A stretch of DNA of 64,000 bases from Nitzschia sp. DOCU1 (lineage: Eukaryota > Bacillariophyta > Bacillariophyceae > Bacillariales > Bacillariaceae), in NCBI GenBank assembly GCA_951394045.1, contig OX595998.1, forward strand, positions 806,001-870,000. The letters are read 5' to 3'. Shown here in pieces: positions 1 through 64,000 of the stretch (position 1 is the first letter of the stretch; every line of letters begins with the position of its first letter). A program made the translations under genes and the position numbers. The notes under the pieces are model-generated. The model did no database searches. It saw only the letters and a program-made list of their open reading frames with translations, and was not told where the DNA came from.

Positions 1-464
1 CCAACTTGACTCGGCAAACTACTGAAAACACCACAATATCGGAACTTACGCTGGATTACAATGAAGACGATGCCATGTCGGGTGAATCTCGCATTCCCAT
101 TCGCAGGGGCATGGGTACACCGCTAAGAATTCGCCGTCCCTTGCAACAACAAGAGGAATTTCACGTACTATTTGGTACTGACATCACGAGCGTCACGCCA
201 TCCATTCCTTCGCGAGATATCATTCAACCACCAGCGGCGGTGGCAAAAGCTGACAAACTCGACATTGTGTTGGAACCATTTTTTCCAGCACCGCCTGCAC
301 CCATGCACAAAATTTCGGAAGAATCCGACAACGGAAGAGTTCATGATGGAGAGTTTCATGATGACAATCACCACAGAACATGCAAGTTTTGTAGAGACGA
401 ACGCCATCCATTCGATTGCGCTGAGGATGAAGACGAGGACTCGTCAAGCAAGGGCAGCTTTTAA
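1..464 (+). CDS. C-terminal end of an unrecognised protein (5' truncated)
   Basis: The reading frame is open from the left edge of the window to a TAA at 462-464, giving about 153 residues of a protein whose start lies outside. The visible part is polar and low in complexity. Near the end there is a Cys/His-rich patch (TCKFCRDERHPFDC, nt about 381-420) followed by an acidic EDEDEDSSS tail. The CxxC spacing could bind a metal, but no family is recognised. The frame carries no stop over 150 codons and ends in a typical polar tail, which supports a real gene. The only start-like codon in view is a TTG at the edge, so the true start is upstream. Confidence 0.55.
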   Translation, partial: NLTRQTTENTTISELTLDYNEDDAMSGESRIPIRRGMGTPLRIRRPLQQQEEFHVLFGTDITSVTPSIPSRDIIQPPAAVAKADKLDIVLEPFFPAPPAPMHKISEESDNGRVHDGEFHDDNHHRTCKFCRDERHPFDCAEDEDEDSSSKGSF

Positions 465-729
465 TTTAGACAGCCACTCTTTTTGCTTCTTTCACCTATT
501 GGACATGGAAAGCTGAAGGCAGATCTCCATACGGCAAGCTAGCTTCAGAGATCCAAATGGCTGTATGCTGCAAACAAGAGCAATAGACCCAAAGTAATAT
601 CCAGAGAAGGAAGCACGAACAGTGCGTCCCATTCGTCGAAGAATCGCTAGGGCGAGTGTACCGTATCGTAATCGGTGCCCTCTGTAACGTAGAAGTACGT
701 CACCTGGGTGACTGACGCTCATCCTCCCG

Positions 730-2349
730 CTAGAGCATTGAGTCCTCTTCCAGGGAGGAAGAACTTGCTCCTGGGGTAGTTGTCGTCGTCGTTGTCGTCG
801 ATCGCGAGACACTTTGCTTGTCTTCTTGCAAAAAGATACCATCTGCATTTTGGTCGTGCTGTGATATGTGCTGCTGATAATGGCGCCGCCGAAGATACAC
901 CGGGCCACACCGACAAAGACAAACCACAACAATCACTAGCAGGATGATTAAAGTCAACGAGGCTCCCATTTTGACTCGCTCTTGAAATGGCCGTCTCATC
1001 CAAGCAACTTCTAGTGGATTCGCTCCTGCCGCCTCCAAACACGATGCATAGTCGTCCGATGTAATCGTAGTCAAAGTACAGATCCAAGCCCGACGGCACG
1101 GTACATCTTCACAACCAGTGTCTTCACTGAAAAAGACATGTTGTCGATACAACAGCTCGCGCCAAATAGACGAGTTGGTTTCCAGCATGGTATGATTGAG
1201 TTCATAAACCAAATCTTGAATGCTGTTGAAATTGAGATTTTCGACCTTGAAAGACTCTCGAAACGAAGGACCTTGATTCCATTCCAACTCATTATCCAAC
1301 AAGTACAAATAGTAGGTATCATAATCCAAAATTTCAGTCGTATCCGAACGGTAGGATACCCAACGATAGCTGGGATTACTTCCATAGACGGGTGTGACAG
1401 ACGAAGCCAACCATATGGGATAGTGCAACTCTGACAAATCCTTGTCCTGTGGCACATCAATCCATCGAAACTCATCCGCATGCAAATGACCAAACAATTG
1501 CCCAGAAACACAAGGTGCGGTTCGTTGCAAAATGGAATAATACGCCTTCAAATACCGAGTTTGCCATAACTGAGAATGCCGATAACTTCCCATGGTGGGT
1601 GGAATGTGACCTACAACATAGACCAATCGATCATTGCCACAGGCCAAAGTCAATTGACTTTCGAACCATTGAAATTGTTCCAACGGATCCGCCTCCCAAT
1701 CATCCTCTATTGGTAAATGACTCGTAGAATACAGAATGGTATTCAAGGAAATCACAGTGAGACTATCCGAAATATTTCGCGCCAAGTATCCTCCCTTGAC
1801 AAAGGTTTCTCGTTCCAACTCTGTCTCGAAAAGATTGTCAAAGCCTGTGGTGACCATACTCAACATTTCCGTAGGATTTTGTGGATCCAAGAAATAGTCG
1901 GGCGTCACGTCATTGTTTCCTAGGCTAGGAATAATGGAAACATTCCCCAAGGTTTCTCGCAATAACTGACTGACATTGCTCAAAATGGCTTGCGTTTCGG
2001 CACGAGGATGGTTCAATCGATCCGTTCCATGTCGACACATGTCACCTGTCAAAATGACAAATTCGGCTTTTTGGAGCGCAGCCTGTTGAAGAGTTTCTTG
2101 AACGAGTTGGAGGGGTGCATCACATCCCTTTTGACCCAGAGACGGAGCCGTGCTCGTAAAACAATTGGCGCCTGGTTGTCCGGCAGCATCCAGAGTTCCA
2201 TAGTAAGGATCCATATGAATATCACTCAACCACAAGAACTTCTTGACAAAAAAATCGTCCTCTGCTGTGATTGGCCACACAAGCAACAACAGGACGGCAA
2301 ACAGCCATGGTGTTATTGTTCGTCGTCTCGTGCGTTGATTTGCAGACAT
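730..2349 (-). CDS. Secreted/vacuolar metallophosphoesterase, endopolyphosphatase/acid sphingomyelinase-like
   Basis: The 539-residue product is a calcineurin-like metallophosphoesterase. Metal-binding motifs occur in order: SDIH (Asp43, His45), TGD (Asp103), GNND (144-147), VVGH and GHLHADEF. The GNND form, rather than GNHD or GNHE, is what I associate with the yeast vacuolar endopolyphosphatase Ppn1 branch of the acid-sphingomyelinase-like group; this is inference, and a phosphodiesterase acting on lipids or nucleotides is the alternative. Residues 1-29 form a signal peptide (RTRRR, then a hydrophobic stretch ending PITA). A membrane segment lies near residues 455-475, so the catalytic domain should face the lumen or outside. 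The start chosen is the ATG at 2349-2347: upstream in-frame codons are the poly-Ile translation of a trinucleotide repeat, and this Met directly precedes the signal peptide. NxS/T glycosylation sites are frequent. Confidence 0.88.
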   Translation of the reverse strand: MSANQRTRRRTITPWLFAVLLLLVWPITAEDDFFVKKFLWLSDIHMDPYYGTLDAAGQPGANCFTSTAPSLGQKGCDAPLQLVQETLQQAALQKAEFVILTGDMCRHGTDRLNHPRAETQAILSNVSQLLRETLGNVSIIPSLGNNDVTPDYFLDPQNPTEMLSMVTTGFDNLFETELERETFVKGGYLARNISDSLTVISLNTILYSTSHLPIEDDWEADPLEQFQWFESQLTLACGNDRLVYVVGHIPPTMGSYRHSQLWQTRYLKAYYSILQRTAPCVSGQLFGHLHADEFRWIDVPQDKDLSELHYPIWLASSVTPVYGSNPSYRWVSYRSDTTEILDYDTYYLYLLDNELEWNQGPSFRESFKVENLNFNSIQDLVYELNHTMLETNSSIWRELLYRQHVFFSEDTGCEDVPCRRAWICTLTTITSDDYASCLEAAGANPLEVAWMRRPFQERVKMGASLTLIILLVIVVVCLCRCGPVYLRRRHYQQHISQHDQNADGIFLQEDKQSVSRSTTTTTTTTPGASSSSLEEDSML

Positions 2350-2374
2350 GATGATGATGATGATGATGATGATG
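2348..2374. repeat. (ATG)9 microsatellite abutting a start codon
   Basis: Nine ATG triplets run from 2348 to 2374. On the minus strand they read as CAT/ATC triplets that end in the initiation codon of the metallophosphoesterase gene. Any change in copy number would alter the leader but not the protein. Confidence 0.9.
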
Positions 2375-3249
2375 TCGCAAATCGTTTGTCCCGACCAGCA
2401 AAAGCAGGCCCACGCAAACAACAAGAAAAGGACTAGCTAGTCGATAGAACAGTAAATTCAATAATGCCACAATGCTGTTCCATTCTCCACTTTCACTTTC
2501 ATCTCTGCTGCACATCTGTCGACGACTGACTGTGACTCGACGACGGGACTCACAATTTTTAGGGCTCATTCACTCGCTCGTTCACTCGCTGGAGTCGATC
2601 GAATCAATTTTACGGTAGAATGGATCATCATGCCGCCCCTTATCGTTTCCGAGAACCGCTCTCCGGGAGCACTTCTCGGAAATGGGTTCTCGGACCATAA
2701 GGGAGGGCCTCAGGTAAATAAAAAGATTTCGCTCGATCACAGAAATGAGATGAGCGTGGCCATAAGTGGGGCTATTGATGCGAACACACTACTTAGGGTA
2801 AAGTTTGATTTAGTGAGGGCTTTGATAAAGGAATTTAATGTACATGCCCACCAGAGAATTCGGCGATGTTCATTACACGGGATGCCAATACCGTATTCGG
2901 TTGATTTGGTGGCTTCATCCTTCGCTTTGGACATTTGTGCTTAGTTGGAGGTTCTCACAATTTGAGGGGCTCTATTATCGAATTTTTGTACCTGGCACTA
3001 CAGAGCACTTCGGTGGATAAATAGCGAAGTATGTCAATCTGGCGAGGCGACCAAAAACTACAACTGCCCCCAAGCAACACCCAAGTCTCGCCGTATTCCA
3101 GCCAGGAAATGGAAGATTTGTCCCGGTAGCTTCGGGACAGCCCTGTGGCCTTGATTGAAGAAGGATAAAACCACCCCTCTGTTGATAGACTTTCAGACTC
3201 CTTTGGTGGATGCTTATTTCATTTCATCCGTCCCTCCCCATCAATCACC

Positions 3250-4995
3250 ATGAAACTCCTGACTCCTCCGAGGCAGCAAAGTGAGGAGCGAAACAGCCTC
3301 GCTATTCGGCTCCTGAAGCGATATGTCGATGATCCCCCACTCGACTCTGTGCCTTTTTCAAAGAGCGAAAAGAAGAACAGTGGTTCGCACCACATGGCTC
3401 ATGATACACCGCTTGCGAACAGTAGTCGAAGCTATCTGGATGGTTCCTTTACTAATTCATCGCCCGGTGCCTACTTTTCTGGCTTGCCGACGGTACCGTA
3501 CCACTATTCTGGTGCTCTAGTGGACGCTCCTCCACTCGTTGACTCTATGAATGAAGGAATTCAAAACATGGCCGGCTTGAACGAGAGTACGTAAGATACA
3601 ACCAAAAGTCGGTCACTTATTATTTGGATCCGTTGGGTCTCACATAACGATTCGTTGATTTGTACTACATCACCATTTTCAGAACTAAGCAAGGACAAGG
3701 ACGAGGACGAACCAAGCTGCGATGAAAGGATATACATGAACAGTCCACCGTCGTCCACCTCCTTATATGCGTTGATTTCCCCTCCCCGGGGCGCCAAGAA
3801 AATGTTGGACATTGGCGGCAAGCGAGCATCCCTCAGCATGACGGCAGAGGCCATTATCTCTCCCCGAAAAACCTCCAAGAAAAGAATGGGTCGATCATCA
3901 TTTGCTACGGTTGGAGAATCGCCAGTAACACCTCCGGAAAGTTCACGCCGTCATAGTGGTTTCGATCTCTCCCCTCGAACGTTGTCAAAGAGGACATCGC
4001 TGACATCCCCCAAGTCGAACAAGAAGAAAGGCGGTCATCGACGCCGGCATAGCAGCGCAGCGGATGCTACGACTAGTAGTACGAGAGACGACTTTGTGGA
4101 CAGCTGGGTGCCCTGTATGTCTCGCTACTTGGGTCTGACAAAAGAACCGCAAACGTTAAGGCTACGTCAAGAATCATCGACCGGCAGCAACAGTAATCGG
4201 CTACAGGGAGATGGTGGCGTTGGTGTTGCTGGTTCGCCCCTATCGCCGTTTTCGCCATCCAAACACCGAAGCAGCAACGCACTCGTGGTGGAATCCATGG
4301 ACCCCGAACAGCAGCAGTGGACCAAACTTGCCAGCATGCAACAAGCTAGTGGATGCAATCATCGAGGAGGAGACCAACGTATATTACGCGACAATAAAGG
4401 CAATCAATGTGCTATTGTTTTGCGCCTTCCCAAAGACCATGAGGGACACCATCGTTTCAAGATTTGTGGGGAGCGTCCAATGCGTTCCGAACATCGGCGA
4501 AACGTTGATACAGGACTCTATACTTGGGCCACGGTCAAGAATACGGGAGGCATTGTGGGAGTTCAATTTTCAATGAAACTTCGGGGTGCGGGAGAATCCT
4601 CGTCGGGACAAGAATATGTCACGGAAGCCTTCGGTCCTTCGCTATTCCATTGGAGTACTCCTCGGGGCTATGTGATTCGTCAAGTGGGCGGGCATAGCAG
4701 CAGCAGCAAGAACATGATCCCAAAGGGATCCGATCATTCCACTACTACTAGCAGCAGGACCATGATGTTGCCAAAGGGATCTGATCATTCGCCTACTGGC
4801 AGCAAGAACATGATGATTCCAAAGGGCTCCGATCATTCCGTTGGTTCCGCAGCAGCAGTGCCCGAAAATGCCTGTGCCAGGCTTACCTACCTGTCTGGTT
4901 CCCGTGCCCTCACTGTGGGTCGCAACGTTGACTTGTGCTTGATGACATCTTTTGCAGCCATTATTGATGAGATGGTAGAGCACCGCATGCGATAA
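3250..4995 (+). CDS. Two-exon protein of unknown function, possible LURP-one/Tubby-like C-terminal domain
   Basis: Exon 1 is 3250-3586 and exon 2 is 3683-4995. The 96-nt intron starts GTACGTAAG, ends TTTTCAG, and its phase-1 junction restores one frame of 549 codons. The first 300 residues are Ser/Pro/Lys-rich and probably disordered. The C-terminal 240 residues look folded (RILRDNKGNQCAIVL, GLYTWATVKNT, RLTYLSGSRALTVG) and end with VDLCLMTSFAAIIDEMVEH, which recalls the end of LURP-one/Tubby C-terminal-like domains. That resemblance is weak and by eye only. Within the domain a decapeptide-like unit, PKGSDHS, is repeated three times (nt about 4713-4840), which looks like a recent insertion in a surface loop. 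The start is the first ATG after a sequence with no open frame. Confidence 0.75.
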
Positions 4996-5233
4996 CAACA
5001 TTCCAATCCCCATCACTTCCAAGGTGGGCGTTTTGGTTGGATTCCAGAGGACAGTATTGGGGAATAGAGCCACACTATTAAACGTTTAGTCGGCTAGACG
5101 ACCAAAGCAAGAGGATTAGCGAATGATTATTGCTGCTCTCTCCCATCCAAGCCAGCAGTGCATGTGAATTCTATGGCGGAAAATAAATCGTTCCTCGCAA
5201 ACCTATGCGCCGTGGTTCTCTCTTATTGTCCCC

Positions 5234-6337
5234 TTAAAGTTCCGCTGTTATGAGAAGTAACGAAGGATCCTCCTCCTCTGACGATGATTTCAAAAAGATG
5301 GAACTCCCTTGCATTGCCTTGACGGATTCCGCCTTTCCCAAGGCTAACATGTGATTGACATCCTGTTCGGTTTCCAAATAGACCACATCTGTCGAAACAA
5401 AGGCACGGTCCGTTTCTTCCATCGCATGATGCGATTGTTGTTGTTGCTTTGATTCTCGTCGTAGCTTCGATTCGTTGTCAATTTGTTCGAGCTGCAGACG
5501 ATTATCTCGTCGATGCCGTGCCAACATTGTGACTACCCCCACGAACCATACAATGGCGACCAAGAATGCCGTTCCAATTTGTCGTAAAACCATAGCTTCA
5601 TCATAAAAGTCATATTCTTCTGATGCCGCAAACATAGCAGCTGCCCCGAAAGGCATCATAAAGGTTTCCAGTTCGTCCCCCACGACAGAGAGTTTGGACC
5701 GCGCAGTAGTATCAAAATACTCCAAGAGGTACTCATCTAATTCGCCTTTGTGGATCGTCCGATCCAGTCGTTGCTGCACCGACGATTGTAAATCTGGATG
5801 TAACAGGCCCGCAGCCAAGGAGTTCTCGTGGGCCGTGTCGACTCCTTGCATCGGATTATAGGGAGGGGATAGTTGTACCACTTGATAGGTCACTTGAAAT
5901 TTCAACCATTTCAACAGAGCAGATGATTCCAGGGTTGTGACCACACTTCCAAAAGCTAATTTGGTATCCTCATCATTCCATTCGTTAGTTGATCCACCAT
6001 CAAAGGTCATCATGGTAGCTTTAATGGGAGCATATACGGTCAAGTCGTTTTCCCAGTCGTCCTTTTGGCTTGCAGAAGTTGTTGTGAGACACAAATTCAC
6101 GCTGGGATCCAAGGCCGACACCACCGAGAATTCGCTAGGACTGGTGCTCCAACACAAAAAGTCTCGTAAGACACCCAACATGTTATTCGTGGTAATTGTA
6201 CTGTTGGTGGGAGGAGGATGCTGCCACAGAGAAAACTGCAGATTCAAATAAAGAACGTCGTCATCATTGTAGGAGGTATGGTTGTCATCGTCGGACCCAA
6301 CCAGGGGGGATGACAATGGTCGCGTTGTTTGCAGCAT
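5234..6337 (-). CDS. Tandem family member A: single-pass membrane protein of unknown function
   Basis: This is the first of three tandem relatives (about 367 residues) also found at 7172-8287 and 8993-10107. Conserved blocks are VLYLNLQFSLW, LGVLRDFLCW, SVVSALDPS(V)NLC, WLKFQVTYQVVQLS, RLDRTI(H)KG.LDEYL and a tail YLETEQDVNHMLALGKAES. One membrane segment (about 20 hydrophobic residues, IGTAFLVAIVWFVGVVTMLA) is followed by a basic, Gln-rich cytosolic-type tail. There is no N-terminal signal peptide, so the large N-terminal region could be on either side. The ATG at 6337 is chosen because it aligns with the start of copy B (MLQTTRP against MLRSRGRP); an upstream in-frame Met at 6415 lies in sequence not shared by the family. 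No function is recognised. Confidence 0.8.
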   Translation of the reverse strand: MLQTTRPLSSPLVGSDDDNHTSYNDDDVLYLNLQFSLWQHPPPTNSTITTNNMLGVLRDFLCWSTSPSEFSVVSALDPSVNLCLTTTSASQKDDWENDLTVYAPIKATMMTFDGGSTNEWNDEDTKLAFGSVVTTLESSALLKWLKFQVTYQVVQLSPPYNPMQGVDTAHENSLAAGLLHPDLQSSVQQRLDRTIHKGELDEYLLEYFDTTARSKLSVVGDELETFMMPFGAAAMFAASEEYDFYDEAMVLRQIGTAFLVAIVWFVGVVTMLARHRRDNRLQLEQIDNESKLRRESKQQQQSHHAMEETDRAFVSTDVVYLETEQDVNHMLALGKAESVKAMQGSSIFLKSSSEEEDPSLLLITAEL

Positions 6338-6415
6338 GGTTACTTGTGAGTATGGTAATCCCCTTCTGATAATACTGGATTGACGGGGCGGTGGGGTAGG
6401 ATGGGGTTCTTTCAA

Positions 6416-6920
6416 AGAATCAGACGAGAGCAGACAGCAAAAACGAAGGAGGACAGCCCTGCCAGTCCGAGATATAGCTATAGAAAGTTGCCTTGCTTTC
6501 TTTCACCACAAAATGATTAGTACGTCGAGGCCACAAGCAAGGAATGATTGTGTTTCCATTCGTGAGAATGAGGATGTGTCACTTCCCATGTGCTTCCCAT
6601 TTTGAAGATGGAGATGGGGCGAGATCCACCCGTTTCCGAAGTGACACGTGCGTCGCCAAAACGACGTCAACAGATGCGGTTTCTCCACATACCTGCTATG
6701 CTACGGTAGAGGTCCTATGTAGAGCTTCTCGATGTCTTCGGACATTAGCTAAATAAATCTGCACCCAGTCGCGCACATGAGCCAACAGGTATATGGATAT
6801 AAGCCTGGTTTCTTTTTCGAACTGCGTTTCGAAATATTTAATCAGTCTAGGCACGCACTCATTTTTTGCTGGATCTGAAGATTCTTTTGTCCCCCGATTT
6901 GGAAGAGAGGGGGAATTCTC
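6416..6920 (-). repeat. Duplicated upstream region, copy 1 (5' of gene A)
   Basis: About 0.5 kb upstream of gene A matches the regions upstream of genes B and C. Shared landmarks are a purine-rich AGACGAGAGCAG stretch, CCAGTCCGAGAT, TAGCTATAGA, TTGCTTTCTTTCACCACA, ATGATTAGTACGTCGAGGCC (6510-6530), and a distal CGC(G/A)CTCATTTTTT block near 6853. The promoter was evidently copied with the gene. Confidence 0.75.
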
Positions 6921-7148
6921 AAACGATTGTGCAAGGCCGTTCATCGTGACGAAAAGACTTCCAAAGATGGAACGACTCTCTTGCATTGCCTTGATGGATT
7001 CAGCCTTTCCTAAGGCTAACATGTGATTGGCGCCCTCTTCTTTTTCCAAATAGGAGGTCACGTCTTCGTTGCTCTGGGTGGCTGGTCGTCGTGGTGACAT
7101 TGGTATTGTTGTCACGATCCTACTGATGTTCTTCCAATTCGATAGCAA
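6696..7148 (-). pseudogene. Orphan C-terminal fragment of the tandem family
   Basis: Between gene A and gene B the minus strand encodes YLEKEEGANHMLALGKAES and KAMQESRSIF, the diagnostic tail of the tandem family, but nothing of the 300-residue body precedes it. The frame has only a TTG start at its upstream end and runs on into unrelated sequence. It is best read as the 3' remnant of a fourth copy whose 5' part was lost by deletion. A small independently expressed protein cannot be excluded. Confidence 0.65.
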
Positions 7149-7171
7149 TCTTAAAGTTCCTCTGCCACCAT

Positions 7172-8287
7172 TTATAACGAAGGATCCTCTTTTGACGATG
7201 TTTTCAAAAAGATGGAACTCCCTTGCATTGCCTTGATAGATTCTGCCTTTCCCAAGGCTAACATGTGATTGGCATCCTGTTCGGTTTCCAAACAGACCAC
7301 TTCTGTGCTCTGGGCGGTCGTGACAATGGCATGGTCCGATTCTCTCAACAAACGTTGTGATTGATGCTTTTGCTTTGATTCTCGTCGTAGGTTCGATTCC
7401 TTTTTATATTGTACGAGTTGTAGACGATTCACTCGTCGATGTCGCGCCAACAATGTCACCACCAACACGAACCACACCATGGCGGCCAACAGTCCCGTTC
7501 CGATTTGTCTCAAAATCATGGCTTCTTGATAAAATTCGTATTCTTCTTCGGATATAGCATGCCCCATAAACGTCTCCACTTCGTCACCCACGACACTAAA
7601 TTTGGGTGGAATAACGGAGGACGATTCACCATGATCAAAATAATCCCAGAGGTACTCATCCAAATCTCCTCTTTGTATAGTCCGATCCAGTCCTTGTTGC
7701 ACCGCTAATTGTAGTTCCGGATGTAACAGGGCAGTGGTCAAGAAAAAATCGCCTGTGGTTATGATTTCGAATGAATTGTAGGCACTGGACAGTTGCACCA
7801 CCTGATACGTGACTTTGAACTTTAACCAGGCGAGTTCTCGTGATTCTTCTTCTTCTTTGGTGGATACCACACGTTCAAAGGCTACGATCGTCTCATTCTT
7901 AGTAGTAATGTCGACACCGTCACCGCTCCCAACATTAGTCTCAATGGGAGCAGTCACGTTCAAGCTTGTAGAAGATGCGTTGGCAGTTTGTGTGAAACAT
8001 AAATTCTTCTCGTTCGGATCCAAGGCAGATACAACCGAGAATTCTCCTGGACTCATTCCCCAACAAAAGAAATCTCGTAAGATACCCAGAATGTTCATAG
8101 TTGTATTGGGGGTGTTATCGAACTGCTGTTGCCAAAGGGAAAACTCCAAATGCAAATAGAGAACATCGTTGTGGTTTTCGTCGTCGCCGTTGGAAGAAGG
8201 ATCACCTAGAATGAATAGCAACCGATTATCATGGTGTGATGATGATGTTGACGACATCTTCATTGGCCGTCCTCTTGATCGCAGCAT
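7172..8287 (-). CDS. Tandem family member B: single-pass membrane protein of unknown function
   Basis: The 371-residue product is the best-preserved member of the array. It has the same order as copy A: a short polar N-terminus, VLYLHLEFSLWQQQ, LGILRDFFCWGMSPGEFSVVSALDP, WLKFKVTYQVVQLS, LDRTIQRGDLDEYLWDY, FSVVGDEVETFM, one membrane segment (TGLLAAMVWFVLVVTLLA) followed by RHRR, and the tail LETEQDANHMLALGKAES. It starts at an ATG and has a complete stop. Its 5' flank repeats that of gene A. The Trp-rich N-terminal half with a conserved Cys in each of two blocks suggests a small folded domain, but no known family is recognised. Confidence 0.82.
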   Translation of the reverse strand: MLRSRGRPMKMSSTSSSHHDNRLLFILGDPSSNGDDENHNDVLYLHLEFSLWQQQFDNTPNTTMNILGILRDFFCWGMSPGEFSVVSALDPNEKNLCFTQTANASSTSLNVTAPIETNVGSGDGVDITTKNETIVAFERVVSTKEEEESRELAWLKFKVTYQVVQLSSAYNSFEIITTGDFFLTTALLHPELQLAVQQGLDRTIQRGDLDEYLWDYFDHGESSSVIPPKFSVVGDEVETFMGHAISEEEYEFYQEAMILRQIGTGLLAAMVWFVLVVTLLARHRRVNRLQLVQYKKESNLRRESKQKHQSQRLLRESDHAIVTTAQSTEVVCLETEQDANHMLALGKAESIKAMQGSSIFLKTSSKEDPSL

Positions 8288-8339
8288 CTTGTGAATGTAT
8301 ACAGTATATACCGTTCTACTAGTGCGCGACGGAGTGATG

Positions 8340-8800
8340 GATGAGGAGGGGTTCTTTTCAAAGAATCAAACGAGGGCAGACGACAGCAAAGACGAAGCGC
8401 CGGCGCAACACTGCCAGTCCGAGATGTAGCTATAGAGAGTTGCTTTGCTTTCTTTCACCACACAATGATTAGTACGTCGAGGCCCTGCTGGAATGGAGGG
8501 GCAAGAAAGGAATGATTGTGGTTCCATTCGAGAGAGTGAGGCACTCGCATGTGTTGAAGATGAGAGATGGATAGCTGTGACGAGATCCACCAGTCCTTAT
8601 TCCGAAGCGACACGTGCGTGCCAAACCGACGTGTGTCACCTATTTTCTACATATGCCTCAAGTTCCCATGGGGAGCTTCTTTTGCCCTTATTTAATATGC
8701 CTAGTGTTCTTTCAGAAGTTTTATTTATTGCAGACACGCGCTCATTTTTTCCTGGATAGACCAAGATTCTTTGTCCGCCGACTTGGACGATGGGATTCTC
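8340..8800 (-). repeat. Duplicated upstream region, copy 2 (5' of gene B)
   Basis: This region repeats the landmarks of copy 1: CCAGTCCGAGATGTAGCTATAG, TTGCTTTCTTTCACCACA and ATGATTAGTACGTCGAGGCC (about 8464-8484), then a CGCGCTCATTTTTT block near 8741 followed by a GATTCTTTGTCC stretch. Confidence 0.75.
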
Positions 8801-8992
8801 AAAAATGTTGTTTTGTCTTCTTTATTTTGCTGACCGGAACTCTCTCCTCGTCATCATAATCATCGAAACTATGTCTCCGATAGCAACAGACGATAGATGC
8901 GTGGATTTCTGACTCTCCGAGCAAGCGAATACTAATACTTAGTAGTAGTAGTGAACGCTCATTACCAGTACCATTCTTCTTGACGATGACTA

Positions 8993-10107
8993 CTACCTCC
9001 AAACAAGGATGGAAGAACTCTTTTGCATTGCCTTGACGGATTGCGCCTTTCCCCAGGCTACCATGCGATTGCCACCGTCTTCTGTTTCCAAATAGCCCAC
9101 TTGGTGCTCCAGGTGGTGTCTCGAGGAAGAAGAAGGCATGATCATTCCTCGTTTCTTCTTCTTGTTGTTGTATAGGTCATTCACAACACAACAATAACTT
9201 GTTGTTGCGGTTGTTCCCATCGCAGTCTCGATTCTTCTTGGAATTCTCTAAAACGTTGACGATTTACTCGTCCCTGTCGTGCCAATAATGTCACTATGAA
9301 TACGAACCACACCATGACACCCAACAATCCCATTCCAATTTGTCGTAACATCATGGCTTCTTGGTTAAATTCATAATCTTCTAGCGACATGATCGACACA
9401 GTGGATTCCATAAATGTATCTACTTCCTCGCCCACGACACTGAGTCTTGGTAGTGGAACGGATGATTCACCATGAAAGTAGTTCAAGAGGTACTCATCCA
9501 AAATTCCTCTTTGTATAGTCCGGTCAAGTCGTTGTTGTACGGCCAATTGGAGTTCTGGATGTAACAGCATAATGTTCAAAGAATCATCGTCATGGTTGGT
9601 CATTTCGATTGAATTGGTATAGGCACTGGACAGTTGTACCACTTGATAGCTCACTTGAAATCTCAACCATTCCAGCAACACCACGCTTCCTCCTTCTTCG
9701 TGTGATTCATTGGTTGATGCCACACCTCCAAAGGCCACTTTGCTTTCATCGTGGATCCAATCATTCTTAGATCTACCATGACCAACAATCATCATTGTAG
9801 TCTCAATGGGAGTAGATGCATTCAAGGCTTGTTGCCAATCGTCCCTGCGTTTCGAGGTTGTAAGACACAAATTCACGTTTGGATCCAATGCAGATACAAC
9901 GAAGAATTCTCCTGGACTCATTCTCCAACAAAAGAAGTCTCGTAAGACACCCAGCATGCTCATGACGGTAGTGGGGGTGTTATCGAGCTGCTGTTGCCAA
10001 AGGGAAAACTCCAAATGCAAATAGAGAACGTCGTTGTTGTCGTTGGAGGCAGCAACTGGATTGAAAAGCAAGTGATTGTCATGGTGCTGGGGTGACGAGT
10101 CCATCAT
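8993..10107 (-). pseudogene. Tandem family member C, frameshifted and start-degraded
   Basis: The body of the family (VLYLHLEFSLWQQQ to LARQGRVNRQRFREF) is intact on the minus strand from about 10107 to 9200, then the frame hits a stop at 9181. The family tail (YLETEDGGNRMVAWGKAQS) continues in another frame down to a TAG at 8993, so one indel lies near 9185-9215; no intron of normal size fits. The codon equivalent to the start ATG of copies A and B is CCG here, so translation could only begin at the in-frame Met pair at 10107/10104. The tail motif is also eroded (LALGKAES has become VAWGKAQS). These signs together favour a decaying copy over a sequencing error. Confidence 0.65.
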
Positions 10108-10219
10108 TGGTCGTGCTCCTGAAAACAACGGCAGTAACTCGTGGTTCTGGCTGTTTGTAGTAATGAAGCTGTACCTGGTACTGACGGAGCGATGGGGATG
10201 GCGGGATAGTTTTCAAACA

Positions 10220-10640
10220 AGAATTAGACGAGAGCAGCGGACAGCAGCAAAGAAGGAGCACGACACTATCATTCCGAAATATAGCTGCTGTGGAGAATGA
10301 CAAGAGCGATTCTTTCTTTAGCAATGTAGATGCTGAATGGCTGAGGGACAGGAAACGAAGAAATTGGGACGAGTGGTTATATTCGTGAGACGCATGATGG
10401 ATCTTGTGTCACCTCTCCTTGACACGTGCTTGGCCTCCGGATCTTTATTTGCGCTTCGTAAGTCTTGGGAACCCCTCTAATTAAATCTTCACCGCGTCCA
10501 TGGCACATGTGCCTCGACTCATAAGTATATGCCTAATTTCCTGTTCGAGTTTTCTTTCGAAAGATTTAGTTACTCAAAGCACGCGCTCATTTTTTGTTGG
10601 GTACCGAGATTCCCCGACTTCTTGGAAAATAGGGGAATTC
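10220..10640 (-). repeat. Duplicated upstream region, copy 3 (5' of gene C)
   Basis: This is the most diverged copy of the shared upstream region: TTAGACGAGAGCAG near 10224, TTCCGAAATATAGCTG near 10272, and the distal CGCGCTCATTTTTTGTTGG block near 10581 followed by GGGGAATTCTCAAACG, which also occurs upstream of gene A. Confidence 0.6.
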
Positions 10641-10955
10641 TCAAACGTGCATCCCCGACATTTTTTAATACCACCACGTCGACCGCCACGATTGAATGGT
10701 TTCGCGCCAGCACCTTTTTTGTTCTTCTTCATTGCTGACGACCTCTATTCTCGTCATCGAGGATGCGTTGATAGCATTCCGATGGACAGAGGAATGATAG
10801 CGGCGAACATAGTGATGTTGCTGCCTCACAAGAAGATTCCTTGCTGCTATTCTCTACCGTAGCTACCGAGACAGCAGAAGGATCCTCCCCTTAAAAGCTG
10901 TTGCTCTCCAATATAGCCGGTAGTGAGACACAAGAGCAGGCAGTGCACCACGACA

Positions 10956-12911
10956 ATGTTGACAGCAGCAGCCACAAATAGTCGTTTGTCGCTGCATCGT
11001 CTTCCACAATGGACTCGGAAACGACCCCTGTTATCCCTAGGGGCTGCCACGACGGGCATGACCTTGTCGGGTGCCTTGGCAGTGGAAGCGTATGCGGAAT
11101 ACAACGATCAGTCGCTACCCCGAAGCTATCATCGAGACCAAATTCAACAGTATTGGAAACAACGACCCATCAGCGTCATGAAGCGCCTAGGACAGATTAT
11201 TTGGGAATTGGGACCCGTGGCGACCCAGTACTATGTCCAAGAATACATCATGTTGCTACCAACGCCATCGCCGGTCGATACTACTGGTAGTACGAGTGAG
11301 TTGATGAATCCTCCACAAGCCTCGCACAATAACATTCGACTCCAGTATCATGCCGAACGATTGCGGGAGGCCTTGACCAATTTAGGACCCGCATGGGTCA
11401 AGGGTGGTCAACAATTGGCCATTCGACCAGATCTCGTGCCTCCTGTCGTCCTCAAGGAGCTTCAAAAATTGTGCGATGCCGTCCGACCCGTGCCCGACGA
11501 AATTGCCCTTCAAGTCTTGAGGGACGAATTGAATATTGACGACTTGTCGAGCGTGTTTGAAAACTTGCAATTGGTAGCTTCTGCCAGTCTAGGTCAAGTC
11601 TATCAGGCAAGACTCCTTGTGCCACCGCCTGCGACAAAATCAAGACGGACGGCAAATGAGCCTCAACTGGTAGCCATCAAAGTCCAGCGACCAGGAATGC
11701 GCAAATCCTTTAGTTTGGATTTGTTTCTCTTGCAACAATGGGGGGATTTTGTGGATGCCTTTACTTCCATTTTTACCCAACAGGCCCCGTATCATCGAGC
11801 CTTGTTTGATGCGTTTGCCCATGGATCGTATTCGGTATGTTGTCGTGGATGATGGCCAGCTATCCGTCACTCTACACGCATCATCTCATCCTTCTTTTGT
11901 ATCTTTTGTCAATTGTTGGGTTAAAAGGAGTTGGATTATGAAAATGAGGCTCGCAGTCAAAAATACTTTCAACAAGAATTGCAAAAACGAGACTGCAAAG
12001 TCAAAGTGCCTAATGTCTATGACGACTATACCACCCAACGTGTCTTGACGACCGAATGGATACAAGGAGTCAAATTGGCCGATTCACCACCCGAAAAGAT
12101 TCGCGAACTCATTCCAGTGGGCGTGGAATTGTTCTTGACACAACTCTTGGATATTGGTGCCTTTCATGCAGATCCACATCCTGGTACGTAAACCCTAATT
12201 TTGCTGTTCGTCGTAGCCTGGGGGTTGGAAACGGAGAAAGAAGTAAGGCAACTGTGGCTCTATTCGATTTGCTAATAAAACTACGTTCCTTGACGATTTC
12301 AGGCAATCTATTGGTAACGGACGAAGAAGGCGTCTTGTGTTTGTTGGATTTTGGCTTGACTTCGGAAATTGAGCCGGCCGCACGCGAGGCCATGACGACT
12401 GCCATTGTGCACTTGCTCTGTCGAGACTTTGATAGTTTGGTAACACACGATGCCAAAAAACTAGGATTTTTGCCTTTTGATTTTGATACGAGCGAACTCA
12501 AGCCCCTCTTGACCAAAGTGTTGGTGGGTGGAGTCCTCGAGTCGGGATCCGATTTGAGAAAACGCAAGCGCAAGTTGCAAGAGATTTCCAATGAACTGAA
12601 TGAAATTTTCTTTCGATATCCCTTTCAAGTGCCGCCTTTCTTTGCTTTGGTGACCCGTGGACTTGGTCTTTTGGAAGGTAAGCCTGAGCAGTTGCCATCA
12701 GTGTTTTTGGAAGCATTTGGCTATAAGGCTCACGATTGCTTGTTTGCCCGACTAACTCTACTACACAGGTATTGCCTTGACGGGAGACCCCGAATTTGAC
12801 ATTTTTCGAGCCAGTGCCCCCTATGCGACTCGACGAGCAGTCGGTTTGATGGGACGTCATGCGACTAGTCGCCGAGACAAGTCTCGATGGCAAAGTGCCA
12901 CAGGATTTTAA
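10956..12911 (+). CDS. ABC1/UbiB (COQ8/ADCK)-type atypical kinase
   Basis: Four exons (10956-11834, 11928-12183, 12303-12677, 12769-12911) join through three GT-AG introns of 93, 119 and 91 nt to a 550-residue protein. All ABC1 hallmarks are present in order: the KxGQ motif as KGGQ (149-152), the Ala-rich loop VASASLGQVYQA, the VAIK lysine (Lys242), ExD-type ELDYENEA at the start of exon 2, HADPHPGN (373-380) and the DFG motif (394-396). In the family such kinases support ubiquinone or plastoquinone biosynthesis. The N-terminus is basic, Ser/Ala-rich and lacks an A-F plastid motif, so mitochondria are the likelier site. Introns fall between structural elements. The ATG at 10956 is the first in frame; the upstream GTG is not used. 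Confidence 0.93.
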
Positions 12912-13065
12912 TTGTTGGAAGAGATTATATAAAAATACCATTTACATATCATCGACACTATGCACCACGAATTTGGGACAAGGCGTTTTCGTTTTCTCCA
13001 TCCGTCACCGACTCGCGTTTAAGATAGAATCGCCACCATCATCCCTGTCTCACTCGCACACAAGT

Positions 13066-14037
13066 TTATTTTGTTTGATTCTTGACTCCTTCAATGCGAG
13101 CACGGATCGCATCTTGATCACCCAAATATCGTCCCTGCAAAGGTGCAATGGCACCCTTTTGAGGAATCGGCTTGAGGTTTTCGTCCAATTCATACACCAA
13201 GGGAGTTCCCGTAGGAATGTTCAATTCGGCAATGGTCGCTTCATCAATATTATCCAAATGCTTCACCAAGGCCCTGAGAGAATTTCCGTGAGCCGTAATC
13301 AAGACAGTCTTTCCTTCTTTCAACTGAGGAACGACAGCCTTATTCCAATACGGCAAGACGCGTGTCAGAGTGGTCGCCAGAGATTCTGTGAATTCTTCTG
13401 GAAATTCCGCTCCCGCATATCGTTCATCATTGGCCGGATGATGAGGACTCGACTTGTCGACGACAGGAGGTGGAACATCGTACGAACGACGCCACACCAA
13501 TACTTGATCTTTTCCGTACTTGTCTACGGTTTCTTGCTTGTCCAATCCTTGCAAGGCTCCATAATGACGTTCATTTAATTCCCATGCCTTTTGGACCGGA
13601 ATCCACATACGATCGGATTGTTCCAATACATGCCACAAGGTCCGAATGGCACGTTTCAACAAGGATGTATGCGCAATGTCGGGTTTAATGCCAGCCGCCT
13701 TGATGAGAGTTCCCCCTTCAATGGCTTCCTCGTGTCCCTTTGGACTGAGAGGACAATCGTACCATCCGGTAAACTTATTTTCCAAGTTCCATGTCGATTC
13801 TCCGTGTCGAACCAACACTAGAGTATGCTTGTCGGCGGCTTGGACTGCCAAGAAACTAAAGTAGGCCAAGAAGAAAAGAAAAGGTTAGGAGATGATGGAG
13901 ACCGAGATTCGACGACGCGAACCACGTATCATCGGATACTCTAGCTAGAGCAGACGTTTCGCCTACTGCTGTTCGTACCTTCGACGAAATGCCGATCGCG
14001 AAGCAAGAAGAGTGGAAGCACGGGAAGCAGCAAACAT
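13066..14037 (-). CDS. Phosphoglycerate mutase, cofactor (2,3-BPG)-dependent type, mitochondrial-type presequence
   Basis: Exon 1 is 14037-13979 and exon 2 is 13855-13066; the 123-nt intron (GTACGA...CTTTAG) joins in phase 2, giving 282 residues. The mature part is a canonical d[11 protein letters not shown] with the phosphorylated histidine (His37), [29 protein letters not shown] and the second catalytic histidine in ITAHGNSLR. It interconverts 3- and 2-phosphoglycerate. Exon 1 encodes a Ser/Arg/Ala-rich amphipathic leader ([19 protein letters not shown]) of mitochondrial type. This agrees with the known location of lower glycolysis in diatom mitochondria. Without the intron the protein would lack the leader, so the splice decides the location. 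Length minus leader equals the family norm (about 250). Confidence 0.93.
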
Positions 14038-14545
14038 GATGATGCGTTTTATTGAAAAGGCAAGAAGTGGTAGCTACCTAGTCAGCAGAAACTGTGGCGG
14101 CAGTCGTCGGTCGTTGGTCGTCGTCGTCGTCGTTGTACAGTACGATAGCTCTCCTTCGCCTCTCTTGGTTGGTGCCGACCCTTGCACTTGCGCACATGAA
14201 TGACCTACGTCGTCGTTGGGTCGTCCGTCGCATCCAAACAAAAGATCTTTCCTTCTCTCCATCCGCCAATCGCATCCTCACAAAAGATTCCAGGCTTTTC
14301 AATTTCCGGTGGCTGTGCTCATTCTTCCGTCCATCGCTCCGCCTTTCGTTACCATCAGTCACGAGTATCCGTGACCCAGCGGATCGTCGTTGTGTTTTCT
14401 TGCGCATTTCAAAAAATTCTCTTCGCCACACATACACCGTTGTGTTGTTGTTGATAGATATATTCACCATGACAAAGACGACGTGAGACTCTTGCTGTAG
14501 AAACAAAGAAGCAAAGGACGATACAACAACATATATACCCAAGCA

Positions 14546-16426
14546 ATGTCGAGGGTCGTCTTGGATGACGATCCTCACAATGATTATTTCGTGTCATCAT
14601 CATCAACAACACCCCTGCAACCTCCAAATTTATCGTCTCATTGGTTAGCCTTGAATCATCAACCCGGCGATGAACTCATTCCTGATTTGGAAGGCCTCTT
14701 GGTGGCCTTTCGGTCAGATCTGATTGACAATACAGACTGGGGTCGCACAATAGCTCTATGGAGTTGTGTGGCAGGTTATGCCGAAGCTTTGGCGACGCAT
14801 AAAATTCAACGCTACCACATGTTTCCCCTTCCCTTTGAAGCTCTGGAACGCTTAGTAGAAGACGAATTTGTGGCCAAAATCAAAAATATCGTTATGCCGC
14901 CAACGCAACAACAACAACATCCACATCGAACAACCGTTCAATCTATATCCAACCTGATCTGGTCCACGACACTTAGCAAACCCCATATCCGAGATGAACT
15001 ACATGCCAATTCCGTCTATGTATGGTTACGAGGACAATTGGATCGTAAAAGTTTGGATTGTTTGGGGGCGGCCGTGACGACGATTGCCGGTTGTCGTGTG
15101 TTGGGTTTGACAAGTCAATTAACCTTGTCCGAAGATCATGCCTATGAACGACACGTCGTCAACAATAACCAAGTAGGAACTTGTGAAGTGGCAGTACCGG
15201 GTACCACCAAGGCGGCGCAAGCCAAACGTGGTCAAGAAATTGCTTCCACCTTTACTACCAAAGACGCTACAATAACGCCAGAAACATCTTGGTTATACAT
15301 GGCATTGAATCCTGTCGTTTGTGATACTTTGGGTATGACGTTAGTGGCATTGGTGGCCAATATGAATTGTGTCATTGACAAGACTTCTGCCAGCATTTCC
15401 TTGGCCAGTCGACAATTGTATGAAACGAAACGTGAATTGCTATGGATTTTACATGATGCTGGTCACATGTCCAAATTTCCGTTTGGCTTACTGGAATTGG
15501 GAGATTGTGAAGAACATTGTCCCTCTCCACGATCTTTAGAGTACGTCAACGTGCCAACCATTCCAGAACCTATTTTAACGATTGAAAAGTTGTATTGGGA
15601 CGCCATTCAAATCAACAAGACTCTCTACAATGAAGCTCAAGTATATCCCTACCTTTGTAAGTTTTTGGAGAATGAGTATTCTGTGTGGGGCAAAACTTGA
15701 CCTGCTTGCGTTCGTGGTGGGTTGTTCATTGCTCTGTTGCTGTTTCTTTGTCTTGATTTATTAGACGCGGGTCACTATCACAAAGATGCTGGAAATCTTG
15801 GGCCGGATCATGAATATCGATTGGTGCATGCCATGAAATACTATGCAGATGCCGCACGAGTCGCTAGCCAATATCATTATGAAGTAGGCACGGTACAACT
15901 CAACAAACACATGAGTGTCGTGGCCATGCTTATTGCCCAAGATATACTCTGCATAACAAATACTACAACGAAATGTCAAAAAAATAAAAAAGTTGGAAGC
16001 ATCACCCAGCAACCACAACACGATGTAGCACGCGAATGGATTCAACGCGAGAATGCTCTAGCTACCGGGACCTGGCTATTGGGCTTTTTTGATTCGTTGC
16101 TGTATTGGGAAGAAGTATCCTCCAATGGAAAGCAATTTGTCGAAATCTTGTCGCCGACTCACAAGTATGGCATTGGTAAACTCTTTCAATTACTTTCTCA
16201 AGATGTTCGAGCGGAAATTGTGACTATAGCGACCAACGGCATGGAACTGAAAAACGAAAATAAACTATTGCCAGAGTTGTTTTGCCAGGTTCGTGCCAAA
16301 CGATTCTCCTCGGGGAGTTTGCTTTTGCGGGCATTGCAAAAAACCAAAGTTTCAATCAGCGAGATGGAACTTGCTATAATATCAATGCAAGACGAGAATG
16401 GACGATCCAAGAGGATACGAAGATAG
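14546..16426 (+). CDS. Menin (MEN1) homologue
   Basis: Exon 1 is 14546-15656 and exon 2 is 15765-16426; the 108-nt intron (GTAAGT...TTATTAG) joins in phase 1 inside the conserved YPYL-YAGHY block. The spliced protein has 590 residues against 610-615 in human menin. Colinear menin blocks include VSDVIW-like ISNLIW, LDCLGAAVTTIAGCRVLGL (170-188), LTLSEDHAY (192-200), KRGQE, ETSWLY, LLWILHDAGHMSKFPFG (against LLWLLYDLGHLERYPMA), YPYLYAGHY (against YPYMYLAGYH), YYADAARVASQY and FFDSLLYWEE. In animals menin scaffolds MLL/COMPASS histone methylation and JunD; the role here is inferred to be nuclear but is unknown. The long basic C-terminal insertion of human menin is replaced by a short KRIRR end. 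Confidence 0.88.
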
Positions 16427-16624
16427 CATCAACTACTATTACTTTCGTATTGCTAGTTCTATTGCAATAGTTTGCCTGATGGTCACCTTAGGTTAGTTCC
16501 TTTCTATGAACGGTAATTAAACAGTATTGCAAAAGCACAATGATAAATGGCAAAGAAAGGCGATTGGCCCATCGATTTCCCCCGATTGACAAGACCCATG
16601 AATGTTTCAATGAGCCTATTAGTA

Positions 16625-17446
16625 TTACCTGATCATCAACGACGGTAGATTTTGAATATTCTTCAAAGCTTCCTTCGTATCTGGATGATCTCCACCCAGG
16701 GTAACAGCATAAATCGCAAGAGCATTTCCGTATTCGACCACTGCCTTCTTGAGTTCTCCCTGTCTTGCCAGACTGTTTCCAATCTTCCCGTAAATATCTC
16801 CAGTGTCTGGGTGGTGCTTGCCCTGTGGGATCTGCTCGATGATGAGTGCTTTTCGGAACTCGGCAATAGCCATATCGTGATTGCCCTCTTCGGCAAAGTT
16901 GTCTCCATTTCGCTTGTGCTCCAAACTGTTCAGTAAGGTTGTCAGATATTCCTTGGCCTCATTGTCTGACAATCCCTTTGCCTTGAGAACATCGTCAATA
17001 CAACTTATGACATCTTTTGTGTGGTTGTGATCTTTGCCTAGAAGAGCCACCAGAATTCTTAGAGCACTTCGGTACTGACCAACGGCGTCATCATAGTCTC
17101 TCTTTTCTCGTAGCGCGTGACCCACGAAACAATACGTCTTTCCCGTGTCTCGGTGGTCCTTGCCCAATATGGACTCTCGGATGTGCAAACACTTTCGAAA
17201 CTCTGCCAGAGCGGAATCGTTGTCGTGTACCTTGTAGAGCAAGTCAAAACCTCGACTAAACTGAACTTCAGCGATCATCAAACTGACTTGATCAATGGCC
17301 ACATCCTTGCCACACCTGGCCCATAGCTCCTTGAACAAGCCTTCGGCAATGAATCCAATCTGTTCCTTGCTGACTTCCTTCAAAACATTCTCGTTCCAAT
17401 GCTCCTCTGGTCCACCGATTTCCACTCTCTTTTGGGGCTTCGACAT
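16625..17446 (-). CDS. Kinesin-light-chain-like TPR protein
   Basis: The 273-residue product has at least four tetratricopeptide repeats of the kinesin-light-chain/NPHP3 type, each followed by a GKDH/GGDHPDT turn (LGKDHRDTGKTY, LGKDHNHTKD, GKHHPDTGDIYGKIG, GGDHPDTKEAL). Such repeats mediate protein-protein binding; there is no coiled coil for kinesin heavy chain, so the name describes the repeat and not motor function. The first 60 residues are not repeat-like. The start is the ATG at 17446 (MSKPQKRVE); the frame extends upstream only to a TTG. It lies tail to tail with the menin gene, 198 nt apart. Confidence 0.82.
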   Translation of the reverse strand: MSKPQKRVEIGGPEEHWNENVLKEVSKEQIGFIAEGLFKELWARCGKDVAIDQVSLMIAEVQFSRGFDLLYKVHDNDSALAEFRKCLHIRESILGKDHRDTGKTYCFVGHALREKRDYDDAVGQYRSALRILVALLGKDHNHTKDVISCIDDVLKAKGLSDNEAKEYLTTLLNSLEHKRNGDNFAEEGNHDMAIAEFRKALIIEQIPQGKHHPDTGDIYGKIGNSLARQGELKKAVVEYGNALAIYAVTLGGDHPDTKEALKNIQNLPSLMIR

Positions 17447-18742
17447 GATCTTCTTTCTTTTCAATCACTAATACTACTAATCCTATCACCGCCTTGTGCA
17501 ATTCGGATGTGCTAGTAGTTACTCTTGCACCTCTTTTCGTTGAACCGGCAATGGTATTTGCTTCCGATTGCTACCTTCCATCTCCCGACAAATTTTTGGG
17601 ATGCCTCTTTTGGGCTTCATCTCCGTGGTGAATTTTGGTAGGACGAATTCGTCCTCGAAGTGTCCCCCAAATATTTCTATTTAGCTTCCACGCCTAAAAA
17701 TTGTATATGCCGCCGCCCTTGTGACAAAGTTACTTAGATGGATGCGAACGTTCATTACGGTACATAGGACCTTGCACGCAAGGTCGACTTGCTAACACAT
17801 GGATGTCCATTCACATCACTCCGTGCCAAAGTCGAGTTTGTCGATCACTTTACGTGTGAATGAGTGCAGTGGCGCCCATCACACCGAGATGCCGCCGCCG
17901 CGACGACCACGAAACTTTGGTTTCTCCGCCAGCCCAGCACCACCAGCAGAGCCAGTCGTACGAAGAGGAGCTACTAGTATCGTAATACTAAGTACTACTA
18001 AGTAGCGCCGGTAGTAGTACAACAAGAAGGCAGGAGTCGAATACTACTAAGGACGAGTAGTGGCTCCTGGTAGTAGTAGTACTAGCTAGCAGCTAAGAAG
18101 AAAATGACCATGATTGGTGCCCCCTTTTCTCTTTATTCTTGGTGGCGCTTCTTCTGCTTCTTGTTTGTTGTGGCTTGTTCTTGTGCTGACGTTTGGTCGA
18201 CCGGTACTCTACCGTAGTATCAAGAAGAAGGACAATCATACTACTCAACGGCAAGAGGAGTTTTATTGTACTATGGACATACTACTGCTCCAACAATGGA
18301 CGGAAGGGGAATTCATGAAGCTTCTTGTCTGGCGGCTGAACCACACTTCGTCACAAAGGGCGGAGAAATCAGAACGAACAAGTACCGGGTTCGTAGACTC
18401 AACTTTCTCTACCATATTATCTACCATACAAACCGCAGTCGTCTATGTCGGAGGGGTTCGCAAACTGCGCACAAGCATTCATTCGAGTCCAAGTCGTCGA
18501 GAATCAAGAAGACGACGCGTGTTGACCGACCGGATAGCCCGCAGCTACCATTCTCTAGCTAGCTACTGTAACTGTTTCTTGACATGGGTACTGTTTCACT
18601 ATACTGCACACCATAAAGTACTGTGCTGTGTGTTCTAGCTCCTGGTAGTGGAATGTGGGGCAACGTACCGACGGACTTAATTTTAGTACTTACTAGTAGT
18701 GCACAAATGTGTGGTCGACCCTTTTACTACTAGTTAACAAGT
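17447..18742. other. Intergenic, no supported gene
   Basis: About 1.3 kb without a convincing reading frame. It is rich in short TAGTACTAGTAGT-like clusters (for example 17970-18095), which resemble simple-sequence decay. Overlapping frames at 18114-18638 begin at a TTG and have no recognisable protein features. Confidence 0.5.
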
Positions 18743-19348
18743 CTAGAATCTACTACAATGACAATTCTTGCACTGGAATAGCAGAAGTATGAGCAGGACC
18801 AGCTTTGAACTCAGGCATGGAGGGATTCTCTGATTCTTGTTGATTACATGTAGATGTTGCTGCTGTACTAACACCGTCGCCCCCAAGTCCAGCGACCCCT
18901 GATGATAATTGTCGCAATAGGCAACATCATTGTGGAAGCCTTGCCCTTGATATTGGGCCATCATCATTGTTTTTTTTCACCTCTTCTTGCACTCTGCTGC
19001 CAAGCTTCTTTTTCAGCCTCTCTCGTTGCTCTCGCTCTTCCAATTTTTGTTGAAAGGACTTGGCTGCAACAACTCTTCTTTTCTTGCTTGGGTCCTTGTT
19101 CTTCTCTTCTTTGGGTCGAAATGAATCATTGGCACCGCAGTTGTACCGTCCAAGGCATTTGGGTTTGTTACCTCAAGCTCACTGGCAGGTTGTTGTTTGC
19201 TGCTGGAGGGGGGCACCTTTTTTGCATCTTTTTGGCATGCAACTCGTCTGGCAAATCCAAAAATGACAAGGCTTATAATCCCATCATGCCAATGCATGCA
19301 TTCTATCCGCTGTCGAAGTAAAGTGTGACAGGAATCCGGCATTGGCAC
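18743..19348 (-). pseudogene. Possible decayed coding region with two compensating frame changes
   Basis: On the minus strand three adjoining segments look protein-coding in two frames. First comes DAKKVPPSSSKQQPASELE (about 19240-19180). Then a strongly charged helix, AAKSFQQKLEEREQREAEKE, in the +2 frame (about 19130-18990), ends at a TGA at 18966-18964. Last comes MMMAQYQGQGFHNDVAYCDN (18967 downwards) back in the first frame. The second change falls at a run of eight A. The coding flavour is by eye; it could be a pseudogene or a spliced gene with tiny introns. No family is recognised. Confidence 0.3.
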
Positions 19349-20523
19349 ATGGGCCCAGGTGCATTGGTGTTGTTATTGTTGTTTGCGTCGCGAGTGTTTT
19401 CATGTGTTCAAGTAGTGTAGAAATTCTTTAGTACCGCCTGCAGGACTTGCGTGAGTAGACAGTGCATGACGGTATGGATTTGGCATGCCACATGGGCTCA
19501 GAAGGAGTCCTTAGAGTCCTTAGAGTAGATGAAATGCCCTCAAAATATCTACTTTTTGGGCGACATCACGGTAGAATCTACGTATGGGATACGGTGCAAA
19601 TTCTACAAACTACAACGACCGTATCGGGGTTGCTACATATGGGAAAGGGGGATTCTGGTAGATAATAACTACTTTGGTAGAAATTTGAACATTACGGTAT
19701 TAGTCCGCCTGGAAGAATTCAAAGAAGGATGTCGCTGCAGTAATGCTGGTCCCCACCGCACATCACCAGAAAAATGTGGTATCTTCGTCGGATACTACTC
19801 GTACCCCAGCTGTCGAACAAAACTCCATGCCACGCCAACAAGGGCATCTCATCATTGGGACATAGAACTCGCTTGCAAACCATTACTTCAATGGGGGGCT
19901 TATGATGACAGCTTCGGTTCCTTGCTTTCCTAACGTGGTACTAATATATAAGCATTAATTAGGACGCAATACCAAAAGCTGCACAGGAGAACCTTCCCTG
20001 AATTCATGCACAGATGATTTTTACGCCTCCGAAGGTCTCTGCTTGATCATTGGAGTTCTATCAGATTCTTTTACTATTCGGTAGTTGCGAACTTTGCGAA
20101 TTCATAGTACTGGTACGGCATGCTAACCAATATTTTGCATCGCAAACATAGTAGCGTACTACGAAGCAGGACGACCCGAAGCTCCTGGTTCTGTTGTTAT
20201 GCAAGCATCCGAACACAGCACCAGACGCGGGCTTGACAACTTTCTCTGCTTCACGAACGAACAGCAGTGCACATTTTTCCTGCATGAGCATTGAAGAAGA
20301 GCTGGCGGCCGGAAAAAACCCGAGACTTTGCCGACGTGGACTTGCCGCCCTCATTTTCAATTCTACTATCAAGCTAACTGTTTCTCTCCTCTGGGAAGCA
20401 GTCCACCACTAAATGAACTCACAGCAAGGCCGCCACAAAATTTGAGCAAGTGCGTCTATCGTCTAGTACCTCCTTCCCCCCTCAAACTACACTGGTGTTA
20501 TTTCTTCAACCCTCCTCGAGAGG
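19349..20523. other. Intergenic, no supported gene
   Basis: About 1.2 kb with short overlapping frames on both strands. A 134-codon frame at 19529-19933 starts with ATG but its Cys/Trp/Tyr-rich translation has no recognisable domain and no paralogue in the window. Nothing further is seen. Confidence 0.5.
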
Positions 20524-21762
20524 ATGAAGAGCAACATTGGGGCTGCTGAATCGTCGTCGTCGACGGTTGATGATATCAGCCAATTGACCTCCCAGCATCT
20601 TCGTCACTGTCGCCAGCAGCATAGGGTTCTTCCATCGTCATTTTCCCCGTCGCCTTTCGATGTAATTTGTGGAAAAGACCAGGAAAGTTTTAACCATGGT
20701 ATGTCAAACTTAGCCGCAAAGTGATGCACTACTTCGGTACCCCGAGCAGAACCCTGAGATCAAAAAACTCCGTCTCCGGCCATTCATCCAGATCAGCACG
20801 ACCCAGTTCTCACCGCTTCATTGTTCTTCTTCCACTTCTTCTTGCGTCCTCTTGTTGCTTCCTCCCCCTGTTTGCTCTCCGACTGCGATCTCGCCGCTCG
20901 ACTTGGGAACATGATGAAAGTCGGTAATCAAAGACTCCGCTCACTCCTCGAGGGACAAGCTGCAGATGCTTATGATAAGGCAAAGTCCAAAAGGGGAAAA
21001 GGGCAAGTGGTCATCACTGTTGTAAATAGTTTCCGTTGCAACAACCCCAATGGAGGTGGCTTCGTCCGGCATGACTTTGAGCTAGGACGCTGGATCGAGA
21101 TAGGTGAGGACAAGGCACGCGAGAAGGTCGGAAACACAATCCGAGTCGTTCTGAGAAGAAGACAGACAAAAGATAATCATCGCAAGCCCTTGCAATCAAC
21201 TTCTTCCCCAACAGCGCCAACAAGCAGCCCAACACAACTGGCGGCGGCCCTTGTTCAGCTGTCTCCTCGACGGTAGCAGTTGCTAGCCAGCAGCAGGCAG
21301 GAGATCATCAGGCAGCACCATCAACGGACACACATTTTGGCTTGGACGAGACTGCTGGGCGCATAGGAGGAATTCAGCCCCATGGCGAGTCAACCACTGG
21401 GTTCCATTGTTTGACAACGTCATCAACAAATCTTGGACTATCTCCCGTTGCACGAAAGACAGCCGCAGCAGATGGAGCCGAACAAGAAAGAGTGAATATG
21501 CACCCCCCTTCTTCCCACCTATTTTTCGAGGAAAGCAAAATCCAGTTCAGCCAGCCACTCGCGGAGATTTCACGCGGCCAAGAGAGCATCGAGTCCTTGG
21601 ATTTCCTGGAGTCTGATGCAAGCCTGAAGTGCATCCCTCGTTCCGGTCGCTCTCGTTGGGCACAAATGATGGAATCGCAAGAACTTGCATTTTCCAAGTG
21701 TAGTCGCCCCACGTCGATATCCTCTGCAAACAAGAAGGACTCTCTCTCGTGCCAAGGGGAAG

Positions 21763-22294
21763 TGCAGTACACTGCTTTACACGTCGACTCCTTCGAATGA
21801 TTGTAGTCCAATATTATTAGTCTAAGTAGTCATGCGTGACATCATATGGATGACATAGCATGACGGAAGCGTTGCGCTCGGACGCGGACGCCAGGCCGGT
21901 CTCGGACATCATTGGACAAGGCCCATTACCTATTGACGTCACCGACGCCGTGACGTCGTATGATGCAAGCATCGCGCGTCGACTCCAGCTAGTCGTACGC
22001 CGATGAGATCCTAGTGTCAATGTCACCTAAGATCTGGCACCTCGGTGACATTGCAAATACTATACTTTATTCCAGAGTAGCTGACGACGTCCAAGGAACC
22101 CTAGTGGAACGTCGTAGCTAGTCTACTACAAGATGCGTCAACTTCCTGTTCGGATTGTTGACGATGCATGTCAATGTCTCGACTCTACTAGAACTACAAG
22201 AGGCTACGAGACAACTTTGTATGATGAAAAAGGTTATTCGTAAAGCTAGTCACAATTTCCACAACTATTTCGATCCTACAAACGACGTAGTGCA
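21763..22294 (+). repeat. 5' LTR (532 bp)
   Basis: It begins TGCAGTACACTG and ends GTAGTGCA. It contains several GACGTC/TGACGTC-like palindromes (for example near 21938-21960), which resemble CRE-type transcription-factor sites and could drive the element; this last point is inference. It differs from the 3' LTR at four transitions. Confidence 0.95.
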
Positions 22295-22295
22295 T

Positions 22296-22324
22296 AGTGT
22301 TAACACTCCACGACAATCGTCGTG
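22296..22324 (+). promoter_or_regulatory. Two palindromes at the expected primer-binding position
   Basis: Immediately inside the 5' LTR lies a perfect 12-bp palindrome AGTGTTAACACT (22296-22307), then a hairpin with 6-bp stem CACGAC/GTCGTG (22309-22324). No TGG, the usual start of a site that pairs with a tRNA 3' end, is found here. Confidence 0.5.
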
Positions 22325-22347
22325 ATCAAGACTAACTTACTCTCAAG

Positions 22348-23523
22348 ATGAAGCTTTCTAACGCAGCCGTCGCGGCCGTCGCCGCTATCCCTCGGAACGA
22401 CATGATGAAAAAGGGTTTTCAACGCGCTCCAATCCCCATCCAGCGTGAACCGGAAGTAATCGTGAACAAGGAGAAGCTCGTGACCTTCAAGTGCCGCAAC
22501 ATTCCCGATGATCCAAACTCGACTCAGTTTGAGCTCGCGATTTTGCCGTTCAACGGCGACGAGTTGGCGGAGACCTGGTTTTGCTTGCAAGACAAGGCCG
22601 AAAAAGTGATCAAGGGTCAGAACTTGACTACTGGTCCGCAGAGGTACGAGTTTTACCGCCGTATCCTCACCGGAAAGGCCCTTGCTAGGTTCGAAGAGTC
22701 CGCAGCGGCCGCTGGAAACAAGACGATCCCAAATCTCAAGACAACCCTCCAAGGAGTCACCAATTACGTTCTCCCGGCTAGAGCACTCCAGACCCAGAAA
22801 CGTTACATGCGCCGTTTGTGTCGCAAGCCTCCTGAGATGACGATGAAGGAATACATCAGCCGCTTCCAGCAGCTCAACAGTTATTTGGCAATGTTTGATA
22901 CCACTCGCGGAGCACTCAACAAACTTCCCAACGATGAGATAGTGGAACATGCGGAGTTCGCCATCCCCAACAGTTGGCGTCAGCAGATGATCCTCCAAGG
23001 TTTCGAGCCGATTGATCATACCCTCGACGAGTTTACCCAGTTCTGCGAGCGCCTCGAATTCACCGAAAAACTTCATGAAGCGAACCACGTCCGTAAGCCA
23101 AAGCCAGATGGCGCCCATCCTCCGAAGGGGAAGCGAGACCCGCGAATGGACCACTCGAAGCCCGCTGCTAAGCGCGGCCACAACGAAAAGACTCCTCCTT
23201 TCAAATGTGCCTACCATGGCCCCAACTGGTCCCACAACACCGGGGACTGCAAGATGGTGGTGGCGCAGGCCCAGAAGATGGCTTCCGCCCATGGAAACTT
23301 CATCAAGAACGGCGACAAGAAGCCTCGTTACGGTAACCGCACTTGGGTTCGTGACGATGGCGGCGCCGACAAGAAAGAAGAACTGCATGCCATGATCCAG
23401 AACATGGTCAAGGACGCGGTCAAAGACGAACGCAAGCGCAAGGCGGTCGATCCACCTGACGAGGAAAACTTCAATGTGGATGAACTCTTGGCTTACCTTG
23501 TCGCTAGCGACGATGAAAACTGA
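22348..23523 (+). CDS. gag: Retrotransposon Gag
   Basis: The 391-residue product has the capsid-type helical region typical of diatom LTR elements (MKEYISRFQQLNSYL, IPNSWRQQM, FTQFCERLEFTEKL) and a zinc-knuckle-like motif with Cys287, His290, His296 and Cys301 (CX2HX5HX4C), where the second cysteine of a standard CCHC knuckle is a histidine. A basic stretch precedes the knuckle and an acidic one ends the protein. It should form the particle that packages the element RNA. The frame ends with TGA at 23521-23523; pol follows in the same frame. A long open frame on the opposite strand (22300-23544) is a shadow of codon bias. Confidence 0.9.
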   Translation: MKLSNAAVAAVAAIPRNDMMKKGFQRAPIPIQREPEVIVNKEKLVTFKCRNIPDDPNSTQFELAILPFNGDELAETWFCLQDKAEKVIKGQNLTTGPQRYEFYRRILTGKALARFEESAAAAGNKTIPNLKTTLQGVTNYVLPARALQTQKRYMRRLCRKPPEMTMKEYISRFQQLNSYLAMFDTTRGALNKLPNDEIVEHAEFAIPNSWRQQMILQGFEPIDHTLDEFTQFCERLEFTEKLHEANHVRKPKPDGAHPPKGKRDPRMDHSKPAAKRGHNEKTPPFKCAYHGPNWSHNTGDCKMVVAQAQKMASAHGNFIKNGDKKPRYGNRTWVRDDGGADKKEELHAMIQNMVKDAVKDERKRKAVDPPDEENFNVDELLAYLVASDDEN

Positions 23524-23559
23524 AGGTGTGAGCGAGTTGTACACGAAAAATCTAGTTTA

Positions 23560-26500
23560 ATGCATGATTATAAGGACGAGTTATCCTATTACAAAGTCTC
23601 TGAAAGGGTAGTTGGAAAACGCAAAAATTGCGGATGTGACGAAGTTTTCGTTTTCCACGAGCAACGCGATGAGGCACGACAAGCGCGCCCATCTACCTAT
23701 ATACCATCCGAGCCGGGCGAGATCTTCGCCTCGTTGGACCAATGCATTAATTACCGTATCGCGGCGGAATCGCACGCGATAACACGCCTGTACAACCGGA
23801 GCTCACCAAAACGCCAGAAAACCGCGCCAGACGAAATTCCGTACTGTTTCGCGCAAATTAACACGCGCTTAGGCAAGGCCAAAGCGGCAGCATTGACGAC
23901 GCTACTAGACACCGGAGCATCACGAGGACTGATCTCCGAGAAGCATGTCAAGAAGCTACGTGTCAGGACAACACCATCGAGAACCACCTTCACGACAGCT
24001 GGAGGTGTCGTCGAGACACACCGCGAAGTGAGAATCCAATTCAAACTTCCGGAATTTCATGCCAATAGGGTGATCGAATGGGTCTTCCAGGTGACATCCG
24101 ACCTTGGCAACTATGACATGATCATAGGCCGAGACCTCCTGAGAGAACTGGGATTCAAGTTCGACTTCAAGACAAGAGAAGTCGAGTGGGACTCGGCGGC
24201 TATCGCAATGAAAATATTTGGCGAGACGCCCGACGAAGACGCTTGGCAGGCTGATGCAGATGGTGGTGCCAAGTCCATTAAACAAATATTAGACGCTAAA
24301 TATGCCCCGGCGGACATTCCACAGAAAATCTCCGAGATGAACCATCTGTCGGAGGAAGATAAATCCGCACTCAAGACGCTTCTTCAGAAACATGAGACAC
24401 TCTTTGATGGCACGCTCGGCACTTGGAAAGGCGAGCCCTATGATATTGAGCTAAAGCCCAATGTCACGCCATATCACGCGAGGCCATATCCAGTGCCGAA
24501 GGCATATGAACAGACGCTACGCGATGAGGTCGATCGCCTCTGCGCAGTCGGCGTACTAAAGAAAGTTAACCGCTCCGAGTGGGCGGCACCGTCGTTCATT
24601 ATCCCTAAGAAGGACAAGACGGTACGTTTCATCAACGACTTTCGCGAACTCAACAAGCGAATTAAGAGGAAGCCATTCCCACTACCAAAGATACAAGAGC
24701 TACTGTTAAAGCTAGAAGGTTTTCAGTACGCTACTAGTTTAGACCTCAACATGGGCTACTACCATGTGGAGCTTAGCCCGAACGCAAAGAAACTTTGCAC
24801 TCTCGTCTTCCCGTGGGGAAAATATGAGATGCAACGACTACCTATGGGACTTAGCAATAGCCCCGATATCTTTCAAGAAAAGATGTCGTCGCTGTTCGCG
24901 GATCTAGAGTACATACGTACGTATATCGATGATCTACTAGTACTTACTAAGGGTAGTTACCTAGACCACCTAGAGAAACTCGACGTGGTACTACAACGTC
25001 TAAAAGACACGGGACTCAAGGTGAACATCAAGAAGTCCTTCTTCGCGAAAGCGGAGCTCGAATACCTTGGCTACTGGATTACCCGTGACGGTATCCAACC
25101 CGTAGCAAACAAAGTGCAAGCAATACAATCCATGCTCGCACCGCGCAATAAAAAGGAACTACGCGCTTTCATCGGTATCGTGAATTATTATCGCGATATG
25201 TGGGTGCGCCGATCGCACATCCTCGCCCCGCTCGCATCACTTACGTCGAAAACGGCTAAGTGGGAGTGGACCGGCGCGCACCAAAATGCATTTGACACGA
25301 TGAAGAAAATAATAAGTAAGGAAGTTCTCCTGACTTACCCGAACTTTCATTTACCGTTCGATATACACACCGACGCGAGCGACATGCAGCTCGGTGAAGT
25401 CATCTCGCAAAACGGTAAGCCAATCGCGTTCTATAGTCGCAAACTCAATCCCGCGCAGACGCGGTACACTACTACCGAGCGCGAACTACTAGCTATTGTA
25501 GAGACACTCAAGGAGTTTCGTACGATTCTCCTAGGTCAACAGATTCGCGTCTACACGGACCACAAGAATCTAACCTACAAAAACTTTAATACTGAACGTG
25601 TTATGCGTTGGCGACTCATCCTCGAAGAGTATGGTCCTGAACTAGTCTACGTTAGAGGTGAGACGAACGTAGTAGCGGACGCTCTTAGTCGACTTGGTAA
25701 GGACGAAAAGCCCTTTACTGAGGCCAACTTCGCAGAGTACTTTGGGGGCGACGAACTACCCGAAAGCGTCTTCCCCCTCACATACAAGTACATTATGCGA
25801 CATCAACGCAAAGATACCGCGCTTCTCCAGAAGGCAGCGTCGGACAGTAGATATAGTGTAAAGGTTTTTCGTGGGGGCGGTAAGAAACGTCCTCTAGTAG
25901 TTAGAGATAGTAAGATAGTTATTCCGCAGTCACTCCAACGCCGATGCGTTGAGTGGTACCACGAGACACTGTGCCATCCGGGTGAGACGCGAACGGAGCA
26001 CACGATTCGGCAGCACTTCTACTGGAAAGGACTGCGAACCGACGTCGTCGACATCTGCAAGAAATGCAGGTTGTGTCAATTAACAAAGCGAAAGACCCTT
26101 AAGTATGGGCACCTGCCAATTAAGGAACCCGAGAGCGAACCCTGGGAAATTCTCTGTGTCGACCTTATAGGCCCTTATACGATTAACCAAGGTAAACGAC
26201 ACAAGGGTAAACAAAAACAACTCGAACTTTGGTGCCTTACCATGATTGACCCGGCAACTGGCTGGTTCGAGATGGTTCGCATACCCAACAAAGAGGCTTT
26301 TAGTATCGCCGAATTAGCCGAAAAGACGTGGTTCACGAGATATCCGTGGCCACAACAGGTTATTTATGACCGCGGTACGGAGTTCATGGGGGAATTCCGG
26401 CGAATGGTCAAGGAAGACTACGGCGTGCTTGCGCGCCCAATCACTGCGAGGAATCCGCAGGCGAATGCAATACTCGAACGAGTACATCAAACTATCGGGA

Positions 26501-26931
26501 ACATGATTCGTACGTTTGAACTGCAGCACTCAGACGATACAGTCGGACTCGATGGAATCCTGGCAGCTGTGATGTTCGCCGTTCGCGCGACATACCACAC
26601 TACGCTACAGGCTACGCCGATGCAACTAGTATTCGGTAGAGATGCTATTCTCAACACCCGCTTCGAAGCTAACTGGAAGCTCATCCGTGAGCGCAAGATG
26701 CAACGCATTGCGAAGAACAATGCGGCAGAAAACAAAACGCGATTACCGTATGAGTATCGCGTAGGCCAACAGATCATGATCAAGCAGGACCAACAACGTA
26801 AGTTTGGTGCTAACCCCTACGATGGTCCGTATCCAGTAGTCGCCGTGAATGACAACGGTACAGTACGTATCCAGAAGGGTGCAGTTACTCAGACCTGGAA
26901 CATTCGTAACATATATCCCTATCATAGTTAA
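23560..26931 (+). CDS. pol: Retrotransposon Pol polyprotein (PR-RT-RNaseH-INT)
   Basis: The 1,123-residue polyprotein contains, in order: an aspartic protease (LLDTGAS, Asp117), a reverse transcriptase with FINDFRELN, SLDLNMGYYHV and the catalytic YIDD (455-458), RNase H (HTDAS Asp605, TTERELLAIV, YTDHKNL, ADALSR) and an integrase with an HHCC zinc-binding region (HETLCHPG...CKKCRLC) and a DDE triad at Asp868, Asp937 and Glu973 (DX35E spacing). The C-terminal GPYPVVAVNDNGTVRI segment is a short integrase tail; no chromodomain is seen. Nothing essential is missing. It starts at an ATG 36 nt after the gag stop and in the same frame, with no other stop between. Confidence 0.96.
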   Translation: MHDYKDELSYYKVSERVVGKRKNCGCDEVFVFHEQRDEARQARPSTYIPSEPGEIFASLDQCINYRIAAESHAITRLYNRSSPKRQKTAPDEIPYCFAQINTRLGKAKAAALTTLLDTGASRGLISEKHVKKLRVRTTPSRTTFTTAGGVVETHREVRIQFKLPEFHANRVIEWVFQVTSDLGNYDMIIGRDLLRELGFKFDFKTREVEWDSAAIAMKIFGETPDEDAWQADADGGAKSIKQILDAKYAPADIPQKISEMNHLSEEDKSALKTLLQKHETLFDGTLGTWKGEPYDIELKPNVTPYHARPYPVPKAYEQTLRDEVDRLCAVGVLKKVNRSEWAAPSFIIPKKDKTVRFINDFRELNKRIKRKPFPLPKIQELLLKLEGFQYATSLDLNMGYYHVELSPNAKKLCTLVFPWGKYEMQRLPMGLSNSPDIFQEKMSSLFADLEYIRTYIDDLLVLTKGSYLDHLEKLDVVLQRLKDTGLKVNIKKSFFAKAELEYLGYWITRDGIQPVANKVQAIQSMLAPRNKKELRAFIGIVNYYRDMWVRRSHILAPLASLTSKTAKWEWTGAHQNAFDTMKKIISKEVLLTYPNFHLPFDIHTDASDMQLGEVISQNGKPIAFYSRKLNPAQTRYTTTERELLAIVETLKEFRTILLGQQIRVYTDHKNLTYKNFNTERVMRWRLILEEYGPELVYVRGETNVVADALSRLGKDEKPFTEANFAEYFGGDELPESVFPLTYKYIMRHQRKDTALLQKAASDSRYSVKVFRGGGKKRPLVVRDSKIVIPQSLQRRCVEWYHETLCHPGETRTEHTIRQHFYWKGLRTDVVDICKKCRLCQLTKRKTLKYGHLPIKEPESEPWEILCVDLIGPYTINQGKRHKGKQKQLELWCLTMIDPATGWFEMVRIPNKEAFSIAELAEKTWFTRYPWPQQVIYDRGTEFMGEFRRMVKEDYGVLARPITARNPQANAILERVHQTIGNMIRTFELQHSDDTVGLDGILAAVMFAVRATYHTTLQATPMQLVFGRDAILNTRFEANWKLIRERKMQRIAKNNAAENKTRLPYEYRVGQQIMIKQDQQRKFGANPYDGPYPVVAVNDNGTVRIQKGAVTQTWNIRNIYPYHS

Positions 26932-26958
26932 GTCCTGTCCCTCCGTCATGGGGGCGGG

Positions 26959-27490
26959 TGCAGTACACTGCTTTACACGTCGACTCCTTCGAATGATTGT
27001 AGTCCAATATTATTAGTCTAAGTAGTCATGCGTGACATCATATGGATGACATAGCATGACGGAAGCGTTGCGCTCGGACGCGGACGCCAGGCCGGTCTCG
27101 GACATCATCGGACAAGGCCCATTACCTATTGACGTCACCGACGCCGTGACGTCGTATGACGCAAGCATCGCGCGTCGACTCCAGCTAGTCGTACGCCGAT
27201 GAGATCCTAGTGTCAATGTCACCTAAGATCTGGCACCTCGGTGACATTGCAAATACTATACTTTATTCCAGAGTAGCTGACGACGTCCAAGGAACCCTAG
27301 TGGAACGTCGTAGCTAGTCTACTACAAGATGCGTCAACTTCCTGTTCGGATTGTTGACGATGCATGTCAATGTCTCGACTCTACTAGAACTACGAGAGGC
27401 TACGAGACAACTTTGTATGATGAAAAAGGTTATTCGTAAAGCTAGTCATAATTTCCACAACTATTTCGATCCTACAAACGACGTAGTGCA
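26959..27490 (+). repeat. 3' LTR (532 bp)
   Basis: Same length and ends as the 5' LTR. It is directly preceded by a purine-rich GGGGGCGGG (26950-26958) that serves as the likely polypurine tract, and followed by the GAAG target duplication. Confidence 0.95.
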
Positions 27491-28115
27491 GAAGTCACGC
27501 CTCAAGAATCGACTCCTCTGGATCATCAAAGTGACCAGTCCATGATTCATCAACCTTTTCCCCTCCTCCTTGGGGCCAGGAATACACAGGACGAGGACTC
27601 GTTATCGTCTTTTCTTCAGCATCCTCGAGACGAGTCATTTTCTTCTTCTGCTGCTAGTACTATGGAGGGGCGACTGCTGGCTCTGCGTAGTTCGTCCTTA
27701 GCATCATGCCCGCCGGCAACCTCCCCACACCCATCATTTCAGTTGCAGCAGGAGCTACTACTGGGGTCGCCGGCGCAGGCCAAAAGACCCAAGAAGAACA
27801 TTGAGGACGACGTGGTCCCGGAAGATCTCCTGGGCCCTCGGATACTGCTGCTGCCCACCAATGTTACGGTTCTCGACCTAGTCAACCGATGTCAAGAACG
27901 ACAGAGGCACCAAATGAACCGGAGCCTATCATCTGGCAATCAGCATCATGGTGATTGATACCCCGCCCTGCTCCTCGGGTGGTGCCTACTATAGTGGTGG
28001 TCAAGAGAGGTCATCCTCTAACAACAACGACTCCAGCAGCAGCGTCTCCAGCTGTACATCTTTTGGTAGCCAGCACCAATCGCCTCATGCTGATGAGGCC
28101 GATATGCATGCGTAG

Positions 28116-29121
28116 GAGCAACTTTTGAAACCTGCGTATTGTCAATAGTGTTTTGTCCACGCGACGCCTTGCAAGATTTGATTCTCGTCTGAAGAGAAAA
28201 CGTACGGCCACGAGAGTTGGTTCGTCCAACTTCACTTTCGTCGTGATAAAACCTTCTTCAACGATGTATTTATTGCCAAAGGTTCTGTCTTTCTGGACCA
28301 CGTAAAATAGAGTATGGTACTTGTATCTTGATGATGACACACATATTCCTCTACTTAGAGACACAGCATAACTCAAGTCGTTTAAGATGTCCCCATCCCC
28401 AATTGTCGCGGTGGATTGCCGCGCGTTGCCTTTCCGCCTATAAATGAAAGTTTAGAGCGCTTATATCATGGATGGTTCTGTTTAGCGCAAATACACGGGG
28501 GATCGGCGATATTTGTTAAGGAAGGGGCAAGACATTCCGTAGGGGGACTATCGATCGTAGCGCGATGTGATTTATTGGCTTTTCTAAGTAATACAGCAAC
28601 AACGAGCTGTTCCGAGGGCGAAGTTTCGGATGGTAGCGGGTTTGTGCTGCATTCCGGATAGTTTTGCGTTGTCGATTGCCCTCGTTTCGCATCAATGTCA
28701 CACTACAAAAACCAAGCCAGGGCACAGAGATTTGAACGGTTTGTCACCATCTTGCGGTGCAAAACGTGGTCTGCAATATACGACGGCAAGGGATAGTTTA
28801 CGAAATAGCGCCTGTTGTTTCAGCAACGCTCCTGGAGGACGAGGAGGGACCACGGGGGCAACACCAGCATCAAGAAGGAACAGTAGTAGCGGTAGTGAGC
28901 CCCCATCAGAATCAGGCAATTCTTGCTTTTGTCCTGTTGAACTCTTCTTCAACAAGCCACGACCTACAGCCATCTCGTCTCCTTCTCTCGCAGCCGGATG
29001 TCCCACAACGAAACAGAAGAAAGAAGGAGACACCACAAGCCAGGAGAGTCCGACGACAGAGAGGAACTTATTACGACTACATCTTTGTTTGGTGCTTCCG
29101 ATAGAAACTAGAAGAAGACGA
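28116..29121. other. Intergenic between the DUF6824 pair
   Basis: About 1.0 kb. The frame of the next gene stays open upstream from 28630, but its translation there is Cys/Ser-rich without domain character, and an in-frame ATG pair at 29122 begins a clearly polar protein. I treat the upstream part as non-coding or 5' UTR. Confidence 0.5.
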
Positions 29122-30693
29122 ATGATGCAAGCGAGGGGCAACAACAGTGATGAAGGACAAGCAGACAACGACGACAACGGCGGGACTCCTGCTGCTCCTG
29201 CGGCAGGGGGCGTCGTTTCGTTTCGAGAGGGCAGAAGAAGTGGAAGCTCGATAGAACAGTATGCCGCGGCAGGGCTCCGTATTGCCACCACCGCCGCCGA
29301 GGGGGATTTGGCTCAACGAGAGCAAAGAATACTGCCCTCCACGTTCACACCCTCCGAGCTTGATGTTATCTGTGGCAGGGATCACGAAAGTTACAGCCAT
29401 GGTGAGGCCACCACAGCCAGTGTTGCTTGTAGAACCAAGAATGGAGAAAGAAACGAGTAGCAATATGGCACCATCATCCTTGACGAGATGAGCCGCGTTC
29501 GACTACCAGCACTTCGTCGTCTTCCATCTTGCTACCTTCTTCCTCCTCCTCATGGTGTTCGTTTTTATCTGCTGTTTCTTCTTACTAATCATTTCTGTTT
29601 GTTATTTCTTCCCTGCCGCTTTTTTGTTCGCTATTGCTGCTGTGTCTTCCATTCCCACCGTCGGATGTGGTGGTGCATCATATCGTCTGGCTGCACACAC
29701 CATTGTTCTTGTGCAGTTGGAAACCAAAGACTACGATCAATAATCAAAGAATCCTTGGAAGCGTACGAGAAGGCGGGATCAAAGCGAGCGAAGAGCGAAT
29801 ACGTTGCAGAGATCGTCGATTCAATACGTTGTGGCAATACTAACGGGGGGTTTGTTCGCAACGACTACGACTTGGGGCGCTGGGTCGAGATCGGTGATGC
29901 GAGGGCACGCGAGAAAGTAGGCCATGCTATCCGTATCGAGTTAAGAAAGAGAAACAAGAAGAAAAATCTGAAAGGAGGAGGAGACGACGATCAAGAAACT
30001 ACTACATCAGCATCATGCCCCTCCAGCAGTAGTAGTAGTCGCCCCCGGCAGAAAGACGGGCATGAGTCAAGTGGCCAGGGGGGCAATCAACATACGAATG
30101 ACTATGTTCAAAATAGTAGGAAGGAAAGCTTGATGGGTGGTGCGAAACAAGCATCATCATTCTTGCCTCCTCCTCTTCCACGGACTTTGACCAGTGGTGG
30201 CATCATGCCCGATACCTGGTGGGGGGACCATTCCGCTTCTGTTGTCTATGAGGCAGGTGCAGTAGTTCCACCGCAGCACAGCGAGGCAACAGTTGGGGGG
30301 ATCTCCGACACAGTGATGGCTCTATTCCAAAACAAAAATGCTGCAATGGGAGGGCTCGTCGACTTCGATCGGCCGCAACAACAAACTCTCCAAGGTGCTA
30401 ACTTTTTGGACTCTACAAGTCCCATATTTGGAGGGGCCCAAGGAGACTTATTTCGGAATTCTTTGCGAGACCTCCTCCCATTCTCATGGAGGCCTGTGGA
30501 AGAAACAAAAACAACACTCGAAAACACGGGTATTGATCAAGTGGTGGCACCTGCTGCATTAAGTAACGTTTACCAACATGTTGACAATGCCCTATTGCTG
30601 TCGCCGCGAATGCTGCCTCTTCCGGACCATGTAACAGTCCTAGAGGCGAGTCGTCAGCTAAAGGAAGAGGAGAGGCGGGGAAGAAGCCTTTGA
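29122..30693 (+). CDS. DUF6824-domain protein (intact paralogue)
   Basis: Exon 1 is 29122-29401 and exon 2 is 29717-30693, joined by a 315-nt GT-AG intron (GTGAGG...TGTGCAG) in the same place and phase as in the broken paralogue at 20.5 kb. The 418-residue product has a DUF6824 domain (LDVICGRDHESYSHVGNQRL, RSIIKESLEAYEK, GGFVRNDYDLGRWVEIGD, AREKVGHAIRIEL), then a Ser/Gly-rich linker and a C-terminal LLSPRMLPLPDHVTVLEA block shared with the neighbour. The domain is expanded in diatoms; a regulatory or nucleic-acid-binding role is often guessed, but no function is known to me. The start is the first of two adjacent Met codons. Confidence 0.85.
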
Positions 30694-31105
30694 AAACTGC
30701 ACAACACGATGACGTGACCGCTTTCCGCCTTTGGGCCATGGCGGTATGGTGTCAAGACACTTCTCGGGGCTTTCATCGTGCACGGCGCTCACCGTGTAAA
30801 CTCTTCAAGCCGCATGTTGATAACTCGAGTGTAGTGAATTTTGCCATTTTGAACCGAGAATATTCTGGCTGATACTAGTTTGTACCGCCAACGCCAAAGT
30901 TTCACTTTTCACCCACGCGATTCTTCATCGCTTCAGAAAAAGTATCCTGACCAATGTCGTCAGGTTCTAAGGACAACTCACCGAGAATATCAGTTGCAGA
31001 GGACGACGATTGTCGTTGTTGAAGGACTGGCGGGCGGTACATGAGAATCATTCATTGCGGCATGGCCCAATTTCGACCACCCATCCAACTTGTGAACCTC
31101 ATCTT
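30694..31105. other. Intergenic, convergent 3' ends
   Basis: About 0.4 kb between the stop codons of two convergent genes. No reading frame or structured element is evident. Confidence 0.5.
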
Positions 31106-32335
31106 TCAGATAAGAAGATCCAAACTAGTGGCAGCAACAGATCTCCTCGAAGAATCTTTGAACTTTTTCGAGCCTTTTCGGGGTTGAGCTCCATCGTTCA
31201 TATCCACAGTCCCACTAGTCGAATCTCTCCGGCTATCGAATTTGTCAAGTAGTGCATCATCGCAGTCCATGATGATCGTACTGGAAGTACCCCGACGGTT
31301 CTTGCTGCTACCCACCAAGGATCGTTCTTCAGCAGGCTTGTTGCTACTGCTGCCGACTTGTGGCGCCGGCGTCAATAAAGTAGCCGACGACGACAAACTC
31401 CTATTGTCGGATCCAGACCCGAGGATACCCAATCGCCCAATCAAGGAAGTAGATCGTCGTTTGTCAATTGCCTTTTGTAGAAAATCCGATTGAGTGGTTG
31501 TTTGGTCCGTCGACTGAAACATTTTGGCCAGATCTCCGTCGTCTTTCATGCGATCCCACGACGCACGATCATACCCTTCCTCGGACTGGACCGTCGACCT
31601 TTGTTCCAGGCGGGGGACTGCCGTACTTTGTCTGTGTAGCTGGTGCTCCAATTCCTGTCGAATATCAAACTCCGCCGCGCCGCCCAAGTCGTTCGTCGCA
31701 TCGTCGTAGCTGGTACTGCGCGATCGATTGGAAGAAGACGAAAATAGGCCACCCATTTTCCCACGACGTGGAGGAGATGATTCGTTCAATGTAGCTTGTT
31801 CCATTTTTTCCAATAACATTTTGTCGTGTAGCTGTTGTTTAGCCTTTTTCGGATCCGATGACGACTCGTCGAGTTCGGGCTTTTTTCCTCTTCCATCATC
31901 TCCACCAGTGTTATTATTTCGACCATGCATAACCAGCATGAGCTCATGTTCTAAAGCTTCAATCAAATTGTGCAGACTCAACTTTTCCTGCACCAAATGA
32001 ACGACACGTTGCTGCAAGTCATCAATTGTGCGTTGATATTGTTCGATTTGTTGACCTGATTCCTGGTGATCATCAGCCGAGCCATTATCATTATCGTCAC
32101 GTGACGAGCTTGTCGACGGGGCCAATGTCGGCATCGTCCGTTTTTGCCACATGACTAATTGCTCCAGGTAGGATGCATTCTGCGCATTTAGATTTTCGTT
32201 GTCTTCTCGAAGTGTAGCATTCTCTTCGGTTAACTGCGTAATAACTTCTCGTAGAATTTGCCGTTCTTCCTGTAGGGCCTCATTTTCTTCTTGGAGTTGT
32301 TGAGCATCGGCGTTGTTATTGTTGTTGTTCGGCAT
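31106..32335 (-). CDS. Coiled-coil protein of unknown function (smaller paralogue)
   Basis: The 409-residue protein opens with a Gln/Glu-rich coiled coil (QLQEENEALQEERQILRE, LTEENATLREDNENL; residues about 10-60), then a second helix with LQQRVVHLVQEKLSLHNLIE (about 110-135). The rest is Ser-rich and disordered with short conserved islands: MGGLFSSSSNRS, TQSDFLQKAIDKRR, LIGRLGILG. The same islands in the same order occur in the larger protein at 39666-41741, so the two are diverged paralogues. It starts at an ATG. A scaffold or tether is plausible; no known family is recognised. Confidence 0.78.
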   Translation of the reverse strand: MPNNNNNNADAQQLQEENEALQEERQILREVITQLTEENATLREDNENLNAQNASYLEQLVMWQKRTMPTLAPSTSSSRDDNDNGSADDHQESGQQIEQYQRTIDDLQQRVVHLVQEKLSLHNLIEALEHELMLVMHGRNNNTGGDDGRGKKPELDESSSDPKKAKQQLHDKMLLEKMEQATLNESSPPRRGKMGGLFSSSSNRSRSTSYDDATNDLGGAAEFDIRQELEHQLHRQSTAVPRLEQRSTVQSEEGYDRASWDRMKDDGDLAKMFQSTDQTTTQSDFLQKAIDKRRSTSLIGRLGILGSGSDNRSLSSSATLLTPAPQVGSSSNKPAEERSLVGSSKNRRGTSSTIIMDCDDALLDKFDSRRDSTSGTVDMNDGAQPRKGSKKFKDSSRRSVAATSLDLLI

Positions 32336-33020
32336 GATGATATGGACGAACGAGCTCTTTTCCTATTGTCGCGACGCTCTCATCGGGCTTCGTTCGTTCC
32401 TAGAGGTAGTTTGTTCTGATAGGATTTGTTTTGGATTGCCGTTCGGGGACAAAAAGGCCAAGCAGGATAACAAGATCGCCCCACAGAGTTTGAGTGAAAG
32501 ACGTGCTACCGGTAGATAGATGAGCCGTATCTCGAGAGAGACGCCGTTTTAAAACGTGAAAGCACGCCCGCCATTTTACGCAAAACAAATTGGACTGACT
32601 TGACTCGACCTTCAACCCTGCGGAATGTCGCAACCACGTCTCAGCCTTGCTACACGTCACATATTGTTTTACTAAAAGGGAACGTCTGAAGAAGGTCTTA
32701 ATCACGGTGAACTATAATTTGGGATGTCTCAATTAAGTCTCAGTCCATCTTCCGGAGCTCTGGGTTCGCCGCTAGCTTCAGATCTCGGCGTCAAAAAATC
32801 GCGTCAGATCATCTCCGTCCTTCCCCCCCCCCCCCCCGCTCTTTGATTCTTCCATCACTCCTGTTTTTACTACTGTGCATTCGATGCTTCCACACTCAAC
32901 GAGATGAAGATACCGTCTCGTTTCTTTGTTGTTGTTGTGCAATGAATTCATCCTAAAGCTGGTTCAGCTTTCTTATTTCGCCCATCTCAGGACCATAAAA
33001 GTCATCATCAACTTCTAAGA

Positions 33021-33659
33021 ATGTCCACCGCCTCCAAATGCATCGTTTCTCCTGATACCACCACCCCGACCAACGACTGTAGAAGAAGAAGCAGCAGCCA
33101 GACAATGGGTGCTTTGCAAGAAATGCTTCGCGATTTAGAACGTCGAACAGCTGCCTTGGAACAGGGATCCTCCAACCTTCAAGCCACAATCGATTCCAGA
33201 AAAAGAAAAGAAGCTTTGACGGCCGCGACTCCAGAACAAGACGAGACAGTTTCATCAACGTCGTCCTTGAACGAAGAACTGCCAATCTCGGCAGCAGCAG
33301 CATCGGCAGAGAAGGGTACTGCTGCAACTTCCACAGCAGAACTTCCTGACCGGGTATCGTGGCTTGCCATGCAAAACGGCAGTGTTTCCTGTCTCGAAAG
33401 TCGTATGCTGGATGACGACGAAGAAAATGGTGGTTCTACTGATTTGCGGCAAAGTAAACTTGTGGCCCGTGCTGCTGCTGCAAGTCGACAGTCTTCTTCT
33501 TTGTGGGATCAGTTTTGTACTGCCTTGGGTGGCGTCCATCCAAACTCGACTGGCGCTTACTACTACGAGGAAGCGCACGGTGATGGCTTATTCTGCGACG
33601 ACGAAGCGGATCTAGGAGCTGAGCTGAGACGCATCTCATTGCCATCTACCCCGCTGTAG
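33021..33659 (+). CDS. Small protein of unknown function with a short coiled coil
   Basis: This 212-residue frame starts at an ATG and has one predicted helix with heptads (GALQEMLRDLERRTAALEQG, about 30-50), a long Ser/Ala/Thr-rich segment and a more ordered end (SLWDQFCTALGGVHPNSTGA, then an acidic LFCDDEADLGAEL). The lack of low-complexity triplet artefacts in the last third and the ATG support a gene. No domain is recognised. Confidence 0.6.
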   Translation: MSTASKCIVSPDTTTPTNDCRRRSSSQTMGALQEMLRDLERRTAALEQGSSNLQATIDSRKRKEALTAATPEQDETVSSTSSLNEELPISAAAASAEKGTAATSTAELPDRVSWLAMQNGSVSCLESRMLDDDEENGGSTDLRQSKLVARAAAASRQSSSLWDQFCTALGGVHPNSTGAYYYEEAHGDGLFCDDEADLGAELRRISLPSTPL

Positions 33660-34111
33660 TAAGTTTTATTCTGCAAAACGGGGCAGGGGTCGAAAATTAC
33701 TACTGTTGACTATGCAAAGAATATGAGAGACATTGTCCCGCTGCATTTTTTGGAATATTTAGGGATGGTCGGTGACACAAGTCTAGCCCCATGTCCCTTC
33801 TTGGTCAACAGCGAGAGCTCGCCACAGCCATGCATGTAGCCCCAACAAATAGTGCTCAACAATACTATTAATGGATTCGTGCACTGCTGCCGCTGGTTCA
33901 TTTCAACATGATAGAGTAGTTAGTCCAATTTTTGATTTCCAAAAAAGCCAATCAGACCAAGACCGCAGACGAACTGTCTCTACTCCTCAAGTAGTCAGGA
34001 AAATCCCATTTCGAACGATCAATTAACATTCTCGCAGGTTAGAAAGATGAACAATGATGCCCTCTCTGGTTCTACAATCCCACAAGCTTCCCTTGCTTCT
34101 GCGGTGATGTC

Positions 34112-35332
34112 TTAGTCGACCCCACGTTTCGTTACGCCAGCATCAGGCAATTTCAGAGTGACGAATTCGTGGTCGTGATTGTACTGAATCTCTTCCTCCA
34201 TTCCAGGCAACAAGAAGAGTCTCGAGGACTTGAAGAACATGAAGTCTTCCCACTTGGAGTCAGCTGTCAATGGAAATCTTTCAGGGTCCCACATATCCTT
34301 ACACCATTCGAGACTTCGTTTCTTATCAATGTCCTGCCGACTGATTTGCACAGGTCCATTGTTGAGGCTATGCGTTGAACGTATGTTGTACCCTGCTTTC
34401 AAGATGGCACGACTGAGTCCAAGCTCGTATCTAGCAATGATAGTTTTTTGAAGGTCGTCTGTCATTGTGCTCTCTCCACAATCAAACACAGCATCGGCTT
34501 CTCTAACGATTCTTAGCCCCTCGTTGTCCAACGCGAATAGCATGCTTTGAACATGCGGGAACAAACAGCAATGGTTGCCGGAATTGTAGGCGTTGATGGA
34601 TAGGCCCGCCAGTTTAACAGTTTTTGATAACAAGGACGTGTAGCGTCGAGTCCAGGGGATCTGATTGGAAACCCTGTTTTCTCCACCGATGTCAGGTAGT
34701 TTGGGCCCAACAACGCCGCAGTTTAGATACACCATAAAATCATAGTAGGAAAAATCAACGTGTTCCAGGGCCATTCGAAAGCCTTCCATGTCATAGCACC
34801 TGTCTTGGCGATAAATGACTCGTACCGACGGATTTTTAAATGTTCGGTAGGTCATGCTGGACTCGGCTCGTCGTTGCGAATCGCATCGTTGCTTGATGTC
34901 GGATATTCGGTTCTCATAGTGGGCCGCCACCGCCTCTGTAAGTACCAGGACAGTATCTTGGTGTAGACATTCAATGCCATGGGTCAAAAAGTACTCGAAA
35001 TTCTTGAGATAGAGCCAGTGCTTTCCGTCGGTGGCGTTGAGGCTTGTGGGGCCAGTATAAATAACAACGACGTTGTCGTCTGAAAATCGTCCTCGTGGCA
35101 ACAACAAGCCGTCACCTCTGTCATTTTCTTCCCGAGCAAGACGAATTGCCCCCTCCTCAACAACAGCAATTTGAGACCGAACGATGCTGGAAGGAATCTG
35201 AATCATGACCCACAAAATGGCAGCAACGATACCCAACAGATACACCAGGCGTAGCCGAGACATGACGACGAACATTTTGCTGCGCCATGATCGCTGTGCT
35301 AATGGTCCATGGCGAACGGGGAATTTCTTCAT
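34112..35332 (-). CDS. Type II membrane glycosyltransferase-like protein
   Basis: The 406-residue product has a short basic cytosolic tail, one membrane anchor (about residues 27-47, VYLLGIVAAILWVMIQ) and a luminal domain, the layout of Golgi glycosyltransferases. Within the domain are YYDFMVYLNCGVVGPKLPD, a possible acceptor of a metal or sugar-nucleotide loop, and HVQSMLFALDNEGLRIV, which resembles the HVQS-type motif of rhamnan-synthesis-F-like transferases of bacteria and algae. The resemblance is by eye, so the sugar and linkage are not assigned. The start ATG is the first in frame and precedes the anchor correctly. Confidence 0.65.
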   Translation of the reverse strand: MKKFPVRHGPLAQRSWRSKMFVVMSRLRLVYLLGIVAAILWVMIQIPSSIVRSQIAVVEEGAIRLAREENDRGDGLLLPRGRFSDDNVVVIYTGPTSLNATDGKHWLYLKNFEYFLTHGIECLHQDTVLVLTEAVAAHYENRISDIKQRCDSQRRAESSMTYRTFKNPSVRVIYRQDRCYDMEGFRMALEHVDFSYYDFMVYLNCGVVGPKLPDIGGENRVSNQIPWTRRYTSLLSKTVKLAGLSINAYNSGNHCCLFPHVQSMLFALDNEGLRIVREADAVFDCGESTMTDDLQKTIIARYELGLSRAILKAGYNIRSTHSLNNGPVQISRQDIDKKRSLEWCKDMWDPERFPLTADSKWEDFMFFKSSRLFLLPGMEEEIQYNHDHEFVTLKLPDAGVTKRGVD

Positions 35333-35849
35333 TTTCGAAATTTTATGAAAGGGGACTCACAGCGCATAGTTCTGGTTCTTGGGCAAAAGACAGCAACAAC
35401 ACTCCTCATTGTAAAAGTGCACTTGGCAAGGACCCTCTTCTGCTGATTTCTGTGGGGTCACTCTTTGCCCCTCTGGTTGTCGGACCATCATTTCATGGCT
35501 TGCTGGCACCGTCGTCCTTCGCCGGCTTTAATTTTTTGAATTTCGCATTCAAGAGTCGAATGCCGGAATCTTAACGGAAACGTAGCATCGAACCAGGTAT
35601 TATTATAGGTGCGGCACCAAAGTACAAATACTCGTATGTCGGCTCACTTAAATTTGAATCCAGTGGGTCGAAAATTTCACCGCCCTATTACGGGGGGGCC
35701 CTTTTTCCTTCCCCTTTGATTTGGTCGTGTAGCAAGTGGCGCGCAAGAATCGAACGTCCCCGCTTTCTTTTTGCTCCTTCTGCAGCGTTGTTGTTACTGC
35801 AGTTGCCTCCTCTTCCACAATCTGTAGTGTTGTTGTCGTTGTTGCAACC
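35333..35849. promoter_or_regulatory. Divergent intergenic region
   Basis: About 0.5 kb between two divergently transcribed genes, so it should hold both promoters. A G-rich GGGGGGGCCC run lies at about 35693-35702. No specific element is identified. Confidence 0.4.
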
Positions 35850-36643
35850 ATGGCGATGCCAAGAACTCATCTAGCGCGTCCACCGTACGTGGATCCCACT
35901 ACGAACATTATCTACGATACGGACAATCCGGAATATCAAGGATGGTTGACCAAGCAATCCATGTGGCTCAAGGTGATTATTGTGCGGTGCTGGCCTGGGA
36001 ATGAGAAAAAGAGGAACTCAAAAAGAGCAGGTGGTGGTAGTAGTAGTAGTCGTCGTCGTCATTGCTGATTGTGTCGTTGGATCGCTGCAACTGCCCTTGT
36101 ATCCTACCTGCCTTCCTTCCTGCTGTGGGGCCGCGTTTTGTGATTCCTCCAAGGGATTCCTGGCTCACAATTGTGTTTGTTTGTCCAAAATCGTTTCGCT
36201 CCAAGGACTGGCGTCGACGTTACTTTCTACTCAAGGGTTCCAAACTCTTTTTTGGCAAGAATGAATATGGCCCACCCCATGGCATGATTGATCTAGCACA
36301 CTGTACCACGGTCAAATCGGCTGACCTCAAGTCCAAGAAGCGACATTCCTTTGAGATTAGTACGCCCGAATTGACCTTTTTGCTCTATGCCGATACGGAA
36401 CAAGAAAAGGACGATTGGATTGGACGTGTAGGAAAAGCGATTGTGCGATGTTCTTCCACCTACTATAATAATAACAATACTCCAGGTGGACCACAACAAC
36501 AACAACAGCAACGGAATTTGCAACCCAACCATAATTCGCCCTATCGACCTCACGCGGCAGCACATTATCCAGACGATGACAGTGACGATAGCGATATCCT
36601 GTATGAAGATCCCAACAATCCGAACCCGTACTTCAATGATTAA
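35850..36643 (+). CDS. PH-domain protein, plant PH1-like
   Basis: Exon 1 is 35850-35972 and exon 2 is 36206-36643; a 233-nt intron (GTGATT...CTCCAAG) joins in phase 0 between GWLTKQSMWLK and DWRRRYFLLKG, giving 186 residues. The domain follows the pleckstrin-homology pattern: strand 1 GWLTKQ, the basic WRRRYFLLKGSKLFFGK hairpin that usually contacts phosphoinositides, TTVKSADLKSKKRHSFEIST, and the C-terminal helix EKDDWIGRVGKAIV with its invariant Trp. The domain nearly fills the protein, as in Arabidopsis PH1. The tail is Gln/Asn/Pro-rich and acidic (DDDSDDSDILYEDP). A membrane-binding adaptor is likely. The exact acceptor site is inferred from the domain fit. Confidence 0.85.
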
Positions 36644-36854
36644 AACCCTGGAATCGTTTCTTGCGATTCATAGGAATACAAAGGGCATAACGTTAGCGTT
36701 GCATTTCTCATTTATCAATCGTAGAGAATCAGGCGGACGACTCTGACTCTCGACTACTATAGCTAGCTTGTCCGAAGAGACTAGAGCTCGACTGCTGTTT
36801 GTAGACCTCTATACAAAACTTATTTTGTTATGACTAGCAGCAAACAATCCATTA

Positions 36855-38909
36855 CTAGCGAACCCTCTTCGGGTCATTCTTGCTGTCATCATTTTGGACG
36901 ATAGAATTTACTTGTTCCGTATAGATGGCCACGGAATTCTCAAAGGGAGTATCGTGGAGTTCACCACGAATCTTGTCCTTCAGTAAGACAAACAAGTCGA
37001 TTTCCGATGCCAATGCCTGACAAATCTCGATCCGACTGGGGGTAGCTGCTTGTTTGTTGTGCTGGTCTACTAGACAAAGAAAGTTCGCCTTGATATCCCA
37101 CTCGACGTAGACATTGTACTTTGGCTCGGGAATACCAGAGTTGCATTTGGTGGTACGCACTCTTACGGAAATGTCTTGAAAGGAGCCCTTGTAGCGTTTC
37201 GACAAGAAGTCTGTATAAAAGGATTGTGTGATTTTGGCCAATTGGCCAAATTCGGAACGAGTCAGTTCGGAATTGTTGTCTTGAATCGTCAGCGCGAGGA
37301 AAATGTCGGCCGTATGCTCGATCGTCGTGGCCGTCCTGTTAGGAGTTGCATTAGCCGGGATCGCTGCCTTTCTGGCATATTCTTTGGCGGCCTTGATGAC
37401 GGGCTTTGTGGGTGTGGGAGAACTTTGCTTTGGGTCACTATGCTTCTTGCTGTTCTTCGTCGGTCTTGGTCTGGAGCCTTTGTCGTTAGCCGCCAGCGGC
37501 GATTGCTTGATCGGAAGGGTTGGAGGATTGGTAACTGACTTCGGTGAACTTAAAATGCGGCCATCGTATGCTTTCTCTTTGGATGGTTTTTGAAACATGG
37601 CCGTTCCAAGAGTACCTTCCATGGTACCGCTCCAAGGTGAAGGAAGAGTGCTAATCTTGCTCATGAGTGCACCCACGTCGCAACGCATGATTTTGGACAA
37701 GACTTGCGACGGTGGAGGGAGTGGACCACAAAAGTAAACGTCGGCGGTGTACCGATGCAATATGTTGAATCTAGGAAGTGGCACGTTGGCATTCACTTCA
37801 CACGAAGAGCGTTGCAAGTCACTCGAATGAAAGCTCTTGGGACCATACGAACGCAAAAGAGTCTCGCGAAGAAATTCTTTCATCATGTCGTCAAAGACAG
37901 CAATCTGTTGCTCATTGGGCACTCTGTTCAACGCAGGAATGACCAAGGCGAGCCAAAACTCGACATGAATCGGGATAGGCTCTCCATCGCCCTCGCCAAT
38001 CGCAGGATCGGCTTCCACAAGATCTTCAATCCACGCACAAGGATTGATTACCATCTTTGTCACAGAACTCAAAGGTCCACCAATAGTATCGACTTGATGA
38101 AGAAACTCTTCCAAAGGAAAGGAAGATAGCTCAGCAAAGAATTGCATAGAAGGTGGAGCATCTTTTCGAAAGATACCAACAGCTTCAAACTCAATGTACA
38201 AATTGAAACAGTCCACTGGTTTACTAGCCTTCTCGTTGATTTCCGACTTGACGACATTTAGTGTGATTCCTTCATCAAAAGACCCGGGGTATGAATTCCT
38301 AATCTGAGTCAGCATCTTTGGCAATGCATAGGCTCGAAGTCGTTCCAATTGCTCTTTCGTGGGCTTTTGCGTCGGTGGTGGATCGCACACAAATCCCATG
38401 TAAAAGTTGGGGGCCTTGACCGCACCCCCTTCGGTTGACTGTGGCGCCAATCCTACACGGACTTCTTCGGCGGTAGACAGCCACCGAAATTGTCCCTTGT
38501 TGATACGCGGGTGGTCCCTGAGAAACTCCAAATAGTGATGGTCGCAAAAAAGTTCTCCCACACGATCGAATAGTTCTTGTGGTGATGCTGCTTTGGCGTG
38601 CTGCACAAGGGCCTGCTCAAATGTCATGGACACGTCGGCCTTCCAATAGACGTGGAATTTGGGTTCAGGCTTGGACCTTCCCCATTCGACTTGCTGAAAC
38701 TGGATCTCCACCAAAGAAAGTGTAGGCAATTTCGCTTGAAGGCGGGGCAACAAATATTCCGTCGTAGCCAAGCGACAAGCTTCGAATTCGTCACTTTCGA
38801 ATTTGTTCTTGTTGTCGTCGTCGGCGGCCTTGCTATTGTTGTTGTTGGTGCAGGATGGCATAAAGGCCAAGGCCATGAACATCTCGGGTAGTTGTTGAAC
38901 AACGCTCAT
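36855..38909 (-). CDS. Protein with four copies of an unnamed about 110-residue domain
   Basis: The 684-residue, intronless protein repeats one architecture four times, beginning near residues 10, 165, 320 and 535. Each copy has a hydrophobic strand (MFMALAF, FYMGFVC, EFWLALVI, IFLALTI), a helix of the type EFEACRLATTEYLLPRL, a variable loop ending in a conserved V-x-C/S-x-x-x-P-E/K-P-K-F/Y-N/H strand (EPKFHVYWKADV, CFNLYIEFEAVG, RFNILHRYTADV, EPKYNVYVEWDI), then a helix with an F/L-D pair. A Lys/Pro/Ser-rich disordered linker (about 430-530) separates copies 3 and 4. I do not recognise the domain. Each copy alternates strand-helix-strand-helix and may be an alpha/beta sandwich. No signal peptide or membrane segment is seen. 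Confidence 0.8.
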   Translation of the reverse strand: MSVVQQLPEMFMALAFMPSCTNNNNSKAADDDNKNKFESDEFEACRLATTEYLLPRLQAKLPTLSLVEIQFQQVEWGRSKPEPKFHVYWKADVSMTFEQALVQHAKAASPQELFDRVGELFCDHHYLEFLRDHPRINKGQFRWLSTAEEVRVGLAPQSTEGGAVKAPNFYMGFVCDPPPTQKPTKEQLERLRAYALPKMLTQIRNSYPGSFDEGITLNVVKSEINEKASKPVDCFNLYIEFEAVGIFRKDAPPSMQFFAELSSFPLEEFLHQVDTIGGPLSSVTKMVINPCAWIEDLVEADPAIGEGDGEPIPIHVEFWLALVIPALNRVPNEQQIAVFDDMMKEFLRETLLRSYGPKSFHSSDLQRSSCEVNANVPLPRFNILHRYTADVYFCGPLPPPSQVLSKIMRCDVGALMSKISTLPSPWSGTMEGTLGTAMFQKPSKEKAYDGRILSSPKSVTNPPTLPIKQSPLAANDKGSRPRPTKNSKKHSDPKQSSPTPTKPVIKAAKEYARKAAIPANATPNRTATTIEHTADIFLALTIQDNNSELTRSEFGQLAKITQSFYTDFLSKRYKGSFQDISVRVRTTKCNSGIPEPKYNVYVEWDIKANFLCLVDQHNKQAATPSRIEICQALASEIDLFVLLKDKIRGELHDTPFENSVAIYTEQVNSIVQNDDSKNDPKRVR

Positions 38910-39665
38910 GTTGTTATTAGTAGTATGGCAGTAGATTGAGTTGATGTCGTTCTGTTTCTCTCTTGTTTGGAAATTATGGCTCTTTGGCGGGGAGCCTTTG
39001 GCTCATCCTCCACACAAGAAGATATACCGTACATGGTTTGCTTCGCCGCCGCCGTGAGGCTGCATGCAACGAATCTGCTTCTTCGAAGAGAAGCAAGATA
39101 GAGGGCAACACATGATTATTGTACTCGCACAAACAGCGACTACATTGCAGGCTGTGCCTAATGCCGCCTCTGTTGAGGGGGCACGTCTTGGTTACACTCT
39201 TATCATCGATGATGACCATGCATGCGATATCTTTTCTAATCTTGCCAAGATAGGCACGATCCAACCAACCAATCAAAAGTCGTTCTTATAATGGTATATA
39301 CATAGGTATGATGTATGTTTCATACAAATCATACTTCGACCACTATGACCACATCAGAGCGGACCGGCGCGCATTTTTTTTTGGCGGGAGCCACATGCCG
39401 CACCGGATCTTGACGATTGAACAGGGATGACCGCGAAACGAATCCTGCATCAGAGAGAGACAGAGAGAGATCCTATCGCATCCCATCTTCACCAGGAACA
39501 AAATGACGGAGCGTAGCTATCGCTTTGCTGTGTGAAGTAAATAGTGGAACAGATAATACTACAAGAGTGAGACGTAAAATCGTAAAAGCAAGCAAGCAAG
39601 CAAGCAGGGGGTTGTATTATTGTCGAGTTTTTGTCGCAACCCCGCGCCTTCCAACAAAGCAAGCA
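38910..39665. promoter_or_regulatory. Divergent intergenic region
   Basis: About 0.75 kb between divergent genes. It contains a short GAGAGAGACAGAGAGAGA run at about 39452-39470 and an AAGC/CAAG repeat (39587-39607), both ordinary simple sequence. No gene is supported. Confidence 0.45.
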
Positions 39666-41741
39666 ATGACTTTTACGAACGATAACGATACTAGTATGGA
39701 CGGAATGGAAGACGTTACGATGGATGATCTTCTCAAATTTGATGACGACGACAACGACGAGGAGGATGACGCGGATCTTTTGGAGCTTCAACAAAAGTTG
39801 ACGGGTGGCGGTGGCGGGGAAGAATCGAAACAACCCTCAAGGGAAATCGTGACCGCTACGACTCCTGCGGCTGCTGCTGCCATTCCTGACGCTCAATCGA
39901 ATATTAGTGGACGAGATACACCCGTCGATCTGTCGTTGGAGGATCAAGTTTCCAAATTGCAGCAAGAAAATGCTCAATTGCAACTACGAATCCAAGAACT
40001 TCATTTGGCGAATGATCGGGTGGATCCCAATGCACCGAGTACGGACGATTTGTTGGTGCAAATTTCCGAATTGGAGACGCAAGTGACCACCTTGCAACAA
40101 GAAAAGGCGCAACTTCAACAACAACTACAACAGCCACCACCCGTGGCATTATCTAGTAATAGTAATAGTCCGGCAGTTGCGGAGCTGTTGCAAAAGATTC
40201 ATGCCTTGGAAACAATGAATCAACGATTGCAAGATGGAAATTCGCAATTGCAAAGTCAAGTGCAAGAATTGAGACAAGAACAAGATAAGCAGCATGAGCG
40301 ACAAGAAGGCGAAGAACGGCCACAACAGCAACGACAATCCAAGTCATCTTCTACGGATGATGATGAGGACGACGAAAACACGTCCACGCCGCAACAATCT
40401 TCGGCATGGCAATATGCTGGACAAATGGTCAAAATTCAGGAATTGGAAACCTTGGTGGATAATTTGCAACAACGAATTGTCGGTCTAGTTGAAGAAAAAT
40501 TGGTGTTACAAACCAATTTCGATCGGATGAAGCACGAGTATAAACAAATGGAATTGATTGCACAAGGCAGCGTCGGGGGAGGATTGTTTTCAACCTCCAA
40601 ACGAGGGAGCTGGTTTCCGACAGGCGGAAGAGGAGGTCCGTCGTCAGACGATGGTACCAATGGACTATCATTTCAAGGAGGGACAGACACGAACAACGAT
40701 GAGACTTTATCTCAAACAGACTTGTTGAAACAAGCCATGGCTTCCAAAAAGATGCGCGAGAGTAGTACAGGTGGTGGTGGTCTTTTGGGAGGAATTTTGG
40801 GAGTATCCATGTCAACGTCGTCATCGTCAAGTCCAGCACACAACCAAGAACGACAATCCCTCACCAAAAATAGCAGCCACGACCAAGACAACAATGGCAA
40901 CTTGGATGATACGATTGATGTCGAACTGTACAAAAAATTGGCCGAACATGAAGCCCGTTACGGCAAGGCTGCTACCACTATTTCGAAGCAAAAGTCTCAT
41001 GAGGAATTTGACAAGGAGGTTCAAGCGTTCGCTGAAAAAAATAACAAGCGAGGCGTCGGCTTTGGAAGTTTCTTTTCCAAATCTTCCAATGTTCAAGAAG
41101 AAGATGGTCAATTCAACTCGTCTCCTACCAGACATTCGAAAATTCTCATACCGTTGACCATGGAGAGTCTGCCATCCATGTTGGGGAGTAAATTGAATTC
41201 ACGAGAAGACTTGTCGTTGGAAGAAGACACCATCGACTTTCATCATCATCATTCTTCGGACGGCGACAAGAAGAAAAAGGAAGAACTCTTTCCTCCACTA
41301 GCCGAAGTCGAGAAGGTCATCAAGACTCACAAGGCAGCCACCGTATCCAAGACACAGAAAAAGACCCCCATCGGTCAAGGCAAGATGATAGATCAATCGA
41401 ATCTATTGGGGCATTATGTGGCCAAGAAACAGGGCAGCACATTGAACTACTTGACGGGATTGTTGTATGGAAGTGACGATGTTGGTGATACTAACGAGGA
41501 TGCCGACGATTTTCTGCGTCAAGAATTGAATAAGAAGCGTCAAGAGGATTTAAGAAAGGCTCAAGAAGAAAAGGAAGCCAGGGAAAGGCAGGTGTATTCG
41601 GAGGATGATGAACCATCTGAAGCAGTAACACCCCAAAAGTCATCCACGCCAGCAACAGCCCTTAGCAGTACCCAGCCGCCAACATTTGAGGAACTAACGG
41701 GAAATACCAAGCCCAAGACATCGTTGTCGGGAGCTTTGTAG
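39666..41741 (+). CDS. Large coiled-coil protein of unknown function (larger paralogue)
   Basis: The 691-residue protein starts with an acidic region (FDDDDNDEEDDADLLELQQ), followed by long Gln/Glu-rich coiled coils (DQVSKLQQENAQLQLRIQEL, ELLQKIHALETMNQRLQDG). It shares LQQRIVGLVEEKLVLQ, GGGLFSTSKRGS, SQTDLLKQAMASKK and GGLLGGILG with the protein at 31106-32335. The C-terminal half has further conserved-looking islands (AEHEARYGKA, KRGVGFGSFFSKSS, LLGHYVAKKQGSTLNYLTG, LYGSDD) and a highly charged helix (RQELNKKRQEDLRKAQEEKE). The start is the ATG at 39666; the frame extends upstream without any Met. No organelle signal is present. A cytosolic scaffold is the simplest reading. Confidence 0.78.
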   Translation: MTFTNDNDTSMDGMEDVTMDDLLKFDDDDNDEEDDADLLELQQKLTGGGGGEESKQPSREIVTATTPAAAAAIPDAQSNISGRDTPVDLSLEDQVSKLQQENAQLQLRIQELHLANDRVDPNAPSTDDLLVQISELETQVTTLQQEKAQLQQQLQQPPPVALSSNSNSPAVAELLQKIHALETMNQRLQDGNSQLQSQVQELRQEQDKQHERQEGEERPQQQRQSKSSSTDDDEDDENTSTPQQSSAWQYAGQMVKIQELETLVDNLQQRIVGLVEEKLVLQTNFDRMKHEYKQMELIAQGSVGGGLFSTSKRGSWFPTGGRGGPSSDDGTNGLSFQGGTDTNNDETLSQTDLLKQAMASKKMRESSTGGGGLLGGILGVSMSTSSSSSPAHNQERQSLTKNSSHDQDNNGNLDDTIDVELYKKLAEHEARYGKAATTISKQKSHEEFDKEVQAFAEKNNKRGVGFGSFFSKSSNVQEEDGQFNSSPTRHSKILIPLTMESLPSMLGSKLNSREDLSLEEDTIDFHHHHSSDGDKKKKEELFPPLAEVEKVIKTHKAATVSKTQKKTPIGQGKMIDQSNLLGHYVAKKQGSTLNYLTGLLYGSDDVGDTNEDADDFLRQELNKKRQEDLRKAQEEKEARERQVYSEDDEPSEAVTPQKSSTPATALSSTQPPTFEELTGNTKPKTSLSGAL

Positions 41742-42679
41742 TACTCGCAGCGGCGGGTGGAAAGGCGGACATGCAGGGATCTTTTGGAAAAGGAGGTAAC
41801 AACCACAACTACCAGTACTAGTACAGAAACCATTAGAGAATATACCCGATCCTAGCGTACGATATGTTGCCGCTCCTCTATGGGGGGGGGGGGGGCTAGT
41901 AGAGATACCGAAACAAACTGAAGTCAAAAAGTCCATTTGACCTCTTCGACGCAAAATTCGGTTGGTCCGTCAAGTCGGCGATGAGATCGATCCAAAAATG
42001 GACAGATTTAGTCGTGTTGGAACACACGGACAGACGCCGACGAATGGCGGGAAGCGAACAAAATCTTTTGGGCGCCACTTTTTTGGATCGTCGCAAAAAT
42101 ACATCACAGACTGTCGGAATTGTATACACGACTTCATTAGTCATACAAGTCCATTATACAGAAAGTGTATATTTTTCCGCACTACCCGGCAGTAGTATGC
42201 CACGTTATTTGCACGGTGGGATGCCGCTACCGTGGGTACTTCGGAAATTTATACTTCAATTTGTCCGAGCTGTATAATTTTCTGCCGCCACACGAGTAGC
42301 AATCGATCGTACGAGTAGCAGTCGATTGTAACTGTCGACTTGTTTGACCAATGCAGTCGTTCAGGGAGCATCAACTCTATTGTAAGTCTACACTTGGACG
42401 GCGACAATGGAACCGAGCTCTGTGCCCTGCACCCATTGTGAATTTTGTGTCAGGTTGCCGCCAAGGCACCTGAAAAAGAGCAAATAGGACAGTGCTGGGT
42501 GTCTCTCATAGTAGGAGTCCTAGACAATATCATAGTTGGTGCCCCCGTATGCTAAAGTAGGGCTACCTGTATTGAATTTAAACTAACTTTGTCTGCTACT
42601 AGGGATCATAATACTACCTTACCAATGAGTTCAATGAAAGAGTGGTGGGGGGCGACGGCTTTGTAGATTGTTCAGCGCC

Positions 42680-42735
42680 GGCGGCTTTATAAAAGAAGTG
42701 ACAGTGATTCAAAGTTGATTGTCGCATTCTTTGCA
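42680..42735 (+). repeat. Degenerate direct repeat, copy 1
   Basis: GGCGGCTTTATAAAAGAAGT, then a short variable stretch and AAAGTTGATTGTCGCATTC. A second copy lies 166 bp downstream. Both are within non-coding sequence. Confidence 0.7.
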
Positions 42736-42845
42736 TCCTCTCAAAAGAACAAACAAATCAGTGGTGGGGCGGCAGCGGCTTCGTAGAGGTAGTGACCAAT
42801 AATGAAGTGTAGTGTAGTGTAGTGTTGTTGTTATGTGGCAGCAGT

Positions 42846-42901
42846 GGCGGCTTTATAAAAGAAGTCACACCAATTTGAAGTTGATTGTGGCGTTCGTTGA
42901 A
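42846..42901 (+). repeat. Degenerate direct repeat, copy 2
   Basis: GGCGGCTTTATAAAAGAAGT, then CACACCAATTTG and AAGTTGATTGTGGCGTTCG. It matches copy 1 at most positions, so the 166-bp interval arose by tandem duplication followed by decay. Confidence 0.7.
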
Positions 42902-43580
42902 AGGAAACAAAATGACGCATGAGTTGAGTAGCAGCGGCGGCGATGGCAGCATCATTGTAGGAGTATATCAGTAGCAAAGGCCACAACATGCAATTCGTAG
43001 TGATGCTGGCTGGTGAGCAGGTTGTCAAGTTTAAATGAGGATGTTAGTAAAGTGCATAAATTAAAATACTTGCTCCACAATCGAATGCGTTTACCTTGGT
43101 AACATTGAAGTAGTAATTGAATAATAACTAGCAATCGAATAATAATGCTGCTGCAACCACTGTATAGCGTGAATCAAGGACTTTATACCCATACAGCAGT
43201 GGTAGGAGTGCAGCATCAGTACTCCAGGATTACTTGCAAATGAAGGTTTAAAGGTGAATGGCTTTTTTGTGTTGCGCCATTGTCATCTCCCGATGCTCGA
43301 TGTACGGTCGCATTGGTCACATCCTTCAGTCATGAGTATTGAGTCTTGTTATACACAGTTTGCACCATGTGTATAATTTTCCGACTCACTTTACAGCCCC
43401 AAGCAGAAGAGTGCTTTCACTTCCTGACACCAACTCGGAATCTGGCGCCTCCTTGGAAACGTCACTTACACCATATCCGATTGTCTTGGTGGTTGTTACT
43501 TTCTTTGAAAGCCTTGTCTAGCAAGACGGGTATTGGCAACTGAGGAGCTACTACTGCTGCTGTCTGTGGCTGACGACATC

Positions 43581-46500
43581 ATGGTGGCATCTAACAGCAA
43601 TGAAATTTTGGAAACGACGCCTCTGCTGGCGTCTTCTGCTGCCCCGCCATCCTCTGCATCATCATCTACCACTAATAATGGCCGCCAAGCCTTGTATGAC
43701 TTTTTGGAAGCCAAGACGCCGGCTGGCAAAGTCTATGAACATTTCATCATGGTGTTGATTGTGATCAACGTCTTTGCCTTTATTGTCGGGACCTTGTTTG
43801 TTCCAGAGTACAATCCCGCCGAATGGGCCCAACGAGGCGTTCTGTGTGGCAATGTCTGTGATGCCTTGTGGTTTGGAAATTTCCCTGACAATGGACTCCA
43901 AGTGCTAAACATTGGATCCACTTCCATTTTGGAATTGATTACCATTGCCGTGTTTAGTGTGGAATATGTGTTGCGCTTGTACACGTGCGATTTGGAATCC
44001 ACAAAGTACCAAGGATGGATGGGACGAATTCACTATATACCGACCTTCTTTTCGTTGGTGGATTTAGCGTCGACGGTTCCTTTTTATATTGATTCGTTTG
44101 TACTACGAAATACCGATGTGGCGGGTTCCGCCTTTTTGAGAATGTTTCGCTTACTGCGAATGATGCGAGTCGAAGGCCGATACGATACCGCATTGACCAT
44201 GGTTGATGATGTGTTTGCGGCACAAAAGGGCATTTTGGGAACCGCACTCTTTGTGGGCGTCACGACTTGGATGGCAGTAGCGAGTCTCTACTATTTAGTA
44301 GAACGACGCAATCCCGATATGATATACTGTGGCCATTCGGAGTGCGACGATGACGCAATCGATAAGTCTTTGTGTGTCGTCGACTCTTGGGGACTTGTAG
44401 ACTGTTCGGAAGCAGGATGTCCTGGTACGGAGGATCTACCATATCCGTGCTACAATCTCTATCAATCCATTCCGAGTGCCAGCTACTACACCTTATTGAA
44501 TCTATTTGGAGAATTCCCACTCATTGATCAGCATTCGGTGGGTGGCATGATTGTCGGAACCTTGACAGCGGTGGTAGCCGTTGCGGTCTTTGCCTTGCCA
44601 GCGGGTATCATTGGCAATGGCTTTGAAGAAGAAGTTGAAAAACGGAGGGTTAGTGGGGAGAACGATAATGCCCCCATTGTGGAACGTAGCCTCCGCACTC
44701 CTGGCTTTCAAGGCGACTCGTCGACGCCACGAGGTCAGTGGTATAACTTTTTGCATGCTCAAACACTTCCGGGAGCAGCGGCTTTTGACATTTTCATAAA
44801 CATTTTGGTGGTCGGTACTGCCTTGTCGTTTATGATTGACACTGTGGACGGACTGCCCCTGACGATCAATTCGATCTTCGACGTATTTGAATTTGTGGTG
44901 GTCCTAATCTTTACGATCGAGTACATTCTTAGGGTGTACTCGGCAGCCGAAGATCCCAAGTTCCGGTCTAGTCGATGGGAATACATTACTGGTTTCGTGC
45001 CCGTGGTCGACGTTTTGAGTGTCCTGCCGTATTGGACTCAACTAGCCGTCACGGGGACTATTTGGAGTGCGGTCGGGAGCGCGACTTCGTTTGGGGGCAA
45101 CTTGGTCAAATCTTTGCGACTCTTGCGTATCTTGCGGTTTGAAAAGTACACTCATGCCTTTACGAGCTTTGATGATGTGATTTCTCGTAACCTGGACGTC
45201 CTGGCCGTAACTGCCTTTACCGCCATTTTGTTCTGGGTCTTTTTTGCAGCCTTGCTCTATTTCACAGAACGTGACAATCTCGATCCCGAAATGGCATCCA
45301 ACTACAGCACGGTACCCAACGCCATGTGGGTGACACTCCTTAATCTGTCGGGTGAGTCGCCACTAGCGCAATACTCCATTTGGGGCAAAGTTGCTACTGG
45401 CCTCTTGGGGCTCTTTGCCACGGGCATTTTTGGGATTCCGATTGGAATTTTAGGTGCAGGATTTGAGCAAGTAGTGGTGGAAGAAAACCAAGACAATACC
45501 GAAGAACTCACGTTAGAAGACCGAGCATCAGCTGACGGGCCATCTGCGAGTCAAGAGTCCCATTTGGGAACGTCCTTTGAGCAAACTTGCTACAAATTTG
45601 TCAATGGCATTGGATCTTCAACAGCCCGACGCTTTGAGACAGTCATTTACATCCTCATCTTTACCGCGGTGGGTGTTGGAGTTCTACAAACGGTACACGG
45701 CCACGAGAACGATTTGTCGCAGATTGAATTGGTGACGGTTATTGTCTTCACCATTGAGTACCTTGTGCGCTTCATCGGCATTGGCGCTGACCCTCAGTTT
45801 GCGCCTGGGCGCAATGGATTCATGTCTCGACTACGCTTCATTGTCAGCTTTTATTCCGTGATTGATCTGCTCGCGATCTTGCCGTACTATTTGACGTTGG
45901 CTTTGCCCGGTTCGTTGGTGGACCAGTATGATGAGTATCTGCGCATGGGTCGTATCATTCGTCTTGTCAAGTTGGACAAATACATTCCAAGCATCACCTT
46001 GATTGACGACGTCATCCGACTCAAGTACAATGCGCTGAAGGTGGCCTTCTTTGCCGCCGTTTCACTTTGGATTCTTTTCGCCGCACTCATCTACTTGTTT
46101 GAGTATGATGATACAACCAACGAGATTGATCCCGTTCCCTTGTACGGGTGCGCCGACGAATGCACAATGTATGATCGATTCCAAAACTTTTTTGATAGCA
46201 GTTTCTATACAAGTATTCACATGACTGGTGATTATCCCATTATCACCTACTCTTGGCCGGCAAAATTTGTGAATTTCTTCATGGTTATTTCAGCGGTCGG
46301 TGTAGTATCTATCCCATCGGCGTTGATTGCGAGCGGCTTTGTGGAAATAGTTCAGAGCAAGACAAAAGCGCAGCAAGCAGGCCAGACCGGTGTTCCACCT
46401 GGAGGAATGGCTGGCGATGACTGGTATGAACAGACCTACCGGGAGCTGGAGAATGTTCCACCTCCTCCCTCAAAATGGGGACCCAAGGTGGATGCATGGC

Positions 46501-47423
46501 AAATGGCCGTCAACGAATTCCTCAACGGCAAAGTGGACGAACACGGCCACGCTCATTTTACGTCGTGGTCCAGGGCTTCTCGAATCTTCATCTTCACCGT
46601 GATTATCACCAACATTGCCGCGGTTCTAGCCGAAAGCATTCCCTCGGTCGACAAGGCGATTGGAAATGACCCCGGGAACTTCTTTGACGTCTTTGAAGCA
46701 TTCTCCGTCATGGTGTTTGCGGCCGAGTACATCTGTCGTCTCTTTTGTGCCCCCAAGAATCGAGAAGCGCTCTATTCTTCTCTAATCTACGCCACAACTT
46801 TCTTTGGAATTGTCGACTTTTTGTCGACAGCTCCCTGGTTCGTCGAACAAGCCTTGCTTCTGGGAGGCGCGATTACCGATGGAGATGACAATGCCCGTAT
46901 CTTTCGAATTTTCCGAATCTTTCGAATCTTGCAACTCGAAGACTTTGTGACGGCCTTTAGCAAACTTGACAATGTCTTCCGGGCTTCCAAAGACGTACTC
47001 AAGGCGACTGGATTGCTAGCCCTGATTATTTGGGTAGGCTGTGGTGCCTTGTTTTATATTTTTGAAGAAAACAATCCCAACTGGCGTCAATGCGACGATT
47101 CCATCCCACTTGTCTCCAATGATACCGAGATACCAGGATGTTACGACTTTTCTAGCACGGCTGAATGCAATGCGTACTATCCAGGAATGTGCGACCAAAA
47201 GGTCTTTACCAACATGCCCAATTCGTTGTACTTGACGGCGGTGTTCTTGGGTGGAGAATGGGGCGTGGTGGACTTTACATGGCCTGGACGGTTTGTATGT
47301 TTGTTCTTATGCGTGGTTGGAATTGGACTTTATGCCATCCCGATCGGCGCTCTCTTTGATAGCTTTGGAGCTATCTTGGGAATGGGTGGAGACGACGACG
47401 AAGAGGATGAAGGGGGTGACTAG
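43581..47423 (+). CDS. Four-domain (24-TM) voltage-gated-type cation channel with non-potassium filter
   Basis: One exon encodes 1,280 residues made of four Kv-like six-helix repeats. Each has an S2 ExxxR (EYVLR, EYILR, EYLVR, EYICR), an S3 Asp-Pro pair, and an S4 with Arg/Lys every third residue (R187-R196, K510-R519, R788-K797, R1106-R1115). Each pore loop aligns with Kv loops but has GE (310-311), GE (591-592), GD (883-884) and GE (1225-1226) where TVGYGD would be. S6 keeps a Pro in a PxG/PxA context. The S5-pore loops of repeats I and IV are Cys-rich. A ring of four acids suggests a non-K+ cation pore, perhaps Ca2+ or Na+; this is inference. The N-terminus has an acidic dileucine (ETTPLL). 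The ATG at 43581 is chosen because the frame upstream has only a TTG. Confidence 0.92.
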   Translation: MVASNSNEILETTPLLASSAAPPSSASSSTTNNGRQALYDFLEAKTPAGKVYEHFIMVLIVINVFAFIVGTLFVPEYNPAEWAQRGVLCGNVCDALWFGNFPDNGLQVLNIGSTSILELITIAVFSVEYVLRLYTCDLESTKYQGWMGRIHYIPTFFSLVDLASTVPFYIDSFVLRNTDVAGSAFLRMFRLLRMMRVEGRYDTALTMVDDVFAAQKGILGTALFVGVTTWMAVASLYYLVERRNPDMIYCGHSECDDDAIDKSLCVVDSWGLVDCSEAGCPGTEDLPYPCYNLYQSIPSASYYTLLNLFGEFPLIDQHSVGGMIVGTLTAVVAVAVFALPAGIIGNGFEEEVEKRRVSGENDNAPIVERSLRTPGFQGDSSTPRGQWYNFLHAQTLPGAAAFDIFINILVVGTALSFMIDTVDGLPLTINSIFDVFEFVVVLIFTIEYILRVYSAAEDPKFRSSRWEYITGFVPVVDVLSVLPYWTQLAVTGTIWSAVGSATSFGGNLVKSLRLLRILRFEKYTHAFTSFDDVISRNLDVLAVTAFTAILFWVFFAALLYFTERDNLDPEMASNYSTVPNAMWVTLLNLSGESPLAQYSIWGKVATGLLGLFATGIFGIPIGILGAGFEQVVVEENQDNTEELTLEDRASADGPSASQESHLGTSFEQTCYKFVNGIGSSTARRFETVIYILIFTAVGVGVLQTVHGHENDLSQIELVTVIVFTIEYLVRFIGIGADPQFAPGRNGFMSRLRFIVSFYSVIDLLAILPYYLTLALPGSLVDQYDEYLRMGRIIRLVKLDKYIPSITLIDDVIRLKYNALKVAFFAAVSLWILFAALIYLFEYDDTTNEIDPVPLYGCADECTMYDRFQNFFDSSFYTSIHMTGDYPIITYSWPAKFVNFFMVISAVGVVSIPSALIASGFVEIVQSKTKAQQAGQTGVPPGGMAGDDWYEQTYRELENVPPPPSKWGPKVDAWQMAVNEFLNGKVDEHGHAHFTSWSRASRIFIFTVIITNIAAVLAESIPSVDKAIGNDPGNFFDVFEAFSVMVFAAEYICRLFCAPKNREALYSSLIYATTFFGIVDFLSTAPWFVEQALLLGGAITDGDDNARIFRIFRIFRILQLEDFVTAFSKLDNVFRASKDVLKATGLLALIIWVGCGALFYIFEENNPNWRQCDDSIPLVSNDTEIPGCYDFSSTAECNAYYPGMCDQKVFTNMPNSLYLTAVFLGGEWGVVDFTWPGRFVCLFLCVVGIGLYAIPIGALFDSFGAILGMGGDDDEEDEGGD

Positions 47424-47717
47424 CTAGCTCTATCTAATCCTAGTCAAATTCTCTAGACGACGCACACACGGGAAATCGTCTTTTCGCGTCGGATGTCTGG
47501 CCAGCGAGCTATCGCAGTTCGTCGGTGGTGTCGATTTTGCTACTATCTCGTTTTCGGGGATATAGTCCACTATATGTTTCACAGCCTGGACGATGGCCGT
47601 GTCATCTTCTACTGACAGAAAAGACTGAACCATTATTTTATGTGTTCTACTTTTGAATAGTCATTGTCAACATCAATTCTGGGCGTTAGCCAAAAACGAA
47701 GAAGGAGAGGAGCGACA

Positions 47718-49046
47718 CTAGCGACGAAATGATTCTGGTAGCCAATGGGCCGCCGCATCAAGCCGTTGGTAGTAGTAGCCTGTAGTATTCTCACCAACAT
47801 AATTACCAGAAGCAACAGGGAGTTGTATCCCTAGGTTGAGCGTGTCGAGCAACAGTTGCTCATTCATGAGTCGATAGGCAGGCTCACGAAAGTGATAATG
47901 ATCCAAATAGTAATTCGATGGTGTGCCCAAGAGTGCATCCGTCAGATTGAGACAGGACATTGTCATTCGTGGATCATTCTGCAATGCCGCTAACTTGCTG
48001 CACATCATCCGATCAACGGCACCGTGAGGATATACACCCCCATTGGCGGGTGTCGTCGTTTTCCATATGACTTGAGTTGGTTTGTACGGCGGCGGCTGCT
48101 GATGGTTCTCAGTAGAATGGTTATTATTCAACAGAGTTTCGTTGATGGCAGATAAGACCTCTTGGACAAAACCTGGGTTGCCCTCTTGGAAATCGTGCTG
48201 CCAGAGACCAGCATTGAAAATGAAAACAGAAGGACGAAGCGGGGCGACTTGAAAGCGGATCATATCGCTCCAAAAGTACGTCCAGTTAAAAGGATGGTGT
48301 TGCACCCACGGTGTCTCATTTCGTAGGAGCATGGTGGAAGGATGCCGCCGCAATGCGGCATCTGGATTGGGAAAGTGGCCCCTACTAGGAACTGTACTAC
48401 CAAAGGCATGAAAATACACGAGCGAGTTGTTGCGGGTTGGATCCCAGAAATATCGATTTTCGCATATTGTGGTTCGGGACTTTCCTCCACCCCATGCCTC
48501 CCGAAAGCAGTCACAGACTTCGTACGGGGCCAGCGCCAAAGTGGAGGCTCTATAAAAAGGAGTCCAGGCTGTCCTAATTTGCAACGCTTTCCCTCCAAGG
48601 AAATCCTCCGCTGCTACCAGATTTGGAAAGGAATCGGGGTCAATCCATGTATTGTTGTGGCGGAGAAAGTATGCCAGACTAACATACATGAATCGGGTGA
48701 CAGAATCGCCCAAAAAGACAATCGAAAGGTTGCAAGGTTCGAGGGGGCATTCCGAAACAGCACTGTGCGACTCTACTGGTGAAGGCGCAATAGTAGATTC
48801 TGTTTGAAAGAAGAAAGTCGTCGAGGACACGGAAATTGCTTGAAATGATCCAACCATTTTTTGATTGAAATAAAGCCAAGCCAAGCCTAGAAGCAATGCA
48901 CACCCCAAAAATCGTCCTTGGCGCCGCAAATCGAATGTTGTTGTCAGTAACCTCCGTTCGGCGGTGCTCGCTGCAGGTTTCCTGGAGGGGGCTCCCTTGC
49001 CTTGCCGTTCTGCTCTTGGCAGCTTATTTTTGTCAATTAATCGCAT
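47718..49046 (-). CDS. Type II membrane PC-esterase/SGNH-like protein
   Basis: The 442-residue protein has a basic N-terminal tail, one membrane anchor (about 44-62) and a luminal SGNH/GDSL-type domain. The N-terminal block is VFLGDSVTRFMY with the presumed catalytic Ser in GDS; the C-terminal block is YYLDHYHFREPAY, which supplies Asp-x-x-His. This order fits the PC-esterase superfamily (plant TBL/ESK1, animal CASD1), which contains O-acetyltransferases acting on glycans. Many NxS/T sites (NNT, NNS, NWT, NET, NST, NLT) fit a secretory-pathway location. The substrate is unknown. The start is the first ATG in frame. Confidence 0.75.
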   Translation of the reverse strand: MRLIDKNKLPRAERQGKGAPSRKPAASTAERRLLTTTFDLRRQGRFLGCALLLGLAWLYFNQKMVGSFQAISVSSTTFFFQTESTIAPSPVESHSAVSECPLEPCNLSIVFLGDSVTRFMYVSLAYFLRHNNTWIDPDSFPNLVAAEDFLGGKALQIRTAWTPFYRASTLALAPYEVCDCFREAWGGGKSRTTICENRYFWDPTRNNSLVYFHAFGSTVPSRGHFPNPDAALRRHPSTMLLRNETPWVQHHPFNWTYFWSDMIRFQVAPLRPSVFIFNAGLWQHDFQEGNPGFVQEVLSAINETLLNNNHSTENHQQPPPYKPTQVIWKTTTPANGGVYPHGAVDRMMCSKLAALQNDPRMTMSCLNLTDALLGTPSNYYLDHYHFREPAYRLMNEQLLLDTLNLGIQLPVASGNYVGENTTGYYYQRLDAAAHWLPESFRR

Positions 49047-49783
49047 AGAGCTATTGTTTCTTGGAGGCTCACTCTCTTACCCGTATCATAATCTCAATGT
49101 ACCACTTGTGGCTATCACACCCATGATAAAAAAGGCACATGGCTTTTGCTTTTTGTCGGAAGCGGTGTCAACGCGAACTGTCTGTAGGTATTGGTCATAC
49201 CTGTTGATAGTGCGGAGCGTCCCCTCATCATCGCATCCAATATTATCTAGCAAGGACGCTCCTTTCTAATCGGGTCGCGCCTGTGCCCGCGTGCGTACCA
49301 CCAAAGATACCATCTGCCGTCTTGCCGTCATCACGCTAAAAAGCCAGCTGGAAGAAACCAATCACCAACGGCGTCTTTCCACTACGTAGAATTACTACAG
49401 GGCCCCACAAGCGATGGGGGCGGCAAGGAGTATCTTTGACATCACCGAGCCAGCCGGACGACGGACCCAAGCCCCCACTCGAAGACTCGTTTTCTTTGGG
49501 ATTCTGCCGCCCTTCCTTCGTACAAGTTTTGTACAAACGACATTTCTCTCATGTCGCATGTTGTAGTTGGCATTGGTCGTAGCCGATCGTTGAGGTGCAA
49601 TGAATTTCTTTGCGACGGTTCTGCTCTTCTTCGCGGTGCATCTGCTATTTGATCGAACAACAATCCACACGACAGAAGGATCCCCAAGAAGCCTTCTTGG
49701 AGCAAGACGAAAAAGCAACCCCTCACTTTCTTGCAACGGTTGACGTCGTCGTCGTTTCATTCGTCTGTAGCCTACCTTTGACC

Positions 49784-50384
49784 ATGTTGATGAACAACGT
49801 CTTGAAGCAAAGCGCCCGGTGAGTTTTAGCAGGACGAGCCAAGAGAGAGAGAGAGAAAAGATCCATTCTGCAAGAGCCACGGAACTGGCAGCCATCACAA
49901 GCAATGCTTCCTTCCTTTCATTGTCAGAGAACTTGTGTCTCGGGGAAATTTCGGCAGGTGCCGGTCGCTTCGTCAAGTCTGCAGCATGGGCAGCATTTGC
50001 AGTGCCGAATCCGGGATGCTTGTTTGGCTACTCTAGCTGTGATCTTTTTCTTTTGCACGCAGGATGGAATGCCCCTGTGGTATTCTGTAGTCGTTTTGCT
50101 CACCGCCGTTCTTTTTGTGTTTGCTTTTCTTCTTTCTCTCTCATAGCATGGGACAACGTCGATTCCAGTCGTCGAATACGACCACGTTGTATGCCAACCG
50201 CAAGGCTGCTACAGGATTCCAAAAATCTTGGTTGCAAGATCCTTCCACCTATCCTTTGATTGGTGTGATGGGTTTGGCCGGATGCTTGGTGGCCGGTGTC
50301 ATGGCTTCCTGCCTCTTGTACTCGCCCGATGTTCAAATCTCTCCTCAAAAGCGTGGAGCTATCTTGCGTCACTGGAACTTTTAA
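49784..50384 (+). CDS. MLRQ/B12D (NDUFA4-like) small respiratory-chain protein
   Basis: Exon 1 (49784-49818) encodes MLMNNVLKQSA and exon 2 (50147-50384) continues RMGQRRFQSSN, KSWLQDPSTYPLIGVMGLAG, CLVAGVMASCLLYSPDVQIS and PQKRGAILRHW. A 328-nt intron (GTGAGT...CTCATAG) joins in phase 2, giving 90 residues. The D-P-x-x-Y-P-L-I block, the single membrane helix and the VQIS-P-x-KR end are those of the NDUFA4/MLRQ-B12D family, a subunit of complex I or IV depending on the lineage. The N-terminal QRRFQSS fits a cleaved mitochondrial presequence. The intron is unusually long, so a small extra exon could be hidden in it; exon 1 is therefore less certain than exon 2. Confidence 0.68.
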
Positions 50385-51045
50385 ATTGTCGTATTGTGAG
50401 GCTACCGAATTCCTGTGAGATCCAAGACTTGTCACAACGTATCATTACTACTATTCAATAGTAGTAGTGTATATTGCGTGCTGGGTGTGGTGGAGAGGAC
50501 AGGAATGATGCACACAAACGACAACACTATCACTGCCCGGTGATGCGCGTAAGTGGGAGAATCGAGGTTGTTAGTATAGACTTACTGTCTGAATTTGTAC
50601 TAGAGCGAGAGGTTTAGAAATGTTGCTTCTGTTTGTATTGCAATCTTTTCGGCTGTGTGCGTGGTGTTTGACCGGTGCTGCTGGAATCGTAAAAGAAAAC
50701 TAGGCGGGTCACAAGAGGAATGGATGCTAGTTGTCGACAAGCCAAACCGGCTCTCGATCGCTTCCAACGACAAGAGTGAGGTTAGAGTACCATTCATCTT
50801 TGTCCCGCCCCTCCATTATCCCAGGCATACACGGAAGGTATTGAGGCCCGCTTCCTGGATCAAGTTGAAGTCCCCGCCAAAGCATACTCACCGACGTTCG
50901 AGGCTAACAAATCGCAGGCTAACAGCTCTATTACTAGAAGGAGCCCCGTCACACTGGTGGTGTCTTTTAGTGTTACAACAAATTAAACTATCATACATGA
51001 CGCCGCGGTGCGTTGTCGAATCAGATTTCTCATACAGTACCGTTG
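50385..51045. other. Intergenic, convergent 3' ends
   Basis: About 0.66 kb between convergent genes. No supported frame and no structured element is seen. Confidence 0.5.
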
Positions 51046-53415
51046 TTATTTGACTTTTCCCTTGTTATTCCCCAACAACTGACTGGGAATGCTAGCAAAG
51101 AGATCCGGCAACGATGGCTCCGCCAATTCTTCTTCGTCATCAGACGCTTCCTCGAGAGCATCCAAGGCGACACCCACACACAAATCGGCTCGGATATTAC
51201 CTGGAATTCCTTGCTTGGATTCACACACAATGTCTGGCTGAATACCACCTCCCACAAGCTCTCCTGTTCGTGGATCAAAACGTGCACCACCGACATTGGT
51301 CACATGAGACAAGGACGGTCTCAAGTACTCGGCGACCGTCAAACGCAACCCTCCACCATCCGGCATGGGAAAGGTGTGTTGGATCAAACCCTTGCCATAG
51401 GTTTTGGTGCCGACCAACGCTACGGTTCTGGCATTGTCATGAAGAGCTGCCGCAAAAACTTCGGCCGACGATGCCGTGCCTTCATTGATTAGCAAGACAA
51501 TCTTTTTCTGGGCTTGAAATTGTGCCTTGAGGACGGGATCCTTCTCGAGTAATGCCGCCAAATCCGCTCTACTGTAATAACCAATCCGACGAATCCCTCG
51601 TTTGGTCACTTGCTCGTGTAAACTCGCAAAGCTACTCGGAGGATCCCAAGCAATACCATTGTCGACAAACATGGCAGGGTTTTCCTTTTGAACTTGATCC
51701 ATGGTGGCATGTTTGGATTCAGAACTGAGCAAATATCCTGGATAACGTCGATCGACGATGTACTCTTCGGCATCATGAGGAGTAAAGCCACCCCGAGCAT
51801 TCATGGTATAGCACAGCACAGCATGCGGATCTCTCAAGAGAGTCGATGCCGTCAACATGGCTTCTTGAATTACTCCTCCGTAATTGTTTCTTAGATCGAG
51901 GATATAAGATTTGGCTCCAGCATCTTCCAACGACTGGACGGCTTGGACATAACCCGCCGTGGAAGCTTTGGAAAAGCGGGTCAATCGAATATAACCCACC
52001 TTGTAGTCATCAGGACTAACGTCTTCGGAATGAAAGTGATCAAAGATACTTCCAGATCGAGAGGTCAAGAGCTGGTAATGAACAATCGAGTCCCCTCCGA
52101 CAATGGTCGCGTCTGGAATGGTGGGGTTCTCCGAGGACGATGCAGATCGAACAAACAATGGTTCCGCCGTAGTACTAGCAATTGGAAGTTGTACTCGTGT
52201 CTGCCGATACCCCAACACAACTTCTCTTTCTGGAGGGATGATTGAACTTTCATTTTCCGTCAAGGCCGATACGGCATAAATCGGCTTGGCCACGGTCAAT
52301 TCGGCTTGTCCAAAGTAATTTTGTTGATTGTACTTTTGAGACAATTGTTTTTCCACTTGTGATTTGGTCCATCCCAAAAAGTTTTGGTCTCCAACAGCCA
52401 CTATCCGATCCCCCACTACTAACCCCGCTCGTTCGGCAGGAGAATCAGGAGCCACTGCGGTAATCACTGGAAGATTGGCTGCTCGGGTCATGGACAAAAT
52501 TCGTTTGTTGTGTTTGTTGAGAGGCGAATTGTTCAGGACCGACCATGCCATGGTCTTGGCAGCATCGAGAGGTTCTTGGGGTCCAAAAAAGGACGAAAAC
52601 GTCTGCCGATGCTCGCCGTGATTGTAGCTCTGACGAGGTGGTTCGACCATGGCACCGGTCCCCAAGAATCCATTGCTGTTGGAATGTAATTCGTCATATA
52701 ATTCTTCTCGTGTCAAATACTTGGAAAAGGGATCATTTAATGAGCCCACTAGCCATTTGAGTCCTTGGACGGCTCCCTCGCGAGTATCCAATCGAATATC
52801 GGTTGGAATCGCAGAGCTTCTTCCCCTCACTTCGTCGTTGTTCCCACCACTCGCCACTTGCTTTAGTAATTTCCATTGACTGTAAAAGTCCCGAGGGGCA
52901 AACAAGGCTCCACCCGTATTGTCATAAAATTGGGTATTAATCATACCCACGGCATAATCCAACAAGGCTTCATTGGCTGTTGTTCGTAATTCATTGTCAG
53001 GGGATCGCATAATGGTCCAGTAGCGCTGCCCCCCAGGAGTAATAGTAGCTGGAACAGGAGCAGGAACCGTAGTATCTGGCAAGGATGATGATGCCAGTGA
53101 AGACTCTTGTCCAGATAGCAATAGAGCGGTAGAAAGCAAGACGGAAGCACAACCTCTACGTAACTGTTGTAGAGCATTGCTTTTTCTGAAAAGACCTTTC
53201 GGTTCTTCGCGATGGACGTCGTCGTCATGCTGGTGGTTAGCAGGAGCGCCGACATATAAGCGAAACGATGTGGGTGATGATTGTCGTAGTATTATTCGGC
53301 GGGATGACGGTGACCAGGCTACCACCAGGGATAATGACAACAGACGAAGAATCAACCATACGCCAAAGGAACTCCCCATCCTTGGGGGTTGTTGTTTCAC
53401 CGCAACAACGGTCAT
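51046..53415 (-). CDS. Carboxyl-terminal processing protease CtpA-like (S41), thylakoid lumen
   Basis: The 789-residue protein contains a PDZ domain (VAPDSPAERAGLVVGDRIVA, about 315-335) and an S41 protease domain: YILDLRNNYGGVI, the catalytic region GTASSAEVF (Ser649/Ser650) and Lys675 in KTYGKGLIQ, then GGLRLTVAEY and GGIQPDI. Such enzymes mature the C-terminus of the photosystem II protein D1. The leader is tripartite: a signal peptide (GVWLILRLLSLSLVVA) followed by WSP, the aromatic +1 type of diatom plastid import, and later LRRGCASVLLSTALLL with an SLA site, a lumen-transfer signal. It is longer than typical CtpA (about 400-500). The in-frame Met at 53379 would also give a good signal peptide. 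Confidence 0.92.
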   Translation of the reverse strand: MTVVAVKQQPPRMGSSFGVWLILRLLSLSLVVAWSPSSRRIILRQSSPTSFRLYVGAPANHQHDDDVHREEPKGLFRKSNALQQLRRGCASVLLSTALLLSGQESSLASSSLPDTTVPAPVPATITPGGQRYWTIMRSPDNELRTTANEALLDYAVGMINTQFYDNTGGALFAPRDFYSQWKLLKQVASGGNNDEVRGRSSAIPTDIRLDTREGAVQGLKWLVGSLNDPFSKYLTREELYDELHSNSNGFLGTGAMVEPPRQSYNHGEHRQTFSSFFGPQEPLDAAKTMAWSVLNNSPLNKHNKRILSMTRAANLPVITAVAPDSPAERAGLVVGDRIVAVGDQNFLGWTKSQVEKQLSQKYNQQNYFGQAELTVAKPIYAVSALTENESSIIPPEREVVLGYRQTRVQLPIASTTAEPLFVRSASSSENPTIPDATIVGGDSIVHYQLLTSRSGSIFDHFHSEDVSPDDYKVGYIRLTRFSKASTAGYVQAVQSLEDAGAKSYILDLRNNYGGVIQEAMLTASTLLRDPHAVLCYTMNARGGFTPHDAEEYIVDRRYPGYLLSSESKHATMDQVQKENPAMFVDNGIAWDPPSSFASLHEQVTKRGIRRIGYYSRADLAALLEKDPVLKAQFQAQKKIVLLINEGTASSAEVFAAALHDNARTVALVGTKTYGKGLIQHTFPMPDGGGLRLTVAEYLRPSLSHVTNVGGARFDPRTGELVGGGIQPDIVCESKQGIPGNIRADLCVGVALDALEEASDDEEELAEPSLPDLFASIPSQLLGNNKGKVK

Positions 53416-53566
53416 GGTCAGCAGCTCATACTACTACTATAATTTCTTTGGGGTTGCTATCGATAAGAATAATAAGCAAGTAGAAGGATCCAAATGCAGA
53501 GGAGCCATGTTTGAATGTTCCATTTGGACAGAAGTCGACGACATCTTCTTGACGGCAGAATCAGAA

Positions 53567-53589
53567 TGTTCGTTTCCTGGAAACGAACA
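53567..53589. repeat. Perfect 23-bp inverted repeat
   Basis: The 11-base arms TGTTCGTTTCC and GGAAACGAACA flank a single central T. In DNA it is a strong palindrome in otherwise non-coding sequence. It could be a protein-binding site or a remnant of a mobile element end; neither is supported further. Confidence 0.75.
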
Positions 53590-53832
53590 AATGAGGCCAC
53601 GTGCGCCCGCAGGATGGTTTGGCCATCTGCACGGCGTGGCGGCTGCCGGCCGGCGGCGAAGCCAGAATCCGACCAAACGGATTCTAATCATGTGGTAGTC
53701 TATCACGGGGCAGTCTTGGGGACTACTACTATGGGGTACCTACTCGGTAGCATGTTGCAAGAAGGTGTTGATGTTGATGATGCTAGTAGCTACTAACACT
53801 AACCAAAAACCTACACATCTTGATGACAACCA

Positions 53833-53985
53833 CCGACGCGGATCCGGCCGCCGCCGCATGCTGCAACAGCATCATTGCTGCTGAAAGAAGGGCCGATGAT
53901 TCCTTTCTGCTGGTACCACGCAAGCAGCATGATCTCGTTCTTATCGTGCCACCGAACTTTAAGTTCGGGCGCAAAAACAACAAGA
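53833..53985 (+). repeat. Diverged direct repeat, copy 1
   Basis: Landmarks GCGGATCC, AAGGGCCGAT, CTG(A)TGGT-like sequence and CCACCGAACTTTAAG followed by GGCGCAAAAACAACAA. The same order recurs about 245-270 bp downstream. Confidence 0.55.
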
Positions 53986-54102
53986 GTTACTACTGTCGTA
54001 CATCAGCGTAGCACTATCCATTTTGGCAGCCTGCTTGTTCTAATTGGATAGCGCGCAATTGTCGCTGTTTTCATCATAGTAGCAAGCAAGCAATGACAGA
54101 AG

Positions 54103-54230
54103 GATGCGGATCCGCATCCATCATCATTCTTGCTGGAAGGGCCGATCCCTCTCTGATGGTGATGCTGCGCACGCACCAGCATCATCATCGCACCACCGAA
54201 CTTTAAGATCGGCCGCAAACACAACAAAGC
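54103..54230 (+). repeat. Diverged direct repeat, copy 2
   Basis: Landmarks GCGGATCC, AAGGGCCGAT, CTGATGGT and CCACCGAACTTTAAG followed by GGCCGCAAACACAACAA. Matching order with copy 1 indicates an old tandem duplication. Confidence 0.55.
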
Positions 54231-55529
54231 AACGAGAACAAGAAGAGGTTACGATCGAACAGGAGAATAGCCACCATGCTGATACTTATCCTTTTAAATC
54301 CTATTTTGCACATTACGTAAAATTGCGTAAAATAAGGCCGGTCGTCCAATACATGCGCTAAAAGCAGGCGTAATCCCATTCTGGTAAATGCTACCCCAAC
54401 ACTACCGGTAGCGTCAGCAACTCAATTCGCCGACAAAAACGCTCTCGATCCAGTCCTACTGTACTGTCGTGGCCTCCAGTTTTCTGTTAAAGAGTTTTTT
54501 CATCTATGCCAAACGGATGCCGCCACGCATCACCATCAATTAGAAGTTCAACGGTCGACGATCAGGAGCACTTGGACAGTGATAACTGGATGTGTGGAAG
54601 TCGTGTATTGGCTACTGCATGACAAATACAGTCTTCGGACACACGTCAGAGTGCGAACAACAAACGTGGCGCTGTCTGAAATTTCTGGTTAATAACCAGG
54701 TTCTGATTTTTCAGGTGTTCTGAATGGTTCGAATTCTTTGGTTCGGAAGCCCTTTTCCCCACCGACAAATAGTGTCGACCCCCTTCTGTTTTTATTATGG
54801 AAGCAGTTACTATTGACCATCTTGTTTGTTTAGAGAGGTGAACGAAAGTTCGACAGGGGAGATAAGTTCGGCTAAGAACAACACTCTTTTACTCTCACAG
54901 GTATTATGGCGTTTCATACCACGATTCGTACTGTACTCTGAGATCGGAAACCGTCTTAGGTGTGGATTAAATGTTAGGCGACGTATGACAGAGACGAAAT
55001 GACTGACAAAAGGTTCTTAAGAAAAATGCCTTTTGTCCGATTATTTAAGCCGCTTCTAAATGGTTGGGCGCTTTCCATAAAATGTACCTGGTAGTTAGCA
55101 GCAGTGAACTGCTTGAAGGACAAGTGTTAAGTGGGGTTCGCGACCCAGCTCAGCAGGACCCGCCACCACGAATGCCAAGTCGGATGCCGGAAAAACTCGT
55201 TAATTATGAATGAATTGCGGTAGCTGGAATGAATAACTTGGCAGATAACGTTGGCATTCATTAAACACCATGATTGTTGTCTGAAAAGACGAACCTTTGT
55301 TCGGGCATATGATGACAAGTACACAATCAACAGTGTGGGTACAGTTGAGTACTTTGAAGGCCTCTCATCCGATTCATCTTCTCTTTGAAAAAGTGCTTCT
55401 TCAACCCGGCGGTTTAATTTCTCATCGACCACCCCACAAAGTAAGAAATCAAAACAAAATGGACCTAAGCTTCACTCATTCTAGCATCTGAATATTCTCG
55501 TAGGAGGACGAGTTTGCGTTGCGACAAGC

Positions 55530-58064
55530 ATGGTCTCAACTTCTCGTCGTGATGGGGAGGACGAGAAGGCCGAGAGGTGGGAGAATGATCATCATCGTCG
55601 TACTACGAACCGCGAGAGAAAGGAACGCGATCAAGAAGAAGAGGTTGAACAAGAGCATGCATATTCTAGATCAGCAGTTGTGGAGACGAGACCTCCGCTG
55701 TCCTTTTACCAGCAGACAAGAAATGCTGCCACTAGTACGAGTACTATTCCAGGCTCCTCGACGCAGAGTATAGCTAACTTCCTCCTCTCGCAGCAGCAGC
55801 CGAGAACCACCCACCAGCAGCAAGAGAGAGGAGAGGATGGGAACCATGCTGCTCGACTACCACCACCATCGGGACCCTTCACAACCACTAGCACATTGTT
55901 TCAGTACCTACTACAACAGCAGCAACAGCATCCTGCCGTTCTCGGTGCTTCCTCCACACCGCCGGGGGGAGGGGGGATGCTGAATGAGGAGCACATGCGC
56001 CTCCTTGTATCGTTGCTTCTTGGAGCAAAGGGCCTCTTACCTTCTTCCTCGTCGGCGGTTGCAACTCTCCCACATGCACCACAGTCGAAGGTTGCTGGTG
56101 GGCAACGAGACGAAAGAATAAGTAATGCCGGTTCGATGATCGTCGGGGCACCACCAGCACAGCACCACCACCACCACCACCAGTCCCCCCAAACAAGAAG
56201 GATATCATCTAGTAGGACCAGCGATGAACCTGAAGAACAAAACCAGTTGTTAAGATCCAGTGGAAACAGCACAAGAGAGTACGCAGAGTTTCTTGCCGCA
56301 ATCACGACCGCTATCTCTTCGAGTGCTACTGCCGCTGGTGGTGGTGTTACTACTACAGCAAACAGTAGCAGTCGTCCTAACAACACTTCTATTCAGCAGC
56401 ACTCCTGGCACCAGCAGCAACTCAGCAATAACTCTGCTAGTACCGTCCCCTTTGCCGGTGAAAGTGCTGGCAACGCCGGTGATGTCCTCACTCCTGGTGA
56501 CAACAATCTTGGTGCTTCCGACCTTCTCACGCTTCTCGAAACTGAGACGCGACTGCTGACTCCTCTTCTTCCTACTAATAGTACCGCCGGCCAGCAGCCG
56601 CAGTACTACTACCACAACAGCAGCACCACGGCCTTAACTGCGCCACAGGAGCAGGCCACAGCATCTTTGCTCCACGATAGGGAAGAGGAACCTCAACAAG
56701 AAGATGCGTTGGCAAGAAATAGACCTGGAATGCAGTGGCCGTCAGCGCAGAGCAGTGCTGCAGAGCAGGTACAAGACGCGTCGTTTGTTCTTCCATCATC
56801 ATCAAGTTGGCGGCCGGGGTTACAGCCGCCGGTCCTGAATGGTGTAAATCAAGCTTCTTCTTCTTTTCCACTTACTGCACCCTCTTGGTGGTTTTCTGCT
56901 CTTCAAGAAAGACAACAAGTCGCAGACTATCTGGCTTCGCCGATACTTCATGGTTACAATGCATTGCAAGACCAAAGCCGACTTCTGGAAGCGGCGTTAA
57001 GATCCTCAACCGGTGCTGCTGGTGCCCTTTGGTCGAGGGCCAACAACAACAACAACAACGGCAGCCCGTCATCATCAGCAGTACAACATCAGCACCTCCT
57101 CCGCAGCAGTTTTCGCGACCACCAACCTATTGTAGGGGCGAGCCGCTCTTGGGGCAACCAGCAGTCTGCCCATCCTGGTAACGCAGGGTTCTCCTCGGAG
57201 GAGCAAATTCTGACTCGAAATACTCCAGTTATTCCCCGAGATGGTGCCGCACCACAAGCGGGGAAAGTAGCCGCCGTTGAGGAGCCAACCAAGCTTGGGA
57301 GCGATGGATATCCAATCGACTTGCCTGCAAGGCTCGCGCTTTCAGAAGACCACCTGAAACTCTCACCCCATCAAGTCTTCCTTCGCCAACAAATCGAAAT
57401 CTTTCGGGCCTCGAGAAGTGACGCTCTCGTTCACAAGCGAGGTAGAAACAAGCCCATTGGTATAAACCAAGTCGGTATTCGTTGTCGTCACTGTGTACAT
57501 ATTCCCGTCAGTCGGCGACAACGTGGTTCCACCTATTTCCCATCAACCCTTGCTGGACTTTATCAAGCGGCTCAGAACATGAGCACGATGCACTTGCAAT
57601 GTGGGCTTTGCTCGGAAATGCCAGAATCTATCCGGCAGCAGTTCTCGTTGTTGATCGCCACGAAGAACGCGAGTTCCGGTGGTTCCGGAAGACCATACTG
57701 GGAAAAGGCCGCTGCAAAACTTGGCTTGGTAGATAGCCCAGCTGGGATCCGCTTCATTCGAGATCCGCCGCCCCAGGAACAGGATGGGGCTGATGAAAAA
57801 ACTACGAAACCCGAATGTAAGGAGGATATTGGGGCTGCAGGAGGTACTACTAGTACTACTAATCCTCGTGGTGGTGCGAAGCGCAAGAATGAAAAGGAGA
57901 GCGACGAGGAGGACCCAACCACCACCAAAAAGAAGAAGAAAGACGTGGAGGCGGAAGATGTCGCAACTGCGGGTGAACGCGCATCGTCATCGTCATCCAT
58001 GGTCGGATCATCTTCGTCAAATGTAACGTCGTCCTCTTCATCCTCATCACCAACAACAACTTGA
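55530..58064 (+). CDS. Q/S-rich nuclear-type protein with a diatom Cys/His domain
   Basis: The 844-residue single-exon protein is mostly low complexity: Gln, His, Asn and Ser runs with a basic, charged start. One ordered domain lies at about residues 590-745: PIDLPARLALSEDHLKLSPH, QIEIFRASRSDA, RGRNKPIGINQVGIRCRHC, STYFPSTLAGLYQAAQNM, HLQCGLCSEMP, GRPYWEKAAAKLGL and GIRFI. The RCRHC plus HLQCGLC cysteines could form one zinc site. I know this domain only as a recurrent, unnamed one in diatom predicted proteins. A Lys-rich KKKKKD segment near the C-terminus may be a nuclear localisation signal. The poly-residue tracts suggest a regulatory protein, but no function is established. The start is the first ATG. 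Confidence 0.8.
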   Translation: MVSTSRRDGEDEKAERWENDHHRRTTNRERKERDQEEEVEQEHAYSRSAVVETRPPLSFYQQTRNAATSTSTIPGSSTQSIANFLLSQQQPRTTHQQQERGEDGNHAARLPPPSGPFTTTSTLFQYLLQQQQQHPAVLGASSTPPGGGGMLNEEHMRLLVSLLLGAKGLLPSSSSAVATLPHAPQSKVAGGQRDERISNAGSMIVGAPPAQHHHHHHQSPQTRRISSSRTSDEPEEQNQLLRSSGNSTREYAEFLAAITTAISSSATAAGGGVTTTANSSSRPNNTSIQQHSWHQQQLSNNSASTVPFAGESAGNAGDVLTPGDNNLGASDLLTLLETETRLLTPLLPTNSTAGQQPQYYYHNSSTTALTAPQEQATASLLHDREEEPQQEDALARNRPGMQWPSAQSSAAEQVQDASFVLPSSSSWRPGLQPPVLNGVNQASSSFPLTAPSWWFSALQERQQVADYLASPILHGYNALQDQSRLLEAALRSSTGAAGALWSRANNNNNNGSPSSSAVQHQHLLRSSFRDHQPIVGASRSWGNQQSAHPGNAGFSSEEQILTRNTPVIPRDGAAPQAGKVAAVEEPTKLGSDGYPIDLPARLALSEDHLKLSPHQVFLRQQIEIFRASRSDALVHKRGRNKPIGINQVGIRCRHCVHIPVSRRQRGSTYFPSTLAGLYQAAQNMSTMHLQCGLCSEMPESIRQQFSLLIATKNASSGGSGRPYWEKAAAKLGLVDSPAGIRFIRDPPPQEQDGADEKTTKPECKEDIGAAGGTTSTTNPRGGAKRKNEKESDEEDPTTTKKKKKDVEAEDVATAGERASSSSSMVGSSSSNVTSSSSSSSPTTT

Positions 58065-58877
58065 ATATAATTCCGTCGCCGTCGCCGCGCGACAGGCCTT
58101 GAGCAGTCCATCATATAGTATATTTTTCCTCTCTTCGCTATCACAAGCAGTTCTTCTACTAGTAGTACAGTACTACAAGAAGCTCGTTATCTATCACTAC
58201 TACACGGCATAGTAGTACATTACTGCGACAGATCATGATAGTGTGGAGTAATCCTGAAGAATATTAGTACTAGAGCTGTTAAGAGTGTGTTTTCGCGGAG
58301 TCGTAGAAGCTTGTATCATAGTGGTAGGCCGGAGTAGGCTGCTGAAAAGACCACAACCAGCAGCTTATTGCTACTTGTTCGTGGTCTTCCAGTTGACGAC
58401 CAACTCGAGTTTTTGAGTCGACGCCAACATTTTGTTGTTTGTAGTGTACCTGCGACGACGACACGCCGTAGCCACAGTAAACTCTACTTGCACTACTACT
58501 GCTGTCAAAGTTAACCTCTTGACTTGTTTGCCATGGAGTTGTTGACCCCGCTGTCATTGTTGTAGTTCCCCAAATAGCATCATCGCGCCTTGTGGGGTAC
58601 GATGGTGGTTCCCGGGTTATGAGCGCGCGCTGACAACATGGAGTCCATCAAAGTGTCATGACGCATACATACCAATCTACATACCTATAAACGGACGCAT
58701 GAAGTACCGTACGCCATCCAGCCGATCGCATCATCATCCCGCAACCAATCGAAGTCATCAAAAAGAACAAGAGACCATAACGATCTTCTCTCATCTTGGG
58801 TCTGTTGTGGTTTACGTTCATTCCAGCAATATTGTACGCCTCGACACAACAACGAGGCATCTCCTCCCTTCTCTACT
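58065..58877. other. Intergenic with one weak small ORF
   Basis: About 0.8 kb. Apart from the minus-strand frame at 58279-58557 (separate entry) it contains TAGTAGTACAGTACTAC-type simple sequence and the leader of the helicase gene. Confidence 0.45.
58279..58557 (-). CDS. Small hypothetical protein, weak evidence
   Basis: A 92-codon ATG frame on the minus strand reads as a soluble, Ser/Gln/Tyr-rich protein (TPWQTSQEVNFDSSSSASR, RVYCGYGVSSSQVHYKQQN). It has no paralogue or recognisable domain here. It is listed because its composition is more protein-like than the neighbouring shadow frames; it may still be chance. Confidence 0.25.
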   Translation of the reverse strand: MTAGSTTPWQTSQEVNFDSSSSASRVYCGYGVSSSQVHYKQQNVGVDSKTRVGRQLEDHEQVAISCWLWSFQQPTPAYHYDTSFYDSAKTHS

Positions 58878-60842
58878 ATGAAGCAAACCATGTCTCTTTT
58901 TCATTTCCGCGGTGCGGCGCTTGTTCTGCTCGCGGCACTGCCGTCGGCAGAGCCCTTTCCATCGTCGTTTCTCGTTTCGGCATCACGCTCGGCGTTGGCA
59001 ATGTCGTCGTCGTCAGTCGACAAGGCACTGCAACGAACGGCGTCGCAACTAGAACGATTAAAGCAGACAATTCCTTCTCCAGAAGAAGATGAAGAAGATC
59101 TGACAGATCCTGTCACGTTGTATCAATCGTTGATTCGACAGTCCGCCAACACGTTAAAAGAAGAATTAAAAGCCCGCAAATTATCGACCAAAGGTCGAAA
59201 GCCAGATTTGGCGCAACGCTTGGTAGACTTTGAGTTCAAGCTTCATAGGGATGTGGAGGATGTCGAAAACACACCAATTGCTTGGGAACCCGGCTCGGAG
59301 AGCGACGAATCTACTATTGGTAGCCGAACGAACGTCCGCACCTTTGCTGGCATCAATTTGTCATCGGCGGCGGCCAAGGCACTGGGAAAGGCAAACTTTC
59401 AAACACCGACCCCGATTCAACAGGCCGTGATTCCTCTTTCTGTCCAGGGAGAGTCTCTCATTATGCACGCTGAAACAGGCAGCGGAAAATCGTTGGCGTA
59501 TCTCTTGCCCATTACCGAGCAATTGTGGCTGGAGCACAATGCAGGAATCGTGGCCGATGGGCAATATCAAGACGAAGGTGTGGGAGGATATGCGTTTATT
59601 TTGACGCCAACGCGAGAGCTGGCTGCTCAAGTGGCGGGTGTCGCAACGGTTCTAGCACCTCCTGGGACAGTCCGACTAGTGTCTCGACCGACCAATCTCA
59701 TGTCGGATGGCCTCAAGGATCGTGGGGAAGAGCAGTTTGGTGGACGGCTCGATAAGGGAGATGGAAGAACCAAGGCGCGTTTGTTTGTTGGTTCAGCCAA
59801 AGCTATCATGTATAGTTTGTATGGAGACGGTAAAATGCCAGCGTCGCCAACGACCAAACCAGAAGCCATGAAAATGTTGCAAAATGTCAAGTGGGTGGTT
59901 CTAGACGAAGTAGATCGACTCCTCAATGTCAAAAAGACACGTGACCCGCCAGGTAAAGCTGGAAATCCTCGACACGAAAAACCAGCCGCCATTGTGACTT
60001 CGGCAGTCGCTCGAATGACATTGGGCAGAGCACAAATTCTGGCGGCGAGTGCTACGGTGGGCCGGAGTCTGAAACGAGAATTGTCGCGAGTGCTGGGTTT
60101 AACACCACAAGAAGCTCCCAAAGTGGTTCGGGCCAATGACAACCTCAAGGACGACGAAGACATTGCGGAAGAATTACGAGCCGTTCCAGGAGTCCACGTG
60201 GGTCGGGCGGTGACAATTCCGGATACCGTCCAACATTACGTCACGTCTGTGGATACGTCCTCGACCGGCAAACTCTTGACGAATGCTGTCTATGTTTTAA
60301 GGGGTCTCCGCAAGACCAATGCCAAACGTATCTTGATGGTATTGACCAGAGGATGTGGCATTAATACTCAGAATGCTATTGGGGCACTCAAGCACTTTCA
60401 ATGCCAGCCGGAACCCATGTCGCTATTGGATGTTTTGGAAGCAGACGGTACTGACCGTATGATTCAAGTTCATCGTGAAGTTTCGGGTGCTACTGGAGTG
60501 GGAGAATCTTACTTTGCAAGGGCTGGTGCTGCTGAGGAGGATGCAGAGGCCATTACAAGCAATGATGGTGAGCGTGAACAGGACGAGGGTTATCTCTTGG
60601 TGACGGGTGAAGATACAGTCCGTGGTTTGCATTTGGCGGGTCTTGATGTGGTGTTAGTGGTGGGACGAGCTCATGGACCTGACGAGTACACACACATTGC
60701 CGGAAGAACAGGAAGAGCTGGACGAAAAGGCAAGGTAATCAATGTGCTGAGTCATCAACATGCCGCAGCGGTCACTGGGTGGGAGAAAATGCTTGGCGTG
60801 GAGTTTGAAACCATCGATCTAGAAGATGTAGAAAAATTGTAA
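58878..60842 (+). CDS. Plastid-targeted SAP plus DEAD-box RNA helicase
   Basis: The 654-residue protein has a signal peptide (FHFRGAALVLLAALPSA) and a Ser/Ala-rich transit-like stretch, then a SAP motif (TLKEELKARKLSTKGRKPDL, about 88-112), a nucleic-acid-binding helix pair. The helicase core follows: Q motif (FQTPTPIQQAVIP), Walker A AETGSGKS (about 198-205), LTPTREL, a DEVD variant of the DEAD box (about 344), SAT, and HIAGRTGRAGRKGKV (about 606-620). It should unwind RNA in the plastid or its periplastid space. The linker between domains is long and the second RecA domain has acidic insertions. SAP joined to a DEAD-box core is unusual but I cannot say unique. The ATG is followed at residue 5 by a second possible start. 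Confidence 0.9.
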   Translation: MKQTMSLFHFRGAALVLLAALPSAEPFPSSFLVSASRSALAMSSSSVDKALQRTASQLERLKQTIPSPEEDEEDLTDPVTLYQSLIRQSANTLKEELKARKLSTKGRKPDLAQRLVDFEFKLHRDVEDVENTPIAWEPGSESDESTIGSRTNVRTFAGINLSSAAAKALGKANFQTPTPIQQAVIPLSVQGESLIMHAETGSGKSLAYLLPITEQLWLEHNAGIVADGQYQDEGVGGYAFILTPTRELAAQVAGVATVLAPPGTVRLVSRPTNLMSDGLKDRGEEQFGGRLDKGDGRTKARLFVGSAKAIMYSLYGDGKMPASPTTKPEAMKMLQNVKWVVLDEVDRLLNVKKTRDPPGKAGNPRHEKPAAIVTSAVARMTLGRAQILAASATVGRSLKRELSRVLGLTPQEAPKVVRANDNLKDDEDIAEELRAVPGVHVGRAVTIPDTVQHYVTSVDTSSTGKLLTNAVYVLRGLRKTNAKRILMVLTRGCGINTQNAIGALKHFQCQPEPMSLLDVLEADGTDRMIQVHREVSGATGVGESYFARAGAAEEDAEAITSNDGEREQDEGYLLVTGEDTVRGLHLAGLDVVLVVGRAHGPDEYTHIAGRTGRAGRKGKVINVLSHQHAAAVTGWEKMLGVEFETIDLEDVEKL

Positions 60843-60898
60843 TTCTAGTTTTGGAGTATTATAATGCACACCAGGGCGTGTTCCATCCGTCGATCCTA

Positions 60899-61927
60899 CT
60901 AGCTTTCGAACTTTTTCCAAAACGATTCCAGCACCTCGCGCCCATATACTTCAGGCTTTTCCAACATGCCATGATGTGCACAGCCTTGCAGTTCTTGTAT
61001 CGTGACGTCGTCAAAAAGATCCTTCCAGCCTTCGATACACTTTGTAGTGACAAAATCGTGTTCACCCCGCAAGACCAATGCGGGTGTTGCCACCCGTTCG
61101 TCCAGAGAATCCTCACTATTTTGCAACGAGGCGACATAATCTGCAATGGCCGCGGTTCCCCGAAATGTTGTCCCAGCTGCTTTATAAGCTTCTTCCAATG
61201 GTTTCGGCATTGTCTCGGTTTGGATTTGATGGGCTTTTCGAAAAGCTTCTTGCAAATTGCTACTACTATCGTCCACCTTTAAATTTTGCAAAAGACGATT
61301 TGCTTCTTGTTCCACTTGTTGTACATTGGTGGGCGTACTGGACAAGACCACCGAACGACAGCGTGTCGGTCGTTCTCGTTTCAAATACTCAAAGGCTAAA
61401 AGGCCACCAAAGGATTGTCCATACAAATGAAAATCTCCCTCAAAAGTTTCTTGGAGGAGTTGAACGAGATCATCCACAAACAAATCCATAGAATACACAG
61501 CTTCATTTTCGGGTCGATCAGACATGCCACATCCCAACTGATCCCAAAACAAAATGGGTCTCGATGCGTCTATCAAGTGTTCCATGGGTCGTAAATAATT
61601 CGAGGGCACTCCTGGTCCACCGTGCAGTACAACGACTGGAAGAGTAGTAGTCTTGGACGGTGCTGTTCGTGCCTCCACAAGGTCATAATAAATAGAATAG
61701 AATTGACAACCTCGTTGGATGGTCATGTCGGCCGCCGCCAGCAAGATTGGTTTCCGTCGTCGTTGTTGACATGTTGTGCATGTTGTTGTTGGAACTACCA
61801 CCACGACCGACGTCCGATCTTTGCTACTAGATAATGGCGGAACAAAGGCACAGGAAAACGGCTCAATAAGGCAAGAGTATAACACCACGACGGACCAAAA
61901 CGAAAGGATCCATAACCTTGCCACCAT
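60899..61927 (-). CDS. Plastid-targeted prolyl-aminopeptidase-like alpha/beta hydrolase
   Basis: The 342-residue product is an S33-type alpha/beta hydrolase. It has the HGGPG oxyanion motif, WDQLGCGMSD, the nucleophile elbow GQSFGG, and GEHDFV with CAHHGML supplying the Asp and His. The HGGPG plus DQLGCG combination is typical of prolyl iminopeptidases, which release N-terminal proline. The N-terminus is a signal peptide (LWILSFWSVVVLYSCLIEPF) followed by SCA-FVPPL, an ASAFAP-type plastid cleavage motif with Phe at +1, and a basic Ser-rich transit stretch. It converges with the helicase gene: the stop codons lie 56 bp apart. The substrate is inferred from the family. Confidence 0.9.
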   Translation of the reverse strand: MVARLWILSFWSVVVLYSCLIEPFSCAFVPPLSSSKDRTSVVVVVPTTTCTTCQQRRRKPILLAAADMTIQRGCQFYSIYYDLVEARTAPSKTTTLPVVVLHGGPGVPSNYLRPMEHLIDASRPILFWDQLGCGMSDRPENEAVYSMDLFVDDLVQLLQETFEGDFHLYGQSFGGLLAFEYLKRERPTRCRSVVLSSTPTNVQQVEQEANRLLQNLKVDDSSSNLQEAFRKAHQIQTETMPKPLEEAYKAAGTTFRGTAAIADYVASLQNSEDSLDERVATPALVLRGEHDFVTTKCIEGWKDLFDDVTIQELQGCAHHGMLEKPEVYGREVLESFWKKFES

Positions 61928-62136
61928 TATTGTGATGCCAATCGTTGTTGTTGTTGTGGTTGTTTACCATGGTCACTAAAAAATGCCGCCGCCATTGTAA
62001 GTCGATCGAGACTTCGTTCCGTTATTGTTCCTGGTCCATACGAAGACTCACTCCCATGGGGAAGGTGGTGTCAGGGGCACGTGTCGGGAGCAGGAGTCGT
62101 CGGCGGCAGTCGTGGCAAACTTTTCATTCTCCTGGC

Positions 62137-62261
62137 CGTTCATGAGAGACAACATAACCTGTTACTCTGGAGATAAAGAATGGCTAAATCGTTCATGAGA
62201 GACAACATAACCTATTAATAATCGTTGTACTCTACTAACGAGAATGGCTAAATCGTTCATG
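62137..62261. repeat. Short tandem/direct repeats
   Basis: CGTTCATGAGAGACAACATA is present at 62137 and 62190, and GAATGGCTAAATCGTTCATG at 62178 and 62242, so units of 53 and 64 bp overlap. The region lies in non-coding sequence upstream of the second retroelement. Confidence 0.8.
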
Positions 62262-62640
62262 GACACGAAGGATTTAGCCTTTCTTTGCTCTTTGATTACT
62301 ACTACTAGAGATAGCCAGTAGTAGTCATCATATGCCGTGCTGTTACTAGCACTACTAGTACTAGTACTAGTAGTGCCTATGACTGCCACCGTCGCAGGTA
62401 GGACGATGCACCGCCGAAGGCTTCCGTAGTCGTCGGAGGCAGATGTCGACTGTCGTCATCCTATCCACAAAATGACGCACGTGCATGAACAACAATTAGC
62501 AGAACAATTGTTAATTGTGAATGGACAAAGTATACATAACGACCAAATAAACGAAAAAGGCATTTGTATCACTCGTAATTTGTAGACTCCGAATATACGT
62601 TGTGCGTGCAGTGGACGTCAGGAAACGTCACTTCCCCGCG

Positions 62641-62686
62641 GGCCATTCCTATTAGTCACGAAGGGCCATTCCTATTAGTCACGAAT
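62641..62686. repeat. 23-bp tandem duplication
   Basis: GGCCATTCCTATTAGTCACG followed by AA(G/T) occurs twice in direct tandem (62641-62663 and 62664-62686). It may lie inside the LTR of the downstream element. Confidence 0.85.
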
Positions 62687-62874
62687 GGAGGAGAATCGTA
62701 ACGACTTCGATCTCCCGTAGGGCGAATCCCGAAGACAGACGAAAGTGCAGGCGAAGCTTCGGATTCAAAGGATTCAATCGTATGTTGCTGGCTTTCCAGG
62801 CCATCGACGATAGCACGTAAAATAGGCTCACAAAATCACCATACAAAACAACCTTCTCTTAGTGAGTTAGTGCA

Positions 62875-62895
62875 TTCTGATCAGAGCAAGTATGC
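62875..62895 (+). promoter_or_regulatory. Possible primer-binding site of the second retroelement
   Basis: After a TGCA (62871-62874) that could end an LTR, the sequence TTCTGATCAGAGCAAG contains ATCAGAGC. That octamer is also part of the site by which many plant and algal copia-type elements pair with initiator tRNA-Met (TGGTATCAGAGC). The first bases do not fit, so this is tentative. Confidence 0.35.
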
Positions 62896-62966
62896 TCGCT
62901 ACGCAGAAGTACGCTGCTAAGTAAAAATACGAAAACACCTCTCGCGAGAAATAAGCAAGCTACACA

Positions 62967-64000
62967 ATGGACGACGACAACCACGCTGTTTTCCCTCTTA
63001 TTTTAAAGGATTCCTCTAATGAGTATCCTGTGAAATGGAAGGTGGCAAATACCACCTATGAGGCTCATTTGAGCCGGCTCGATCGTATCGAGTCCGGGGC
63101 AGTGATTCAGCATTGCCACCAAGTTCTCCATCGTGTGAGAGATGCAGTCGCTTCGGCGGCTCACATGGGACCCTCTCTATTCAGGGTTTTCCCCCGTACT
63201 TTGAGCATCCCTTTGACTTCGATCTGGGATCAAGTTCTTGCCGATCCTCTGCATGTTGGGCAAGGTCAAAATACGAGAGAGGACTTCGAAGTCTTCGCCA
63301 AGGCTTTTGTGGCAGCTCATACTTCGCCTGAGGAACGTTACGACGCTGTAATGCAGCTGAGAACGTACACAAAGCCCCGTCAGATGATGGTCCGAGCCTT
63401 TTTTGCTCGTCTTTGCGAGATTAACGGCTATATCGAGTGGATGCCCGGTAATGAGGCACCGCTTAATGAGCAACAGCTACTCCAAGCTTTGTTCGAAGGC
63501 ATGCCATTGGCATGGAAACACCGTTTTACGGCTGCGGGAAATTCCCCTTCCGCCACTAATCGTGGTAAGATGCTATATTACTTTGCTATGCAAGAGCGCC
63601 AGGCCGCCGAAAAGGAGCACCTAAATACCAGGAAACAACGTGCTTCTAGGCAGCAATCAACAGAGCAAGGTGGGAAGCATAATGCTGGCTCGAAACGCCG
63701 TCGAAATGGGCATCGCAAGCGTGCTGATTTTAAAGACGGTCCGGCAAACAAGAAACGCAGTACTCGAATTGGAGACGAGGTCGACTGCCCAGTGCATCCG
63801 GACGCCGGACACAAGTGGGGCGAATGCTTTGCAAACGCCTTCAACAAAAATAAGAAAGCAAAGACTACTGGAGCTTTCAAAAAGAAGGACAAAGATGGGG
63901 ACAAGTCCCAATCCAAGTCCGTATCGTTTATGGTCGAGTCTACTCAAAGTGGCTCGAAAAATGACGCCGAAAACGACGCCTTTATGGTGACATTGCAAGA
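62967..64000 (+). CDS. gag: Gag of a second LTR retrotransposon (3' truncated by the window edge)
   Basis: An open frame starts at the ATG at 62967 and runs without a stop to the last base (344 codons and 2 bases). It has the helical capsid-like region of diatom LTR elements (VRAFFARLCEINGYIEWMPG, LQALFEGMPLAWKHRF), a long basic region (KHNAGSKRRRNGHRKR) and a zinc-knuckle-like Cys274, His277, His282, Cys287 (CX2HX4HX4C). It is clearly different in sequence from the Gag at 22.3 kb, so it is a separate family, possibly copia-like; pol is outside the window. The upstream 400 bp should include its LTR, whose outer end I cannot place. A full Gag without breaks suggests a young copy. Confidence 0.85.
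   Translation, partial: MDDDNHAVFPLILKDSSNEYPVKWKVANTTYEAHLSRLDRIESGAVIQHCHQVLHRVRDAVASAAHMGPSLFRVFPRTLSIPLTSIWDQVLADPLHVGQGQNTREDFEVFAKAFVAAHTSPEERYDAVMQLRTYTKPRQMMVRAFFARLCEINGYIEWMPGNEAPLNEQQLLQALFEGMPLAWKHRFTAAGNSPSATNRGKMLYYFAMQERQAAEKEHLNTRKQRASRQQSTEQGGKHNAGSKRRRNGHRKRADFKDGPANKKRSTRIGDEVDCPVHPDAGHKWGECFANAFNKNKKAKTTGAFKKKDKDGDKSQSKSVSFMVESTQSGSKNDAENDAFMVTLQ

Follow-up and report, generated by a model that had tools for sequence, protein, structure and literature searches.

The single menin gene of the pennate diatom Nitzschia sp. DOCU1 belongs to a diatom-wide menin lineage with a predicted peptide pocket unlike that of animals

Menin is a leukaemia drug target that has mostly been discussed as a scaffold for MLL in animals. 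Diatom menins already exist in public records, including those of Cylindrotheca closterium, Nitzschia inconspicua, Seminavis robusta, Stephanodiscus triporus and others, and a search of the open-licence literature by titles and abstract starts retrieved no paper on the menin protein in diatoms or on protist menin/MEN1 homologues; a match to 'menin' in PMC3145265 was, in the excerpt concerned, part of a bacterial species name. As described in part of PMC8022399, Arg12 of MLL1 is held by Glu359, Glu363 and Tyr319 of menin, and Pro13 is flanked by Tyr319 and Tyr323; Tyr276, Asn282 and Trp341 serve as inhibitor contacts, as do Ser155 and His181. Portions of PMC10318531 place menin in the papain-like superfamily, defined in its section 6 by a Cys that opens the core helix and a His plus a polar residue on the next strands, and state that human menin lacks the Cys while some family members keep the full triad.

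We analysed a window of 64,000 nucleotides from Nitzschia sp. DOCU1 (contig OX595998.1), containing a gene whose two exons are predicted to splice to a menin of 590 amino acids (Table 1). A preliminary description had proposed a full-length menin in a diatom-type genome, and this was borne out: the gene lies in a nuclear genome of that type, splicing is as described, the blocks SEDHA, LLWILHDAGH, YPYLYAGHY and FFDSLLYWEE all occur in the spliced protein, and the alignment to animal menin stays colinear all the way from the N-terminal helices through the C-terminal block. Searching the whole genome exon by exon (52.1 Mb, 63 contigs) revealed one menin locus, with exon 1 giving a 100% self match. 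A regular expression for the uninterrupted splice-junction sequence matched 119 of 160 diatom-side relatives (see below), the other 41 including fragments that end upstream of the junction. In P0007, a Cylindrotheca fusiformis model, unrelated residues are seen by eye exactly at the intron position of the window, as if an intron at the same position had been partly read. The neighbours of the gene offer nothing pointing to a joint system with menin. Farther along the window, a frame of 1296 aa (43533-47423, +) with four Ion_trans stretches (E 8.2e-73) has the architecture of a four-domain voltage-gated channel, here in a single-celled alga.

Table 1. Coordinates, within the 64,000-nucleotide window, of the menin gene, its parts and its neighbours (animal residues or positions in brackets)
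Feature	Position	Strand	Remarks
Histidine phosphatase	13066-13869	-	left of menin gene
Menin exon 1	14546..15656	+	residues 1-370 and first base of codon 371
Thumb, transglutaminase/papain-like domain	14891..15370	+	residues 116-275
Cys172 (mouse/human position 154)	15059..15061	+	first residue of core helix
His198 (position 181)	15137..15139	+	next to strand 2
Glu214 (position 195)	15185..15187	+	next to strand 3
Pocket Phe311 (Y276), Phe313 (M278), Glu317 (N282)	15476..15496	+	
Pocket Tyr367 (Y319)	15644..15646	+	kept
Intron	15657..15764	+	108 bp, GT-AG (GTAAGT...ATTAG), phase 1, in-frame stop if read through
Menin exon 2	15765..16426	+	rest of codon 371 to residue 590 and stop
Pocket Tyr397 (W341)	15842..15844	+	
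Pocket Gln415 (E359), His419 (E363)	15896..15910	+	animal counterparts hold MLL1 Arg12
C-terminal block	16292..16378	+	residues 547-575, colinear with animal C-terminal block
Basic C-terminal tail GRSKRIRR	16400..16423	+	seen in sequence
Tetratricopeptide-repeat frame, related to TPR_12	16625-17464	-	right of menin gene
Retrotransposon frame: aspartic protease, reverse transcriptase, RNase H, integrase	23560-26931	+	

Menin (PF05053) was the sole Pfam-A family matched by the spliced protein at E ≤ 0.001 (E 1.2e-42, best stretch residues 106-490), with 146.6 bits against a curated cut-off of 23.6. The thumb domain alone scored 70.8 bits with the same profile and had no sequence match outside Menin, apart from a chance-level CBF_beta line. 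Searches of PDB sequences retrieved Nematostella menin (5e-29) and human menin constructs (8.5e-27 to 1.3e-24), and blastp gave 108 bits to Nematostella menin and 102 bits to mouse menin. Thumb, palm and finger parts are all present in the predicted fold over the whole length, so that both the profile and the layout agree with the preliminary assignment, and structural alignments extend to model residues 572-590. Compared with animal menin (MEN1; PDB 3re2 from Nematostella, 3u84/3u85 from human), the diatom protein has about 26% identity to the mouse sequence over 410 aligned positions, and its own conserved N-terminal stretch. A conserved C-terminal block and a basic tail are seen by eye in a MAFFT alignment, and relatives carry basic tails at the same end; from its residues, the GRSKRIRR tail is a possible nuclear localisation signal.

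Using DOCU1 menin as a query, we scored 7997 candidates, of which 157 were relatives at E ≤ 0.001; the best 120 of the 157 all match PF05053, and the named ones are diatoms, both centric and pennate. A 296-aa query from the same protein, for which full-length candidates longer than about 518 aa are excluded, retrieved 54 relatives, all with PF05053, and added Amphora, Attheya and a Bacillariaceae record, the four named or labelled ones being diatoms or an unnamed 'menin'; this search is blind to distant kin, because known animal menins are absent from its 54. The idea of a lone stramenopile copy is therefore untenable, given 157 relatives (best 120 listed) plus 54, several of which public records already label menin or Menin. 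Relatives transcribe the gene, since P0030, P0065 and P0075 are MMETSP transcript models according to their source names. The DOCU1 copy shares family, length range, pocket type and triad with the recorded diatom menins, and is ordinary except for Leu instead of Phe at 155 and Val at 366. By family it is an ordinary-looking diatom menin, one member of a diatom-wide lineage and the only menin gene in the genome of this pennate species; as a variant, it is new by its pocket. With Nematostella menin as a query there were 571 matches, and all named ones among the best 120 of these are animals. Pattern searches gave 25 viral and 11 prokaryotic stretches, none of them confirmed by tblastn; as the patterns were diatom-weighted (SEDHAYE, FPF..ELG), animal-like viral or prokaryotic forms would escape them.

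We refer to rows as 'diatom side' or 'animal side', labels taken from the search that found the row and from its tree position. An IQ-TREE tree of 37 hand-picked rows places the diatom side on one side of a branch (support 100/100), and DOCU1 menin groups with P0002 (100/97), the nearest named rows being from Cylindrotheca and Nitzschia; a wider tree used 172 of 173 rows. The diatom branch is very long and joins at the cnidarian/bilaterian split, with support 98/99 and 80/66. AU tests rejected none of three placements nested inside animals, diatoms with copepods (p 0.355), with vertebrates (0.0912) or with pancrustaceans (0.276), an outcome that speaks against a straightforward case for deep descent; of the two origins in the preliminary description, the family may go back to early eukaryotes or may have passed between lineages. 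We consider it somewhat unlikely that diatoms acquired the gene, in their common ancestor, by transfer from an animal or a different eukaryote and not through vertical inheritance. Such a transfer would fit the AU tests and the searches, where diatom-side and animal-side sequences were the only ones among the matches listed; nevertheless, the best tree sets the very long diatom branch at the cnidarian/bilaterian split like an outgroup, and in word-based searches that return best matches only other lineages may be unseen. Any transfer predates the centric/pennate split, because both groups have the gene, and it concerns the origin of the gene, not its function. Contamination or a chance match is exceedingly improbable, since the gene has an intron, sits on a 1.9-Mb contig and has diatoms as nearest relatives; the preliminary description had already used the intron against a prokaryotic contaminant. 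The best of 100 shuffles of DOCU1 menin scored 23.5 bits, whereas the unshuffled sequence reached 108 and 102 bits, which excludes chance.

We compared the peptide pocket, in mouse menin numbering, between 121 diatom-side and 120 animal-side rows; two further alignments comprised 107 of 120 relatives (those of 500 aa or longer), and 18 animal plus 108 diatom-side rows. Position 183 is Tyr in 121/121 diatom-side rows versus Trp in 120/120 animal-side rows, and position 282 is Glu in 121/121 versus Asn in 109 and Cys in 11 of 120. At position 276 the diatom side has Phe (119) or Ile (2), the animal side Tyr (118) or Phe (2); at 278, Phe (118) or Tyr (3) versus Met (113), Leu (6) or Ile (1); and at 341, Tyr (85) or Phe (24), with 12 gaps, versus Trp (120). 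The differences extend to the two glutamates: position 359 is Gln in 105 diatom-side rows (4 others, 12 gaps) and position 363 is His in 67, Val in 22, Thr in 15, Gln in 3 and Ser in 2 (12 gaps), whereas both are Glu in 110 animal-side rows, with 10 gaps. In a wider set of 161 diatom-side rows, Glu at 363 occurs only in P0266, and an acid at 359 in none. Tyr319 is present in 120/121 diatom-side and 120/120 animal-side rows. In all, W183, Y276, M278, N282, W341, E359 and E363 of animal menin are replaced in diatom menin, whereas L177, D180, H181, A182, Y319 and mostly Y323 are kept. At the level of aligned residues, this shows a clade-wide difference between the diatom and animal pockets, in which the aromatic bottom is kept and the acidic wall is not. 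The Glu359 and Glu363 that hold MLL1 Arg12 in the MLL1/MLL2-menin-LEDGF complex are Gln415 and His419 in DOCU1 menin, and the label of MLL/COMPASS scaffold is not to be carried over to this protein, because key MLL1 contacts are replaced. One diatom-side outlier, P0266 (485 aa, metagenome source), branches outside the other diatom-side rows and keeps the animal-like M278, N282, E363 and D366 together with the diatom-like Y183 and F341; it is possibly from another stramenopile or a divergent diatom, and its residues may show an older state of the pocket.

The thumb carries a second conserved set of residues, Cys172, His198 and Glu214. In alignment A1, for the part covered by exon 1, 22 of 39 invariant columns fall within P0002 residues 132-267. 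The diatom side has Cys in 148/148 readable rows, His in 152/152 and Glu in 153/154, the exception being an Asp in the fragment P0277. On the animal side, position 154 is Cys in 61 and Ser in 59 of 120 rows; the named Ser154 rows are vertebrates and malacostracan crustaceans, and Cys154 occurs in cnidarians, insects, ticks, a copepod and a barnacle. On the 37-row tree this distribution takes two changes from Cys to Ser, one in the sampled vertebrates and a separate one in malacostracans. In the domain model of DOCU1 menin the Cys opens the core helix, with the His next to strand 2 and the Glu next to strand 3, the residue pattern of the superfamily (Cys at the core helix, His and acid on the following strands). 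A structure search with this domain gave, among the matches listed, 11 non-menin structures with weak Z scores (5.7-7.3), namely of LapG, a LapD-complex entry, geldanamycin amide synthase, transglutaminase 3, TglA and an arylamine N-acetyltransferase, all of them enzymes or complexes that we take to be Cys-based folds of one transglutaminase/papain-like superfamily. In the model the thumb may resemble LapG, transglutaminase 3 and arylamine N-acetyltransferase in its core of helix and strands, with Cys, His and acid at like places, but has no sequence match to papain/transglutaminase-like enzymes.

The DOCU1 genome also provides a chromatin setting. Within L004, 2772-8656, a long frame contains PWWP, four PHD stretches, a bromodomain and FYRN, and is followed by a SET frame; although their frames differ, both are probably one trithorax-like gene. 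Among genes of this kind, plant ATX proteins also carry a PWWP, according to part of PMC3457860. A Dpy-30 match was found in the same genome. The menin-binding motif of MLL is of the FPARP/WKFPARP type, and the start of the trithorax-like gene, the one gene read, has no FPARP-type motif of this animal kind. An MBD-like start of the same gene was suspected by eye and gave no Pfam match up to E 10. A genome scan with W-x-F-P-x-R-P produced 50 matches, versus 22 for the reversed control pattern; only two of the 50 are, by eye, WKFPARP, both in copies of one retrotransposon protein (L043, 1185-3953, -, and L042), a repeated RVT_2 protein with RSWKFPARP in an open frame and RVT_2 found in one copy, and we took them as a coincidence. 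The LEDGF integrase-binding domain had no match in the genome at E ≤ 0.001 and a scan of the genome for FYRC came up empty, with controls equally silent in both cases. DOT1 gave seven weak matches, the best at 1.3e-7 and one with an internal stop, which we do not read as evidence on H3K79.

As for function, we consider it probable that DOCU1 menin is a nuclear menin-type scaffold that takes a changed linear-motif ligand. The protein would work in the nucleus, its palm pocket would accept a short linear motif from some chromatin protein, and this ligand would differ, diatom-wide, from the animal MLL1/JUND motif. We deduce the change of ligand from the pocket, because the floor is kept (Y319, mostly Y323, L177, H181 and A182), the Arg12 wall has become Q and H/V/T, and the new residues E282, Y183, F276 and F278 are fixed. 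The PHD/bromodomain/PWWP/FYRN and SET frames, the Dpy-30 match and the basic C-terminal tail counted in favour of a scaffold; no ligand was found in the start of the trithorax-like gene or in the genome-wide WKFPARP scan. Against a scaffold, the pocket could be the remnant of an enzyme cleft, or still serve as one, and a protein that is a scaffold in animals need not be one in diatoms. That the thumb residues form a papain/transglutaminase-like triad, with a cleft that in animals turned into the MLL pocket and here would still also serve a substrate, is unlikely in our estimation, although it would account for the near invariance of the three residues on the diatom side, for their places in the domain model and for the 11 structural matches; parts of PMC10318531, with menin in a superfamily where some members have the full triad, and of PMC8022399, with inhibitor contacts at Ser155 and His181 flanking the triad site, are consistent with it. 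Since these contacts flank the triad, the MLL pocket and the triad would lie side by side. We regard as distinctly improbable an arrangement like that of animals, in which diatom menin would tether an H3K4 methyltransferase of the MLL/trithorax type to chromatin by way of a similar motif, with changes that compensate. The trithorax-like frames, FYRN, SET and Dpy-30 of the genome and the kept L177, D180, H181, A182, Y319 and mostly Y323 would suit it, but nearly every readable diatom-side row has other residues in place of E359 and E363, the trithorax-like gene starts without an FPARP-type motif, and the LEDGF domain was not matched in the genome, in a search without a positive control.

More speculatively, and with little probability attached, menin may have begun as a chromatin-bound Cys enzyme of the transglutaminase/papain type, of which diatoms would keep the working Cys-His-Glu site and a substrate cleft of distinct specificity, animals would have made the cleft into the MLL/JUND pocket, and vertebrates and malacostracans would later have lost the Cys independently of each other; if so, the pocket targeted by leukaemia drugs would be an active site that has fallen out of use. 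A lineage found across diatoms, alike in fold and different in pocket, provides an outside view of the old parts of menin (fold, His, Glu, Tyr319 and C-terminal block) and separates them from features tied to MLL contact in animals. Transformation and genome editing are available in diatoms, and therefore a role of menin without the animal MLL motif, as well as activity of the triad, can be asked about directly. The role of menin outside animals thus becomes testable through its diatom relatives.
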